Assembly: GCA_009823505.1 (NCBI GenBank)
Contig: VZQC01012261.1
Location: 2,194,279 to 2,258,278, forward strand
DNA length: 64,000 nucleotides
DNA from: Rhizomys pruinosus
Lineage: Eukaryota; Chordata; Mammalia; Rodentia; Spalacidae
Direction: 5' to 3'
Shown piece by piece: positions 1-64,000 of the stretch. The first letter of the stretch is position 1. Each line of letters starts with the position of its first letter. The position numbers and the translations under genes are program-made. The notes beneath the pieces are model-generated. The model ran no database searches, was not told the DNA's origin, and saw only the letters and a list, made by a program, of their open reading frames with translations.

Positions 1-188
1 TAGCTGCTCTTGCAGAAGATCCGAACTCAGTTCCCAGCACCCACGTGGCAGCTAGCAACTATCTATAACTCCATTACCACGGGTTCCAATGCCCTCTGCT
101 AACCTCTGCTGGGACTACACAACACAGGTGCAACTAACATACTTACAGCCAAAACACACCTATTAAAAAAATAATAAAATAAAATTCA
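1..188 (+). mobile_element. B2-type SINE (O), cut by window start
   Basis: The tRNA-like head is missing its first bases because the window starts inside it. The rest runs through the 'cagcacccacgtggcagct' block to an A-rich AATAAAA tail. It is strongly diverged, so it is an old copy. Confidence 0.85.
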
Positions 189-329
189 AAAGACACCAAG
201 GGCATCATGAACTAAGAACATTTGGGAAACACTCCTATATTTATGAGGAATTTTCAGTGACTTCTTTCTTCCCTACCCCAGTGCCTTTAAGTCATTTTAT
301 TATCAAACTAGGGCCTTTTGTAGTGTTTT

Positions 330-423
330 TGGATTTCTTTAACAGAATTTCACTCTGTAACACAGGCTTGACTCAGCCTCTCTAGTGCTGGGACTGCAGG
401 TTAGTAAGCCACCCTACCTGGCT
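330..423 (-). mobile_element. Old B1-like SINE fragment
   Basis: The stretch reads as a diverged reverse-strand B1, with 'agtgctgggactgcagg' and a final 'ccaccctacctggct'. The middle is shortened. Confidence 0.55.
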
Positions 424-591
424 TTTTCCCCTCTTTCTTTAATGTTTATTTGGGAGGAGGGGCATGCCAGACCACATGTGTGGAGGTCAGAGACAATTTT
501 CAAGAGTCAGTTCTCCCCATACACCATGAACTCAAGCTGTCATGCTTGGTAGCAAGCACCTTTACCCACTGAGCCATCTCTCCAACCCCTG
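424..591 (-). mobile_element. B3-like SINE (ggtcagagacaa type)
   Basis: It ends in 'ccactgagccatctctcc', the reverse complement of a B2-superfamily head, and carries the 'gtggaggtcagagacaa' block. The flanks repeat 'ctggcttt' at 418-425 and 589-596, a short target-site duplication. Confidence 0.8.
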
Positions 592-836
592 GCTTTCATT
601 ATCATTTCTAAGCTACACTAGTATATACTGTTTCTTCACTACAACAAGAAGGAAACAAGGGGCAAAAGGAATAAAAGTATGCCCAAAATACCAGGATGTA
701 AAGGTCATAGATCATAGAGAAAACCCTAAGCCTATCACATTCTTACACAAATTTAAATTCTTAGTATATACTAAATATGAATCCTTAAATTTACAGACAA
801 GTATCCTAGTCACCATTCATCAAATAAGCTTCTTTT

Positions 837-1080
837 TTTTAATTTTTTTATTTATTTTTGTATGTGTGTGAATGTACTGTCTGCATGTAGGTTTGTGCAC
901 CCGTGTCGTGCAATGCCGCGGAGGTCAGAAGAGGGTCTCGGATTCCCCTGGAACTGGAGTTCTCCTGGAATTGGAGCTTCAGACGGTTCTTAGCCGCCAT
1001 GTGGTTGCTGGGGACTGAACCCCCTGGTCCTCTGCAAGAGCAGTCCGTGCTCTTAACCTCTAGGCCATCTCTCCAGCCCA
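837..1080 (-). mobile_element. B2-type SINE (D)
   Basis: Full-length reverse-strand copy with the 17-bp internal duplication (two 'ctggaa(c/t)tggag' blocks). A 15-bp target-site duplication, 'aaataagcttctttt', lies at 822-836 and 1081-1095. Confidence 0.95.
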
Positions 1081-1149
1081 AAATAAGCTTCTTTTGCAAC
1101 AGATGGAGACTATTACGGAGTTCCACATCTGGTCACACATAAAGAATAA

Positions 1150-1872
1150 ATGTCTGTGGAACACCCAACCTTAATTGACACACCTACAATGGAACCTCTG
1201 CACCTGAGGCTTACAAAACATAGAACAAGGGGTAGAGAGAATATCAATTTATCTCTCAACTCTCATCAAAGAAGCTCCCTCATGCAACAGAGGAAAAGGA
1301 ACACAAAGACCCACAAATGGCCAAAGCATAGAGAATAAGAGTCTGAATCGTACGAGTCCTTGGAGAGGATTCCTATATTAAACTTCACCCACCCAGGGTT
1401 CAGAGACCATTGTGGTCAAGGGGGTTGGAAAGACTGTAAGAGTCAGGGGAGGTGGTGCCTTGCCGTACAGAAACAGAGCCTTGAGGCTCCTGGGACCTTG
1501 CTCATATGAATCCACAGCAATTGTGACAGCATGCACAAGACCCATGTAAACTCAAGCAGACAAAAACCCAAACAACTGGAGAAGTGGGCAGCAGACCCCA
1601 ATCTTAGCCAAAGAACTTGGGAAATTAGCAGCTGATTACTGCTGAGTGAGGGAAAGTTGGCCTACTTTAAGGGAGTGACTCTAGACAGGCAAACTAACCC
1701 AGGTGGATGAACATGCATTGAAGGAGATGTCTGAGTACACTAATTTGATTTGACAGGCCTTAACATAAATGACAGAATGCATGAAATCCAGTGGGGGCAG
1801 GGGAGAGCTATGGGAGGGTAGGAGGGGAGGTATAAAGATGATTAAGATGCTTTATATGAAATACCCAAAAAT
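1150..1872 (+). mobile_element. L1 3'-UTR-like remnant
   Basis: There is no coding frame of note. The 3' end has the series 'gacagaatgcatgaaatcc', a G-rich purine run, then 'atgaaatacccaaaa'. The same order occurs at the ends of the L1-like segments near 13.9, 20.4 and 29.3 kb and, inverted, 62.5 kb. L1 assignment of the 5' part (1150-1750) is inferred. Confidence 0.6.
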
Positions 1873-1876
1873 TCGC

Positions 1877-2400
1877 GGCTGGAGAGATGGCTCAGCAGTT
1901 AAGAGCGCTACTCTTGGGGCTGGAGAGATGGCCTGGCGGTTAAAAGCACCGACTGCTCTTGCAGAGGACCAGGGTTCGATCCCCAGCACCCACATGGCAG
2001 CTGAGAACCATCTGTGACTCCAATTCCAGGAGAACTCTAGTTCCAGGAGAATCCGAGACCCTCTTCTGACCTCTGCGGCATTGCATGGCACGGGTGCACA
2101 AACCTACATGCAGACAGTACATTCATACACATTCAAAAATAAAATTTAAAAAAATTAAAAAAAAAAAAAGAGCGCTACTCTTGCAGAGGACCCAGGTTTG
2201 ATTCCCAGCACCCACATGGTGGCTAAGAACCGTCTTCAAGCTTGGTGTGGTGGCACACACCTTTAATCCTAGCACTCAGGAGGCAGAGGCAGGCGGATCT
2301 CTGTGTTAGAGGCCAGCCTGGTCTACAGAGTGAGTTTCAGACCAGCTGAAGCTACAGAGAGACCCTGTCTCAAAAAGACCAAGGAAAAAAAGAAAAAAGA
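1877..2400 (+). mobile_element. Composite SINE (B2 head + B1 body), copy a, with a nested B2
   Basis: The B2-type head (1877-1916 and 2184-2238) is split by a later B2 insertion. After 'gctaagaaccgtcttca' the sequence changes without a tail into a full B1 starting 'agcttggtgtggtggcac' and ending in 'ccctgtctcaaaaagacc'. The same head/body junction recurs in other copies in this window. No clear outer target-site duplication is seen. Confidence 0.8.
1917..2167 (+). mobile_element. B2-type SINE (D) nested in composite SINE
   Basis: Complete copy with A-rich tail, inserted inside the B2 head of the composite. It is flanked by an exact 16-bp duplication, 'aagagcgctactcttg', at 1901-1916 and 2168-2183. 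Confidence 0.95.
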
Positions 2401-2411
2401 AAATCAGGAGG

Positions 2412-2735
2412 GAGGGAGGAGGGAGGGAATGATACATCTATACTGTTCTTAGATATATACCTAAGTTGACAAACCAAAGAGACGAATTCTCTGTGTCTGC
2501 TATAGTACAGTATTCACAATAGCTAGGAAATGCAACCAACCTAGATGTATATCAATAGATAAACAAGTTAAAAATGTGGTACATTTACACAACAGAATTT
2601 TGTCTGGTCATAAAGAAAATAAATTATGGCATTTGCAGAAAGATGGATAAATATGGAAATCATGATGTTAAGTGAAATAAGACAGACAAATGTTGCATGT
2701 TTTCTCTCATATGCAAGTTTTATTTTTAAAAATTC
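2412..2735 (+). mobile_element. L1 ORF2 3'-end fragment
   Basis: The sequence from 'acaatagctaggaaatg' through 'gtggtacatttacacaa' to 'gttaagtgaaataagac' is the conserved DNA of the ORF2 C-terminus, with stops in all frames. It probably continues at 3241-3600 after two SINE insertions. Confidence 0.8.
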
Positions 2736-2742
2736 AGTGAGG

Positions 2743-2942
2743 TGGGGCTGGAGAGATGGCCTAGCAGTTAAGAGCACTGACTGCTGTTGCAGAGGACCCG
2801 GGTTTGATCCCCAGCACCCACACGGTGGCTGAGAACCGTCCGTAACTCCAATTCCAGGAAAACTCCAGTTCCAGGGAATCTGATACCCTCTTTTAACCAT
2901 TGCAGGACACGGGTGCACAAACCTACATGCAGACAGTACATA

Positions 2943-2997
<55 letters not shown>

Positions 2998-2999
2998 AA
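2743..2999 (+). mobile_element. B2-type SINE (D)
   Basis: Head 'ggggctggagagatggcct', the 17-bp duplicated block, and a tail expanded into a tetranucleotide repeat. Confidence 0.93.
2944..2998 (+). repeat. (AAAT)n microsatellite
   Basis: About 13-14 uninterrupted AAAT units, grown from the A-rich tail of the B2 copy just upstream. Confidence 0.97.
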
Positions 3000-3013
3000 A
3001 TTCAGGGAGGGGG

Positions 3014-3240
3014 AGTCTTGGAGAGATGGTTCAGAGTTTAAGAGCACTGGATGGTCTTGAAGAAGACCCAGATTCAGTTTCCAGAATTCACAAGGCAGCT
3101 AACAACCGTTGGTAACTCCAGTTCCAGGGGTTCTGACACCATCTTCTGCCCTCTGCAGGCATTGCACAACACAGGTGTACTTACATACATACATGTAAGT
3201 AATACACTCATACACATAAAAAATAAAATATATTTAAAAT
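3014..3240 (+). mobile_element. B2-type SINE (O)
   Basis: Diverged copy with a single 'aactccagttccagggg' block and the old-type 3' part ('acttacatacatacatg'). Confidence 0.88.
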
Positions 3241-3600
3241 TAAGTGTGTTTGCACAAACATAAGTATAAGTCATGAAATTATGACAAGGGAGGAAGAAAT
3301 CTTAAGGAAGCGGGTAAGAAAGTTATGGAATACAAGTGACATGAAGCAGAAGGCTAAACTACCTGGTGAAAGGAAACGAATAAACCAGGGGAAGGCAGTG
3401 AGAACCAGGGAGGACAGTGGCTGAGGGGACAAACTGAAACAAACCCTAATGGGAACATATGTAGAAAAATGCCCCAGTGAAACCCATCACTCTGCAGGCT
3501 TGCTAACTTAAATAATCTTATGAAGGAAAGAAAGAGAACTTTACAGTTACAGTAAGTGAAGATTAAGATAAATATAAACATGGACGTATAACAATATTAA
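3241..3600 (+). mobile_element. Probable L1 3'-UTR remnant
   Basis: No open frame of note. A purine-rich part is followed by 'ccccagtgaaacccatcac', which resembles the 3' UTR of old rodent L1s. It likely belongs with the ORF2 fragment at 2412-2735. Confidence 0.45.
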
Positions 3601-3609
3601 CAAAATGTA

Positions 3610-3709
3610 AACAATCAGCCAGGCACAGGGGCTCGTGGCTTTAATCCCAGCACACAAGAAGCAGTGGCAGTAAGTTCTCTGAGTTCAAGGCCAGCCTAGT
3701 CTACATATC

Positions 3710-3712
<3 letters not shown>
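3610..3712 (+). mobile_element. B1 SINE, 3' truncated
   Basis: B1 order from 'gccaggcacaggggctcg' to 'ccagcctagtctacat', then directly into a TG repeat. Confidence 0.85.

Positions 3713-3741
<29 letters not shown>
3713..3741 (+). repeat. (TG)n microsatellite
   Basis: About 13 TG units at the broken end of a B1. Confidence 0.95.
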
Positions 3742-3744
<3 letters not shown>

Positions 3745-3834
3745 TGTTTATATAACAAGCCTAATTTTAGAGCCAATAAAATCTAAACTACAACACTGAG
3801 CAACATCAACATGGAAGCTGGAAAAAAATACTGA

Positions 3835-3985
3835 TCAGCTGGGTGTGGTGCCTCACACCTTTAATCCCAGCACTTGGGAGGCAGAGGCAGGCAGATCTCT
3901 GTGTTCAAGGCCAGCCTGATCTACAGAGGGAGTTCCAGGCCAGCTGGGGTTACAGGGAGACCTTGTCTCAAGAGAAAAAGGGAAG
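3835..3985 (+). mobile_element. B1 SINE
   Basis: Full-length B1, from 'agctgggtgtggtgcctc' to 'gaccttgtctcaagag' with a short purine tail. Confidence 0.93.
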
Positions 3986-4020
3986 GGAGGGAGAGATGTT
4001 TTTTCTTTATTTTTAGTTTT

Positions 4021-4265
4021 ACCCTTTTAATTTTTTTTTTTTTAATTTTATTTATTTTTATGTGTATGAATGTATTGTCTGCATGCAGGTCTGCGCACCC
4101 GTGTCGTGCGATGCCGCGGAGGTCAGAAGACGGTCTCGGATTCCCCTGGAACTGGAGTTCTCCTGGAACCGGAGTCACAGACGGTTCTCAGCCGCCATGT
4201 GGGTGCTGGGGATCGAACCCGGGTCCTCTGCAAGAGCGGTCGTCGCTCTTAACCGCTAGGCCATC
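4021..4265 (-). mobile_element. B2-type SINE (D)
   Basis: Reverse-strand copy with a T-rich start and the duplicated 17-bp block. It is cut at 'aaccgctaggccatc', where B1 sequence starts abruptly. Confidence 0.93.
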
Positions 4266-4400
4266 CCTGCCTTTAATACCAGCACTCAGGAGGCAGAGGC
4301 AGGTGGATCTCTGTGAGTTCAAGGCCAGCCTGGTCTACACAGTGAGTTCCAGGACAGCTGGGACTAAAGGGAGACCCTATCTCAAAAAGACAAAAAAAAA
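4266..4400 (+). mobile_element. B1 SINE, 5' truncated
   Basis: Begins inside B1 at 'cctgcctttaataccagc', directly against the broken end of a reverse B2, and runs to 'ctatctcaaaaagac'. Confidence 0.88.
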
Positions 4401-4446
4401 TTATATATATATGCACGTGCACGCGGGTGTGTGTGTGTGTGTGTAT
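4400..4446 (+). repeat. TA/TG simple repeat
   Basis: A short (TA)n run, a GC-rich hinge 'gcacgtgcacgcggg', then (TG)n. Confidence 0.85.
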
Positions 4447-4582
4447 AAATCAGACTATAGACTATAGATAACTTTCCTACCAGAAAGAAGAAGATGGTAT
4501 AGTGGACAAATGCAAATAACCATTTTCGAAACAAGAAAGCAAAAGACAAGGGAAAAATAAGACAAATAGGAGACAGAAGCAC

Positions 4583-4735
4583 CACCTAAAATCCCAGCAC
4601 TGTGGAGGTTGAAGCAGGAGGAAGGCAGGCTGGAGGTTAGCAGGCTGGAGGTTAGCCTGGGCCACACACCAATTCCATCCAGGCCAGCTTAGGCTAAATG
4701 GTGGGACTCTATCTCAAAAAAGCCAAGAAAAGAGA
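4583..4735 (+). mobile_element. Old B1 SINE with small internal tandem duplication
   Basis: Diverged B1. The 15-base unit 'caggctggaggttag' occurs twice in tandem inside it (about 4627-4656). Confidence 0.7.
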
Positions 4736-4799
4736 AAAATAAAAACGGAAGCAACAACAAAAAGAAAGGCAGGTGCCATTCTTTTGTTTCTTCAAGATT

Positions 4800-5110
4800 T
4801 TGTTTTTAATTATTGGGAGAGGGGAGGTTCCATATGCATCCAGTGCCATGGAAGCCAGAAGAGGGCATCAGATCCCCTGCAGTTGGAGGTACAGGCAGTT
4901 CTGAGCTGCCTGATGTGGATGCTGGGAACCACACTCTTGTTTTTTTTTATTTTATTTTATTTTTGGTCTTTGTAGCCCCAGCTGTCCTGGAATTCACTCT
5001 GTACACCAGGCTGGTCTTGAATTCACAAAGATCCACCTGCCTCTGCCTCCCAAGTGCTAGGACCGGCCAGGGAGCCACACTCTTAATGACTGAGCCATCT
5101 CTCTAACCCT
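4800..5110 (-). mobile_element. B2-type SINE (O) split by a B1
   Basis: Reverse-strand copy made of 4800-4938 and 5069-5110. The B1 insert is flanked by 'ggga(a/g)ccacactctt' (4924-4938 and about 5070-5084). Confidence 0.85.
4939..5068 (-). mobile_element. B1 SINE nested in B2
   Basis: Poly-T start, 'ccccagctgtcctgg', then 'ctgcctcccaagtgctagg'. The last 20 or so bases of the reverse B1 are missing. The target-site duplication is given in the host entry. Confidence 0.9.
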
Positions 5111-5157
5111 AGTGCCTCTATTCTCATCAAACCAAACAGCTTTTAAAATGGGCTGGA

Positions 5158-5275
5158 AGTGCCAGGTGTTATAGCCCATGCCTTTAATCTCAGCACTCAG
5201 CAGAGGTAGGTGGATCTCTGTGACTTCAAGGCCAGCCTGATCCACATGGCAAGTTCCAGTTCCAGGCCAGCTGGG
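5158..5275 (+). mobile_element. B1 SINE
   Basis: Diverged B1 from 'agtgccaggtgttatagc' to 'ccaggccagctgggg'. The 3' end runs into a B4-like element. Confidence 0.82.
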
Positions 5276-5615
5276 GCTGGAGGGGATGGCTCATTTGCAC
5301 AACGTTTGCCTTGCAAGCCTGAAAACCTGAGCAAAATCCCTAGAATCTATATTTAAAAAAAAAAAAAAAAAAAAAAATCCCCTTAGTAATCCCAGAAGTA
5401 TAGAAGTAGAGACAGGAGGATCCCTTAAGCCACCCAGCCTCTCTTAGTCAGAAAGTTCCAAATCGATGAAAGACCCTGTTTCAAAAAGAAAAGGTAGGAT
5501 GCCATCTGAGGAACCACACCCAAGGTTGTCCACTGACCTCAACACACATGTATCAGTACATCCAAATACAAATACACACATGAACACATACATAAAACTA
5601 AAAAAATAAAGCTCA
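5276..5615 (+). mobile_element. B4-like SINE (ID-like head, B1-like body)
   Basis: A tRNA-like head ('gggatggctcatttgcac', 'gcaagcctgaaaacctg') and A-run are followed by a B1-related part ('gaccctgtttcaaaaag') and a CA-rich end. This order is that of the B4 family. Confidence 0.7.
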
Positions 5616-5885
5616 GAAGAATTACAAGACACAGAAAACCCATTCTAAAATGACTAAAACTTCAAGCTATAAGCGAAGTAATTGAAACTTACATGTTTAA
5701 TAAAACATAAAATTAGGGGCCCGGAAGATTACACGAGATTTCCAGCAACAAAGTACAAAATTTGGAGGAGGGGTGCCTTTCTTTGTCACAGTACAAATTT
5801 CAATACATCTTTTTCTACTACTGATATATAATAATCTAGAAAATATTGAAGACATAATCAACAAGTTGTGGTTTAGCTTTTGGTG
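5616..5885. other. No feature recognised
   Basis: AT-rich sequence with no long frame, SINE or recognisable L1 part. Confidence 0.5.
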
Positions 5886-6380
5886 CACAGTTTCTTAAAC
5901 TATAGGTCATGACCCTATTTAGAATCACATAATTTAATGTGAGGACTTATGAAAACTCTGGAAGCATTAACAAGGCCTCAACACATAATCAACAAAAATT
6001 AATTCAAAATCAAGTGCACAACTAATCTAAAAAGCAAAAAAAGACCTCATGGGTGTCATATCACACAACTTTACTGTAGCCTTAGTCCTAACACACAACA
6101 TGCACACTACACTAATGCCAACCATCACTACCTAAAAACACCTCAGCTAAGATTCAAATGTTGTTATGAATTGCAGTGTTTTTATTGTATGTGCAAAGTT
6201 TTCTGCTCCTACAGAACTATAATGGTATAATTTTAAAAACCAAAGACCACATTTACTACATCATTCCTCTGCATGTAAGATATTATTACATCTTTGTTCT
6301 GCATTGTTCAGAATGTACGACTGTAAAAATTGCTGTTTTGAGTTGTTGACTTTAAATTCATTAAAGAAATAGTTAAATAT
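5886..6380 (+). mobile_element. Possible old hAT-type DNA transposon remnant
   Basis: It opens with 'cagtttcttaaactatagg' followed by 'tcatgaccc', which resembles the start of old mammalian hAT elements. The rest is AT-rich and unassigned, and no matching far end was found. Confidence 0.3.
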
Positions 6381-6548
6381 GGGGTTTAGAGAGATGGTCC
6401 ACTCAGCAAAATGCCCCAGTGCTCACGTCAAGGATGGACATGGCAGTGCTTATCTGTAACCCCAGAGCTGGAGGAACTGAGAAAAGGAGGATACTTAGAG
6501 CTCACTGACCAACCATTCTAACCAAATCCATAAACTCGAGGTTCAGTG
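6381..6548 (+). mobile_element. B4-like SINE, diverged
   Basis: Head-like 'agagagatggtccactcag', then 'ctggaggaactgagaaaagg' and 'aacatctatctcaaatc', in B4 order. Confidence 0.5.
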
Positions 6549-6712
6549 AAACATCTATCTCAAATCAGACAGCCAGGCACAGTGGCATACACCTTTAATT
6601 CCTAAGGATGAGACAGGTGGACCTCTATGAGATCAAGGCTAGCCTAGTTTACATAGTAAGTTCCAGGCCAGCTGGGACTACAGGGAGACTGTCTCAACAA
6701 CCACAATAAAAA
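6549..6712 (+). mobile_element. B1 SINE
   Basis: From 'agccaggcacagtggcat' to 'gggagactgtctcaac'. Moderately diverged, with a small deletion after 'cctttaatt'. Confidence 0.9.
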
Positions 6713-6731
6713 TAGAAGAGAATAAGATGTA

Positions 6732-6945
6732 AGGTTAGAGAGATGGCTCAGCAGTTAAAAGCACTGGCTTCTCTTACATAAAATCAGTTCCCAGCATCTA
6801 CATGACAGCTCACAACTCTCTGTGACTCCAGTTTCAGGAGATGTGATGCTCTCTTCCAGCCTCTGTGGGTACCAGGCACAAACACGGTACACATACATAC
6901 ATCCAGGTAAACACTCATACACATAAAATAAAAATAAATCTTAAA
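6732..6945 (+). mobile_element. B2-type SINE (O)
   Basis: Closest here to the classical B3 layout, keeping 'gtgggtaccaggcacaaac' and 'aacactcatacacataaaa'. Confidence 0.9.
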
Positions 6946-6953
6946 AAACAAAA

Positions 6954-7088
6954 ATGCCAGGTGTGGTGGTGCCCACCTTTGATCCCAGCACTCAGGAGGC
7001 AGAGGCAGGTGAATCTCTGTTGAGTTCAAGGCTAACCTGGTCTACATAGCAAGCTCCAGGCTAGCTGGGACTAAAGGGAGACCATGGG
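6954..7088 (+). mobile_element. B1 SINE
   Basis: From 'gccaggtgtggtggtgcc' to 'taaagggagaccatggg'. First of three B1 copies in a row on the same strand. Confidence 0.9.
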
Positions 7089-7215
7089 AGAACAGGCCTT
7101 TAATCCCAACACTCAGGAAAAGCAGAGAAAGGAGGACTTCTGTGAGATCAATGCCAGCCTGGTCTATGTAGCAAGGCCAGCCAGGGCTACAGGTCAATCC
7201 TACATCTAAAGAAAA
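7089..7215 (+). mobile_element. B1 SINE, 5' truncated
   Basis: Starts at 'aggcctttaatcccaac' and ends 'atctaaagaaaaaaag'. Diverged second copy of the run. Confidence 0.82.
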
Positions 7216-7250
7216 AAAGAAAATACCAAAAAAAGGAAAAAACTAAAAAA

Positions 7251-7371
7251 GAAGCCAGCACTTGGGAGGTAGAGGTGGGTGGATCTCTGAGAGTTCAAGG
7301 CCAGCCTAGTCTACAGAGCAAGTTCCAGGACAGCTGGTACTAAAAGGGAGACCCTGCCTCAAAAATAGCAA
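7251..7371 (+). mobile_element. B1 SINE, 5' truncated
   Basis: Starts at 'agccagcacttgggagg'. Its A-rich end leads into the purine tract, which may have grown from this tail. Confidence 0.88.
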
Positions 7372-7965
7372 AAAATACCCCCCAAAAAGGAAAAAACTAA
7401 AGAAAAAAGAAAAAAAAAGGAAAGGAAAGGAAAGGAAAGGAAAGGAAAGGAAAGGAAAGGAAAGGAAAGGAAAGGAAAGGAAAGGAAAGGAAAGGAAAGG
7501 AAAGGAGAAAGAAGGAGATAAGGGAGGGCAAGAGGGAACAGGAAGGGAATAGGAAGGGGGAGGAGGGGGAGGGGAGGAGGACGGGGAGGAGGAGAGGGAA
7601 AGGGAGGAGAGAGAGAGGGAGGAGAGGGAGAGGGAGGAGAAAGAGTAGGAGAGGAGATGGGAGGGGGAGGGGGAGAGAGAGGGGGAGAGGAAGGGGAGGG
7701 GGAGGGGGAAAGAGGGAGGGAGAGAGGGAGAGAGAGAGAGAGAGGGAGGAGAAAGTGGGAGAGGAGATGGGAGAGGGAGAGAGGGAGGGGTGAGAAGGGA
7801 AGGGAGGGAACAGGAAAGGGGGAAGGAGAGGAGGGGAGAGGAAGGCTGAGAGGGAATGGAGGAAAGGGAGGGAAAGGAGGAGGAAGAAGAGGGAAGGAGG
7901 GAAAAGGCAGGAAAGGGAAAGGAGGGACAAGGGGGGAGGGACAAGGGAGGGGGAACAAGGTGTGG
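7372..7965 (+). repeat. Long polypurine (GA) tract
   Basis: About 590 bases almost free of pyrimidines on the plus strand. It is a pure pentamer array followed by irregular GGGA/GGAGA blocks. Long frames on the minus strand here (Ser/Pro/Leu-rich) are composition artefacts. Confidence 0.97.
7418..7507 (+). repeat. (AAAGG)n microsatellite
   Basis: About 18 near-perfect tandem AAAGG units at the start of the polypurine tract. Confidence 0.97.
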
Positions 7966-8158
7966 GCGCTAGAGAGATGGCTCAGCAGCTGAGAGCACTT
8001 GTTGCTTTTGTAGAGAACCTGGGTTCCATTCCCAGAATCCACATAACAGCTAACATCCTCCACAACTCCAGTTCCAGGAGATCAAAAGCCCTACACTGGC
8101 CTTTGTGGGTGGTTACATAAATGGAGGCAAAACACTCATACATAGACAATAAAAAAAT
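7966..8158 (+). mobile_element. B2-type SINE (O)
   Basis: Head 'gcgctagagagatggctc', then diverged body with 'aactccagttccaggag' and a short A-rich tail. It abuts the inverted L1 part. Confidence 0.85.
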
Positions 8159-8660
8159 AGGGATAGTTTGACCTCCTCTTTTCCAATTAGTACTCCTTTA
8201 ATTTCCTTCTCATCTCTTATAGGTCTAGCAAGAATTTCAAGCACTATACTGAAAAGAAATGGAGATGGGGGGCAGCCTTGCAGGGGTTCCTGCTTTTAAA
8301 GGAAATGCTTCTAATTTTTCTCCATTTAGAATGTTGGCTGTGGGTTTGTTGTACATGGCTTTAAATATGCTGAGGAATGTTCCCTCCAGTCCAAGTCTCT
8401 CTAGGACTTTAAACATGAAGGCATGTTGAATTTTATCAAAGCCCTTTTCTGCACCAACTGAAATGACCATGTGGTTTTTGGTTTTCAGCCCATTTATATG
8501 CTTTATGCTATTTATTGACTTACATATGTTGAACCATCCCTGCATCTCTGGTATAAATCAGACTTGGTCATGGTGGATGACCTTTTTGAACGTGTGCCTG
8601 TATGCAGTTTGCAATTATTTTGTTGAGAATTTTTGTATGTATATTCATTAAAGAAATGGG

Positions 8661-8822
8661 TCTAGCCTGGCGTGGTGGCGCATGCCTTTAATCCAAGCAC
8701 TTGGGAGGCAGAGGCAGGCGGATCTTTGTGAGTTCAAGGCCAGCCTGGTCTACAGAGTGAGTTCCAGGACAGCTGAGGCTACAGGGAGACCCTGTCTCAA
8801 AAAGACCAAAAAAAAAAAAAAA
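8661..8822 (+). mobile_element. B1 SINE inside L1
   Basis: Full-length young B1 with A-tail, flanked by 'aaatgggtcta' at 8654-8664 and 8823-8833. Confidence 0.96.
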
Positions 8823-8969
8823 AAATGGGTCTATGGTTTTCTTTCTTGGTTGTATCTTTGCCTGGTTTTGATATTAAGAGTGATGCTAGCTTCATAGAAG
8901 GAATTTTGGAGATTTCCATCTGTTTCTATCCTTTTGAATAATTTGAGTAATAATGGTTGTAGGTCCTCT

Positions 8970-9197
8970 TTTATTTTTTTTTCCTCTTTTTTTTAATGTA
9001 TATGAGTGTACTGTTTGCATGTAGGTTGGTGTGCCCGTGTTGTGCAATGCCACAGAGGTCAGAAGAGGGCATAGGATTCTCCTGGAACTGGAGTTAAAGA
9101 CAGTTCTCAGCTGCCATATGCGTGCTGGTAATCAAACCCGGGTCCTCTGCAAGAGCAATCAGTGCTCTTAACCACTGAGCCATCTCCCCAGTCCCTG
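8970..9197 (-). mobile_element. B2-type SINE (S) inside L1
   Basis: Reverse copy with a single 'ctggaactggagttaaag' block. 'tgtaggtcc' is repeated on both sides. Confidence 0.93.
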
Positions 9198-9689
9198 TAG
9201 GTCCCAGGTTTTTTTTACTTAGGAAGTTTTGTATTACTGTTTCAATTTTCATATGTTAAGGGTCTGTTTAAGCTGTCAATCTCTTCTTGTTTAAGCTTTG
9301 ATGATTTCCATGATTTCAGATATTCATCCATCTCTCGTAGGCTTTCAAATTTAATAGAGAATAGTTTTCAAATTTAATAGAGAATAGGTTCCTAAAGTAT
9401 TCTCATATAATTGCCTGAATCTTTTTCATTATCTGTTGTGATTATTTCCCTTTCATATCAAATTCTGTTCATTTGAAGTTGCTCTTTGTTTCTTAACTGG
9501 GCTAGAGGTCTATCTATCTTGTTTATCCTTTCAAAGAACCAGCTCTTGGGTTCATTGATTCTTTGTACTGTTTTCTTTTTTTCTATTTCATTGATCTCCA
9601 ATCTGATTCTTGTTATTTCTTCTTGTCTGTTGGGTTGGATTCATTTGTTGTTGTCTCTCCAGTGTTTTTAGTTGCAGTCCTTTATTTGT

Positions 9690-9953
9690 CCTTTTTTTTT
9701 TCTTTTTTTTTTTTTTTTTAGATAGGGTCTCCCTATAGCCCCAGCTGGCCTGGAACTTACTCTGAAGACCAGGCTGACCTTGAACTCACAGAGATCCGCC
9801 TGCGTCTGCCTCCCCAGTGCTGGGATTAAAGGGATGTGCCACCACGCCCAGCTTAAAAAAGACAGTTCTTAGCTGCCATGTGGGTGCTGGGAATCAAACC
9901 CAGGTCCTCTGCAAGAGCAGTTGACTCTTAACCACTGAGCCATCTCTCCAGCT
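9690..9953 (-). mobile_element. Composite SINE (B2 head + B1 body), copy b
   Basis: Read on the minus strand, the B2 head (9953-9855) runs to 'gctaagaactgtcttttt' and then straight into a full B1 from 'agctgggcgtggtggcac' (about 9854) to its A-tail (poly-T at 9690-9719). It sits inside the inverted L1 part. A clean target-site duplication is not obvious. Confidence 0.85.
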
Positions 9954-11136
9954 GTTGTGTTATATTGTCCTTTTCATTTAGTGCCAGGAATATTTTTATT
10001 TCTTTATTTCTCCTTTGACCCATTCATTATTCAGGATTGTGTTGTTTAGTCTTCATGAGTTATTGTAGATAGTAGGGCTTCTTCTGGTGTTGATATTAAG
10101 CTTTGTTGCATTGTGGTCTGATAGAATGCATGGAATTATTTCAATTTTTTTGTATTTGTTGAGATTTGTTCCGTGTCTTAGTATGTGGTCCATTTTGAAG
10201 AATGTTCCATGGGGTGCTGAATATAAAGTATATTCTTTGGTGCTTGGGTGGAATATTCAGTAGATGTTTGGTGTATCATATTGTTCAGTTGAGCTGTCTG
10301 TTTATTCTTTGTCCAGTTGACCTGACTAATGGACACAGTGGGGCACTGAAGTCCCCTACTACTAGGTTTGTTGGGATTAATCTGTGCCTTAAAGCCTGTA
10401 GAATATTGTTTATGAGGTTCAGTACTCCACAGTTTGGTGCGCATATATTCATGATTGTGAAATCTTCAAAGTTAATTGTTCCTTTGATAAGAATGTAGTG
10501 ACCCTCTTCATCTCTTCTGATTAGTATACCTAAGGGATGCCAAAAATTCCACCAGGAAATTCCTAGATTTCAATAAAGTGGCAGGTTACAAAATTAACCT
10601 AGAAATATCAGCAGCCTTTCTTTATGCCAACAGCAAGCAATTGGAGAAGGAATACAAGGAGACCTTCCCATGCACAATAGCCTCAAAAAATAAATAAAAT
10701 ATCTCGGAACAAACCTGACCAAAGACACTAAAGGTCTCTACAATGAAAATTTTAAATCTTTGAAACAGACTGAAGAAGACACCAGAAGATAGAAGGAACT
10801 CCCATGCTCATGGATTGGAACAATTAATATAGTAAAAGACCATCCTACCCAAAGTAATATATAGATTCAATGTAATCCCACTTAAAATTCCCATGACTTT
10901 TTTCACAGATTTAGGGAAAAAACATCCTAAAATTCATATGGAAAAACAGAAGACCCCAAATAGCCAAAGCAACCCTGAGCAAAAAAGTAATGTTGGGGGG
11001 ATTACTATACCAGACTTCAAACTATATTACAGAGCTATAGTCATAAAACAGCCTGGTACTGGCACAAAAACACACCCGTAAATCAACAGAACAAAACTGA
11101 AAATCCAAACTTGTAGCACATGCAATTTCAGCCACT

Positions 11137-11450
11137 GTAGTCAATCCCACAGGCCTGCTGGGGAATTTCAGGGTCCGACAGAAGAAGGAATGGGGGTGAG
11201 AGGCACAGAGTCAAAACACAGACCCTGGGAGTTAAGTGAACGCAGACAGAGGGCAAGCTGTCTCGGAATCGTTTATTGGGGGCAGGGTTAGGGGTTATGT
11301 ACTATTCACATTCCCGCTCTCCTCTTGTCGTCTTCTGATTGGCCCAGGTCTGCAACACTGCTTGTATGATCTCACTTGCCTAGGGCAGGTTAGGTTGATG
11401 ATGGACAAGCTCTGTGCATGCCTAATTCTCAGCATACTGGCTATACTACA
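11137..11450 (-). mobile_element. Solo LTR, class II (ERVK/IAP-like)
   Basis: A 314-bp unit with TGTAG/CTACA inverted ends, bounded by exact 6-bp duplications 'agccac' (11131-11136, 11451-11456). The 6-bp length is typical of class II elements. On the minus strand there is an AATAAA signal ('cccaataaacgattcc') and no coding sequence. It interrupts L1 ORF2, whose frame matches up across the insertion. The exact family is not known to me. Confidence 0.85.
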
Positions 11451-11596
11451 AGCCACCTCATATTTGACAAAGGGGCCAGGAAGATTCAATGGAGGAAAGA
11501 CAGCATCTTCAGCAAATGGTGCTGGCAAAACTGGACCACCACTTGCAGAAAAATAAAACTAAACCCTTACCTTTCACCCTGTATAAAAATCAACTA

Positions 11597-11686
11597 TCCT
11601 AGCACTTGGGAGGCAGAGGTAGACGGATCTTTGTGAGTTCAAGGCCAGCCTGGTCTACAGAGTGAGTTCCAGGACAGCTGGGGCTA
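11597..11686 (+). mobile_element. B1 SINE running into the assembly gap
   Basis: Starts inside B1 at 'cctagcacttgggaggc' and breaks off at 'gctggggcta' where the Ns begin. The B1 A-tail appears to resume at 12634. Confidence 0.88.
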
Positions 11687-12633
11687 NNNNNNNNNNNNNN
11701 NNNNNNNNNNNNNNNNNNNNNNNNNNNNNNNNNNNNNNNNNNNNNNNNNNNNNNNNNNNNNNNNNNNNNNNNNNNNNNNNNNNNNNNNNNNNNNNNNNNN
11801 NNNNNNNNNNNNNNNNNNNNNNNNNNNNNNNNNNNNNNNNNNNNNNNNNNNNNNNNNNNNNNNNNNNNNNNNNNNNNNNNNNNNNNNNNNNNNNNNNNNN
11901 NNNNNNNNNNNNNNNNNNNNNNNNNNNNNNNNNNNNNNNNNNNNNNNNNNNNNNNNNNNNNNNNNNNNNNNNNNNNNNNNNNNNNNNNNNNNNNNNNNNN
12001 NNNNNNNNNNNNNNNNNNNNNNNNNNNNNNNNNNNNNNNNNNNNNNNNNNNNNNNNNNNNNNNNNNNNNNNNNNNNNNNNNNNNNNNNNNNNNNNNNNNN
12101 NNNNNNNNNNNNNNNNNNNNNNNNNNNNNNNNNNNNNNNNNNNNNNNNNNNNNNNNNNNNNNNNNNNNNNNNNNNNNNNNNNNNNNNNNNNNNNNNNNNN
12201 NNNNNNNNNNNNNNNNNNNNNNNNNNNNNNNNNNNNNNNNNNNNNNNNNNNNNNNNNNNNNNNNNNNNNNNNNNNNNNNNNNNNNNNNNNNNNNNNNNNN
12301 NNNNNNNNNNNNNNNNNNNNNNNNNNNNNNNNNNNNNNNNNNNNNNNNNNNNNNNNNNNNNNNNNNNNNNNNNNNNNNNNNNNNNNNNNNNNNNNNNNNN
12401 NNNNNNNNNNNNNNNNNNNNNNNNNNNNNNNNNNNNNNNNNNNNNNNNNNNNNNNNNNNNNNNNNNNNNNNNNNNNNNNNNNNNNNNNNNNNNNNNNNNN
12501 NNNNNNNNNNNNNNNNNNNNNNNNNNNNNNNNNNNNNNNNNNNNNNNNNNNNNNNNNNNNNNNNNNNNNNNNNNNNNNNNNNNNNNNNNNNNNNNNNNNN
12601 NNNNNNNNNNNNNNNNNNNNNNNNNNNNNNNNN
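11687..12633. other. Assembly gap (947 N)
   Basis: An uninterrupted run of N. Long frames drawn through it are meaningless. The two edges together look like one ordinary B1, so the true gap may be far smaller than drawn. Confidence 1.
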
Positions 12634-12656
12634 AAAAAAAAAAAAACAAAGACCCA

Positions 12657-12900
12657 GGGCTGGAGAGAAATGGCCTAGCAGAGTTAAGAGCCCTGACTGC
12701 TCTTGCCAGAGGACCCAGTTTGCGTCCCAGCACCCACATGGGAGGCTAAGAATTATTCCGTCTGTAAACTCCAATTCCAGGAGAACTCCAGTTCCAAAGG
12801 AAAATCCGAGACCCTCTTCTAACCCCCGCAGCATTTGCACGACAACGAGTGCACAAACCTACATGCAGATCGGTTTAGTACATTCATACACATACAAAAA
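12657..12900 (+). mobile_element. B2-type SINE (D), insertion-rich
   Basis: All parts of the D consensus are present, but many extra single bases are scattered through it ('gagagaaatggcctagcag', 'gctcttgccagagg'). This looks like raw long-read error and not age. Confidence 0.9.
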
Positions 12901-12927
12901 CTAATAGAAAAAAAAAAAAAAAAAAAA

Positions 12928-13075
12928 AGCCAGTCGTGGTGGCACACGCCTTTAGTCCTAGCACTTGGGAGGCAGAGGCAGGCAGATCTTTGTGAGTTCA
13001 AGGCCAGCCTGGTCTACAAAGTGAGTTCCAGGACAGCTGGGACTTCAGGGAGACCCTGTCTCGAAAAGACCAAAA
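12928..13075 (+). mobile_element. B1 SINE
   Basis: Full-length, close to the young B1 consensus, followed by an AATAA-rich tail reaching about 13130. Confidence 0.95.
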
Positions 13076-14097
13076 AAAAATAATAATAAAATAAAAATAA
13101 AAAAATAAAATAAAACAAAAACAGAAACAAAGGACCAAGAAAACAATGACCCAAAAGAGGGAGTAAAGAGCTGAACAGAGACTTCACAAATGAAGAAGTA
13201 AAGATGACTGAGAAACATCTTTAAAAGTGTTCTGCATAGCTAACAATTAAGGAAATGCAAATTAAAACCACTTTAAGGTTTCATCTTACTTTGGTAAGCC
13301 TGGCTATGATCAAGAAAACAAAGGATACCAAATGCTGGAGAGGTTGTGGGGAAAGGAGAACACTCATCCACTGCTAGTGGGAATGCAAACTCGCACAACC
13401 ACTATGGAAAGCAGTGTGGATAATGCTTAAAAAGGGTCAAAATGAACCTACCACCTGACCCAGTAAAAGATTCATTCTATTGCAGAGATGCATGCACAAC
13501 CATGTTTATTGCAGCTCTTTTCACAATAGAAAAGAGTTAGAAGATGGAAGGATGCCCCTCAACTGATGACTGGGTAACAAAAATGTGGTACATCTATACA
13601 ATGGAGTTCTATGCAGTGGTAAAGAAAGATGACATCATGAGATTTGCAGGTAAATGGATGTGAAGTAACACATGCCCAAAAAAACAAACGGGGAATGGTT
13701 TCCCTCATTTGTGGATCCTAGCACCAAATCCTTATATACACTGTCATTTTGGTCTATGTGTGGAATATTTTAGAGTAAAATAAAATTAAAGGGAACAGCA
13801 ACAACAAAAACTTGTTCAAAGATCTGACCACAACAATAAACCTCTGCATCAAAAAAAGTTAAAAAAAGACCAAGAAAAATATGCTAGACAGGACTTAACA
13901 TGTATGGCACAATGTATGAGCTCTTGGGGGGTGGGGAGGAGACAGGTCTAAATTTGATTGGGAAAGGTTGTATGAAATGCACAAAAGCTCAATAAAAAAT
14001 TAAAAAGAGAAGAAATAAAATAAAAAAATTTTAAAGAAAGATTCACAGAATCTTCTCAAGCATGCAATGCAAGTTAAGATTTACAAAGACAGATGAC

Positions 14098-14235
14098 AAT
14101 GCTGGGCTTGGTGGCACACGCCTTTAATCCCCGCAGAGGCAGCCAGATCTCTGTGAGTTCCAGGTCAGCCTAGGCTACATAGCAAGTTCCAGGCCAGCTA
14201 GAACTGGGAGATCCTGTCTCAAAAAGACCCCCTCC
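14098..14235 (+). mobile_element. B1 SINE
   Basis: From 'gctgggcttggtggcac', with a small internal deletion in the 'cagcactcaggaggc' block, to 'cctgtctcaaaaagac'. Confidence 0.9.
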
Positions 14236-14281
14236 CCTCCCAAAAAAAGATGACAATCTGTTTACAGTGCTTATATTCTTA

Positions 14282-14457
14282 TTCTATGCATTTGAGCATA
14301 CTACCTCCATGTATGTAAGTACACCTGAGTCATGCAATGCCTAAGGAGGCAGAAGAGGGTATCAAATCCCCTGGAACTGAACTGCCATGTGGGTGCTGGG
14401 AACCAAACCCAGGTCCTTATAAGAGCAGCTCTTAACTGCTAAGCCATCTCTCCAGCC
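14282..14457 (-). mobile_element. B2-type SINE (O)
   Basis: Diverged reverse copy ending 'gccatctctccagcc', with a deletion in the central block. Confidence 0.82.
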
Positions 14458-14695
14458 ACATAATGCATGTCTTAACAAACTGAAGACTTCCCAATCTTAA
14501 CTTACAATTTCCTAAAATACAATTACATTAATAATGCAAAAAGACATATCCTACATTGTGAAACCAAACATAATTCTAATTCAAGTGCTAACATAATACA
14601 CATAATACACAGGAGTCAGAGAAAGTGGTTTAGTTAGGGAATCTTAAAGCTTCAAATATTCATGCTGAAGAGTTTAAAACAAGTAGAAAAAGACA
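14458..14695. other. No feature recognised
   Basis: AT-rich unique-looking sequence. Confidence 0.5.
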
Positions 14696-14850
14696 GGGTT
14701 GGGCATGGTGGCGCACCTCTTTAAGTCTAGCACTCAGGAGGCAGAGGCAGGCAGATCAATGTGAGTTCAAGGCCAGCCTGGTCTACATAGCAAATTCTAG
14801 GCTAGCTGGGACTACAGGGAAACTCTGTCTCAAAAAAAAAAAAAAAAAAA
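14696..14850 (+). mobile_element. B1 SINE
   Basis: From 'gttgggcatggtggcgc' to 'aactctgtctcaaaaa' with an A18 tail. Confidence 0.93.
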
Positions 14851-15150
14851 GAGAAGAGTTGAAATAAATTGGAGGATGCATGTAAACAACTCCCCCCAAA
14901 TTGCCAAATCTCCAAAGTGGACAATTTATAACAGGGAGAAAAATCAAAAGACAAACAGGAAAGGCTTTTAATAAATGACTCAAACTTCTCTCATAACTAT
15001 CATCTCTACATTTATAGGATTAACACAACCAAGGTGAACAAATATGAATATATGCCAATATAATTTTATTTACCAAAAAAGCAAGACACCTTAAAGACCC
15101 TTGCCTTATGCCCACATTTGCTATCTGATGACACAATTTTTTTATTTAAT
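14851..15150. other. No feature recognised
   Basis: About 300 bases of AT-rich sequence without repeat or coding signal. Confidence 0.5.
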
Positions 15151-15159
15151 TTTTTTTTA

Positions 15160-15399
15160 TTAATTTTATTTATTTCTATATGTGTATGAATGTACTGTCT
15201 GCATGCAAGTTTGTGCACCCGTGTCGTGCAATGCCACGGAGGTCAGAAGAGGGTGTCGGATTGCCCTGGAACTGGAGTTCTCCTGGAATTGGAGTTTCAG
15301 ATGGTTCTCAGCTGCCATGTGTGTTGCTGGGGATGGAACCTGGTTCCTCCGTACGGACAGGTAGGCGGCTCTTAACAGCTGATCCATCTTCTCCAGCCC
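15160..15399 (-). mobile_element. B2-type SINE (D)
   Basis: Reverse copy with the duplicated block. Its last 60 bases (the head) have several changes and extra bases. Confidence 0.92.
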
Positions 15400-15612
15400 C
15401 TTAATTTTCTTTATTTCGTATGTCTGTTGGCACCCATGTAGTGCAAATGCCGCGGAAGTCAGAATAGGGGTGTCGGATTCCCCTGGAAAACTGGAGTTAA
15501 AGACAGATGTTAGCCTCAGCCTACCACTGGGTGCTGGGGATCAAAACCCAGGTCCTTCCTGCAAGAGCAGTCGGCAGCTCTATAACCACTATGGCCACTC
15601 TCTCCGCCCCCT
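15400..15612 (-). mobile_element. B2-type SINE (S), insertion-rich
   Basis: Follows the previous reverse B2 head to tail. It carries extra bases relative to the consensus ('gtgcaaatgccgcgg', 'cctggaaaactggag'). Confidence 0.85.
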
Positions 15613-15650
15613 GAGTGAACACAATTTTTTAGAAAAAAAATGTAATAAAC

Positions 15651-15815
15651 AGCCGGGGCATGGTGGTGCCACCCTTTAATCCTAGCAGTTGGGATGCAGA
15701 GGTAGGTGGATCTTTTGTGAGGTTCAAGGCCAAAGCCTGGTCTACAAATCGAGTTCCAGGACCGGCCTGGGGCTCCAGGCGGCAGACCCCTGTCTCGAAG
15801 ACAAAAAAAAAAAAA
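15651..15815 (+). mobile_element. B1 SINE, insertion-rich
   Basis: The B1 order is clear, but with added bases such as 'ccaaagcctggtctac' and 'gcggcagacccctgtctc'. Confidence 0.88.
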
Positions 15816-15855
15816 TATATAATTATATATTATCTATATATATAATATATTCATA
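15816..15855 (+). repeat. TA-rich simple repeat
   Basis: AT/TA alternation following a B1 A-tail. Confidence 0.8.
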
Positions 15856-15924
15856 TTAAACTAAAATTAAAAAAAAAAGAAAAGAAAAATGTAAGTAACA
15901 AGAACTATTCAGAAAGGAAAAAAG

Positions 15925-16075
15925 TGCTGGGTTGGTGCACATGCCTTTAATCCAGCACTTGAGAGCGGAAGACTGGTGTATCTCTGTGAATTCAGGCCAG
16001 GCCTGGTCTACATACAGAATTCCTGGACAGCTGCCGCTTGCAGGGGAGACCCCTGTCTCAAAATGGACCAAAAAA
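15925..16075 (+). mobile_element. B1 SINE, insertion/deletion-rich
   Basis: Reads as B1 from 'gctgggttggtgcacatg' to 'ctgtctcaaaatggacc', with irregular single-base gains and losses. Confidence 0.85.
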
Positions 16076-16369
16076 TAAAAAATAAAAGCTTGACAAAACT
16101 TTAAAATCTCACAACAAAGAAACATAAGGCTTAAATGGGTTTTCCAAAAGTTCAAATAGCAAAACTGTTTCATTTCATATGAACAGAAAAGAAAAGAAAC
16201 AAAGGAACAAATAGCCTAACCACAGCACTCTCCAGTAGAATGTTCCACAATAATGGAAATGTTCTATGATTTGTGATTTCCAAGTCCCTACCCATGATTA
16301 GCAGTCAAGTGTGGCTGTTATGAATGAGGAACTGAATTTTTAACTTTATTTTAAATAATTCCAACTTAA
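16076..16369. other. No feature recognised
   Basis: About 290 bases of AT-rich sequence; nothing assigned. Confidence 0.5.
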
Positions 16370-16500
16370 GCCAAGACTAATGGCACAGCTCTGTAATCCC
16401 AGAATACAGAGATCATAAATTCAAAGGTTGTTTGGGCTTTTAAGTGAGTTCAAGGCCAGCCTAGCAACTGGGTATACCCTGTCTCAACATAAAAACTCAA
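16370..16500 (+). mobile_element. Old B1-like SINE
   Basis: Diverged: 'ctctgtaatcccagaatac', 'agttcaaggccagcctagc', 'accctgtctcaacat'. Confidence 0.7.
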
Positions 16501-16502
16501 AA

Positions 16503-16715
16503 AGGTGAGAGGATGGCTCAGCATTTAAGTGCATCAGCTGTTCTTGCAGAAGTCCCAGGTTTGATTCCCAGCACCCTCATGGAGCAAACAACCATCTGTA
16601 ACTCCCTTTCCAGGGGATCCAATGCCATCTTCTGATTCCGCAGCATTGCACCAACAAGGTGTTACTGATATGCAGTAATACACGCACACACATAAAAAGA
16701 ATGAAATAATATCAA
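16503..16715 (+). mobile_element. B2-type SINE (O)
   Basis: From 'gtgagaggatggctcagc' to 'cacacacataaaaag'. The central block is altered. Confidence 0.85.
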
Positions 16716-16740
16716 GAAAAAAAAAAAAAAAAAAAGGAAC

Positions 16741-16820
16741 ACGACTAGACATGTGGCTCATGACAAAGGCACTTGCGTAGTAGGGATGAAGCCCTGGGTT
16801 TCAATTCTCTTGAACCACCT
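16741..16820 (+). mobile_element. ID-like SINE
   Basis: Short tRNA-derived unit: 'catgtggctcatgacaaagg', 'cacttgcgtag', 'gaagccctgggtttcaat'. This is the ID order of A-box-like start and B-box-like end. Confidence 0.65.
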
Positions 16821-16826
16821 AAAATT

Positions 16827-16831
16827 AATAA

Positions 16832-16862
<31 letters not shown>

Positions 16863-17012
16863 CTTTTGAGACAGGGTGTCCCTTTCGTTCCCAGGGGCTG
16901 GCCTGGAGCTCACTATGTAGACCAGGCTGGCCTTTAACTCCCAGAGATTTGCCTGCCTCTGCCTTCCTGGTGCTGGTTTGATTAAAGGTGGGAGCCACCA
17001 TGCCCGATTAAC
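16827..17012 (-). mobile_element. B1 SINE
   Basis: Long poly-T, 'gagacagggtgtcccttt' to 'gggagccaccatgccc'. 'attaataatttt' lies on both sides as target-site duplication. Confidence 0.92.
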
Positions 17013-17228
17013 ATTAATAATTTTAAATGACTACATCTGGCCAGAGTAGAACTATCATACCCAAACTAGGTTTCTGTTATATTGATTGCTAAAAACAAAA
17101 AAACAAATTATTAATACCACTCTGTACATCAACATACTGAAGGATGAAAACTATCCTTTATCTCTCTATCCCTAGTATTTGAAATTCATCAGATAATCAC
17201 AGCCAATACACAAAAATAAGAAAATGAA
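17013..17228. other. No feature recognised
   Basis: AT-rich, no long frame. Confidence 0.5.
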
Positions 17229-17378
17229 ACCCAGCCAGGAGTGGTGGTACATGCCTTTAATCCCAGCACTTGGGAGGCAGAGGCTGGCAGACCTCTGTGA
17301 GTTCAAGGCCAGCCTGATCTACGGAGCAAGTTCAGACGCAGCTGGGGGCTACAGGGAGAACCTGACTCAAAAGCACCA
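17229..17378 (+). mobile_element. B1 SINE, error-like indels
   Basis: Full-length B1 order with extra bases in 'agttcagacgcagctggggg'. Followed by a G-rich insert. Confidence 0.88.
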
Positions 17379-17519
17379 AGATGGATGGTGGATGGAGGAA
17401 GGGGGATGCATTGGGTTGAGGTGGTTGGGGTGGGGTGGTGGGTGGACGCGTTCCTGGGGGAGAGGCTGGACGGACGGAACGGAGGGGCTATCCAGGGAGA
17501 CCCTGTGCCTCAAAACACC

Positions 17520-17520
<1 letters not shown>
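17379..17520 (+). repeat. G-rich GGAT/GGTGG tract ending in a B1 3' end
   Basis: Irregular 'gatggtggatggaggaagg' and 'ggttggggtggggtgg' blocks. The last 35 bases ('ccagggagaccctgtgcctc') repeat a B1 3' end, so this may be a second B1 with an expanded centre. Confidence 0.6.
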
Positions 17521-17550
<30 letters not shown>

Positions 17551-17617
17551 GATAGATAGATGATTGATAGAATAGATTCTACATACATAGATACATACAT
17601 TACATACGCATACATAA
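17521..17617 (+). repeat. (GATA)n / (CATA)n microsatellite
   Basis: About ten TAGA/GATA units, then 'atacatacattacatacg'. Confidence 0.95.
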
Positions 17618-17765
17618 AAAATGGGCGGCGCATGCCTTCTAATTCCCGCTACTTGAGAGGCTGAGCAGGCTGATCTCTGTGAGTTCAAGGCCAAGGCCTG
17701 GTCTACAGAGTGGAGTCCAGGACAGGGGGGGGCTACAGTGAAACCCTGGCGCAACAACATTACAG
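17618..17765 (+). mobile_element. B1 SINE, error-like indels
   Basis: From 'gggcggcgcatgccttc' to 'gaaaccctggcgcaacaac', with duplicated bits such as 'aaggccaaggcctgg'. Confidence 0.85.
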
Positions 17766-17800
17766 ACATTTACATACATACATACATACATAATCTTAAA
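17766..17800 (+). repeat. (CATA)n microsatellite
   Basis: Five or six ACAT/CATA units after the B1. Confidence 0.9.
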
Positions 17801-18900
17801 TTTAAAAAAAAAGAAACCCTTTAAATAACACAGGCTATTGCCATTGGTCTTAGTTGCACAGACAGAACTTGAGGCAAAATCCTACTGATAAAGACACCAC
17901 ACACTTGGTCATCGGGCATAGGGATATCAAGCAAGTACTGATCAGGAAGCTTGCTGTCTGCTGACTACCTTTCTAAGTACCAGAAAGTGATATGCAAGCT
18001 GCCAGGGGAAAGTCATTAACAGTCCCACCCAACTGTAAACCCTGTGAGCTATACTAACAACCAGCCTAGCAAGCTGCCCATTGATACAAATGTGGCACGA
18101 ATGTTATGGGGGTAACCAATATGTTTCTGATTGGTTACGGGAAGAAATATATGCCAAGAACCTATAGCTAGGCTATAGGGGTGAACCCATTACTATTATT
18201 TTGCTAAACGAACACAGTATCAAAATGCCCTCTTAATATGCATTTGCTAAGTATGACAGGGTCTTCATGTGGTTTATAACATCTCCTAACCATTAGGAGG
18301 ATGTAAGCTGGCATCAACGTGGGTTTTCCTCCAAGGAGAGAGCTAATAGCCAATTAAATTTGGAATATACAGACATATGGCTGCCACCGCTGCAAAGTAT
18401 TTCCAGGCGCAGGTGAGTTGTAGCTGGTGTTGACGGAGGCGTCTTGCTTGACTCAAGGGAGACCTATATTTGATTTATTGATTCTAGTGGCCTTTGGGTA
18501 AACACTCTCTGGCATGTCCAGAGACCATCTGATATACTTGCAAGCTGCGGTCTCCATTACATCTTCCCATGTTTATCTCAGGTTCTTCAACAGGCAGGGC
18601 CTTATCACCTCTCTTCCTGCAGAAATCCCAGTTTGGAGGCAAGGAGCGCCGTACACTTTGTGGGGGGCTGAGTCCCCTTGGCCAACATCTCCTTTGTCGA
18701 ATAATCCATTGTTGATGTCGAGCTCCTGTATTAATTCTATTTTGCTTAAGTGCGTAGCTTAAGGAGAGTTTAGCATTATATTTGCGTTCGGAATAGAGAA
18801 TAATCCTTTTCACAGTTTCTCTGTCCAGTTAGTCAATTAAGAAGGCAGTTTTACTAGATTTATAAGAGATAACCTCTATAACAGTTGGTTCCAATCTACA
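17801..18900. other. About 1.1 kb unassigned, probably repeat-derived
   Basis: No SINE, L1 ORF or LTR end was recognised. The texture of 17860-18300 recalls a medium-reiteration rodent repeat, but I cannot name it. It holds a short in-frame stretch from an ATG at 18377 to a CAG/GTGAGT donor-like site at 18412/18413 (MAATAAKYFQAQ), and a 109-codon minus-strand frame at 18484-18813 that I do not recognise. The surrounding sequence is error-prone, so reading frames here are unreliable. Confidence 0.4.
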
Positions 18901-19004
18901 GCTGGCGAACGGAACCTCATCATTATCATATTTCTCCTTATTTCTATGGGGGGGTTAAGAAAGTCTCTTGTATTAAAATAACAGAAGGAACAATGTAATT
19001 CATG

Positions 19005-19350
19005 GGGGCTTGAGAGAAGGGGGTCACTAGCCGTTAGGAGGCGCCGACTGCTCTTGCCGAGGTACACCTGGGTTCGGTCCAGCACCCACATGGCGGCTGA
19101 GGATCATCTTTAACTCCAGTCCAGGGGGAAAGGGGAATTTGGTGATGGAGGGAGATCTGGAGAGGAAAGCGTGTGACTCAGACACCCTTCTTCGCTTCTT
19201 CTGCTTCTGAGGCCTCTCTCTATTCTGGACTTTTTCCTTTCTTCTCCCTTCCTTACTTTTCTTCTGTCTTGACCTGGAATTCCTCCGTGGCTGGACAAAA
19301 CCTTCAGGCAGACAGGGCATTTCACACACATACAAAAATAAATATTAAAA
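19005..19350 (+). mobile_element. B2-type SINE (S) with about 170-bp foreign insert
   Basis: Head and centre at 19005-19123, 3' end at 19295-19350 ('aggcagacagggcatttc'). Between them lies pyrimidine-rich sequence absent from other copies. Both parts have error-like indels. Confidence 0.7.
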
Positions 19351-19384
19351 TTAAAAAAAAAAAAAAAGAAAAATGTAAATTCAT

Positions 19385-20530
19385 GGGATTAACATACCAT
19401 CCAACCATCGTGTCTATACATAAGTAACCTACCATACCATAACAATTAGTAATGTTTAGATACCTATATATCGAATTGCGAGTGCTTCATTAGTCGATTG
19501 AAAGGCTATATATTAATACTGTTTAAATACCTATATATCTAATTGCATGTGCTTCATTCGTAGGATTGAAAGGTTATGCATAGACAAGATGTCAGCCCAT
19601 GAAACAAAACACCCAGGATATTGACTGAGGACAAGGCACAACAGCTCCAGAGAAAGTAGACTGTTTTGCTTCGCACACACAAATTTTTTTCTTTTTTACA
19701 ACCTATGTCCCTGTTCTAAAGCCTAGGGAACAATCTGCGGAAGAGGGGGCACGGTAGAACTGTAAGGGCTGCGATGGGTGGGGTGAGAAGTGTGTGAAAC
19801 TAAACAATATAGACTGGACACTATCATTTGACTCAACTTGATTGAACATACACGCCCCCCCTGCTGGATGGGGTGGACCCCATGAGGCTGTGTGGGGTTT
19901 TGGGCACAACTGCCTGCAAATGGTTTTACATTAAGGATGCCTGTACTCACAATTTATCACTTATTGTTAAAAAATGAAAACCAAAACAAAAAAACAAAAC
20001 AAAACAGATGCAGNTGAAGCTGGAAGAGGTGTGGCCCGGTTAGTAGATTTCCTCTTTAGAATGTTTAGATTTTAGTAAATTTAGTTTAGATAGTAGTTTA
20101 GATTAGATTCTACACCGCAATGTTAGTCGGTAGAATGTAAGGGCTGCGATTGGGGTGAATGGTGAAACTACAACAATATAGACTGGACACTCATTTGATC
20201 AACTTGATTGAACATACAAGCCCCCCCTGCTGGATGGTGGGACCCATGAGCTGTGTGGGTTTGGGCACAACTGCTCGCAAATTGGTTTTACGTGAAGGAT
20301 GCTTGTACTCACAAATTATCACTTATTGTTTAAAAAAAAATGAAAACAAAACAAAACAAAACAAACAGATGCAGAAAAGTTATGGCAGAATGCATGATCT
20401 GGGATGGGTAGGGGTGGGGTGGGGGGAAGGGAAGGGGATATATGCCTGAACTGAATTGGAAAATGATGTATGAAATACACAAAGCATCAATAAAAACAAA
20501 TTAAAAAATAAAAAAGTTTAAAAAAATAAA
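19385..20530 (+). mobile_element. L1 3'-UTR-like element with internal duplications
   Basis: Ends in the L1-type series 'tggcagaatgcatgatctg', G-rich tract, 'tgatgtatgaaatacacaaa', 'caataaaaac'. The body matches 41510-42040. A block of about 215 bases occurs twice (about 19754-19978 and 20129-20342), and a smaller one of about 70 bases occurs at 19460-19580. A single N at 20014 lies between the large copies. Confidence 0.6.
20014..20014. other. Single ambiguous base
   Basis: One N between the two copies of a duplicated block, consistent with an unresolved join. Confidence 1.
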
Positions 20531-20845
20531 AAATATGCATTTGCATAGTCACAGATTAGTGCAAATCACAGATCTCATCAGAGAAATTTCTTGTGCAATT
20601 CAGAAACAATTGTTTAAAGTTCAGAGAGGTGTCTATAGAATGCCCAGTCACAAATGGGACATCTACACCCTACCCTCTCCACCTAAGGATCAGAGGTAGA
20701 AAGATATGAACCAGTGGTCAGGGAGAATCAGAATAAATAAATGTCTTCTGAACATGACAAGACTACTGGGCTTATGAATTTACAGCAGCTGTGAGTGCCT
20801 ACACAAAGCCTGAATAAGATCAAGCCAGTCAGCATTACAACATAG
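20531..20845. other. No feature recognised
   Basis: About 315 bases; nothing assigned. Confidence 0.5.
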
Positions 20846-20846
20846 A

Positions 20847-21000
20847 GCCAGGCATGGTGGTGCACGCCTTTAATCCCAGCACTCAGGAGGCAGAGGCACT
20901 TGGATCTCTGGAAATTCAAGGCTAGCCTGGTCTACATAGTGAGTTCCAGGACAGCTGGGGCTATAGAGAGACCCTGTCTCAAAATGACCAAGAAAAAAAA
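20847..21000 (+). mobile_element. B1 SINE
   Basis: From 'agccaggcatggtggtgc' to 'cctgtctcaaaatgacc' plus A-tail. Confidence 0.94.
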
Positions 21001-21660
21001 AAATTCCAGCATGGACAGAGGTGGGGTTCATGAGCTCCCACCCCTGAGGAACTACAGATAGTTGACAGATTCTAGGCCAGAGTGAATCAGGTTTATTAAA
21101 GGGTGTGGCTCCTGATAGGTCTAGACACTTTAGTGGATGGGCACACACCCATGAGCACAAATTGGACTCAATGGGTTATTTAAATGGGGGTGGGGGGGAG
21201 ACACGAAGTTGGGAGGAGATGGATCTAGAAAGAGTTGGGGAGATAATCAAAATCCATCATATTCCTGTATAAAGGCTAAGGTGGTCATCAACAACATATC
21301 TTGGAAGAGGGAGCCTTAATTAAGGAATTTCCTCCATCAGACTGATCTAGGGACGTATCTGTGGGATACAGCCCACTGTGGGCAGTGCTATCTATCCTTA
21401 AGCAAGTGACTTGGCTTGGGTTATATAACTTAATTGTACCTGAGCCTGGAAGCAAGCCAGTAAGTATTGTTTCTCCATGGTCTGTGCTTTTAGTTCCTGC
21501 CTTACCTTCAACAGCCTGTAACCTGTAAGCCCAATAAACTCTTTCCTCTCACAAATTGATTTTGGTCAATGTTTTATCACAACAACAGAGAAATCAAACT
21601 AGAATAGCATGTAGAAAATTCTCAACAAATTAATAAAATATTGTATTTTAAAGAAGTTTT
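21001..21660 (+). mobile_element. L1 (Lx-like) 3' end split by another repeat
   Basis: 21001-21270 has the G-rich 3'-UTR texture ('gggggtgggggggagacac', 'gttgggaggagatggatc'). 21613-21660 has the matching end 'gaaaattctcaacaaatt' followed by 'aataaaat'. The sequence between is a separate repeat. Confidence 0.6.
21275..21612 (+). mobile_element. Rodent repeat 'X', copy 1 (5' truncated)
   Basis: Shares 'gcccactgtgggca', 'aagccagtaa', 'cctgtaagc..aataaa' and the end 'gttttatcacaacaacag' with copies at 27966-28352 and 44518-44897. The layout (AATAAA shortly before the end) is LTR-like, but I cannot give the family name. Confidence 0.65.
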
Positions 21661-21674
21661 TTAAAAAAGAAGAA

Positions 21675-21980
21675 AACAAAGCCAAGCTTAATGGCTCATT
21701 TCTATAATCCCAGCACTACAGAAGCCAAGGCAAGGGCTTTTGTAAAGATGGCTCAGCAATTAAGAGAGTCTAGTTAGCTCATGGCTGCTAACAACCCAGT
21801 TCCAGGGAATCCAATGCCCTTTTCTAACCTCTGCAGGCATTGCACAACATCAACATGGGTGCACTTCCACTCATACACATAAAATTATAATTAAAAAAGG
21901 AAGCTAAAGCAGGAGGATCACCAGGAGTTTAGGGATAGCGAGGTCTAAAGATAGTGTGGTCTAAAGACACACAGCAGGGG
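21675..21980 (+). mobile_element. Old B1 split by a B2-type SINE
   Basis: B1-like 21680-21740 ('tataatcccagcactacag') resumes at about 21898 ('gaagctaaagcaggagg'). Between is a diverged B2-type copy with a single block and 'cacttccactcatacacat'. Confidence 0.65.
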
Positions 21981-22211
21981 AGAGGGAGAAAGAGGTGAAC
22001 AGCGCTAATGAGAAAGAAACTACAATCTCATTATTTGCAGGTGCTATTATCTATATACAAACTGAAAAACAGCAATGTACTAGAAAGATAAAATTTAGTA
22101 AGAGAGGCAGATTAGTGGGCAAAGTGTTCCATTTCCAATGTAACATTCAAATCAGCTACAAATTTAAAAGTCAAAAAGCTTGCTATATTTTATACATATA
22201 TTTTTTTTAAT

Positions 22212-22352
22212 CTTTTCGAGACAGGGTCGCCCTGTAGCTCCAGCTGTCCTAGAACTCACTCTGTAGATCAGACTGGCCTTGAACTCACAAAGATTTGCCT
22301 GCCTCTGCCTCCCAAGTGCTAGGATTAAAGGCATACATCACCAAGCCTGGCT
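22212..22352 (-). mobile_element. B1 SINE
   Basis: From 'cttttcgagacagggtcgc' to 'caccaagcctggct'. Confidence 0.94.
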
Positions 22353-22480
22353 ACTATATATAGTATATTTTTTAAAAATCTAACCAAAAATTTCATATCT
22401 AAGGAAAATTATGACACTTTACTAAAAAGTAAATAAAATCTAAATGATTAAATATAAACACCTAATATGGAAAATGTCAG

Positions 22481-22732
22481 GGCTGGAGAGATGGCCTAGC
22501 GGTTGAGAGCTCCGACCGCTCTTGCAGAGGACCCGGGTTCGATCCCCGGCACCCACATGGCGGCCAAGAACCATCTGAGGCTCCAATTCCAGGAGAACTC
22601 CAGTTCCAGGGGAATCCGACACCCTCTTCTGACCTCCGCGGCATTGTAGGACACGGGTGCACAGACTTGCATGCAGACAGTACATTCATACACATACAGA
22701 AATAAATAAAATTAATTAAAAATTTAAAAAAA
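22481..22732 (+). mobile_element. B2-type SINE (D)
   Basis: Intact B-box-like 'gggttcgatccc', the 17-bp duplication, and the full 3' half. 'aaaatgtca' stands on both sides. Confidence 0.96.
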
Positions 22733-22774
22733 AAAAGAAAAATGTCAATCTTCCTCCCAATTTTTTTTTTGTGT

Positions 22775-22920
22775 GTGTGTATTTTTGAGACAGGGTCACC
22801 CTTTAGTTCTAGCTGGCCTGGAGCTCACTCAGTAGACAGGCTGACCTTGAACTCACAGAGATCCACCTCCCTCTGCCTCCCAAGTGCTAGAATTAAAGAT
22901 GTGTGCCACCACGCCCCACT
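22775..22920 (-). mobile_element. B1 SINE
   Basis: From 'tttttgagacagggtcacc' to 'gtgccaccacgccccact'. Confidence 0.93.
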
Positions 22921-23284
22921 CTCCAAAACATTTCTACACCATAAATCTAACAAAACACCTCAAAGCCTTCTAATTATTTAGCACTTCAAAACATTTCCCA
23001 AAACCAACTATATATCTATAAATTCAGCAATACACCTTAAAGACCTTTAATTTGCATATGCAAAGGGCCAAAGCACCTCTAAAGCACGTGAGATTTGTTT
23101 CACTAGACAGAGAACTATCATTTCAAGACTGATTTATCACAGAAAGAACAGAGAACAGGATAGATTTAAATCTAGAAAGCACATAGGCTGAAATGAAAGA
23201 CAAAGCTTTAAAATGAAAAATTTATTACTCAGTTTTGGAGGCATGTCTTAAGCGAAACTAAATGTAAATGACTAACTGTATAAA
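22921..23284. other. No feature recognised
   Basis: About 360 bases of AT-rich sequence. Confidence 0.5.
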
Positions 23285-23442
23285 CACCTACATAAACCAG
23301 CATAATGGCACATGGCTGTAATCCCACCACTCAGAGATGGAGGCAAGAGGCTCATTCCAAGTCAGAAGCCTGCCTAGTCTACATAGTCAATTCTAGGCAG
23401 GCTAGGCCAATATAGTAAAAATCTGCCTCAAAAAAATAAGAT
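23285..23442 (+). mobile_element. Old B1-like SINE
   Basis: 'ggctgtaatcccaccactc', 'gcctgcctagtctacatag', 'aaatctgcctcaaaaaa'. Confidence 0.7.
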
Positions 23443-23444
23443 AA

Positions 23445-23640
23445 GGGGTTGGAGAGATGGCTTAGCAGTTAATAGTACTGGCTTCACTTGCAAAGGACCA
23501 GGGTTCAGTTCCCAGAATCTATATGGCAGCTAACAATTGTCTGTAACCCCAAAATCAATGCCCTCTTCATGGTGACGGTTTTTGTATGACTTATATACAT
23601 ACAGGCAACACACACTTGTATGCATAAAATAAAAATCAAA
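23445..23640 (+). mobile_element. B2-type SINE (O)
   Basis: Head 'ggggttggagagatggctt', shortened centre, old-type tail 'atgcataaaataaaaat'. Confidence 0.85.
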
Positions 23641-23717
23641 AGAAAAATACCTACATAGATATCTAAATAAATCATAAGACTGTTAAGTTTTACATTAAAA
23701 TTAACCTTTATTTATTT

Positions 23718-23850
23718 TTTTCTCTCTCCCTGAGACAGGCTCTTACACTATAGCTCAGGCTGCCCTGGAACTCATTATCAAGTCCAGGATAGACCTGAAC
23801 TCCTTCCTCAGCTCCCAAGTACAAGCATTATAAAAGCCACGAACTACCAT
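23718..23850 (-). mobile_element. Old B1-like SINE
   Basis: 'ccctgagacaggctcttac', 'ctgccctggaactcatt', 'cagctcccaagtacaagc'. Confidence 0.65.
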
Positions 23851-23924
23851 GTATATTCATTCAAAATAATGAAATTATAAATCTAAACATAGGCAAAGGC
23901 ATTTGTGACTCAGAAATTAATTTC

Positions 23925-24100
23925 TTATTGTATGATGTGTTTGTGTGTATATACCTGCCTGACACATCACACATGTGGAGGTCAGAGGACAACGTGCAAC
24001 AGTTAGTGCTCTCCTTCCACCATGTGGACCCCAGGGTTCAAATTCAGATTATATGGCATGGTGGCAAGCACCATGAACCATATCACCAGCTACAAATGTA
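23925..24100 (-). mobile_element. B3-like SINE (ggtcagaggacaac type)
   Basis: 'gtggaggtcagaggacaac' followed by 'ctctccttccaccatgtgg', and a decayed head at the right end. Confidence 0.75.
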
Positions 24101-24575
24101 CTTTTTTTTGTTTTTTAAATTTTCCAGACTGTGATTTTATCTCTAGGAGTTCAATTAAGTTCATTTTTTATAGGGCACAGGTGAAGGTATACTGGAGCTG
24201 TAGAATGATAGAAAAATGATGAAAAGAGGTAAAACCTCTTCAGAAAAGTCAGGGCCTGGGAATCTAGGATCACATATGGAGTCAAGATCATAGCTGGCCA
24301 TCAAAGAAGGTGGGAAGTCCATTCTAGAGAATCAGTCTTCTCCAAACTAGAAACTGCAAATGACAAAAACTCCCCTGTTGCCAGCATAAGTCCCAACAAA
24401 GAGGCAAAGCCACAACCATGCACATTCTGGGACCTCAGGTGAAAGGGTTGTAGGAAATGCAGCCACTCAAAGAAGGGTGAAACTGCTGTTCTCCATCTTC
24501 CAATCTACTCCACCATCATCCCACCACTGGAGAAACATGGAACCATAGCTAACAGTTTGGGATCACAGTTTCAGG
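24101..24575. other. No feature recognised
   Basis: About 475 bases with no repeat or convincing frame. Confidence 0.5.
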
Positions 24576-24785
24576 CTCAGCAGACCTCCAGGTTTATGAA
24601 AGGGGACCACAACACTAGCTCACATGAGGGGACCACAACTCCAGTTCACAGGAGGTGGCCCCAGCCTCAGGCTCATGGGATACAACCAAGCTCCAGATAC
24701 ATGGGAGGGGACAACAGCACCAAGTTCACAAGGAGAGACCACAGCTCCAGGCTCATGGGAGGGGTCATAATTTCAATTATGCAGG
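24576..24785 (+). repeat. Degenerate minisatellite, about 26-bp unit
   Basis: About eight units of the type 'ggggaccacaactccagttc' plus 'acagga'. Starts at 24602, 24628, 24654 and 24680 are 26 bases apart; later units are 26-28. No longer frame supports coding. Confidence 0.8.
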
Positions 24786-24845
24786 TCCTTACTATTTTCC
24801 CATTTCCATCACATAATTATAAGTGTATTTAAGAAAAAGAGCACT

Positions 24846-25083
24846 GGGGCTAGAGAGATGGCCTAGCGGTTAAAAGCACAGACTGCTCTTGCAGAGGTCC
24901 CGGGTTCGATCCCCAGCACCCACATGGCAGCTGAGAACCATCTTTAGCTCCAGTTCCAGGGGAATCCAACACCCTCTTCTTCTGACCTCCGCGGCACTGC
25001 ACGACACGGTGCACAAACCTACATGTAGACAGTACATTCATACACATAAAAAATAAATAAAATTTTTTAAAAATTAAAAAAAG
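24846..25083 (+). mobile_element. B2-type SINE (S)
   Basis: Single-block copy with 'gggttcgatccc'. 'aagaaaaagagcact' is repeated at both ends. Confidence 0.95.
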
Positions 25084-25099
25084 AAAAGAAAAAGAGCAC

Positions 25100-25640
25100 T
25101 TTGACTTCTATGTAGCAAACAGTAATAATAGTCACTTACTGGCTTGAATTTCTCCCTAAAAAGACAACAATATTAGAGAACACACTTTTTGCTTTTACTT
25201 AAGGAAACAGATGGATCAAATGTTTTTCTTTTTCATGGTAAAGTATCCAGTTGGCTTTCTGGGTGTCTGCTGCTTTCACATCTTCCTCCCTGGCCAGGGG
25301 GAACAAGTGATGAGACATCTTACCAGAGTCATGTTTAAGACCATTGTGCCTGCCCACTGCTGTCACTCTTTCTTTGGCACCCACAGTTAAGCTGCCATCA
25401 ACCTTGGCTCCCCAGAGTCTTTCTTTCTTACTTGCCAGGTCCTGAGTTCAGAATATTAAGATCAACACAGAAGCACCTAAGGTCAGGAAAATATTCACCC
25501 TATGTAAAAAAGGTTCCTCACATGGTCTAGCACAAACACTAATCCTTTCTCCAGCTAGTCCACCCCAGACCTCAAAGCCAACTAGCTGCCTGGAGTATGC
25601 CTCATTCTGCTATCTTCTCTCCAGCAAAGCATTTATTCTT
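25100..25640. other. About 540 bases of unassigned, repeat-poor sequence
   Basis: No SINE or L1. A 61-codon minus-strand frame (25199-25384) with many charged residues is visible but unrecognised and has no splice signals that I would trust. Confidence 0.4.
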
Positions 25641-25768
25641 TTTCTTTTTGGAAACAGGGTCTCAGTATTAAGCCCTTGGAACTTGTTATATAGACCAGGT
25701 TGGCTTGGAACTCACAGAGATCTGCTGGGCTTGGGCTCTGGAGCGCTGTATGCCACCACACCCTGCCT
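25641..25768 (-). mobile_element. B1 SINE, diverged
   Basis: 'ggaaacagggtctcagtat', 'tatagaccaggttggcttgg', 'atgccaccacaccctgcc'. Confidence 0.82.
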
Positions 25769-25824
25769 AATTGATCTTTTTCAAGCTCAATAGTTTGAAT
25801 ATGTTCCCTTAAAAAAATGCGGGT

Positions 25825-25950
25825 GTTGGAAGGCAGAGGCAGGCAGATCTCTTGTGATTTCAAGGACAGCCTGCTCTACATAGTAAGTTCCAGGACAAGC
25901 TGGGGCTACAGGAAGACCCTGTCTCAGGAAAAAAAAAAAAAAGAAAGAAA
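25825..25950 (+). mobile_element. B1 SINE, 5' truncated
   Basis: Starts 'gggtgttggaaggcagagg' and ends in 'cctgtctcagg' with a long A-tail. Confidence 0.88.
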
Positions 25951-26048
25951 GAATCCAGGTGTTAAAACTTTATGGCCAGGATAGTAGTACTAAGAGGAGA
26001 GAACCTTTCAGTGACAGGGATGCCAAGGGCTTTTATAAAAGACTTCAC

Positions 26049-26155
26049 CTGCTCGCTTTGGCAGCACATATACTAAAATTGGAACAATACAGAGAAGATT
26101 AACATGGCCCCTGCGCAAGGATGACATGCAAATTCGTGAAGCGTTCCATATTAAA
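26049..26155 (+). pseudogene. Rnu6-ps: U6 snRNA processed pseudogene
   Basis: About 106 bases match U6 spliceosomal RNA nearly end to end: 'gctcgctttggcagcacat', 'aaattggaacaatacagag', 'cccctgcgcaaggatgac', 'cgtgaagcgttccatatt'. At least four changes from U6 are visible (CGG to TGG near the 5' end, GAACGATAC to gaacaatac, TTAGCATGG to ttaacatgg, GACACGC to gacatgc), mostly C/G to T/A transitions. An A-rich tail and a 12-bp duplication 'aaaagacttcac' (26037-26048 and 26167-26178) mark an L1-type retroposition. There is no U6-type external promoter upstream (no PSE or TATA at the proper spacing), so it is very likely silent. Confidence 0.95.
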
Positions 26156-26433
26156 AAATAAAAATAAAAAGACTTCACATAGTAGTTCTCTAGCCCCTCT
26201 GCCTCCTTTCTATCATGTGAAGACACATTACACATTACACTCACTTCTGGAGGATGCAAACCTCACCAAACAGCTGAATCTTTAGGATCTTATTCTAGCC
26301 TTCCTGATCTTCAGAACCAACCACAAGAAATAAGACCTTTTTTTTTTTAATACATTGCTCCATCTTAGGCAATTCTTAGAGCAGCACAAACAAATTCAGT
26401 AACCAGAATAGAAAACATTAAAGAAAAATCCAA

Positions 26434-26648
26434 CTTGGGGCTGGAGAGATGTCTCAGCAGTTAAGAGCACAGGTTGCTCTTGCACAGGACCTGGGTTTGA
26501 TTCCCAGCACCCACACGGCAGCTAACAACCATCTATAACTTCAGTTCCAGAGGATACAATGCCTTCTTCTGACCTCCATGTGCAATGCACAACACAGGTG
26601 CACTTATATATATGCAGGCAATATACTCATACATATAAAATAAAAATA
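26434..26648 (+). mobile_element. B2-type SINE (O)
   Basis: First of three head-to-tail O copies. 'ggggctggagagatgtctc' to 'acatataaaataaaaat'. Confidence 0.9.
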
Positions 26649-26870
26649 AGGGCTGAAGTAATGGCTCAGTGGTTAAGAGCACCAGTTGTTTTTGCAGAGG
26701 ATCCAGGTTCAATCTCCAAATTCAATCTCCAGCACCCATACAGCAGCTAACAACCATCTGTGACCACAGTTCCAGGGGAATTTGCCAACAGGGGTACAGT
26801 TACACACATGCAGGCAATACACTCATACACATAAAATAAAATAAAATAATAAAATAAATTTAAAAAAGAA
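26649..26870 (+). mobile_element. B2-type SINE (O)
   Basis: Second of the trio. Carries a small direct duplication ('ttcaatctccaaattcaat') at the B-box region. Confidence 0.87.
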
Positions 26871-26876
26871 AAACAT

Positions 26877-27085
26877 GAGGCTGGAGAGATGGCTCAATGG
26901 TTAAGATCACTGACAGTTCTTACAAAGGACTTAGGTTCGGTTACCAGCACCCACATGGCAGCTCCAGTTCCATAGAATCTGATACCCCCTCCTGACCTCC
27001 AAAGGCATTACATGCATGGATACACTTGATACATGCACACAAAATACTCACATACATAATATAAAAATTAATGCATTTTAAAAAA
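26877..27085 (+). mobile_element. B2-type SINE (O)
   Basis: Third of the trio, with a deletion between 'cacatggcag' and 'ctccagttcc'. Confidence 0.87.
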
Positions 27086-27312
27086 CATCCATACACATGA
27101 AAATAAAATTAGAAAAAAGAAAAACATAACTTGAGAGAACAAATGGCACTATCAAATACATTGCAAAAGAGAATTCCAATCAGTATCTTGAAAAGTCCTT
27201 CTACACACAAGAAAAATACAGTGAGGATGCATTTTTACATTCAATAAAATAGTAACACTGAAGCATGCAATGATTACTAAGTTAGATGTTAATAAAGGAA
27301 AGAAAATTGCCA

Positions 27313-27557
27313 CAGGGCTGGAGAGATAGCCTAGCAGTTAAGAGCACCGACTGCCCTTGCAGAGGACCTGGGTTCGATCCCCAGCACCCACAAGGCGGCT
27401 AAGAAACGTCTGTAACTCCAATTCCAGGAGAACTCCAGTTCCAGGGGAATACAAGACCCTCTTCTGACCTCTGCAGCATTGCATGACATGGGTACACAGA
27501 CCTACATGATGCAGACAGTACATTCGTACACAATACAAAAATAAAATTTTAAAAAAA
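27313..27557 (+). mobile_element. B2-type SINE (D)
   Basis: Complete copy between exact 16-bp duplications 'ggaaagaaaattgcca' (27297-27312, 27558-27573). Confidence 0.97.
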
Positions 27558-27573
27558 GGAAAGAAAATTGCCA

Positions 27574-27965
27574 AAGCTGATCTAAATTACTCAAATTAAT
27601 TCTTGGATGCCATAGTAACCAACCTCCTACAAAGCATATGGCCCCTGAATTCATGAAACAAACCTGAATTCTAGCTACAAAAGGTAGAGAAAGGTTACTG
27701 AATAAGAAAAAAAAAAAAGGATTTGGTACACTGGTCTCTCTCTTTCCAGTATTTATGTCACTTACATATTTTGTTCATATTTTTACTATGCCAAAATATC
27801 CAATGTAATAGCTAGGTTGTAGATATGTGGCTGCCCTCTCCACCACCACTTACATGCTATTCTGATTATATACCTTCAATGAATTTAGGAAAGTGCTAAC
27901 AAGTAACTCCACAAGTAGGCCACAGCTAGTCCTAATAATTCCATCCCCCTAGACAGTTATCCTGC
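27574..27965. other. No feature recognised
   Basis: About 390 bases of AT-rich sequence. Confidence 0.5.
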
Positions 27966-28352
27966 TTAGCCTTAACTGTCAACTTGAGACAGCCTAGAGT
28001 CCTTTAAGCAGAAACCACAAGTCAGGAATTGTTTAAATCAGACAGGCCAGTGTCTGGGAGGGTTGCCATGATTGTTAACTAATGTAAGAAGGCCCAGCCC
28101 ACTGTGGGCAACACCATCCCTAAGCAGTTGGTTCTAGACCATCTAAGAAACCAAGCTAAGCATGAGTCTGTAAAGCAAAGCCAGTAATCAGTATTCCTCC
28201 ACAGCTTCTGCTTCAAGTACTTGCTTAAGTTCCTGCCCTGAGTTCCTCAATAATGGACTAACCTGTAAGCTGAAATAAATCCTTTCTTCCCCCTAAGTTG
28301 CTTTTGGTCAGAATGTTTTATCACACCAACAGTAAAAACAAACTAGAACAGC
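27966..28352 (+). mobile_element. Rodent repeat 'X', copy 2 (most complete)
   Basis: From 'ccttaactgtcaacttgag' through 'gcccactgtgggcaac' to 'gctgaaataaatcctttc' and 'ttttatcacaccaacag'. It has no frame and an AATAAA near its 3' end. Confidence 0.7.
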
Positions 28353-28714
28353 AGCAAATAAGCACCTTATGATAAAGTGTATTTGAAATACAGCAATTTT
28401 TCTAGCCAGAGGTAGCAATCCAGGGGTGGTTTGACCACAATTTATAATTTGTTTTAGATGATACAAATAAGTACACTGTTTTGCTGTCTCACTAACATAT
28501 GTACTTTCCTTTGTAGTTTTTCCCTGAAGAGACTTAACATCAAAGAATCTATTAATGAGTGAATTACATTAATAGGTAAAAGTAAAAGCACCAGATCATA
28601 TAAATAAATAGTTCATTATTCTCTGTAAATTTAAATCCCTAAGAGGAAAATCAGGAAGAAAAGGAAATTGTATATTATTACTGCTGCTTACTAGTATCAC
28701 CACCACCACCACTA
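28353..28714. other. No feature recognised
   Basis: AT-rich. Holds a short (CAC)5-like run near 28697. Confidence 0.5.
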
Positions 28715-28912
28715 CTGCATATGTACATGATGAGGGAAAAATGCGCACACAGGATTTGCGCACACAGTGCCACCTGTACATGTGGAGGTCAAAGGACAAC
28801 TCTATGGAGTTGGTTCTCTCCTTTCACATTTAAAAAGTTTCAGGGATTGAACCCAAGTTGCTAGACTTACAAACAAAGCATCTTTACCCACTAAGCCATC
28901 TTGCCAGCACCA
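28715..28912 (-). mobile_element. B3-like SINE (ggtcaaaggacaac type)
   Basis: 'gtggaggtcaaaggacaac', 'gttggttctctcctttcac', and head 'cccactaagccatcttgcc'. Confidence 0.8.
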
Positions 28913-29010
28913 ATGTTTAATCTCAGCACTCAGGAGCCAGAGGCAGGTGGATCTCTGTGAGTTCAAGGCCAACCTGGTCTACATAGGGAGTTCCAAGTCC
29001 AGCTCAGAAC
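28913..29010 (+). mobile_element. B1 SINE, truncated at both ends
   Basis: 'tgtttaatctcagcactc' to 'ccaagtccagctcagaac'. Confidence 0.82.
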
Positions 29011-29372
29011 TGAAATATGATATAGAAATAACATAGTTTGTTTTCAGATGACATAATTTTAATATAGGTGTGACGTATATGCAATGTATATGCATACATT
29101 GAAGCAATACATGTTGGAGGGAACAACAACAAAAGAACTGGGACAAAACAAAAACAAAACGACCAACTGAAACAGTGAAGTTCTCCCAAAAATAATAATC
29201 CTCTGCTTTGGAAAAACTCTGGACTCAGAAAAAGATGCAACACATGTATGGCAGAATACATGAACTTGGGTGAGGTGGGAACATGGAAAAGGAAATGAGT
29301 CTAAATTGGATTGAAAAATGATGTATGATGTATGAAGTTTAATAAATATATTAAAACAAAAATTAAAGTAAA
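29011..29372 (+). mobile_element. L1 3'-end remnant
   Basis: Clear only at its end: 'tatggcagaatacatgaac', purine run, 'attgaaaaatgatgtatg', then 'aataaatatattaaaa'. The 5' part is unassigned. Confidence 0.5.
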
Positions 29373-29624
29373 TGTTGAGTTGGGATGGTAAAGTCTAAGT
29401 CTATGATTACTGAATGAAACCCCAGCACTAAAATGAATGGAAGAAAAAAAAAAAGCAAAAACTAGTTTGTCATGACATTGTATCTAAGCACAGTATTTTA
29501 TGGGAGTGCTTCTTAGTATTTCTTATACAAGGCTGCTTGAGCTTTTGTCCAAGTCTTTTCTAAATATTATACAGTAGTTAAAAGTATCAGGCTGGGGCTG
29601 ATACTTTTTTAAAGTAAAAGTATG
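29373..29624. other. No feature recognised
   Basis: AT-rich sequence. Confidence 0.5.
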
Positions 29625-29871
29625 GGGCTAGAGAGATGGCCTAGCGGTTAAGAGCACCGACTGCTCTTGCAGAGGACCCAGATTCGATCCCCAGCACCCA
29701 CATGGCGGCTGAGAACCGTCTGTAACTCCAATTCCAGGAGAACTCCAGTTCCAGGGGAATCCGACACCCTCTTCTGACCTCCGCAGCATTGCACGACACG
29801 GGTGCGCAGACCTGCATGCAGACAGTACATTCAAATTAATTAATTAATTAATTAATTAATTAATTAATTAA
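29625..29871 (+). mobile_element. B2-type SINE (D) with (AATT)n tail
   Basis: D copy whose A-rich tail is replaced by about nine AATT units (29833-29871). 'aaaagtat' occurs on both sides. Confidence 0.95.
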
Positions 29872-30190
29872 AAGTATCAGGCTGGTGTAACTTAGCCTTT
29901 CTGGAAGCTTAATGACCATACTTAATTCCTATACCAATTTGGCCGAGGGATTTAAGGGATTACTTTGTTCCTTGCCCTCAGAAGTCAACTAAGTCCCAGG
30001 GGAATATGCATGGGGGCATCTCTTAAAATGTCCTGCAAATGTGAGTCACCAGTCTTCCTGTGCAGGGAGGTCTTGGAGATCCACTAATGGGACTTCAGCC
30101 AGTGTCCAGTCTATAAAGAGGAAAGTCTGTTCATGTTTCAAAAAGGGAAGCCTGGTCTAATGTCATCAGCCATCAGGAGATGCAATCAAA
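29872..30190. other. No feature recognised
   Basis: About 320 bases; nothing assigned. Confidence 0.5.
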
Positions 30191-30192
30191 GC

Positions 30193-30229
<37 letters not shown>

Positions 30230-30242
30230 TAATAATAAATTT
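30191..30242 (+). repeat. (AAT)n microsatellite
   Basis: About 14 AAT units with one break. Confidence 0.97.
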
Positions 30243-30255
30243 TAAATAGCTACAA

Positions 30256-30340
30256 TAAGAGGCTAGAGATATAGCTCCACCATAGACTGCTTCCCTAGAA
30301 TTTGTTAAGCCCTAGAGTTCAATCCCCAGAACCATGGGTG
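30256..30340 (+). mobile_element. ID-like SINE
   Basis: 'gctagagatatagctccacc', 'ttgttaagccctagagttc', 'aatccccagaaccat' in ID order. Confidence 0.65.
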
Positions 30341-30344
30341 GCTA

Positions 30345-30898
30345 TGAATAAAAGATAGACAGTAAATAGTGTGGGCAAGGATGGGAAGAAACTGAAATGA
30401 AACATTCAAATCTTGATGGGAATGTAAGATACAACAGTAGCTTTGGGAAACAATCTGGCATTTCCTTAACAGTGTTACCATATGATCCAGCAATTCCATT
30501 CCTAAGTTAAATATACACCCAAGAGAAATAAAAACATTAAGCCCATGCATAAAATTATATACAACTAGTAGAAATAATCCAAATGCCAACCAATTCTGGA
30601 TCAAGAAAATGCAGTATATCCATGTTATGGAATATTTTTGGCAACATAAAGAAAATATTGATATATGCTAAACATTGATGAAAAACTGGGAAAGAACACC
30701 AAATGAAAGGCACCAAGTATTATATTATCAAAGGACCAATTATTATATTATCCCATTAATATGAATGTCTGAAACAGACAAATTTATAGACAGAACAGAT
30801 TAGCGATTACCTAGAATTGGGAAGGGAAGATGTATTACATAGTTTTGTCACTTTAACTAAATCTTGGAGGTAATTAACATATAAAAGATAAAATATGA
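30345..30898 (+). mobile_element. Old L1 ORF2 3' end and 3' UTR
   Basis: 'ccatatgatccagcaattcc' lies near a broken ORF2 C-terminus. Further on is 'attacctagaattggg'. Heavily diverged, so probably an old mammalian L1. Confidence 0.8.
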
Positions 30899-31100
30899 AG
30901 GGCTGGGAGAGATGGGTCAGTGGTTAAGCACCAGCTGCTGACTTGAGTTCAATTCCCAGCACCCACATGGTGGCTAACAACTTCTGTAACTCCAGTTCCA
31001 AGGGAATACAACACCCTCTTTGGACCTCCTTGGGCACTGCACGATACAGGTACACTTACATACATGCAGGCAACACACACAAAATAAAAAAAATAAATGT
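30899..31100 (+). mobile_element. B2-type SINE (O)
   Basis: 'ggctgggagagatgggtc' to 'acacaaaataaaaaaaat', missing part of the head. Confidence 0.88.
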
Positions 31101-31111
31101 GTTTTTTAACC

Positions 31112-31225
31112 TTTTTTTTTTTTGAGACAGGATCTCCCCATAGCCCCAGCTGGCTAGGAACTCACCCTGTAGACCAGGCTGGCCTTGAACTCACAGAGAT
31201 CCACCTGTCTCTGCCTCCTGGTTCT
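31112..31225 (-). mobile_element. B1 SINE, truncated
   Basis: 'gagacaggatctccccatag' to 'ctgtctctgcctcctgg'. A 15-base unit 'ttctgaagcttccag' repeated in tandem follows (31225-31254). Confidence 0.88.
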
Positions 31226-32078
31226 GAAGCTTCCAGTTCTGAAGCTTCCAGTCTAAGACCAGGTGGCCCTCTTTCTTTGGGCCTCTACAAAGGCAGCACA
31301 GCATACCAGGAACATGTGGTAGGACAACACCATTCACTTCATGAGACAGGAAGCACATCAAAGGACCAAGCCACGGTCCCACAATGCCCTTCTGGGGCAT
31401 TCCACAAATGAACCAAAGACTTCACAGTAGGTCCCACCTCCCAAAAGTTTCTACCACCTCCCAATAGTACCACCTTGAGGAACAAACCTTTAACATGTAG
31501 ACCAAACCTTTAACATACAAGAGGAGTTATCTTAGTCCACAAAAATACCAGACTGCCGGGCTGGAGAGATGACTTAGCAGTTTAAGAGCCCTGTCTGCTC
31601 TTGCAGAGGACTCAGGTTCAGTTCCTAGCACCAACGCAACAGCTAACAACCATTCCAGTTCCAGGGGATCCGACAACCCTCTTCTGACCTCTGTGGACAG
31701 TGCATGACATGGGTGCACTTACATACATGCAGGTAATATACAAAAAAAAAAATGATTTTAAAAAAAGAATACCAGACTGAATAATAATGAATAGAAGTTT
31801 ATTTGATATTTCCAATTATGGAGGCTCAGAAGCCACAAATCACAGGATCAGTCCCTGGTGAGTGCTTTCTTGCTGTGCCTCAATATGGGAAAGGCATCAC
31901 ACACACAAAAGAGAAAATGGACTCTTCCTTTACAAGGAAATTCCCAAGATAATGGTGTTAATCCATTCAGTCTGCCTTCACTCACTAGGCTCTACTTCTC
32001 AACAGCGTTACAATGAGGATCAAGTTTCTAACACGTGATCCTAAGGGGACACATTCAAAATGTGGCTGGGTATACTGG
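31226..32078 (+). mobile_element. Old LTR/MaLR-like remnants (one or two copies)
   Basis: 'cttagtccacaaaaatacc', then after the B2 insertion 'agaagtttatttgatattt' and 'ttatggaggctcagaag', and late 'cctaaggggacacattc'. This order recalls old mammalian MaLR-type LTRs. The upstream block (31240-31510) has similar 'tcccacctccc' and 'aacctttaacat' parts. Family not fixed. Confidence 0.4.
31559..31765 (+). mobile_element. B2-type SINE (O)
   Basis: Inserted in the old LTR-like sequence. 'aataccagactg' occurs on both sides. Confidence 0.92.
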
Positions 32079-32125
32079 CTAACAGGCACAGGGTTTGGGG
32101 GCAGCAATAAAAATGTTCTGATAGT

Positions 32126-32365
32126 GGGGCTGGAGAGATAGCCTAGTGGTTAAGAGCGTCAACTGCTCTTGCAGAGGACCCAGGTTCGATCCCCAGCACC
32201 CACATGGCGGCTGACAACCGTCTGTAACTCCAGTTCCAGGAGAACTCCAATTCCAGGGGAATCCGATACCCTCTTCTGACTTCCGCGGCACTGCACGACA
32301 TGGGTGCACAAACCTACATGCAGTACTTTCGTGCACATAAAAAAATAAATAAAATTAATTAAAAA
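32126..32365 (+). mobile_element. B2-type SINE (D), first of three at one target
   Basis: D copy with swapped spelling of the duplicated blocks. Preceded by 'aatgttctgata' and followed by 'aatgttctgatact'. Confidence 0.95.
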
Positions 32366-32379
32366 AATGTTCTGATACT

Positions 32380-32605
32380 GGGGCTGGAGAGATGGCCTAG
32401 AGGTTAAGAGCGCCAGACGATGGCTCTTGCAGATGACCCCGGTTCAATTCCCAGCACCCACATGGCAGCTGAGAACCGTCTTTAACTCAAGTACCAGGGG
32501 AATCCGACACCCACTTCTGACCTCCACAGCATTGCACGACACAGGTGCAACAACCTACATGCAGACAGTACATTCATACACATAAATAAATAAGTAAAAT
32601 TTTAA
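32380..32605 (+). mobile_element. B2-type SINE (S), second of three at one target
   Basis: Single-block copy. Flanked by 'atgttctgat' on each side (32367-32379 and 32609-32618). Confidence 0.95.
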
Positions 32606-32618
32606 AAAATGTTCTGAT

Positions 32619-32877
32619 GGGGCTGGAGAGATGGCCTAGCGGTTAAGAGCGCCGACCGCTCTTACAGAGGACCCGGGTTCGATCCCCAGCACCCACATGG
32701 CGGCTGAGAACCGTCTGAAGCTCCAATTCCAGGAGAACTCCAGTTCCAGGGGAATCCGAGACCCTCTTCTGAACCCCGCGGCATTGCACGACACGGGTGC
32801 ACAGATTTGCATGCAGACAGTACATTCATACACATACAGAAATAAATAAAATTAATAAAAAAAAAATTAAAAAAAAA
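32619..32877 (+). mobile_element. B2-type SINE (D), third of three at one target
   Basis: Close to consensus, with 'gggttcgatccc'. Followed by 'gttctgatact' (32878-32888). Confidence 0.96.
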
Positions 32878-32980
32878 GTTCTGATACTGTAGTAATTGAT
32901 ACACAACTCTGAATACACTGAAACACTAAAATGACCAAAAAAACAAACAAAGAACAACAAAAAAAAAAAAAAAACAGTGT

Positions 32981-33058
32981 AGGGTTAGGGATATAGCCTA
33001 ATGGTATACCTAACATGCACAAGGCCCTAGGTTCATTCTTCAATTCCTAAAAAAAAAA
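32981..33058 (+). mobile_element. ID-like SINE
   Basis: 'ggttagggatatagcctaat', 'atgcacaaggccctaggttc', A-tail. Confidence 0.75.
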
Positions 33059-33059
33059 G

Positions 33060-33069
33060 TATACACACA

Positions 33070-33118
<49 letters not shown>
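33060..33118 (+). repeat. (CA)n microsatellite
   Basis: About 27 CA units with one interruption. Confidence 0.98.
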
Positions 33119-33120
<2 letters not shown>

Positions 33121-33600
33121 TATTTACCCAAAAGACTCCAAGTACCATATCACAGAGATACTTGAACATCAATGTTTATTACAGCACTATGCACAACAGC
33201 TAAATTATGGAACCAACCTATGCACCCAGCAGAGGATACATGGTTATGGTGGAAGAAAATGTGGTATACAGAAAAAATGAAATTTTTTAGTCACAAAGAA
33301 TGAAGTTATGTCATGTATAGTAAACACACGTAACTAATCATGTTTAGTGAATTAAACTAGTCTCTTCATACATTAAACAAGTATGTTCTCTCTCATTTGT
33401 GGTTCCTATAGTTTATAGAGATACATAAAAGCCCTATCTGTATACATGAAATGAAAGTAAAAGCCAAACTGTCCAGGAGAACAAAGGAGACTAGTAAGGG
33501 GAGGAGAAATAGAGAGTAGGTGAGTAGTGAGGGAAATATGCTCAATAGACGGTATTTATGTACATGAAAACGCCATTATTACACAGTACTAGGTACTATG
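33119..33600 (+). mobile_element. L1 ORF2 3' end and 3' UTR, diverged
   Basis: 'tttattacagcactatgcac' and 'gtggtatacagaaaaaatg' mark the ORF2 C-terminus, followed by an A/G-rich 3' UTR. No intact frame. Confidence 0.8.
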
Positions 33601-33604
33601 AATT

Positions 33605-33750
33605 TTTTAATTTTTTTTATTTTATGTGTATGAGTGTATTGCCTACATATATATAAGGGCACCCATGTCATGCAGTGCCTACAGAAACAGAATAAGGCAT
33701 CAGATTCCCTGGAACTGGAGTTACGAAGCTGAGCCATCTCTCCAGCTCCA
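33605..33750 (-). mobile_element. B2-type SINE (O), shortened
   Basis: 'atgtgtatgagtgtattgcc' to 'gagccatctctccagc', with most of the head region deleted. Confidence 0.85.
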
Positions 33751-33810
33751 AATTTTATTTTATTTTAAAAACATAGATATATGTAGATATAGCTAATATA
33801 ATTTAACTGA

Positions 33811-34284
33811 TGTGATGGTTAATCCTGGGTGTCAACTTGACTGGACTAAGGAACAAATAAGAGAAAAAGGATCTTCGGATTGAACCACCTCAACCCGGAT
33901 GGCCCACCCCAACTTGTGGGCGTTACCTTCTGCTGGCAGGCAGTCAGTATAAAAGGCCATGGCAGAGGGAGCTGGTCCCTTTTTTCCTGCAGCTTGCCTC
34001 TCTCTCACTGGTGAGTTTGTCTTGCTGCCGTGATCAACCCTACGGATCCCAGCGTGTACTGAGACCGGCAGATCTCCTGGAATCCAATGGGCCTTCAGCA
34101 CCATAATTGGGACTACTGAGACATCCAGTCTTGCGGACTGAGCAGTTCCCTGGATTCTCAGCCTCTCCAGTGTGGCGCGTCTACTGTTGGACACCTTGAA
34201 CTCTGTCATGTGAGCAAATCAATAAATTGTATATAGCTATATATTCATCCTGTTACTTCTGTTTCTTTAGAGAACCCTAATACA
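33811..34284 (+). mobile_element. Solo LTR, MaLR/ERVL type (ORR1-like)
   Basis: 474 bp from 'tgtgatggttaatcctggg' to 'agagaaccctaataca', so TG...CA ends, bounded by exact 5-bp duplications 'actga' (33806-33810, 34285-34289) as is usual for ERVL/MaLR elements. Internal landmarks stand in LTR order: TATAAAAG at 33948-33955 and AATAAA at 34221-34226. The 125-codon minus-strand frame across it is antisense to the LTR and not taken as a gene. The spelling of both ends recalls the ORR1 group of rodent MaLRs; subfamily not fixed. Confidence 0.9.
33948..33955 (+). promoter_or_regulatory. TATA box of the solo LTR
   Basis: TATAAAAG about 140 bases into the LTR, the expected place for the U3 promoter. 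Activity unknown. Confidence 0.6.
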
Positions 34285-34289
34285 ACTGA

Positions 34290-34564
34290 TATAACAAAAG
34301 GCATTTAAAGCATATACTAAAGCATGGAAAGATTCCAGGAGTCTGAAAGGGCAACAAAGGGAAAGGAAAACTCCCTAGGAAATCACACAAGTTAAATCTT
34401 CAAATAGAATCTCAAATGAAATTAAAAGTACAAGGTACATACACAGAAGTGGAAAACAGTATGACAAGACTTCAATAATTTCATATACTTCAACTCAGAA
34501 ATTCTTCTGAGAAATAACTGAAGATTCTACTGGAAAGGAAAGCAAATTTATTTTTTTTTTAGCA
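34290..34564. other. No feature recognised
   Basis: AT-rich sequence. Confidence 0.5.
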
Positions 34565-34565
34565 A

Positions 34566-34767
34566 ATTTATTTTTATTTTATGTGTCTGAGTGTTTTGTG
34601 TACATGTAAGTACACTACATGCATTCCATGCCCAGACACCAGAAAAAAAAGCATCATATCCCCTGGAACTAGAGTTATGAACTGTTGTTAGCACTCATGT
34701 AGGTGCTGGGAACCAAAACCCAGAGCAAGAGCAGCCAGTTCTTAACCACTGAGCCATCTCCAGCCCC
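34566..34767 (-). mobile_element. B2-type SINE (O)
   Basis: Reverse copy ending 'gagccatctccagcccc'. Preceded by a small repeat of 'agcaaatttattttt'. Confidence 0.87.
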
Positions 34768-34807
34768 AAACAAAGGCAGATTTATAGATTATCAAAACCT
34801 TGAAGCC

Positions 34808-35058
34808 GGGCTGGAGAGATGGCCTAGCGGTTAAGAGCGCCGACAGCTCTTGCAGAGGACCCGGGTTCGATCCCCAGCACCCACATGGCGGCCGAGAACC
34901 GTCCGAAACTCCAATTCCAGGAGAACTCCAGTTCCAGGGAAAGCCGACGCCCTCTTCTGACCTCCGCGGCATTGCACGACACAGGTGCACAGACTTGCAT
35001 GCAGACAGTGCATTCATACACATACAGAAATAAATAAAATTAAAAAAAAAAAAAAAAA
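34808..35058 (+). mobile_element. B2-type SINE (D)
   Basis: Close to consensus. 'aaaccttgaagcc' stands at both ends (about 34795-34807 and 35060-35072). Confidence 0.96.
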
Positions 35059-35069
35059 CAAACCTTGAA

Positions 35070-35207
35070 GCCAGGTGTGGTGGTACACGCCTTTATTCCC
35101 AGGCAGAGGCAGGCAGATCTCTGTGAGTTCAAGGCCAGCCTGGTCTACATAGTGAGTTCCAGGCTAGCTGGAGCTACTGGGAGACCCTGTCTCAAAAAGA
35201 CAAAAAA
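35070..35207 (+). mobile_element. B1 SINE at the same target
   Basis: Begins at the right-hand copy of the B2 target and is followed by a third 'aaaccttgaa' (about 35208-35218). Confidence 0.93.
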
Positions 35208-35390
35208 TAAAACCTTGAATGCTCAAATGTGTCTGCCCCCCCCCCCAGGCATTGGAAAGGTTTTAAAAAGGGAGGAGGGGGTGAAATGATCAAACATCTT
35301 CCACAGTAACTGTTTTGATCCACAGTAACAGGATAGAGCAGAAAGAGTAATACTGGAGTTGGAAGGCTAGTTAGAAAGCTACTAAGCTAG

Positions 35391-35533
35391 TGCTGGAGAG
35401 ATGGCTCAGTGGTTAAGAGCACCAACTGCTCTTGCAGAGGACCCAGGTTCAATTCCCAGCACCCACATGGCAGCTAAGACGGGCGTGGTGGCACATGCCT
35501 TTAATCCTAGCACTCAGGAGGAAGAAAAAAAAA
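35391..35533 (+). mobile_element. Composite SINE (B2 head + B1 body), copy c, 3' truncated
   Basis: B2 head to 'cacatggcagctaag' (35478), then B1 from 'acgggcgtggtggcac' to 'cactcaggagg' and an A-rich tail. A 13-bp duplication 'agaaagctactaa' (35373-35385 and 35534-35546) encloses the whole unit, apart from five extra bases at the left edge. Confidence 0.85.
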
Positions 35534-35546
35534 AGAAAGCTACTAA

Positions 35547-35770
35547 ATTAATTTATGAAAAATAAGAAACACCTTGACTAAACTAAAAGCTGTGAGCGCA
35601 AAGTACCTGAGCAATTCTTAATACTGAGTAACAATCAAACTTAACCTTTACTAAGCATTTACTGGCATCCATCCAGTAGTATGCTGAGCTCTTTCACTGC
35701 CTTGGTTGTTACAAGAGCCATCCCCGTTTAGCATGTCTTTGCTTGTATAAGCTACCTGGTTTTTGTTTTG
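35547..35770. other. No feature recognised
   Basis: Unassigned sequence of about 220 bases. Confidence 0.5.
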
Positions 35771-35772
35771 TT

Positions 35773-35917
35773 TTTGTCTTTTTGAGTCAGGGTCTCCCTG
35801 TAGCCCCAGCTGTCCTGTGGCTCACTATGTAGACCAGGGTGGCCTTAAACTCAGATATCTGCCTGCCTCTGCCTCCCGAGTGCTGGGATTACAGGCATGT
35901 CCCACCATGGCCGGCTA
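35773..35917 (-). mobile_element. B1 SINE
   Basis: 'ctttttgagtcagggtctcc' to 'cccaccatggccggct'. Confidence 0.93.
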
Positions 35918-36085
35918 CTTGTTTGTTAACACTTAATAAGCATCTCAGTTACTGGATTGACTTTCCTTGAGTCATATGCCAATGTTCAAGAAACCTCTAT
36001 TTCAAACTTAATGATAGTCCTGAAATGCAAGAGTAGTGTGCAGGCAATTCTGATGTGCTGAAGGAAGTGCTTTCTTTTCTTCTTT

Positions 36086-36214
36086 TTTTTGTCCTTTTGA
36101 GACAGGGTCTCCCTGTAGCTCTGGCTGTCCTGTAGACCAGGCTGGCCTTGAACTCAGAGATCTGCCTGCCTCCGCCTCTGCCTCCCAAGTGCTAGGATTA
36201 AAAGTGTGCCCCAC
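36086..36214 (-). mobile_element. B1 SINE, internal deletion
   Basis: Missing the 'ggaactcactatg' block. 'ggaagtgctttcttt' occurs on both sides as target-site duplication. Confidence 0.93.
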
Positions 36215-36229
36215 TTTTTGGAAGTGCTT

Positions 36230-36932
36230 TCTTTAAATGAAAAAGTGAATGAGAGAAAAAAACAATTAGATGCTGAAGTTGCTAAAATAATTTGTTGTCT
36301 TAATTTATAACTTAATCATGAGTATATGAATAGGAAAACACATAGTTTGCCGTGATTTCAGGCATCTACCGGGGATCATTAGTTATCTCTTCCTGATTGA
36401 GTTAGGGATTATATACAGCACTTCACTTCAAGATGCAGAGCTGATTTTCCCATGTTTTGAATTCTGTCTGGTCACAAGTTTGTTTTAGCCAGCAGCAAGT
36501 GACACTGTAGTTCCAAGTGTAATCTGAAAAAGATTTTGCATGTTTCCATTCACTCTTCTAGAATTCTGCCACCACCAGGGAAACAAAGCTGCCAGCCCAA
36601 TGCAAGATGATAAATGCCTAGGCTATCCTCCATCTTCCAGCAAAGAACCAGCCAACCTACCATAAATGTGAAAGAGAAGTACCCCCATCCATGCAGGCCC
36701 CCACAACCAATCAACCAGGTGACCACAAATCCATGGTCACCTCAGCTCAAATTAGGCAAATGTAGCCTCCAAGGTCAAAGCCATTTATCTGATCTACATA
36801 TGCACTCAACATTGTTGACTTTTACTAAGTAATTTCACTGTTTTAATGCCATGTGTTTTCAGAAAAATCACACACACTGTTTTAAGCCTTTGAATCTGGA
36901 GTGGGAGATTGCTCAAAGAACAACAGCTATTT
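36230..36932 (+). mobile_element. Possible old MaLR (MLT1-like) LTR remnant
   Basis: Mostly unassigned. 'gtgacactgtagttccaag', 'aattctgccaccaccagg' and 'agaaccagccaacctacc' recall old mammalian MaLR LTRs. No ends or target duplication found. Confidence 0.35.
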
Positions 36933-36947
36933 GAAAATTACAGCTAG

Positions 36948-37189
36948 GGGGGCTGGAGAGATGGCCTAGTGGTTAAGAGTGCCAACCGCTCTTGCAGAGG
37001 ACCCGGGTTCGATCCCCAGCACCCACACAGCGGCTAAGAACTGTCTGTAACTCCAATTCCAGGAGAACTCCAGTTCCAGGGGAATCTGACACCCTCTTCT
37101 GACCTCCCCGGCATTGCACGACACGGGTGCACAAACCTACATGCAGACAGTACATTCATACACATAAAATAAAATAAAATTTTAAAAAC
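36948..37189 (+). mobile_element. B2-type SINE (D)
   Basis: Between 'gaaaattacagctag' at 36933-36947 and an identical copy at 37190-37204. Confidence 0.97.
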
Positions 37190-37204
37190 GAAAATTACAG
37201 CTAG

Positions 37205-37433
37205 GGGCTAGAGAGACGGCTCAGCGGTTAAGAGTGCCAGCTGCTCTTACAGAGGACCCGGATTCGATTCCAAGCACCCACATGGTGGCTAAGAACCGTA
37301 TTTAAGCCAGGAATGGTGGTGCACACCTTTAATTCTAGCACTTAGAAGGCAGAGGCAGGCGGATCTCTGTGAGCCAGCTGGGGCTACAGAGAGACTCTGT
37401 CTCAAAAAGAAAAGGAAAGGAAAAAAAAAAAAA
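37205..37433 (+). mobile_element. Composite SINE (B2 head + B1 body), copy d
   Basis: B2 head 'ggggctagagagacggctc' to 'ctaagaaccgtatttaa', then B1 from 'gccaggaatggtggtgc' to 'ctctgtctcaaaaag' with A-tail. The unit lies between 'gaaaattacagctag' (37190-37204) and its 13/15 match 'gaatattgcagctag' (37434-37448). Part of the B1 centre is deleted. Confidence 0.9.
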
Positions 37434-37448
37434 GAATATTGCAGCTAG

Positions 37449-37852
37449 TGATGAGTCTGACTGTTCCTAGTCACTTTATATAACTTCCAGTGTCAAAGGA
37501 GAAGTGACACTGACATACAATGTTACTACGGTATTCTCCTTTCCAAAAATTAAACTATGCTATCCCTCCCTCAGCACTTTAAAATTATACTCTATAGCCA
37601 TACAACCCTGAACACGCCCAATTTCATCTAAAATTAATTTAAATAAAAATTCAATATAATTGTTACCTACCTTAGGGAAAATAAAAAAATAAAAAATGGC
37701 TAGCAAACCTACCTAAAATTACAACTCAACTGCTACCTGTGTACTAACTCCCTGCACTTTCCTGGGTAGTAATAATTCTTCCAGTTGTAAGTAAATACTG
37801 GTGTATTAGGTAAAATTAACATACCAAGAATGATGAAGTATTAGTATATTAA
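37449..37852. other. No feature recognised
   Basis: About 400 bases of AT-rich sequence. Confidence 0.5.
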
Positions 37853-37855
37853 TTT

Positions 37856-38012
37856 TTTTTTTTTTTTGGTCTTTTCGAGACAGGGTCTCCCTGTAGCCCC
37901 AGCTGTCCTGGAATTCACTCTGTAGACCAGGCTGGCCTTGAACTCACAAAGATCTGCCTGCCTCTGCCTCCCAAGTGCCAGGATTAAAGGCATTGTGCCA
38001 CCACGTCCAGCT
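37856..38012 (-). mobile_element. B1 SINE
   Basis: Poly-T, 'cttttcgagacagggtctcc' to 'gccaccacgtccagct'. Confidence 0.95.
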
Positions 38013-38168
38013 CTTTTTTCTTTTTGAAAGGAGGTCTTGGTATATATATATATATAGCCTTGGCTGGTGTGGAATATGTTATATAGACCAAGTCCACTTC
38101 AAACTTGCTACAATCCTTTCTATGTTTCCTGAGGGCTAGGATTTCAGAGTATACCATACAACCAGGCT
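38013..38168 (-). mobile_element. Old B1-like SINE with TA run
   Basis: 'cctgagggctaggatttcag' and 'ccatacaaccaggct' give a decayed B1. A short (TA)8 run sits near 38041. Confidence 0.55.
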
Positions 38169-38343
38169 TTTAATTTTAATTTCCAGCTTTGCTTCTTAAT
38201 TCACTGATAGGTAGACACTAAGTCATCTATGACCTACATGCAAGTATGCCCATATACTCTTCCGCATATAAGTGTCAGCACTCCTAAATAAAACCACCCC
38301 TTGCAATAACCACTTCTTCCTCAAGGACATCATTCTTTTTTTT

Positions 38344-38587
38344 TTATTATTAATTTTATTTATTTCTGTATGTGTATGAATGTACTGTCTGCATGCAAGT
38401 TTGTGCACCCGTGTCGTGCAACGCCGCGGAGGTCAGAAGAGGGTATCGGATTCCCCTGGAACTGGAGTTCTCCTGGAGTTGGAGTTTCAGACGGTTCTCA
38501 GCCGCCATGTGGGTGCTGGGGATCGAACCGGCGTCCTCTGTAAGAGTGGTCGGCGCTCTTAACCGCTAGGCTATCTCTCCAGCCCCA
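38344..38587 (-). mobile_element. B2-type SINE (D)
   Basis: Reverse copy. 'caaggacatcattctt' is present at both ends. Confidence 0.97.
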
Positions 38588-38746
38588 AGGACATCATTCT
38601 TAAAGTCTATAAATCTCTACTGTCTTCATTATTTATTTTCCTCTATTAGCTTATTTCTATCTGCATATAAATGTTATCTTTCATCTTTTTTTCTTTCTTC
38701 CTGTCCCCACAACTTTAGGCTCTACTAACCTACACTTTAATCACAG
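38588..38746. other. No feature recognised
   Basis: Short unassigned stretch. Confidence 0.5.
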
Positions 38747-38815
38747 CTGGGGATATGGCTCGGTGGTTCAACTCTTAGCATCTGTGAGGCACTATTGCTC
38801 AATCTCCAGTACAAG
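38747..38815 (+). mobile_element. ID-like SINE
   Basis: 'gctggggatatggctcggtg' to 'gctcaatctccagtaca'. Confidence 0.7.
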
Positions 38816-38956
38816 TGGGGGGGAGAGAGAAGCTGGCTCTTAGTGCCCAAAGAAAGAATGTTTCCACCAGCAGATACTGCAAAAGTACCACCAAACTGGA
38901 ATTGAGACTGTCAGCCAAACATTTTGTGTCTTCATGTCAAGAATCAACCAACTGAC

Positions 38957-39215
38957 AGGGACTAGAGAGCTGGCCCAACAGTGAAGAACACTGACTGCTC
39001 TTGCAGAAGACCGAGCACCCACATGGCAAATAACAACAGTCTTAACTCCAGTTCCAGGGGATCCGGTGCCCTCTTCTGACCTCCAAGGGCAGTGCACGAC
39101 ATGGGTGCACTTAAATGATGCAAGCAATACATTCATACACACAAAAAATAAAGTGTTGTGCACACTGTGCACTTCATACATGGAGGCAGTACAATCATAA
39201 ACATTAAATAAAAAC
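38957..39215 (+). mobile_element. B2-type SINE (O) with extra 3' end
   Basis: Body to about 39152, then a second, decayed copy of the 3' end ('catacatggaggcagtac' to 'ttaaataaaaac'). Confidence 0.82.
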
Positions 39216-39220
39216 AGTAA

Positions 39221-39462
39221 GGGGCTGGAGAGATGGCTCAGCAGCTAAGAGCACCTGCTGCTCTTGCAGAGGACCTGGGTTTGATTCCCAGCACAGAAAT
39301 GGCAACTAACAACCATCCATAACTCCAGTTCTAGGGAATCCAACACCCTTTGCTGACCTCCATGGACACTGCAAGACACAAGTACACTTAAATGCATGCA
39401 GGCAATACATTCATACACAAAAAAATAAAAATAATAAATGTTAAATAAAATATTTTTTAAAA
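39221..39462 (+). mobile_element. B2-type SINE (O)
   Basis: Follows the previous copy. The pair as a whole lies between exact 18-bp duplications 'aagaatcaaccaactgac' (38939-38956, 39463-39480). Confidence 0.9.
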
Positions 39463-39480
39463 AAGAATCAACCAACTGAC

Positions 39481-39794
39481 TAGAGTGACTGACTGTACTA
39501 TCAAGAGAAAATGAGCTTGCTCCTACACTAGAAGGCTAACAGAAGTTATGTCTGGAATGCAGAAGTTACAATTCCCATATACTGTAATTAAAGTCAGTGA
39601 AGAAATCCAGTCAGAACTACTAATTGGCCAGACCCTTAAAGAATGAAAGTTTGGGCCACCTTACCAAACAAGAAACCACAAACAACTGAAGTACTTACCA
39701 GGGACGAAGGGATTATGGAATGACAGTGGAAGAAGGTAATTATAGACAACTGTAACCACATAACTAGCAGCAGAAATTAGTTTTGTTTTGTTTT
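39481..39794. other. No feature recognised
   Basis: About 310 bases unassigned. Confidence 0.5.
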
Positions 39795-39945
39795 TTTTTT
39801 TTTGAGTCTTTTTGAGACAAGGTCTCTGTACCCCCAGCTGGCCTGGAACTCCCTATGTAGACCAGGCTGGCCTTGAACTCACAGAGATCCACCTGCCTCT
39901 GCCTCCTGAGTGCTAGGAATAAAGGCATACACCACCACACCCAGC
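39795..39945 (-). mobile_element. B1 SINE
   Basis: 'gtctttttgagacaaggtc' to 'accaccacacccagc'. Confidence 0.93.
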
Positions 39946-40044
39946 AGAAATTAGAACTTTAATGAATATCTCAGCATTAATACAAAGGTATGTATATATT
40001 AACCCAATTACTATTTTATCTCCCTTTCTACATCCACATACTAG

Positions 40045-40293
40045 TAACTTTATTTTTTTGAGACAAGGTCTCCCTTTAGTCCCAGCTGGGCCGGAGCTCA
40101 CTATGTAGACCAGACTGGCCTTGAACTCACAGAGATCCATCTGCCTCTGCCTCTTGAGTGCTGGGATCAAAGGCGTGCACCACCACACCTGGCCTAAGAT
40201 GGTTTTTAGCTGCAATGTGGGTGCTAGGAATCAAACCCAGATCCTCTTCAAGAGCAGTCAGTGCTCTTAACCACTGAGCCATCTCTCCAGCCC
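40045..40293 (-). mobile_element. Composite SINE (B2 head + B1 body), copy e
   Basis: On the minus strand: B2 head from 'ggggctggagagatggctc' to 'cagctaaaaaccatctta', directly followed by a full-length B1 'ggccaggtgtggtggtgc' and its A-run. The flanks share only about 'gtaact', so the target duplication is weak. Confidence 0.87.
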
Positions 40294-40650
40294 CTGTAAC
40301 TAACCTTTAAATTACAAGATATTGAATATAAAATGTGACAGGTAAAAAGAAGCTATTCCAAAAAAATGGAGAGTGATTATGAATCCTCATTTATGAGATC
40401 TGTGTGTTATTTGAACAAACATTTCCATAATACACATTAAGGGTAACATTTTACAATTTTCTTTCATCTACAAGTTAAGATGATTAAAGTGCTGTGTATG
40501 TATGCTATGGTAACAAGGGATGGACTGGGATGACTATATCAACATAGTTACATTACAACTACATTTCTCTAAATTCTTTTCCCTGTATGGCTGTGAGTTA
40601 GGGCTGGCTTCAAAAGAAATCCCCGTGAAACAGAAAGCTGAAACAGAAGC
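40294..40650. other. No feature recognised
   Basis: About 355 bases of AT-rich sequence. Confidence 0.5.
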
Positions 40651-40652
40651 CA

Positions 40653-40795
40653 GGCCGGGCATGGTGGCACATGCCTTTAAGACCAGTACTCAAGGCAGAA
40701 GACAGATCTCTAGGAGGTCAAAGCCAACCAGGTGTATACAGCGAGTTCCAGGCCAGCTAGGAACTATAGGGAGACCCTATCTCAAAAAGACTTTT
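40653..40795 (+). mobile_element. B1 SINE
   Basis: 'gccgggcatggtggcacat' to 'ccctatctcaaaaagac'. Confidence 0.93.
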
Positions 40796-40812
40796 TAAAA
40801 AAATAAAAAACT

Positions 40813-41191
40813 GGGGCTGGAGAGATAGCCTAGCGGTTGAGAGCACCGACTGCTCTTGCAGAGGATCCGGGTTCGATCCCCAGCACCCACATGGCGGCTA
40901 AGAACCGCCTGTCACTCCAGTTCTAGGAGAACTCCAGTTCCAGGGGAATCCGAGAAGATTTATTTATTTCTGTATGTGTATGAGTGTACTGTCTGCATGT
41001 AGGTTTGTGCACCCGAGTCGTGCAATGCCGCGGAGGTCAGAAGAGGGTCTCGGATTCCCCTGGAGCTGGAGTTCTCCTGGAACTGGAGTGACAGGTGGTT
41101 CTTAGCCGCCATGTGGGTGTTGGGGATCAAACCCGGGTCCTCTGCAAGAGCAGTCTGTGCTCTCAACCGCTAGGCTATCTCTCCAGCCCCA
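40813..41191 (-). mobile_element. Fold-back B2-type SINE (D) with inverted 5' half
   Basis: A full reverse-strand B2 (41191 down to about 40966, with almost no A-tail) is joined to an inverted copy of its own first 143 bases (40813-40955, plus strand). Both arms carry the same unusual spellings 'agagatagcctagcggttg' and 'cctgtcactccagtt'. An A-rich target ('aaaataaa(a)act') flanks the whole. Confidence 0.88.
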
Positions 41192-41238
41192 AAATAAAAC
41201 TTTTAATGTGCTTCCTTTCATTTAAATTTACTTCAAAA

Positions 41239-41450
41239 CAGGGGGCTAGAGAGATGGCTCAGTAGTCCAGAGCACTACCACTGTGACAGAGGACCCTGGT
41301 TCAATTCCCAACACCCATAACAACCATCTGGAACTCCAGTTCCAAGGGATTCCAGGCCCTCTTATGACTTCCATGGGCAATGCATCTCATGGGTGCACTC
41401 ACGTACACCCAGGCAATCTACTCATATATGTAAAATAAAAATAATTTTTT
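41239..41450 (+). mobile_element. B2-type SINE (O)
   Basis: 'gggggctagagagatggctc' to 'tatgtaaaataaaaat', with part of the central block lost. Confidence 0.87.
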
Positions 41451-41509
41451 AATTTACCTCAAAACTATGAAGTGATCATTGTCTAAATCTAAAAGATTTT
41501 CTTTACTTG

Positions 41510-42040
41510 TCACCCTTCATAGAGAAACCAGTTTGTGGATTAGCATACCATCCAAGCATCTGTGTCTATGCTCACAGCTTAGCTTGCCATAATAATTAGT
41601 ACAGCTTAAATGCCTGTACATCCAATTGCTTGTGCTTTGTTAGTATGGCTAAAAAGGTATCACTGGATAAGCTGTCAACCCATGAAGGGAAACAACCTGA
41701 ACAGACTAGAGTCCAAAATGACATCTCCAAAGAAAATAGACTGTTTTGCTTCTCACCCACTTGTGCCCCTTTCCCAAAGCCTAGGGAACAAATTGCGGAA
41801 GAGGAGGCATGGTAGAATGTAAGGGCTGCAGAGAGATTGGGGTGAATCGTGAGACTACAGCAATATAGACTGGACTCCTAATTGACCAACATGCCTGTGC
41901 ATACAAGCATCTCCAACTGGACTATGGGAAACTTGGGTTGTTCAAAATTTGGACATAGATACTTGCAAATTGGTTTTACATGAATGTTACTTACATTCAT
42001 TGCTTATGCTTAGTAATTTGGCTCACTTCAAAAAAAAATG
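41510..42040 (+). mobile_element. L1 3'-UTR-like element, second copy
   Basis: Matches 19385-20330 across 'taccatccaa(g/c)ca', 'agactgttttgcttc', 'gtaagggctgc', 'caatatagactgga', but without the duplications there. It lacks the G-rich L1 end. Confidence 0.55.
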
Positions 42041-42137
42041 CACCAATTACCTAATTGTACGACAAACTGAGTAACATCAATGTTATCTGAAAACAACTGT
42101 GTTATTATATTGTAGAATCCAAAAAAATAAGCAAATA

Positions 42138-42296
42138 GAGCTGGGCGTGGTGGCGCACGCCTTTAATCCTAGCACTTGGGAGGCAGAGGCAGGCGGATCT
42201 TTGTGAGTTCAAGGCCAGCCTGGTCTACAATGTGAGTTCCAGGACAGCTGGGCTACAGGGAGACCCTGTCTCGAAAAGACCAAAAAAAAAAAAAAG
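42138..42296 (+). mobile_element. B1 SINE
   Basis: Young full-length copy. 'agcaaata' occurs on both sides. Confidence 0.96.
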
Positions 42297-42549
42297 CAAA
42301 TAAAAGAGAAAAAATAAATAAAAGATTTTCTTTAAATTAATAAGCCTTAATATACGTATTCTGACAATACTAATATCACCTACTAATTAAGACTTGTGCT
42401 AAGATACAAAACAATAAATCTATTAAAAGACATATCTATTAATAAATCTATTAAGACATATTTAGAGATAGTAATCTCTAAAAACAATTCACATAAGTTA
42501 GCTCTTAAATACTAAATCTTAAGATCCCTATAGTTAAAGTGGGAGTCAT
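42297..42549. other. No feature recognised
   Basis: AT-rich sequence. Confidence 0.5.
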
Positions 42550-42775
42550 GGGGCTGGAGAGATGGCCTAGTGATTAAGAGCACCGACTCCTCTTGCAGAG
42601 GACCCAGGTTTGATTCCCAGCACCCACATGGCGTCTGAGAACCATCTTTAACTCCAGTTCCAGGGGAATCCGACACCCTCTTCTGACCTCTGAGACACTG
42701 CACGACACGGGTGCACAAACCTACATGCAGACAGTACATTCATACACACAAAAAAATAAAAATTTTTTAAAAAAG
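42550..42775 (+). mobile_element. B2-type SINE (S)
   Basis: Single-block copy with 'ccatctttaactccagttcc', the spelling expected of the head donor for the composite SINE. Confidence 0.95.
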
Positions 42776-43343
42776 TAAACTGTACAATAAGCTTAAATAA
42801 AGGATTTTGTACAAGATCCTCTAGACTTGAGCTGGTCTTAGCTAACCATTTGTAAAATAGATATATAACAGGACTTATGTATTCAGAAACAGCAGCCATT
42901 CAGACAAACATTTACATTTTAGTACTTTTTCCTCCAAGTAGGAATGCCCAAAGATTAAAAAAAAAAAAAAATTGAAATGCATTTTGTTCCCAATATTATC
43001 TGGTACCGTGTGTACCATTGCTATGTATTAGGCAGCTTCTGGTAACAACTGTAGAAATGTAGCTGCTCTTTCACCAGACATCTTTTAGCACCTGGTCTAC
43101 TAAATTACCTACTCAGATCAAGAACATGTAAAAAAGCAATAATTAGTTTCTACCTTATTCTAAAAATGCGTATTCCTAAAACAGGACATATGCACACCCA
43201 GCAAGTGTTTAAGGCATACTTTGAAAATGAATCTGTGACAATTATCTGGTTATAGTATCTTAGTACTTATCCAACTAATTAAGCTAACTTTTCCACAGTT
43301 AATTACGAATTCTGGAAAAATATTTTTTAGTTATGATTTGAAA
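42776..43343. other. No feature recognised
   Basis: About 570 bases of AT-rich sequence without repeat or frame. Confidence 0.5.
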
Positions 43344-43450
43344 GCTGAGCATGGTGGTGCACACCTTTGCAGGCAGATCTCTTTGAGTCTGAGGCCAGCC
43401 TGGTCTACATAGTGAGTTCCGCAGTGAGAGACCCTGATGCAAAGACACAA
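43344..43450 (+). mobile_element. B1 SINE with internal deletions
   Basis: 'gctgagcatggtggtgcac', then a jump to 'gcaggcagatctctttgag'. Confidence 0.82.
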
Positions 43451-43965
43451 AATAATTTGAAGGCAGAGGAAAGCAATCAACAGCAAAACAATGGAGATTT
43501 GAGCACTGAAGAGAAATACATGGAGGCTAATTCAAACTTACACAGCTTTTCCCCGTGTTTGCAACAGTACAGGACAGCTAGGACTCAAATGGAAACCTGC
43601 AGTTTTCTAGAGTTTGTGGCTACAAAGTGATTGAAAAACAGGAGGTGAAATTCAAAAAGGTCAGGACCACAAAGGGGCACCTCAAAAATTTTAAATACCT
43701 TCAAATATTTCACTGATCACTGAACTTTATATGCTCAGGGAAGATCTCAAGGACTCCAGAAGAAAGCAACAAAGAAGCTGACAGAAAGCAGTAACAGGTT
43801 GCTACCCACTGCAGAAGAGAGACATGAGCTTGCCCAAGTGAAGAAGGCTTAATGATCAGGCTTCCTACACACTCATGTTAAAATACAACATCAAAAATTC
43901 AAGACATTCAGCTATAAAGTATAGTCACAACTATCTGGGAGGGGAAGATTTGGGAGAGGAAGAGT
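43451..43965. other. No feature recognised
   Basis: About 515 bases, slightly less AT-rich than neighbours. No exon signal trusted. Confidence 0.45.
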
Positions 43966-44160
43966 GGGGGCTGGAGACAAAGCTCAGAATTTAAGAACAC
44001 AAACAGCTCTGGCAGAGGACCAGAGTTCATTCAGTTCCCAGCAGCCACATCCAGTACCCACTTGTAACCCCAGCTCCAGGGCCTTCTCTGGCCTCTGCAG
44101 ACACCCGTGTGTGCACATTCACTCTCACATATGCACAGTCACACACATAGACATAATTTA
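43966..44160 (+). mobile_element. B2-superfamily SINE, diverged
   Basis: 'gggggctggagacaaagctc', 'ggcagaggaccagagttc', 'ctggcctctgcagacac', CA-rich end. Confidence 0.75.
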
Positions 44161-44517
44161 GGATACTTTTTAAGAGGAAGAGAATACAACTTTCTGGAGA
44201 TGAAAAGGAACAAAAAATTGTGACCAAATGACCAATGAGAAGAGAGCAGTCAGTGGAGAAAGATCATTTTAGATACTCTAGGTGAGGGAACGGGGAAGGA
44301 CTTTTAAAGCAGCAATTATAAATAAACTCAAGATATAAAGACAACAAGGAACTTCAGCAGATACACAGGATTTTTTTAAATAAATTACTAGAATTGAAGA
44401 GTACATTGTTCAAAAATGGCCTTAGCAACAAATAAGAAATACCAGATCGACAGAAATAACTGAAACTGAAAAAATAAATTAAAAGACCAATAGACTTGTA
44501 GGAATGTGTAAAATGGA
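44161..44517. other. Unassigned; perhaps old L1
   Basis: A-rich plus strand with an L1-like texture but no motif I can name. Confidence 0.35.
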
Positions 44518-44897
44518 TGTTCTAGTTTGCTTGCAATTGCTGAGATAAAACACTCTGACCAATACCAACTTGGAGAGGAAAGGGTTTATTTGGCTCACAT
44601 CTCCTGGGTCACAGCTCGTTACATGGGGAGCCCAGGGCGGGAACGTAGACGCAGGAGTTGAAGTACAGGCTATGGCAAAACACTGCTTACTGGCTTGCTT
44701 CCCTGGGCCAGGCTCAGCCTGCTTTCTTATACAATACAGAGTAACCCACAGTGGGCTGGGCCCTTCCACATCCCCTAACAATCAAGAAAATAATCTCACA
44801 GGCATGGCCAATGGCCAGTCCAATGGAGGCAATTCCCCAATTGAGGCCCCCTCAACCCAGGTGTGTCAAGTTGACACTAAACCTATCCAGCACAAAT
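44518..44897 (-). mobile_element. Rodent repeat 'X', copy 3
   Basis: Reverse of the copies at 21.3 and 28.0 kb: 'ctgagataaaacactctgac', 'tgcttactggcttgcttcc', 'cccacagtgggctggg', and 'gtgtcaagttgacac' at its far end. Confidence 0.7.
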
Positions 44898-45046
44898 GAC
44901 CCCTTGTCAACTTGACAAAACACATCACTAACAAGCCACGACCTTTCCATTTCTTTTCCCCAAGATATGCCGTTAACATTAATATCACAACAAAAGACAA
45001 TACAACCTTAAAAGCCCCACAATCCTTTAAAAAACAAAATTCCAAA

Positions 45047-45186
45047 GCCAGGCTTGGTGGTGCACTCAGGAGACAGAGGCAGGGGGATTTCTGTGAGTTC
45101 AAGGCCAGCCTGGTCTACATAGTGAGCTCCAGGCCAGCTGGGACTAAAGGGAGACCCTGTCTCAAAAAGACAAAAAAAAAAAAAAT
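45047..45186 (+). mobile_element. B1 SINE
   Basis: 'agccaggcttggtggtgcac' with a short deletion, to 'cctgtctcaaaaagac'. Confidence 0.92.
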
Positions 45187-45440
45187 CCAAATACTTAAAA
45201 GTTCACAGTCTCTTTGTCTCTTAACTGTGGGAACCTGTAAAATCCAAAACAAGTACTTCCTTATTTCAATGGAAAGAATCAGGCACATCAAAGCAAAACC
45301 TAACTCCAGCAAAGCAGCTCAAAGCTGGACATTTACTCAGGATCTTCTGGGCAGCTCCACTTCTCTGACTTTGCCATCCACAGAACACACAGATCCAGTA
45401 TAAGAGAAGTAAAAAAAAGTGAATGGGGCAAGGAGAGTAT

Positions 45441-45577
45441 TAGTTACAATATCCCAAAATTTGAGAATATCATTTACAAATTTAATAAGCTTAGCAAACT
45501 CCAAATCGAATAGTTACAATATCCCAATTGAAAATATCATTTACAAATTTAATAAGCTTAGCAAACTCCAAATCAAA
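45441..45577 (+). repeat. Tandem duplication, about 70-bp unit
   Basis: Two units starting 'tagttacaatatccca'. They differ by a 3-base gap and a few substitutions. Confidence 0.93.
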
Positions 45578-45705
45578 TATCTTAAAAGCACACATAAAAT
45601 TGTTTAAAATTAAAGAAATAATGGAAACAAAATAAAATGACACCATTAAGACCATCAATCTTTAATTCTACATCCATGAAAAAATAAGCTTTAAAAATGA
45701 GAGTA

Positions 45706-45925
45706 AGGAGCTAGAGAAATGGCTCAGTTGTCAAGAGCACTGGCTGCTCTTGCAGAAGACTTGGGTTTGAATCCCAACAACCACATGGTGACTAACAACC
45801 ATCCATAACTCTACTTCCAGGGGATCCCACACCCTCTTCTGTCCTCCATGGGCACTGCATGACACAGGTAGACTTACACACATTCAGGCATAACACTCAT
45901 ACACATAAAATAAAAATAAATGAAA
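45706..45925 (+). mobile_element. B2-type SINE (O)
   Basis: 'ggagctagagaaatggctc' to 'acataaaataaaaataa'. Confidence 0.9.
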
Positions 45926-45929
45926 AAAA

Positions 45930-46085
45930 AACTTTTTTTTGGTCTTTTCAAGACAGGGTCTCCCTGTAGCCCCAGCTGTCCTAGAACTCGCTCTGTAGAC
46001 GAGGCTGGCCTTGAAATCACAAAGATCCACCTGCCTCTGCCTCCCAAGTGCTAGGATTAAAGGCGTGCGCCACCATGCCCAGCTG
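45930..46085 (-). mobile_element. B1 SINE
   Basis: Inserted at the A-tail of the B2 just upstream. 'ggtcttttcaagacagggtc' to 'gccaccatgcccagct'. Confidence 0.94.
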
Positions 46086-46186
46086 AAAAAAAAAATTTTT
46101 AAGAAAAATGAGAGTAAAATACATAATCAATTAAAAGCTGAGAGAATATAGCTAGACTGTGTAAAATTCACATTTAAAGAGTTTTT

Positions 46187-46345
46187 AGCTGGGCCTGGTG
46201 GTGCATGCCTTTAATTCTAGCACTCAGGAGGGAAGGAAACAGAAGCAGTCAGGTATCTGTGAGTTTAAGGCCAGCTTCATCTACACAGAGTTCCAGGCCA
46301 GCCAGGATTGCAGAGTGAGACCCCACCAAAACAAAACAAGAGAGA
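46187..46345 (+). mobile_element. B1 SINE
   Basis: 'agctgggcctggtggtgcat', purine-rich insert in the middle, 'gtgagaccccaccaaaac'. Confidence 0.87.
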
Positions 46346-46460
46346 ACGAGAGAGAAAGGAAAGATTTTCAAGCTGGTAGGAAATGACAGTAAATGAAGCT
46401 TAGCTCAAATACATAAAGAAAACCTGAAATAATAGTACTTGTCTATAAAAGTCTATCACT

Positions 46461-46614
46461 GCCAGGCATGGTGGCGCACACCTTTAATACTAGCACTTGG
46501 GAGGCAGAGGCAGGCGTATCTTTGTGAGTTCAAGGCCAGCATGGTCTACTGAGTGAGTTCCAGGACAGCTGGGACTACAGGGAGACCCTGCCTCAAAAAG
46601 ACCAAAAAAAAAAG
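46461..46614 (+). mobile_element. B1 SINE, first of two at one target
   Basis: Flanked by 'agtctatcact' at 46450-46460 and 46615-46625. Confidence 0.95.
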
Positions 46615-46628
46615 AGTCTATCACTTTA

Positions 46629-46884
46629 GGGGCTAGAGAGATGGCCTAGCAGTAAAGAGCGCCAACCGCTCTTACAGAGGACCAGGGTTCGATCCCCAGT
46701 ACCCACATGGCAGCCGAGAACCATCTGAAACTCCAATTCCAGGAGAACTCCAGTTCCAGGGGAATCCGACACCCTCTTCTGACCTCCGAGGCATTGTGCG
46801 ACACAGGTGCACAAACCTGCATTCAGACAGTACATTCATACACACACAGAAATAAATAAAATTAAAAAAAAAATTTTTTTTTAA
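46629..46884 (+). mobile_element. B2-type SINE (D), second of two at one target
   Basis: Flanked by 'agtctatcacttt' at 46615-46627 and 46885-46897. Confidence 0.96.
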
Positions 46885-47063
46885 AGTCTATCACTTTTTC
46901 TTGCTCGAATTTTTCAAATGATAACTATTTAAAGACAAAGAGCATATTGAAGTAAAATATAACAGGTAAATAGCACAAATGCTAGATGTAATTATATTTT
47001 GTAAGGTTTCTTATCTTAAAGAGATATGTTAATGCTTAGCAAAGTGTGAAAATTAATGGTGAT

Positions 47064-47202
47064 GCCGGGTGTGGTGGTGCATGACTTTAATCCTAGCACT
47101 TGGGAGGCAGAGGCAGGCGGATCTCTGAGTTAAAGGCCAGCCTGGTCTACAGAGTGAGCCGGGACAGATGGGACAACAGGGAGACCCTGTCTCAAAAAGA
47201 CN

Positions 47203-47229
<27 letters not shown>
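47064..47229 (+). mobile_element. B1 SINE
   Basis: 'gccgggtgtggtggtgcatg' to 'ctgtctcaaaaagac', one N at 47202, long A-tail. 'gaaaattaatggt' is found before it and after the GAAA repeat. Confidence 0.94.
47202..47202. other. Single ambiguous base
   Basis: One N at the start of a long A-run after a B1. Confidence 1.
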
Positions 47230-47278
<49 letters not shown>

Positions 47279-47285
47279 AAAAGAA
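47230..47285 (+). repeat. (GAAA)n microsatellite
   Basis: About 13 AAAG units grown from the B1 tail, inside its target-site duplication. Confidence 0.97.
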
Positions 47286-47360
47286 AATTAATGGTAATTA
47301 CTTTAATTCCTAGAGCACCTACTAAAAATTTACATACTACAACTTAAAAAGCCAACAAGG

Positions 47361-47752
47361 GGGCTGGAGAGATAGCCTAGCGGTTAAGAGCAACAGCTGG
47401 GCATGGTGGCATGCGCCTTTAATCCTAGCACTTGGGAGGCAGAGGCAGGCGGATCTTTGTGAGTACAAGGCCAGCCTGGTCTACAGAGTGAGTTCCAGGA
47501 CAGCTGGGGCTACATGGAGACCCTGTCTCGAAAACACCAAAAAAAAAAAAAGCACCGACTGCTCTTGCAGAAGACCCGGGTTCGATCCCCAGCACCCACA
47601 TGAGGGCTAAGAACCGTCTGTAACTCCAATTCCAGGAGAACTCCAGTTCCAGGGGAATCCAAGACCCTCTTCTGACCTCCGAGGCAATGCATGACATGGG
47701 TGCACAGACCTGCATGCAGACAGTACATTCATACACATACAAAAATAAATAA
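47361..47752 (+). mobile_element. B2-type SINE (D) split by a B1
   Basis: Head 47361-47393, remainder from about 47553. Near consensus otherwise. Confidence 0.95.
47394..47552 (+). mobile_element. B1 SINE nested in B2 head
   Basis: Complete with A-tail. Short duplication 'aa(g/a)agca' on each side. Confidence 0.94.
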
Positions 47753-47760
47753 AATTTAAA

Positions 47761-48129
47761 AAAGAATTAAAAAAAAAAGAAATGCACAAGCAGAAATGAG
47801 TAATGTAAATCAAAGAAAGACACATGGTCTAACACAGCAGAAGCAATTCAGTGTTCGAGGGGGCTCAAAGAACCTGTAAGAAAAAAAAAAAAGACATGCT
47901 ATCAATCAAAGTAGGTGCCATGTTCATGTTACATTTAAATTAAAGAGCCACTGAGAGTATTCAGTAAGGAAAGAATCAGATAATCAGATCAGAAGTATCT
48001 GTTAATAGTGTGATGAAGAACCTGGAAGGGAGTGAAACAGCAATCAGGAATAAGCAAGTTAACTTGTTACTTTTAGCTGACCAACCTAAAGGTACAGGAA
48101 ACTTAAGAGAAATTTCCACAACACACACA
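47761..48129. other. No feature recognised
   Basis: About 370 bases of A-rich sequence, possibly more of the L1 that follows. Confidence 0.45.
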
Positions 48130-48322
48130 AAGGTATATGATAAAAATGAAGAACAGACACTTCTCAGAAAAAGAAAAATGATTCAAATACACAAAGCAAT
48201 GCTGAGTTTTGCTCATAAGAAAAATGTAAATTAAAAATATATTGCGATACTATTTTTACCTATCAGTTAGCAAACTTCTAAAAAGTTTGATTCTACACTG
48301 TCCTAACAAAGATATAAAGAAA
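48130..48322 (+). mobile_element. Old L1 ORF2 C-terminal fragment
   Basis: 'gctcataagaaaaatgtaaa' and 'tttttacctatcagttagc' match the C-terminal ORF2 region of old L1s. Confidence 0.65.
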
Positions 48323-48329
48323 CAAATAT

Positions 48330-48460
48330 TTGCGAGGCATGGTAATCCTAGTACTCAGGAGGCAGAAGCGGGCAGATCTCTGAATTCCATGCCAGCCTGG
48401 TCTACATAGCAAGTTCCAGGCCAGCTGGGGTTACAGAGAAAGACTCTGTCTCAAAAAGAC
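48330..48460 (+). mobile_element. B1 SINE, short deletion
   Basis: 'gcgaggcatggtaatcctag' to 'ctctgtctcaaaaagac'. Confidence 0.88.
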
Positions 48461-48535
48461 AAAAAGAAAGGGGAGGGGGGAGAAAAGGGAAGGGAAGGGG
48501 GGAGGAGAGGAGAGGGGAGGGAAGGAGAGGGGAGA
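48461..48535 (+). repeat. GA-rich purine tract
   Basis: GGGGA/GGAGA blocks after a B1 tail. Confidence 0.9.
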
Positions 48536-48540
48536 TACTT

Positions 48541-48697
48541 TTTTTTTTTTTTTTGGCCTTTTCGAGACAGGGTCTCCCTGTAGCCCCAGCTGTCCTGGAA
48601 CTCACCCTTTAGACCAGGCTGGCCTTGAACTCACAAAGATCCGCCTGTCTCTGCCTCCCAAGTGCTAGGATTAAAGGCGTGCACCACCACGCCCGGC
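48541..48697 (-). mobile_element. B1 SINE, first of two at one target
   Basis: Poly-T, young consensus. 'gatacttttt' on both sides (48534-48543, 48698-48707). Confidence 0.95.
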
Positions 48698-48707
48698 GAT
48701 ACTTTTT

Positions 48708-48914
48708 TTTTTAAATGTGTATTAATGTACTGTCTGCATGCAGGTTTGTGCACCTGGGTCGTGCAATGCTGCAGAGGTCAGAAGAGGGCATCGGATTCCC
48801 CTGGAACTGGAGTTAAAGACAGTTCTCAGCTGCCATGTGGGTGCTGGGGATCGAACCCAGGTCCTCTGCAAGAGCAGTCTACACTCTCAACCGCTAGGCC
48901 ATCTCTCCAGCCCC
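48708..48914 (-). mobile_element. B2-type SINE (S), second of two at one target
   Basis: Reverse single-block copy. Followed by a third 'ggagataca' (48917-48925). Confidence 0.95.
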
Positions 48915-49074
48915 AGGAGATACATTTTAACATATACAACACTGCTACAACTTCTATGAAGTACAATTTAACAGTTGAAATGATATCTACTGTTTTCTGG
49001 CCCAGCAATTCTGAAACTGCTGGGAACTTTTCCACAGATACACCTGCACAAGCATTATTAAAATAATAGCCATA

Positions 49075-49260
49075 GGGGCTGGAGAGATGGCTCAGTGGTT
49101 AAGAGCACTGACCACTCTTGCAGAGGACCCGAGTTCGAGTCTAACTCCAGTTCCAGGGGAATCCCACTCCCTCTTCTGACCTCCGCATCACTACACGACC
49201 CGGGTTCACCAACCTACATGCAGACAGTACATTCATACACATAAAAATAATAAAAAGAAA
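49075..49260 (+). mobile_element. B2-type SINE (S), internal deletion
   Basis: About 30 bases are missing between 'gacccgagttcgagt' and 'ctaactccagttccag', where the 'cagcacccacatgg' block should be. Confidence 0.92.
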
Positions 49261-49428
49261 AAAAATAGCCTTATAAAGTTGTTCGTTGCAACAATTTTAT
49301 AATAGCAAAAACTGGAAACTATCAAGGTAATTAAGTTATGGCATAAAAATAAACACTGTAGCTGTTGAGAGGGGAACTCCCAACACTTTATACACAAATA
49401 CGGTAAGATCTCCCAGGGTATTTTTCTT
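49261..49428. other. No feature recognised
   Basis: Short AT-rich stretch. Confidence 0.5.
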
Positions 49429-49583
49429 TTTTTTGGGGGGGGTCTTTTTGAGACAGGGTCTCCCTTCAGTCCCAGCTGGCCTGGAGCTCACTATGTAGAC
49501 CAGGCTGGCCTTGAACACACAGAGATCCACCTGCCTCTGCCTTCCAAATGCTGGGATTAAAGGTGTGCACAACCATATCCGGC
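49429..49583 (-). mobile_element. B1 SINE
   Basis: 'gtctttttgagacagggtc' to 'acaaccatatccggcc'. 'cccagggtat(a)ttttc' on both sides. Confidence 0.95.
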
Positions 49584-49621
49584 CTTCCCAGGGTATATTT
49601 TTCAATGTAAAAAATAAAAGA

Positions 49622-49832
49622 CGGGGCTGGAGAGATGGCTCAGCGGTTAAGAGCACCAACTGCTCTTGCAGAAGACCCGGGTTGATTCCCAGCAACTAAG
49701 AACTGTCTTTAACTCCAGTTCCAAGGGAATCCGACACCCTCTTCTGACCTCCGAGGCATTGCCCCCGACACGGGTGCACCAACCTACATGCAGACAGTAC
49801 ACTCATACACATAAAGAATAAAATTTTTTTAA
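49622..49832 (+). mobile_element. B2-type SINE (S)
   Basis: Young single-block copy with a 10-base deletion near the B box. Confidence 0.94.
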
Positions 49833-49841
49833 AAAATGTTA

Positions 49842-50000
49842 GAGCCGGGCGTGGTGGCGCACGCCTTTAATCCTAGCACTAGGAAGGCAGAGGCAGGGGA
49901 TCTTTGTGAGTCCAAGGCCAGTCTAGTCTACAGAGTGAGTTCCAGGACAGGTGGGACTACAGGGAGACCCTGACTTTGAAAAGACTAAAAAAAAAAAAAG
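49842..50000 (+). mobile_element. B1 SINE
   Basis: 'agccgggcgtggtggcgcac' consensus start, small changes, A-tail. Confidence 0.95.
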
Positions 50001-50007
50001 TTAATTA

Positions 50008-50155
50008 GGGCCAGGTGTGGTAGTCCACACCTTTAATCCCAGCACTCAGGAGGCAGAGGCAGGTGGATCTCTGTGAGTTCAAGGTCATCTTGGTCTACAT
50101 AGTGAGTGCCAGGAGACCCTGTCTCAAAAAGACAAAAAAATAAAATAAAAAAGTT
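50008..50155 (+). mobile_element. B1 SINE
   Basis: 'gggccaggtgtggtagtcc' to 'cctgtctcaaaaagac'. Short deletion near the 3' end. Confidence 0.92.
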
Positions 50156-50157
50156 AC

Positions 50158-50385
50158 TTGGGGCTGGAGAGATGGCTCAGACTAATTAAGGGGCTACTCT
50201 TGCAGGGGACCTGGGTTTGATTCTCAGCATCCACATGGTGGCTAACAAGTGTCCATAACTCCAGTTCCAGGGGTTCTGACACCCTCTTCTGACCTCTATA
50301 AGCACTGGATAATATGAGTGTATTTACATACATGTAGACAATATATTCACACACATAAAATAAAAACAATAAAATAAAAACGTTA
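50158..50385 (+). mobile_element. B2-type SINE (O)
   Basis: 'ggggctggagagatggctc' to 'cacataaaataaaaaca'. Altered bases after the A box. Confidence 0.9.
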
Positions 50386-50821
50386 CTATTCTTACATTAC
50401 AGATAAGAAGTTAAGACCTGGCAAAATTGGCTAGTTAGCAACAGAGACGGAATATTCAAGCAGTCTTGACTAAGTTAAATGAGTAACAGTCATGCTCTTC
50501 TGCACCATCCTTGATTGAGGAAGGGACCTCGATCATTAAGCACATTATCAAATGCTTAAATATCCCATAGATACTCAAGGCTTAAATGCTATGACTTCCA
50601 AAGACTATAAAGAACTGACCTAAATCATAAGGCTAAGGGAGAAGCAAAGTCAAAAGCTGAAAAGGTCCTAAACAGAGGGAAAGTGTTCAAGAGCTATAGT
50701 AGAGGAGATGAAGCCTAACTACTGCTACTCAACTACCGTGTCAAAGTTGGTGGACATGATAGTTGGTGGACATAAGCTGAAAGGACAGTCAGCCTCCTGG
50801 ATCAATCTGGCCTTAGAAAAG
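50386..50821. other. No feature recognised
   Basis: About 435 bases. A small direct repeat of 'agttggtggacat' lies near 50747-50774. Confidence 0.5.
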
Positions 50822-51055
50822 TCTCTCAACCTCAGCACACTGACATTTTAGGCCAGATAACTGTCTGTGGTGGAGGATGCTATATATATGTATATGGATG
50901 GATGTTTAGCAGACCCCATGCCTGGCCTTTACCCACTAGTGGCAAACCTACACCATCCCCTATTTGCAATAACTAAAACACTTCCAGACACTGCCAAATT
51001 TCCTGAAGGTAGGATGAATTGCAGGGTCCAAAAAACTCACCCCTTTGAGAACCTA
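50822..51055 (+). mobile_element. MER5A-like hAT (Charlie) DNA transposon remnant
   Basis: Diagnostic blocks in order: 'tctcaacctcagcacactg', 'acattttaggccagataact', 'gatgtttagcagaccc', 'ggcctttacccactag', 'cttccagacactgccaaat', and the end 'tttgagaacctac'. Older than the rodent SINEs around it; no coding capacity, as is usual for this non-autonomous family. Confidence 0.82.
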
Positions 51056-51123
51056 CACAAAACAGGGACAGCCAGTTGATGTTAACGTGTATGAGACATG
51101 CAAACAGACAAGAGTGTGTTAAA

Positions 51124-51147
51124 CCCAGAGCGTGGTGGCACATGCCT
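51124..51147 (+). mobile_element. B1 5'-end fragment next to an inverted B1
   Basis: 'gagcgtggtggcacatgcc' (first 25 or so bases of B1), then straight into the poly-T of a reverse B1. Confidence 0.6.
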
Positions 51148-51301
51148 TTTTTTTTTTTTGTCTTTTTGAGACAGGGTCTCCCTGTAGTCCCATCTGTCCC
51201 GGAACTCACTCTGTAGACCAGGCTGGCCTTTAACTCACAGAGATCCACCTGCCTCTTCCTCCCAGGTGCTAGGATTAAAGGCGTGCGCCACCTCGCCTAG
51301 C
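51148..51301 (-). mobile_element. B1 SINE
   Basis: 'gtctttttgagacagggtc' to 'gcgccacctcgcctagct'. Confidence 0.94.
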
Positions 51302-51427
51302 TCCACTTTTTTTTTAAGCTAGATACTGCTGTGGGGAGATGGGAGGTAAGGAATGGACAATTGCCGAGAGCTCATTGAAGCAGCATGCAGCAAAACAGGA
51401 GAAACAAGAAAGAACCTGCCTCAAAAA

Positions 51428-51725
51428 CAAAGTGGGGGCTGGCTGGGCATCATGTCTCACACCTTTAATCTCAGCACTGAGGGATACAGAGGCAAGCAGA
51501 TCTGTGAGTTCAAGACCAGCCTGGTATACTTGGTATATATCAGGTTCCAGCCAGGAGGGCAGCATAGTAAGACCATGTTCAAAAAGAAGGGTATTGGATC
51601 CTGGAACGGGAGTTATGGACGGTTGTTACCTGCCATGTGGATGCTGGGAATCAAACCCGGCTCCTCTGCAAGAACTGGCAGTGCTCTTAACTGCTGAGCC
51701 ATGTTCAAAAAGAAGGAGGTAGAAG
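51428..51725 (+). mobile_element. B1 SINE with tailless B2 fragment inserted
   Basis: B1 body 51434-51590. A 108-bp reverse B2 fragment (about 51591-51698) lies between exact 18-bp copies of 'ccatgttcaaaaagaagg' (51573-51590, 51699-51716). Confidence 0.85.
51591..51698 (-). mobile_element. B2-type fragment without tail
   Basis: Only the 5' half of a B2 in reverse, from 'ctggaacgggagttatggac' to 'gctcttaactgctgag'. No A-tail at its 3' end despite flanking 18-bp direct repeats. Confidence 0.85.
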
Positions 51726-52100
51726 GTGAAACTTACTCCCAAAAACTTGTTGGTTCTCTGACCTACACCAAGTACACTATGGTGCACAATGAGGCACAAA
51801 TGCACCCCACACACCCATAGCCACAAGAAAAGGAAAGGAGGGAGGGAGGGAAGGAACAAGGGAGCTAGAATGAGAATAATACACTATATAGGAATTAAAG
51901 AGGAGCAAGGCTCTTGTAGACATACCAACATCCCAAGTTTTCTATACACTTCATTATCTAAGGCCACTAACACTCCAACAGACTATCTACAGAAAGGTAC
52001 AAAGGATTAGGAAACAGAATTAAAAGATGCTAGAAATCAACTTCTCACTTTCATTGGTTTGAAGGAAAGTTGGTTTCTCTTTCAAGAAAAAGCTCAATCA
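51726..52100. other. No feature recognised
   Basis: About 375 bases, with a short GGGA run near 51840. Confidence 0.5.
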
Positions 52101-52330
52101 GAGGCTTGACGGGTAGCTCAGCAGTTAAGAGCACTGCCAGTTCTTGCAGAGGAGCCGAGTTTGATTCCCAGCATCCACATGGCAGCTAACAACCGTCCAT
52201 AACTCCAGTTCCAGGATCCAATACCCTGTTCTGTCCCCTGTGGGCACTGCATGACATGACATGGGTGTACTTACATACATGCAGGCATAACACTCATATA
52301 CATAAAATAAAAATAAATTAAAAAAAAAAC
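52101..52330 (+). mobile_element. B2-type SINE (O)
   Basis: 'gacgggtagctcagcagtt' to 'acataaaataaaaata'. 'catgacatgacatggg' shows a small slip. Confidence 0.9.
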
Positions 52331-52397
52331 ACTCAAAAAATGGAGAATTGCCAACTTTAAAAAAAAAATTTAAAAAAAAAAAGAAAAGAAATTATTC

Positions 52398-52513
52398 AGC
52401 TGTGTATGATGGCACATGCCTTTAATCCCAGCATTAAGGAGGCAGATCTCTGTGAGATCAAGGCCAGTCTGGTCAACATCTTTCTTGAGTTATTCGCCAG
52501 CTGGCGAAACCCT

Positions 52514-52544
<31 letters not shown>

Positions 52545-52545
52545 C
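52398..52545 (+). mobile_element. B1 SINE, one arm of an inverted pair
   Basis: 'agctgtgtatgatggcacat', an atypical centre, then A-tail of over 25. Confidence 0.85.
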
Positions 52546-52547
52546 TG

Positions 52548-52665
52548 TGTGGTCTTTTTGAGACAGGGTCTCCCTGTTGTAGCCCCAGCTGGCCTAGAAC
52601 TCAGAGACTGCCTGACTCTGCCTCCCGAGTACTGAGATTAAAGGCATACACCATTGTGCCCAGCC
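52548..52665 (-). mobile_element. B1 SINE, other arm of an inverted pair
   Basis: 'ggtctttttgagacagggtc' to 'ccattgtgcccagcc', directly after the A-tail of the forward copy. Confidence 0.9.
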
Positions 52666-52684
52666 AAAAAAATTTTAACTTTAA

Positions 52685-52762
52685 AAAAGGAAAAGGATGG
52701 AAGGAAGGGAGGGAAGAATAGAGGGAGGGAGGGAGGGAAGGAGAGAGGGAGGGAGGGAGGTT
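52685..52762 (+). repeat. (GGAA)/(GGGA)n purine tract
   Basis: Irregular GGAA and GGGA units. Confidence 0.93.
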
Positions 52763-52987
52763 GGTTAAGCCCTCAAATCTACAGCAACAAGGTGGTCCAG
52801 ATTGCTTCCCACACAAGAGTAGTGAGTCAAATGACAGTATGAATGAAAACGAACTACCACTTGAAGGTGGGAGCCAGGAGTGATGGAACAATACAAAGTA
52901 CTAGGCAGAGTTGACTCACCTTTCCCTTTGGAGCAACAAACCCCCTTGAGGTGCCCCATTTCCAAAATCTTATTCCTCTTCAAAAGT
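52763..52987. other. No feature recognised
   Basis: About 225 bases unassigned. Confidence 0.5.
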
Positions 52988-53140
52988 CCAGCCCGAGTGT
53001 GTTGACACACGCCTTTAACCCTAACACCGGGAGGCAGGGGCAGTTGGATCTCTGTGAATTCAAGGCCAGCCTGGTCAACATAGTGATTTCCAGGCCACGT
53101 AGGGCTACAGGAAGACCCTGTCTCAAAAAAACCAAAAAAA
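52988..53140 (+). mobile_element. B1 SINE
   Basis: 'agcccgagtgtgttgacac' to 'cctgtctcaaaaaaacc'. Confidence 0.92.
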
Positions 53141-53250
53141 TAATAAAATGTCCATTTTATCAAAACTTGTATACAGATTTAATGCAATCCCAATCAAAAT
53201 CCCCAAGAGCTTCTTCACAGGTTTGGACAAAAAAAAAAAAAAAAAAAAGT
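53141..53250 (+). mobile_element. Short L1 ORF2 fragment
   Basis: 'gtatacagatttaatgcaat' and 'cccaatcaaaatccc' are the ORF2 'YRFNAIPI' region in decayed form. Confidence 0.75.
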
Positions 53251-53520
53251 GGAAAAAAAAAAAACCACATAGACAAAAAAACAAAAATCTTAGCTCTTAA
53301 GTAAGAGGCAGAAAGGGGGCAAATAAACTACTGGAACTAAAGTATGTGCTATAAGAAACTTCCCCCTCAGTAAGCATACAATTGTTACACTCCAAGAAAT
53401 GCAAACTCAAGACAAGTTTGGCATACCAAATTGACAAAAGAAAAAGTATAATAAAGTCCAATGGTGTATAGCCCACTACCGGCCAGTACCATTCAATTAT
53501 GGTATATACTTTAGTAATTT
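53251..53520. other. No feature recognised
   Basis: A-rich, perhaps more decayed L1. Confidence 0.4.
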
Positions 53521-53676
53521 GGGGGGGGGGGTCTTTTGGGGACAGGGTCTCCCTGTAGCTCCAGTTGGCCTGGAATGAACTCACTATGTAGACAAGGTTG
53601 GCTTTGAGCTCACAGAGATCTGCCTGTCTCTGCCTCCCAAGTGCTGAGATTAAAGATGTGCACCCTCATACCTGAC
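53521..53676 (-). mobile_element. B1 SINE
   Basis: G-run then 'gtcttttggggacagggtc' to 'caccctcatacctgac'. Confidence 0.92.
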
Positions 53677-53784
53677 ATAAAATACTCATTTCTTAATTAT
53701 GTTTACCTCTATATGGCAGCATGAAAAAAACTTTATAGCATTAAGGAAAAAAGGTTTTAAGTACAAAAGTATAATACTCTTTCT

Positions 53785-53994
53785 TGAGACAGGGTCCCCC
53801 TTTAATCCCAGCTGGCCTAGTGCAAGCTATGTAGACCAGGCTGGCCTTAAACTCACAGAGATCTGCCTGCATCTGCCTCCCGAGTGCTGGGATTAAAAAC
53901 ATGTGCCACCACACCTGACTTAAAGACATGTGAGTGCTGGGACTCAAACGCAAGAGCAGTCAGTGCTCTTAACCACTAAGCCATCTCTCCAGCC
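53785..53994 (-). mobile_element. Composite SINE (B2 head + B1 body), copy f
   Basis: On the minus strand: B2 head 'ggctggagagatggcttag', shortened, to 'cacatgtcttta', then B1 from 'agtcaggtgtggtggcac'. The 12-bp flanks 'aatactctttct' (53773-53784) and 'aatactttttct' (53995-54006) enclose the whole unit. Confidence 0.88.
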
Positions 53995-54164
53995 AATACT
54001 TTTTCTATAAATATTTTAAGTAAATACTATGAAATCTGTTAAGAACAGGTTACTTTTCCTAAGGAACAGGAACTATAATTTTTATTTTCAGCTTTCTATA
54101 CCAATCAAAGGTTATTTACATATACAACTTTTTAAATGAAAATATACAATTTTTTTTCATTGCA

Positions 54165-54335
54165 TTATTTATTATGTGTGCACACTAGTACACACATGCC
54201 CCTGCTGATGTCAGATGACAACTTTCTGGAGTCACATTTCTCCTTCTTCTACATGAATCCATGAGTTCAAACTGAGGTTGCTTGCTTGCCAAGCTTGGGG
54301 GCAAATGCCCTTACCCACCATCACCAGCACCCCAA
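54165..54335 (-). mobile_element. B3-like SINE (gatgtcagatgacaac type)
   Basis: 'gctgatgtcagatgacaac', 'ccttcttctacatgaatcc', and 'cttacccaccatcacc' in the place of the head. Confidence 0.75.
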
Positions 54336-55302
54336 AAATATATAATTCTTTAAGTACTCAATTTCCACAACTACCCTCCCTCAGCATCAACCTCTACCTT
54401 CACCTGTCTCATATCTGAAGGCTGCCTAGAAGTATCTCAGCTTTAAGGGATGTGCTTCAGGATATGGTGGTTTCCTTTAAAATCTCTTACGTTTTTCCAA
54501 ATACAATGGAAGAAGAGAGGAGAAAACCTTCCACTACCAGCACCTACAACTCTTCCCTTTCAGGTCCCTAATCATTCTCTCCAAGTAAGTGTTATCATGG
54601 TTCTAACACCTCAGCAGCAGCAGCAGCAGTCTCTAGCCTGAGCTGATTCACTCTCCCACATGAGCAGCAACGTCAACTGTCAAAGAAGAGGGAGGAAGGC
54701 CTACTCCTTCCTTTGGCAGCACAGATGCTACTCTGCTCAGCTCCACTTTGGTGTGGGTCAGCAGGCACTTACTTCTCCAGGTAAGATGTCTCAGTTCTGT
54801 CTATTGGATTCCTAGAATGGGATGCACATGCAAGATGGCGGCACATGAAAATGACCTTTGCTCATTTTCAATGAATCGTTTCACAGCATCCTCTGTCAAA
54901 AGGGCAGCAGAGCAGAAGCGTACTTATACCAGAAGATGCCTCCATTTTCCTGCTTTGCTCAGTCTTGCCTTTTTCGATTAAAAAAAAAAAAATCACAGTA
55001 ACTATTATGTCTTTAAATATCTCAGACTAGTTTTGGTTTTAAAACACTAAATTTTATCCACTTGAGTTTTATAATCTAATCGTTGATTTTCTCACTTTGC
55101 AGTTTATCCCAGTAAAACAGTAATTTTCCAATGTTGCAATTTTTTTTAACTTTGAGCTAATTATGAGAAAGGATTATAAAGTACTTTTCAAATACTGAAA
55201 TGATTAAAATCTGTTAGGTTAATAAAAGATTACTGTGAGGGGGGTGACTCTCTAAGGTATCCAAATTGCACATCACTTGGCGGCTTTTCAGTAAACTTAA
55301 AC
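54336..55302. other. About 970 bases free of recognised repeats
   Basis: Longest repeat-free stretch left of the CpG island. It has a (CAG)6 run at 54612-54629, a strong splice-donor-like 'ctccag/gtaagat' at 54780/54781 and a YY1-like site at 54832-54842. A 77-codon plus frame (54748-54981) is unrecognised. Confidence 0.5.
54832..54842 (+). promoter_or_regulatory. YY1-like site
   Basis: AAGATGGCGGC fits the YY1 core AAnATGGCGGC exactly. It stands alone in non-CpG sequence; function unknown. Confidence 0.45.
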
Positions 55303-55441
55303 AGCAAAGCAAGGTGGCTCACACCTAAAATCCAAGCACGTGGGAGCCTGAGGCAAGAGAACTGCTGAATTCCTGGGCAGCCTAGATTAGTGAACTACAG
55401 GATCACGCTGGGCTACAGAGTTTCACTATCTCAAAAAACAA
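55303..55441 (+). mobile_element. Old B1-like SINE
   Basis: 'gcaaggtggctcacacctaa', 'gtgggagcctgaggcaag', 'tttcactatctcaaaa'. Confidence 0.7.
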
Positions 55442-55920
55442 AATAAGGCTAACAAATACATTCTTGGGAAAATTTTATTTTAAACTTAATTAATTTCAGG
55501 AGTTTTTGACATTGCTAAGCAAGAATACACAAAGCAAATAAAATGCCTACTGTCAATGTCAATGACTTATGTAGCAAACTGAGTTTAAGATTAAAATAAT
55601 TCACTCATGCACACTTTATTTTATAACAAAACAAGTACAACATTAGTGCTTCCAAATTACTCTGGCTTATAAGTTTCAATATTACTTCTTACAAGAATAA
55701 ATAAATGACATGTCAAATAGTGTTAACTAATGAGCAAGCAGCTCCAGGAGACAGACTTGCAAGAGGTTATCTTCTGATAGTAGATAGACTGAATCCTAGG
55801 CAGAAATTATTAAAGCCAGATTCTAAAACAGACGGCTAACTTCAAAGCTCTATTTCCATGGTTGAATGAGTGAAATACAAGAACAAGATGGAGACTACTA
55901 TGCTCCATTTGTTTTGTTGT
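55442..55920. other. No feature recognised
   Basis: About 480 bases of AT-rich sequence. Confidence 0.5.
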
Positions 55921-55927
55921 TTTGGGT

Positions 55928-56090
55928 TTTTTTTTTTTTTTTTTTTTGTCTTTTTGAGACAGGGTCTCCCTGTAGCTCTGGCTGTCCAGGAACTCACTCT
56001 GTAGACCAGGCTGGCCTCAGACTCACAGAGATCCGCGTGCCTCTGCCTCCCAAGTGCTAGGGTTAAAGGTGTGCGCCACCACGCCCGGCA
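55928..56090 (-). mobile_element. B1 SINE
   Basis: Poly-T to 'gcgccaccacgcccggc'. Directly abuts a reverse B2 with no spacer. Confidence 0.95.
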
Positions 56091-56319
56091 TTTATTTATT
56101 TCTGTATGTGTATCAATGTACTGTCTGCATGCAAGTTTGTGCACCTGTGTCGTGCAATGCCGCGGAGGTCAGAAGAGGGTGTCGGATTCCCCTGGAACTG
56201 GAGTTCTCCTGGAATTGGAGTTTCAGACGGTTCTCGGCCGCCATGTGGGTGCTGGGGATTGAACCCGGGTCCTCTGTAAGAGCGGTCGGCACTCTTAACC
56301 GCTAAGCCATCTCTCCAGC
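56091..56319 (-). mobile_element. B2-type SINE (D)
   Basis: 'atttatttatttctgtatg' to 'gccatctctccagccc'. Packed between two reverse B1 copies. Confidence 0.96.
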
Positions 56320-56468
56320 CCTTTTTTTGGCCTTTTTAAGACAGGGTCCCCCTGTGGCCCCAGCCAGCCTCGAACTATGTACACAAGGCTGGCCTTGAAC
56401 TCACAGAGATCCACCTGCCTCTGCCTCCTGAGTGCTGGGATTAAAGGCATGTGCCACCACACCCAGCT
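56320..56468 (-). mobile_element. B1 SINE
   Basis: 'ggcctttttaagacagggtc' to 'gtgccaccacacccagct'. Older than the B1 at 55.9 kb. Confidence 0.92.
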
Positions 56469-56950
56469 AACAATTATTTTAATTATAGGTAAATCCTAAG
56501 TAAAACACAAACCACCAGGAAGTGTCTAAGCTTCCAGAAGCTCTAAGAACTGCTTATTCCACCACAAGAATATGAATGTGACCTTGTATCAATCAGGTAA
56601 ATTATAATCTGAACCTTGTTTCCCATAAATAAGATAACTGCAGACTACAAAGGACACATAAATTTATTGTTTTATAGTGTAATATATAGTATGTGTCACT
56701 TAATAACCTATAAACCAAATCAGAGTGAGCTCTCTTATTAATGCTAAGCAAACACAATCAAAGAAAAGGTACCATGGTGGGAACCAAAGGACAATCTTTA
56801 AATTTGCCAAGGAGAATAAGAAGAAAAAAAAAATCACAGCATCCCAAATAATTTCCTTCCTCACAAAATTCAGGGATATCTCACCACTTCTCTCCTCCCC
56901 AGAGCAAGGCCTGTCTAATACAAGATATCACTGTATTTTACGCTTACCAA
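56469..56950. other. No feature recognised
   Basis: About 480 bases of AT-rich sequence. Confidence 0.5.
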
Positions 56951-56956
56951 ATTCTG

Positions 56957-57097
56957 GCCAGGCATGGTAGTGCACGCCTTTACTCCCAGCATTCAGGAGG
57001 TAGAGGAAGAAGGATCTCTGCTAGTTCAAGGCCAGCCTGGTCTATATAGCCAATTCCAGGCCAGCTGGGGCTACAGGGAGACCCTGTCTCAAAAAGA
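56957..57097 (+). mobile_element. B1 SINE
   Basis: 'ggccaggcatggtagtgcac' to 'cctgtctcaaaaagac'. Confidence 0.93.
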
Positions 57098-57143
57098 CAC
57101 ACACACACACACACACATACACACACACACACACACACACATA
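57098..57143 (+). repeat. (CA)n microsatellite
   Basis: About 22 CA units grown from the B1 end. Confidence 0.97.
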
Positions 57144-57422
57144 TCACTTTGTTAAACAAAGCTACAGAACAATTTCAGGATAAACTTAAAAATTAAAATG
57201 AGTTATCATCAAACAGCTGTCTAGAACCCTGGTACAAATAACCTTAGTACCAACCATCTTACAGTGAGAACCACTAACATCATATGATCTCCTCTAATTC
57301 TTAGGAGAAGGGGAAGGAAGGGACCATAACCAGAAAAATAAAGGTGGCTGAGAACAGTAACAAAAGCTACCATAAAAGCAAAGTTCATGGCAAATCAACC
57401 AAGAAAACAAAGTTCTTAATTT

Positions 57423-57661
57423 TTCTTTTTTTTTTTTCTTTTTTCATTTTGAGACAGGGTCTCCCTGCAGCCCCAGCTGGCCTGGAACTCAACTCTGTAG
57501 ACCAGGCTGGCCTTGAACGCACAGAGATCCACCTGCCTCTGCCTCCTGAGTGCTAGGCTTAAAGGTGGTTCTTAGCTGCCATGTGGGTGCTGGGAATCGA
57601 ACCTGGGTCCTCTGCAAGAGCGGTCGGCACTCCTAAGTGCTGAACCATCTCTCCAAGCCCC
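57423..57661 (-). mobile_element. Composite SINE (B2 head + B1 body), copy g
   Basis: On the minus strand: B2 head to 'cagctaagaaccaccttta', then B1 sequence 'agcctagcactcaggagg' to its A-tail; the first B1 bases are deleted. Exact 15-bp duplications 'caaagttcttaattt' (57408-57422 and 57662-57676) enclose head and body together. Confidence 0.92.
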
Positions 57662-57676
57662 CAAAGTTCTTAATTT

Positions 57677-57836
57677 AAAAGACACTTCAAGATAACAGGA
57701 AAACATCAGAGAAAGGAAAAGTTACTTTGTTAGTGAAGTTTGAAACAAGTCTTTCCTATATATATTTGTAAATTTACATTATATGCAAATATTACTTCAA
57801 AGAAATAATGTTTTTACTTAAGATGTATTTTGATGA
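57677..57836. other. No feature recognised
   Basis: Short AT-rich stretch. Confidence 0.5.
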
Positions 57837-57910
57837 GCCCCATGGGTGTGGTGGTTTAATCCCAGCACACAGGGCCAGGAGGATTGGCAGTTGAGGCTAG
57901 TCTCTAAGAA
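57837..57910 (+). mobile_element. Old B1-like fragment
   Basis: 'gggtgtggtggtttaatccc' and 'gttgaggctagtctctaag'. Confidence 0.6.
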
Positions 57911-58160
57911 AAATGAAAGGTGTTCTATATTTAAATTTTGCAAATAAGTTAATGGCATTAATCTTAACATGTGCCGTGTAACTTTTACCTCCAAACTCAC
58001 TGCTGTAAATTCACTATCCCTATGGGTTGCAAGATTAACTGTTCCACAAACAGACCTACATATGCAAGTACTCATTTTATTGTCCCTAAAAATAACAACA
58101 TCTGACATGCATAGTGCATAAGTAAGAGATGGCCTTTGAAACCCATATTTGTGTTACTTT
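57911..58160. other. No feature recognised
   Basis: About 250 AT-rich bases. Continues left of the candidate second exon. Confidence 0.5.
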
Positions 58161-58383
58161 ACTTGACTTCTACAAGAGTTTTAACATAGAAAATACCCTC
58201 TGTAGGAACTTTCATCCAGATGTACTCAGAACAATGATTATATTGCCAATCAAGCTTAGCTTTAACTAATTGTGATCTACAGCTTGCCTGCTTCACATAC
58301 ACTTGAGTTTTTAAAGCTTGTAAGGAAGACATAGAGGGATTCTCCAACTCTCCCAAGACCCCAGACCGACCTTCAAAATTAAA
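58161..58383 (-). CDS. Candidate second exon of an unidentified minus-strand gene
   Basis: Minus-strand open frame of about 74 codons ending at a stop at 58161-58163, with non-repetitive, protein-like composition (for example LDWQYNHCSEYIWMK and SSLQALKTQVYVKQ). An AG acceptor-like site ('aattttgaag', near 58370) and a donor-like 'aa/gtaaag' (near 58163) bound it, and it is in phase with the proposed first exon at 58731-58797. I do not recognise the protein. The frame also runs upstream into a B1, so the open frame may be chance. Confidence 0.25.
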
Positions 58384-58393
58384 GACTATATGT

Positions 58394-58551
58394 AGCCGGG
58401 CGTGGTGGCGCACGCCTTTAATCCTAGCACTCGGGAGGCAGAGGCAGGCGGATCTTTGTGAGTTCAAGGCCAGCCTGGTCTACAGAGTGAGTTCCAGGAC
58501 AGCTGGGACTACAGGGAGACCCTGTCTCAAAAAGACCAAAAAAAAAAAAGA
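58394..58551 (+). mobile_element. B1 SINE
   Basis: Young consensus copy. 'aaagactatatg' on both sides. Confidence 0.96.
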
Positions 58552-58730
58552 CTATATGCAAGGCATTAACAAATATGTAATAGAGGGACCAGTGATCTGA
58601 GCCAGCACCGCCACCCAGCATTCTTTGAAATAAAAAAGGGATTAACCCTTAGTTGGGTAACTGAGCTTGCTTGGTTAAGACTAGTTTGGAGCTGGTGGGG
58701 AACTGTCTTTCAAATCCCTCCCAAGCTCAC

Positions 58731-58797
58731 ACGTTCCGCGGGAAGACACGTCGGTAATTCTGGAGACCAGGTACTCAATTTCGGGGTTCAGATCCAT
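58731..58797 (-). CDS. Candidate first coding exon, unidentified minus-strand gene
   Basis: At the edge of the CpG island the minus strand has an ATG in good context ('aagggatgga'), 22 codons (MDLNPEIEYLVSRITD...) and then GT at 'acgt/gtgagc' (58730/58731), a good donor match. The frame stays open past the donor to a stop at 58681. It also extends 25 codons upstream without ATG. Position, Kozak fit and donor support a real exon, but I cannot match the peptide to any protein, and plus-strand transcription from the island is equally possible. Confidence 0.35.
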
Positions 58798-58884
58798 CCC
58801 TTCCAACACCTGTCGGCTGCTAACAGTAGTGTGTAACGTACGTACCACACACCCTAGAGCGTCAGCACCGGCCACCGAGGCTCT

Positions 58885-58891
58885 CTTCCGG
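58885..58891 (-). promoter_or_regulatory. ETS-type site
   Basis: Minus-strand CCGGAAG (plus CTTCCGG), the core bound by ETS factors such as GABPA. Lies about 90 bases upstream of the candidate ATG. Confidence 0.4.
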
Positions 58892-59624
58892 AGCGCAAAC
58901 TTTCAAAGTGTCAATGAGATAACGGTGCAGACAGTCGAAGTCGCCACCATCGCACACCAAGTGCACCGCCTTCGGCAAATCCAGAACCCCCGTCGGTCGC
59001 GCGGGGAGTCACTTGGCGCCAGCTCTGGGCTCTTCCTCAAGTAGGTCCCCGGGCTCCCCCGGGCACAGGCGAAGAGGCGCGGTGAGCGCGCTCTCCCTCC
59101 AACGACTGGCACCGTGCGGCGTTAAAAATGTCACTGTACTGGCGGGGCCGCGGCGGGAGCCAGGGAAGCTGGGCGCGGGCAGGCGCCGAGGGGGCGAGGC
59201 GGGCGGCGGGGCCGGAAGGGGGAGGCCGCCCCGGACGGCTCCTCAACAGCGCAGCGGACGCCCGCCCGGGAAAGTGGCCGGCGCGGGGGAGGGGCGCGAG
59301 CCGCGGACCCCGGCGCGAAGGTCACCGCCGCAGGGCCCGAGCGGCGGCAAGTTTGAGCTGCCAAGGCAGCGGCGTGGAGGGGACTCGGCCTCCCCGCCCC
59401 CGGCTCTGCTGCCCGCGCGCTGCAGCACCGCGCGCCGCGACTCCACTGGGCTCGGCTGGGCGGGCGGCGGCTCAGCTCCGCCACACGCGCGCGCACACCG
59501 CGCTGGAAAATGGAGAGTGGCGAGTGAGGGGAGACAGCAGAGACGCTCCCTTTCCGTTAATTGAATTGTTTCGTACCTCCGGGCGCCCGCGTCGATCCTC
59601 CGCGCACTCCGCTGCTCTCCGGGA

Positions 59625-59650
59625 TCCGCCGCCGCCGTCGCCGCCGCCGC
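59625..59650 (+). repeat. (GCC)n tract
   Basis: Eight or nine GCC units with one GTC. Such tracts are typical of 5' UTRs in CpG islands. Confidence 0.85.
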
Positions 59651-59652
59651 AT

Positions 59653-59657
59653 CCAAT
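59653..59657 (+). promoter_or_regulatory. CCAAT box
   Basis: 'atccaatcgc', NF-Y type core. Confidence 0.45.
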
Positions 59658-59718
59658 CGCCTCCTCCCCCCCCTCCCCTTCCGCAGCCAGCCCCGGCGTT
59701 CCTCCTCCTCTTCGCTTC

Positions 59719-59727
59719 AAAATGGCG
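59719..59727 (+). promoter_or_regulatory. YY1-like site
   Basis: 'aaaatggcg' followed by 'cc', close to the YY1 core. Such sites usually lie just downstream of TATA-less start sites, which would favour a plus-strand start slightly upstream. Confidence 0.5.
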
Positions 59728-59750
59728 CCAAGCGCTCCTCGGCGGCTGCT

Positions 59751-59755
59751 CCAAT
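59751..59755 (+). promoter_or_regulatory. CCAAT box
   Basis: 'gctccaatcgaac', 98 bases from the first. Confidence 0.45.
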
Positions 59756-59866
59756 CGAACCGCGGCGGACAGCACCAGGGGGGCAGGCAGAGGACCGCGT
59801 GGGTGCGCAGCGCCCTCTGCCGGCCAGATGGGGCCCGTGCGCGCTGCTTAGCCCGCCCTCCGGGCT

Positions 59867-59924
59867 CCGCCCCGCCCCCGTCCGCGCGCGCGCGCACGCT
59901 CCGCCCTGCCCCGCCCCGCCCCGC
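59867..59924 (-). promoter_or_regulatory. Cluster of GC boxes (Sp1 type)
   Basis: 'ccgccccgcccccg' at 59867-59880 and 'ccccgccccgccccgc' at 59909-59924, GGGCGG on the minus strand. An NRF1-like 'gcgcgtgcgcgc' follows at about 59929. Confidence 0.6.
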
Positions 59925-60000
59925 TCCTCGCGCGTGCGCGCAGTCTCGGGACCGCGCGCCCTCTGCGGTCTCCTAGGTAGCGGAGAGATGGACTGCTGTC

Positions 60001-60633
60001 AATGAGTCCTCTTGAGTCTGCGGCCGAAAACCTGTAGATGACTGAAGACCCCTAGTTTCTTCAGTAGAAAACGGCCGATGTCTTAAAGCCTGCCGTGCAG
60101 CGCTGATTCATGAGCTGTGTAAATAAAATGGGTAATATTGACTACTTGGCTCCCAACTTAGTAGTTTGACCTACTGATTTCAAACCACATGCGGGTGTTT
60201 TTCCCCAAAGGGTATTGCATTTTACTAAAACCCTCCGCTTTCCAATGTAAAGATTTCCTGGTAGGTACCAGGTACTGGAAAGGCGTCAGGATTAGTCCTG
60301 TGACAACGCATCCCATTCATCTCTTTGTCAGAGTTCTTATTAGAGAGAGAAGTAATCTGAAGTTCACAAAGATGCTCTCCAGAAATTGAATTTCTTCCTC
60401 CTTGATGTCTTCTGCCTTCCCTATTGTAGCTGTGGGTTTGGTGGGCCAGAATGGGCTCTCCCAGATCAATGATCACCTACCCCAGGAGTAGGTTCCTCTC
60501 CACTCCCAGGGCCCTGAGAGAACTGACCAAAGACTGTGCTCTCCTTTTGCTTCTGTTTTCTATTTTGTTGCTATTGGTCCCTGCAGTGAGCAAGTTCTCC
60601 CTGATAGGCAGTATTTGAATTAGAACTCTTTCT
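60001..60633. other. No feature recognised downstream of the island
   Basis: About 630 bases of falling GC content. Could include 5'-UTR or intron of a plus-strand transcript; no coding signal trusted. Confidence 0.45.
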
Positions 60634-60634
60634 G

Positions 60635-60790
60635 AGCCGGGCGTGGCGCTCACGCCTTTAATCCTAGCATTTGGGAGGCAGAGGCAGGCAGATCTACGTG
60701 AGTTCAAGGCCAGCCTGGTCTACAGAGTGAGTTCCAGGACAGCTGGGACTACAGGGAGACCCTGTCTCGAAAAGACCAAAAAAAAAAAAG
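60635..60790 (+). mobile_element. B1 SINE
   Basis: Young copy. 'agaactctttctgag' occurs exactly on both sides. Confidence 0.97.
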
Positions 60791-61206
60791 AACTCTTTCT
60801 GAGTATTTGTTGCAACAATGACCAAACAAAAAGCGAATTGGTGGATTACCGTAGGATATTTATCATTTGAAAGGAAAGATAGGCAATGTAGACATATAAA
60901 GTAAAGTTCCTACAATAGAAAAGAAGAGCCATGAATCCCATCAGGCCAGGTACCTTTAAATACTGAGGCCTATTTATTTTTCCTTTCCACATCCTTCCCT
61001 AGACAATCCTGCTTGTCTCCATCATCCACTATTTTGACATCAAATACTACAAACTTCTACTCGCTTTATAAATTTGCTAAGCCTGGAGAACTTTCCTATT
61101 CTACTTCAATGTTTCATCAACACGCGTTGTGACTGCCAAGGACAGAATAAGATATCTATTCCGTGGCTCTTATGTTGTTGTTATTCTTTTTTAAAATGTT
61201 TTATTT
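60791..61206. other. No feature recognised
   Basis: About 415 bases. Confidence 0.5.
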
Positions 61207-61207
61207 G

Positions 61208-61370
61208 CCGGGTCTTGTGGCACACACCTTTAATCCTAGCACTTGGGAGGCAGAGGCAGGTGGATCTTTGTGAGTTCAAGGCCAGCCTGGTCTACAAGGT
61301 GAGTTCCAGGACAGCTGGGGCTACAGGGAGACCCTGTCTCAAAAAGACCAAAAGAAAAAAAAAAAAAAAG
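61208..61370 (+). mobile_element. B1 SINE
   Basis: 'gccgggtcttgtggcacac' to 'cctgtctcaaaaagacc' and A-tail. Confidence 0.95.
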
Positions 61371-61786
61371 AAACTAACCTTGCCATATTGTATGTGTTAG
61401 GTAACCAGGTGTCAGTTTTCTCTGTTCGTCCCCCGTTGATAGCACCACTATGACTATAAACACAAGGACTCTTCCTCTCTACCCCATTCCAAGATCAGCA
61501 CCTCTCTCCATGATTAATTCCCTATATGAGGCGCTCTGCCTATCTCACAGCCCTACAGACAATCCCAATATTCCTGGAGTTTGGCACCATCCTGTACAGT
61601 CCTTAGGGCTGGGAGTTTCAACAGGAAGGAAATAAGAGAATGCCAAAAAGCATCTGGAAATTTCGCTAGACTCCATGTGGAATTTCAGCCCACATTTCCA
61701 TCTACCTCACACTAACTGCTTTCTTTCTGTAAAGAGACAGGAACAAGACATTGTACTGAAAAAAGCACCAAGATGAAAAAGAAGAG
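61371..61786. other. No feature recognised
   Basis: About 415 bases with no repeat or clear exon. Confidence 0.5.
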
Positions 61787-61942
61787 GCCAGGTATGGTGG
61801 CACATACCTTTAATTCCAGCCCAGAAGCAGGTAGATGTCTGTGAGTTCAAGGCCAGCCGGGTCTACATAGGGAGTTCTAGGCCAGTTGGGGCTAAAAGGA
61901 GACCTTGTCTCAAAAAGACCAAAAATTAATTAATTAATTAAT
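61787..61942 (+). mobile_element. B1 SINE with (TTAA)n tail
   Basis: 'ggccaggtatggtggcacat' to 'cttgtctcaaaaagacc', then 'attaattaattaatta'. Confidence 0.92.
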
Positions 61943-61952
61943 TGAAAAAGAA

Positions 61953-62155
61953 GGGGCTGGAGAGATGACTCAGCAGTTAAGAGCACTGGCTGCTCTTACA
62001 GAAGACCCCAGGTTCAGTTCCCAGCACCCACATGGCAGCTAACAAATTCTGTAACTCCAATTAACAACAAGTGGTAATTCCAATTCCAGGGAATCTGACA
62101 AGGTTGTTCTTACATATGCAGGTATAACACTCATAAAATAAAAATAAATACATCA
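61953..62155 (+). mobile_element. B2-type SINE (O) with internal repeat
   Basis: 'aggggctggagagatgactc'. The centre has a longer duplication ('gtaactccaattaacaac', then 'ggtaattccaattccag'). Confidence 0.88.
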
Positions 62156-62407
62156 AAAAATTTTTTTAACAAAACTGGAGCCCTTCAGAGTAGTTCTAGG
62201 TCCAGAGCATAGTCTCCTGTCTGCCTCCTCAGCCACAGTTTGTGGTTTCCTTTTCTTCTTCTTCATGATGTTTCTGATAGGTATTGAGTTGCTCAAAGCT
62301 CAACTATGTTCTTGCCCCACACATCAGTATAATTATGATGCTGACTTCTCCAAGACAACTTTTCTTTGTTTCTCTGTCCTAAGAGCTCTTGCTATAACTT
62401 CCTAGAA
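62156..62407. other. No feature recognised
   Basis: About 250 bases between a SINE and the L1 end. Confidence 0.5.
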
Positions 62408-62638
62408 ATACTTTTTTCTTTTTTTATTTATTGTTTTATATATATTTTGTACAAGATTGTTATGAATCAAATCTAAATCCATGTCCCCCTCCCTACCCCC
62501 CCACCCCAACAGAGCTCATGCATCCTGCCATATATGTTTTTCATCTTTTTCTCAGTCTTTCCCAAATTTTCTACATGCAAGCTGACTGTTTCGAGCAGAA
62601 GTTCACTGTTTCAGTCAGTTCTTTGATGCAGTCTTTTC

Positions 62639-62672
62639 TGTTGTTGTTGTTGTTGTTATTGTTGTTGTTGTT
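62639..62672 (+). repeat. (TTG)n run in the L1 3' UTR
   Basis: About 11 TTG units with one TTA. Confidence 0.92.
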
Positions 62673-62829
62673 CCAATATGCATCACTCCCAACTACTTTG
62701 ACAAAAGCTCAAGGAGCCCTGCACGAGAAATACTTACTACTAGGTAATTGGTGCTAGCATCCACAGATGAGGGATACCATCGTCGTTTGTTTTTCTGGGA
62801 CTGTGTTACTTCACGTAACATAATATCTT

Positions 62830-63087
62830 TTAGTTCCATCCATTTACCTGCAAGTTCATGATGTCATCTTTCCTTACTGCTGCATAGAACTCCATTATGT
62901 AGATGTACCACATTTTCTCTATCCACTTGTCAGTTGAGGGGCACTTGGGTTGGTTCCAGCTCTTTGCTATTGTGAAGAGACCTGAAATAAACATGGCTGT
63001 GCATGTATCTTGTGGGTATATATCCAGGAGTGGTATGACTGGGTCAGATGGCAAGCTCATTTTGAGTCTTCCAAACGTTCTCCACAC
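62830..63087 (-). pseudogene. L1 ORF2 extreme C-terminal fragment
   Basis: 85-codon frame with the ORF2 C-terminal signature 'KMWYIYIMEFYAAVRKDD' and 'PVIPLLDIYPQDTC'. It is separated from the upstream ORF2 piece by about 150 bases holding at least one stop or frame change. It lies in the region after the reverse-transcriptase domain. Confidence 0.88.
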
Positions 63088-63240
63088 TGCTTTCCATAGT
63101 GGCTGTACAAGTTTACATTCCCACCAGCAGTGGATGAGTGTTCCCCTTTCCCCACAACCTCTCCAACACTTGGTATCATTTGTTTACTTGATCCTAGCCA
63201 GTCTTATCAGAGTGAGATGATATCTTAAAGTGGTTTTAAC

Positions 63241-63837
63241 TTACATTTCCTTAATTATTAGCAACGTTGAACATTTTTTAAGATGTTTCTCAGCCATCTC
63301 TAATTCCTCACTTGTGAAGTCTCTGTTCAGCTTTTCCCTTCGTCCTTTGAGTGATTCATTTCTTTTCTTTCTTCTTTGTTTATCGACTAGTTTATATACT
63401 CTGGAAATCAATGCTTTGTCAGATGTATCTGTGGTGAAGGTTTCCTCCCACTCTGTGGGTTTTCTCTTCACTTCCTTGGTTGTTTCTTTTGATGTACAGA
63501 AGCTTTTGAGTTTAATGAGGTCCCATTTGTCAATTGTCGATCTTACTTCTTGCATAAATGCTGTCTGATTTAGGAAGTCTTTTCCTATGCCTATGTCTTG
63601 TAGGCTGCTGCCAACTTTTTCTTCTATCACCTTCAGAGTTTTGAGTTTCACACTGAGGTCTTTGATCCATCTGGAGTTGACTTTTGTACAAGGCAAGAGG
63701 TAGGGGTTTAATTTCATTCTTCTACAAGTGGTGATCCAGTTTTGCCAACACCACTTGCTGAAGATGCTGTCTTTCCTCCATTTTGTCTTCTTGGCCTCAT
63801 TGTCAAATATGAGGTAACTGAAATTGTTTATGCCCAA
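63241..63837 (-). pseudogene. L1 ORF2 C-terminal segment
   Basis: 198-codon open frame with recognisable ORF2 text: 'SKWCWQNWITTCRRMKLNPY', 'VRSTIDKWDLIKLKSFC' and 'MAEKHLKKCSTLLIIKEM'. It corresponds to the part between the reverse-transcriptase thumb and the cysteine-rich end. Upstream (63838 to the edge) ORF2 continues with a stop or shift; the catalytic domains lie outside the window. Confidence 0.92.
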
Positions 63838-64000
63838 GTTTGGATCTTCAGTTTTGTTCCATTCGTCACAGGTCTGTTACTGTGCCAGTACCAAGCTGTT
63901 TTATGGCTATAGCCTGTCAGTATAATTGAAAGTACTGGTACTAGAGATCCGCTCCCCTATATGCTCTTTTTCACTCGGTTTGCTTTGGCCTAATTCAGGG

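Follow-up and report, generated by a model that had tools for sequence, protein, structure and literature searches.

The repeat at 37205..37433 raises the question of whether a B2-type head that passes without an A-tail into a B1 is merely a contact between two neighbouring repeats or a single element that moves as one unit. B2 is tRNA-derived and bears a pol III promoter, while B1 is 7SL-derived, and the window (the whole 64-kb stretch of DNA that was analysed) is dense in SINEs, with dozens of B1 and B2 matches. A reading of the sequence alone had pointed to seven places where a B2 head runs into a B1 without an A-tail. All seven hold (J1 and J2 denote recurrent junction types, described below):

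1877..2400, plus strand: composite SINE (J1), head interrupted by a full-length B2 that inserted later (about 1917-2166)
9690..9953, minus strand: composite SINE (J1), seam TCTTTTTTAAGC
35391..35533, plus strand: composite SINE, a short B1 piece followed by an A-tail
37205..37433, plus strand: composite SINE (J1), B2 head at 37205-37305, B1 body from 37306, A-tail
40045..40293, minus strand: composite SINE of the J2 junction type (CATCTTAGGCC)
53774..53994, minus strand: composite SINE, B2 head with an internal deletion, seam J1-like, body markers as in J2
57423..57661, minus strand: composite SINE, part of the B1 5' end absent

Two of these places are composites as proposed, with some correction: that at 1877-2400 is one unit into which a full-length B2 later inserted, and that reported as 53785-53994 starts at 53774 and has lost an internal part of its head.

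Structure of the copies in the window

The B2 part of the window copies is the head, of about 101 bases and in some copies with deletions, and it matches solo B2 copies whose sequence after CTTTAA goes on as CTCCAGTTCC. Wherever the seam is intact, the B1 part begins at its own first base (GCCGGGCG); deletions cross the seam in the 35391 and 57423 copies. The seam letters are of the J1 type with decay in the copies that begin at 1877 (CCGTCTTCAAGC), 9690 (CTGTCTTTTTTAAGC), 37205 (CCGTATTTAAGCC) and 53774 (TGTCTTTAAGTC), and those of the 40045 copy (CCATCTTAGGCC) represent a second recurrent type, J2, with the body markers CATAG/AGCTCC/GACTAAAGGG.

We also note short composites, in which the B1 body ends after about 25-46 bases and an A-rich tail follows (35391-35533 in the window, and the copies L051 and L067 elsewhere). 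Two further candidates, at 5112-4967 and 47361-47760, were dropped as composites and are B1 elements nested in B2. For the first of these, at about 4967-5112, AAGAGTGTGG flanks the B1 only (judged by eye), in contrast to the composites. The window further contains a run of N at 11687-12633 (an assembly gap) and, at 26049-26155 on the plus strand, a U6 snRNA-like sequence (Rfam RF00026, 99.8 bits) that is either a gene or a retrocopy.

Target-site duplications enclose the whole unit

Enclosing duplications had been claimed at 35.4, 37.2, 53.8 and 57.4 kb, and each of them was found again: an exact 13-base duplication AGAAAGCTACTAA (13/13) around the 35391..35533 copy, where 5 extra bases precede the head; GAAAATTACAGCTAG / GAATATTGCAGCTAG, with 13/15 bases alike, around the entire unit at 37205..37433; AGAAAAAGTATT / AGAAAGAGTATT (11/12) around that at 53774..53994; and around that at 57423..57661 the reported exact 15-mer, AAATTAAGAACTTTG (15/15). 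The candidate duplication of the 9.7-kb copy (AAAAGGACAATATAA / AAAAGGACAAATAA) and the weak one of the 40.0-kb copy (AGTTAC) are merely plausible and fall below score 6 in the stricter test that follows; the 1.9-kb copy has no clear target duplication.

The stricter test covered 74 copies, namely the 7 of the window, 27 similar to the 37.2-kb copy (L002-L028), 2 from a 200-kb sample and 38 chosen by pattern (13 J2, 6 J3 and 19 J1), with A discounted in the score and the expectation taken from 5,402 swapped pairs. A duplicated insertion in L046 was entered once, L085 was left out as equal to L084, and L055 was left out on account of N in its 3' flank. At a score of at least 8, duplications enclose the whole unit in 27/74 copies, with 1.0 expected, as compared to 0 around the B1 only and 2 around the B2 only. 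At a score of at least 6 the whole-unit figure rises to 44/74 (7.6 expected), with 3 B1-only and 6 B2-only cases, and by group to 29/48 for J1, 7/13 for J2, 4/6 for J3 and 4/7 for the window; from score 7 upward, B1-only duplications number 0/74. A first scoring, which gave 45/75 at score 9 with a swapped control of 10.3% and 0 B1-only cases, was replaced because of the A-rich background. In 15 of the 44 the duplication starts with A directly after T (counted by eye), an arrangement that is frequent at L1 targets.

The whole-unit duplications lead us to conclude that the unit retroposes whole and is a composite tRNA/7SL SINE, as the sequence-only reading had held. It had also stated that duplications around one part alone would refute this view, and at score 8 these amount to 0/74 for the B1 and 2/74 for the B2.

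Seams and copy number across the genome

The same reading had proposed a genome-wide search for the junction. In the 3.67-Gb assembly, a strict pattern (18 B2 bases ending in AAGAAC, then 0-30 bases of any sequence, then 12 B1 bases) found 3,035 seams, a lower bound given that the pattern is exact, while the same pattern read backwards found 0. Among the 100 matches listed, 70 are J1 (TCTTTAAGC), 18 J2 (TCTTAGGC), 6 J3 (TCTTTAGTGC) and 6 other or tied; the three seams differ from one another by a few letters only. The claim that the switch is the same in most copies stands in so far as the gap is exactly 12 in 69 of the 100 listed seams, but the copies show three or more junction types rather than one. 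Scattered junction positions, named beforehand as refuting a mobile unit, are absent, as 94 of the 100 listed seams fall in three types.

A variant pattern with CTGAGAAC replacing CTAAGAAC had 133 matches genome-wide, and the 100 listed comprise 52 J1, 24 J2, 7 J3, 4 tied and 13 other, several of the last being sporadic joins elsewhere in B2. Sporadic B2-B1 contacts do occur, yet they are rare. A search seeded with the 37.2-kb copy yielded 6,761 first-look candidates, of which 40 were scored; all 40 span the seam, a result that the query biases and that includes the query copy itself. The seam and B2-head patterns had 0 matches in viral_contigs and genome_contigs, which left no other rodent to compare with there.

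Copy number was gauged from 20 samples of 10 kb each (200 kb in all), chosen before reading on contigs with earlier matches, which contained 3 composites (a single duplicated insertion accounts for 2 of these), as compared to 63 B1 and 78 B2 BLAST hits. One unclear case, at position 978 of L042, was left uncounted. As a rough figure resting on three copies, this would put the genome at about 10,000 to 100,000 composites; with 7 in 64 kb, the window is rich in them. The duplicated insertion lies in a direct 2.4-kb duplication of L046 (3554-5920 and 7586-10000, 94.9% alike) with a composite SINE in each copy. On contig C20, L084 and L085 lie about 16.5 kb from each other and are identical over 367 bases, which points either to a regional duplication or to a repeat in the assembly.

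These results bear on two simpler readings of the seam. Chance adjacency in SINE-rich DNA might be suggested by the dozens of B1 and B2 matches in the window and by the sporadic joins at other B2 positions, but the fixed seams, the 3,035 copies and the enclosing duplications refute it. Alternatively, a B1 might have inserted directly in a B2 at a TTAA target, the nested pair then being copied up to the B1 A-tail, and the window does contain nested B1-in-B2 pairs, at 47361-47760 and at about 4967-5112. When a B1 inserts normally into a B2, about 7-20 more B2 bases are left ahead of the B1, since insertion duplicates the target, so that the head should reach about 7-20 bases past TTTAA. However, a control pattern that starts further along B2 (CTCCAGTTCCAGGGG), for a head extended past TTTAA, has 3 matches genome-wide (a raw count, unscaled to the abundance of the control word), and the B1-only duplications expected of such an insertion are 0/74 at score 7 or more and 3 at score 6. 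We disfavour this reading and consider it most improbable.

We conclude, with very little room for doubt, that this muroid rodent carries a mobile composite SINE family of at least thousands of copies, which supports the earlier interpretation of a fused mobile unit. The family combines a recurrent seam between tRNA-type head and 7SL-type body, insertion as one unit (27/74 at score 8), and high copy number with subfamily markers of its own (3,035 copies; a marker T in 28/43 bodies vs 4/67). Our overall explanation, to which we give a probability of roughly 0.85, is that the composite consists of nucleotides 1 to about 101 of a B2d-type SINE followed by a B1 with its own A-tail.

The parent B2 and its internal TCTTT

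Among the 92 B2 copies of the window and the 200-kb sample, the CTCCAGTTCCA block is kept in 84, neither form is seen in 8, and an 11-bp deleted form is present in 0. The spalacid Nannospalax galili is reported to have B2d and no other B2 subfamily, and the first ~101 bases to be very similar across all five B2 subfamilies (PMC8466645). On these grounds a spalacid host is a possible lead. The same source describes TCTTT as a pol III terminator of B2, located at the 3' end of the element. The sequence-only reading had not remarked that the seam of the composites falls on an internal TCTTT of one B2 subfamily, nor that heads ending there have retroposed alone, and we suggest that TCTTT may also stop transcription inside the B2 head.

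Solo parent B2 with this motif (TCTTTAACTCC) has 25,704 exact matches genome-wide, and the terminator-free form TCTGTAACTCC is more numerous at 33,126. CTG stands at the place of the terminator in 3 of the 100 seams listed (two CTGTAAGC, one CTGAGGC). TCTTT (or TTTT) is present at the seam in 43/48 J1 copies, and is absent from the seam in 14/14 J2 copies, but these were picked by their seam. As J1 retains the terminator, read-through must be assumed; that J1's own seam TCTTT should stop part of its transcripts counts against a model in which the terminator made the head.

Heads ending in TCTTT plus at least 10 A have 10 matches genome-wide, a count that covers TCTTT ends only and gives no measure of an excess there. 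Five of them, with heads of about 101 bases (L089, L090, L092, L097 and L098), have exact duplications of 10, 18, 15, 17 and 13 bases, respectively, which sit right after the A-run. In a swapped-pair control, matches of at least 9 bases arose in 6/90, the longest being 13 bases, which the B2 head that comes next in L094 probably explains. Given exact duplications in 5/10, at least five TCTTT-ended B2 heads have retroposed with an A-tail; in these five head-only copies, a B2 RNA with its end inside the element was retroposed on its own. Three other matches begin with a head and an A-run, after which AAGAA..T(C)TT recurs; the sequence then goes on as a J1 body in L091, as the 3' half of a B2 in L093 and as a J3 body in L096. 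They look as if RNA-level jumps or slippage had joined a terminated head to a further RNA. The last two of the ten, L094 and L095, have a nested or complex structure.

One fusion or several

Beyond what had been noted for the window, J1, J2 and J3 have different B1 types, as seen when their consensus sequences and marker sites were compared. J2 bodies have CATAG in 12/13 and TAA in 13/13, J3 bodies CAGAG in 5/5 and TAA in 4/5, and J1 bodies mostly CAGAG, AGTTCC and TAT or TAC. The T in GGCTATAGGG is found in 28/43 readable J1 bodies vs 4/67 solo B1 (Fisher p 2e-11, a guide only, as the copies are related and were partly picked by similarity). Solo B1 of the AGCTCC/TAA type make up 10/69; 5 of these have the CATAG of J2 and the other 5 the CAGAG of J3. 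The head differs too, position 34 being T in 12/14 J2 and 6/6 J3 as compared to 13/48 J1 (8/19 of the pattern-picked J1).

We lean slightly towards more than one fusion. The competing view, somewhat less probable in our judgement, is a single fusion, with J1, J2 and J3 as later subfamilies of one composite lineage whose body changes came about by ordinary mutation or by exchange with solo B1. The resemblance of the three bodies to different solo B1 types speaks against it: of the consensus sites, 4 join J1 with young solo B1 and J2 with old solo B1 (only two of the four are independent, because the other two helped define the solo groups), 0 join the composites, and 1 crosses. So does head position 34, with T in 18/20 J2 and J3 vs 13/48 J1. 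The three seams, on the other hand, differ so little in their letters as to favour one event, and the 53.8-kb copy joins J1-like seam letters to a J2-like body. A tree of 132 bodies, 63 of them from composites, over 131 columns (too short to separate one from several origins) tolerates a single fusion also: with all composites held as one clade it is not rejected (p-AU 0.658), and the constrained tree even has a likelihood above that of the free tree. Composite and solo B1 labels cluster on the tree, with 27 changes against a shuffled mean of 43.2. From the tree and the body markers together, both several fusions and one fusion with later change or exchange therefore stand.

How the head and body may have been joined

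The seam at a known B2 terminator hints at how such hybrids arise. We propose that the internal TCTTT of the parental B2 subfamily would yield head RNAs of ~100 nt, and that L1 reverse transcriptase, having copied a B1 RNA to its 5' end, may jump to the 3' end of a terminated B2-head RNA. Alternatively, the B2-head RNA might be ligated to the B1 RNA. Both a template jump and a ligation route have been described for L1 chimeras (PMC13174262). B1 nucleotide 1 at the J1 seam is expected under a jump, because the enzyme would run to the end of its first template. The resulting composite would start with the B2 promoter and end with the B1 A-tail, such that pol III would start at the B2 promoter, read across the seam into the B1 and stop in flanking DNA, with L1 proteins presumably priming on the B1 A-tail. 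This joining of head to B1 was perhaps repeated.

We regard an RNA-level fusion at the terminator as having about even odds. The fuller proposal, that an internal terminator which arose in one B2 subfamily steadily supplied promoter-bearing head RNAs of ~100 nt which L1 repeatedly grafted onto whichever B1 was then active, is more tentative; if it is true, new SINE families would repeatedly be born at terminators within existing SINEs.

An origin at the DNA level, in which a B2 tail received a B1 insertion and a deletion between the internal TCTTTAA and a similar sequence of the tail removed the B2 3' half before amplification, seems unlikely to us. Its starting material is common in mouse, with 17,757 B2-B1 tandems, and the published tails of B2a and B2b have a terminator before the A-run (PMC8466645). 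It requires, however, that the B1 landed no more than two bases from the repeat, and that this happened three times or was followed by further edits to account for J1, J2 and J3, and the retroposed heads ending in TCTTT plus an A-run point to RNA.

Comparison with known composite SINEs

Chimeric tRNA/7SL SINEs are already known, and the unusual part here would be the origin at a terminator. B2d (B3) supplies the head, about its first 101 bases, and in the composite a B1 replaces the B2 3' half; with B1 the composite shares the body from the first base and the A-tail, to which it adds a foreign tRNA-type promoter head. ID is the head of B4, and a composite of that kind was considered and rejected here by comparison with B2 sequence, as over ~101 bases the head aligns with B2, and with solo copies that go on as B2 beyond that point. 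B4 of rodents, already invoked as an analogue in the sequence-only reading, is indeed a chimeric SINE of tRNA-derived and 7SL-derived (B1) parts (PMC5744160, PMC5199112); by its description it resembles a fusion of B1 and ID (PMC5744160), as compared to the B2 head of ~101 nt found here. The Tu type SINEs of the tree shrew and GarnAlu of the bushbaby are likewise tRNA-derived and 7SL-derived fusions (PMC7245038), set apart by their descriptions as having other hosts and other parents.

In the portions available to us of the open-licence PMC literature, no family with a B2 head and a B1 body was seen, and a named entry in Repbase, Dfam or SINEBase is possible. A repeat library that lacks the composite would annotate every copy as one B2 plus one B1, and the counts of both families would be wrong. 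Terminator-ended heads retroposed alone, the likely source material of the fusion, survive beside the product, which makes models of SINE birth testable.

Nearest in that literature are the B2-B1 tandem dimers of mouse, with the same parents in the same order, of which 17,757 were counted (Vassetzky et al. 2021, PMC8466645); the authors could not separate tail insertion from complex SINEs and put the dimers aside. Unlike those dimers as described, the composites have a tail-less seam inside B2 and duplications that enclose the unit, and a tandem formed by tail insertion was rejected for them, as the seam lies at B2 ~101 without an A-tail or the B2 3' half. With regard to the question left by the mouse dimers, one large class in this genome is a true composite with fixed seams.
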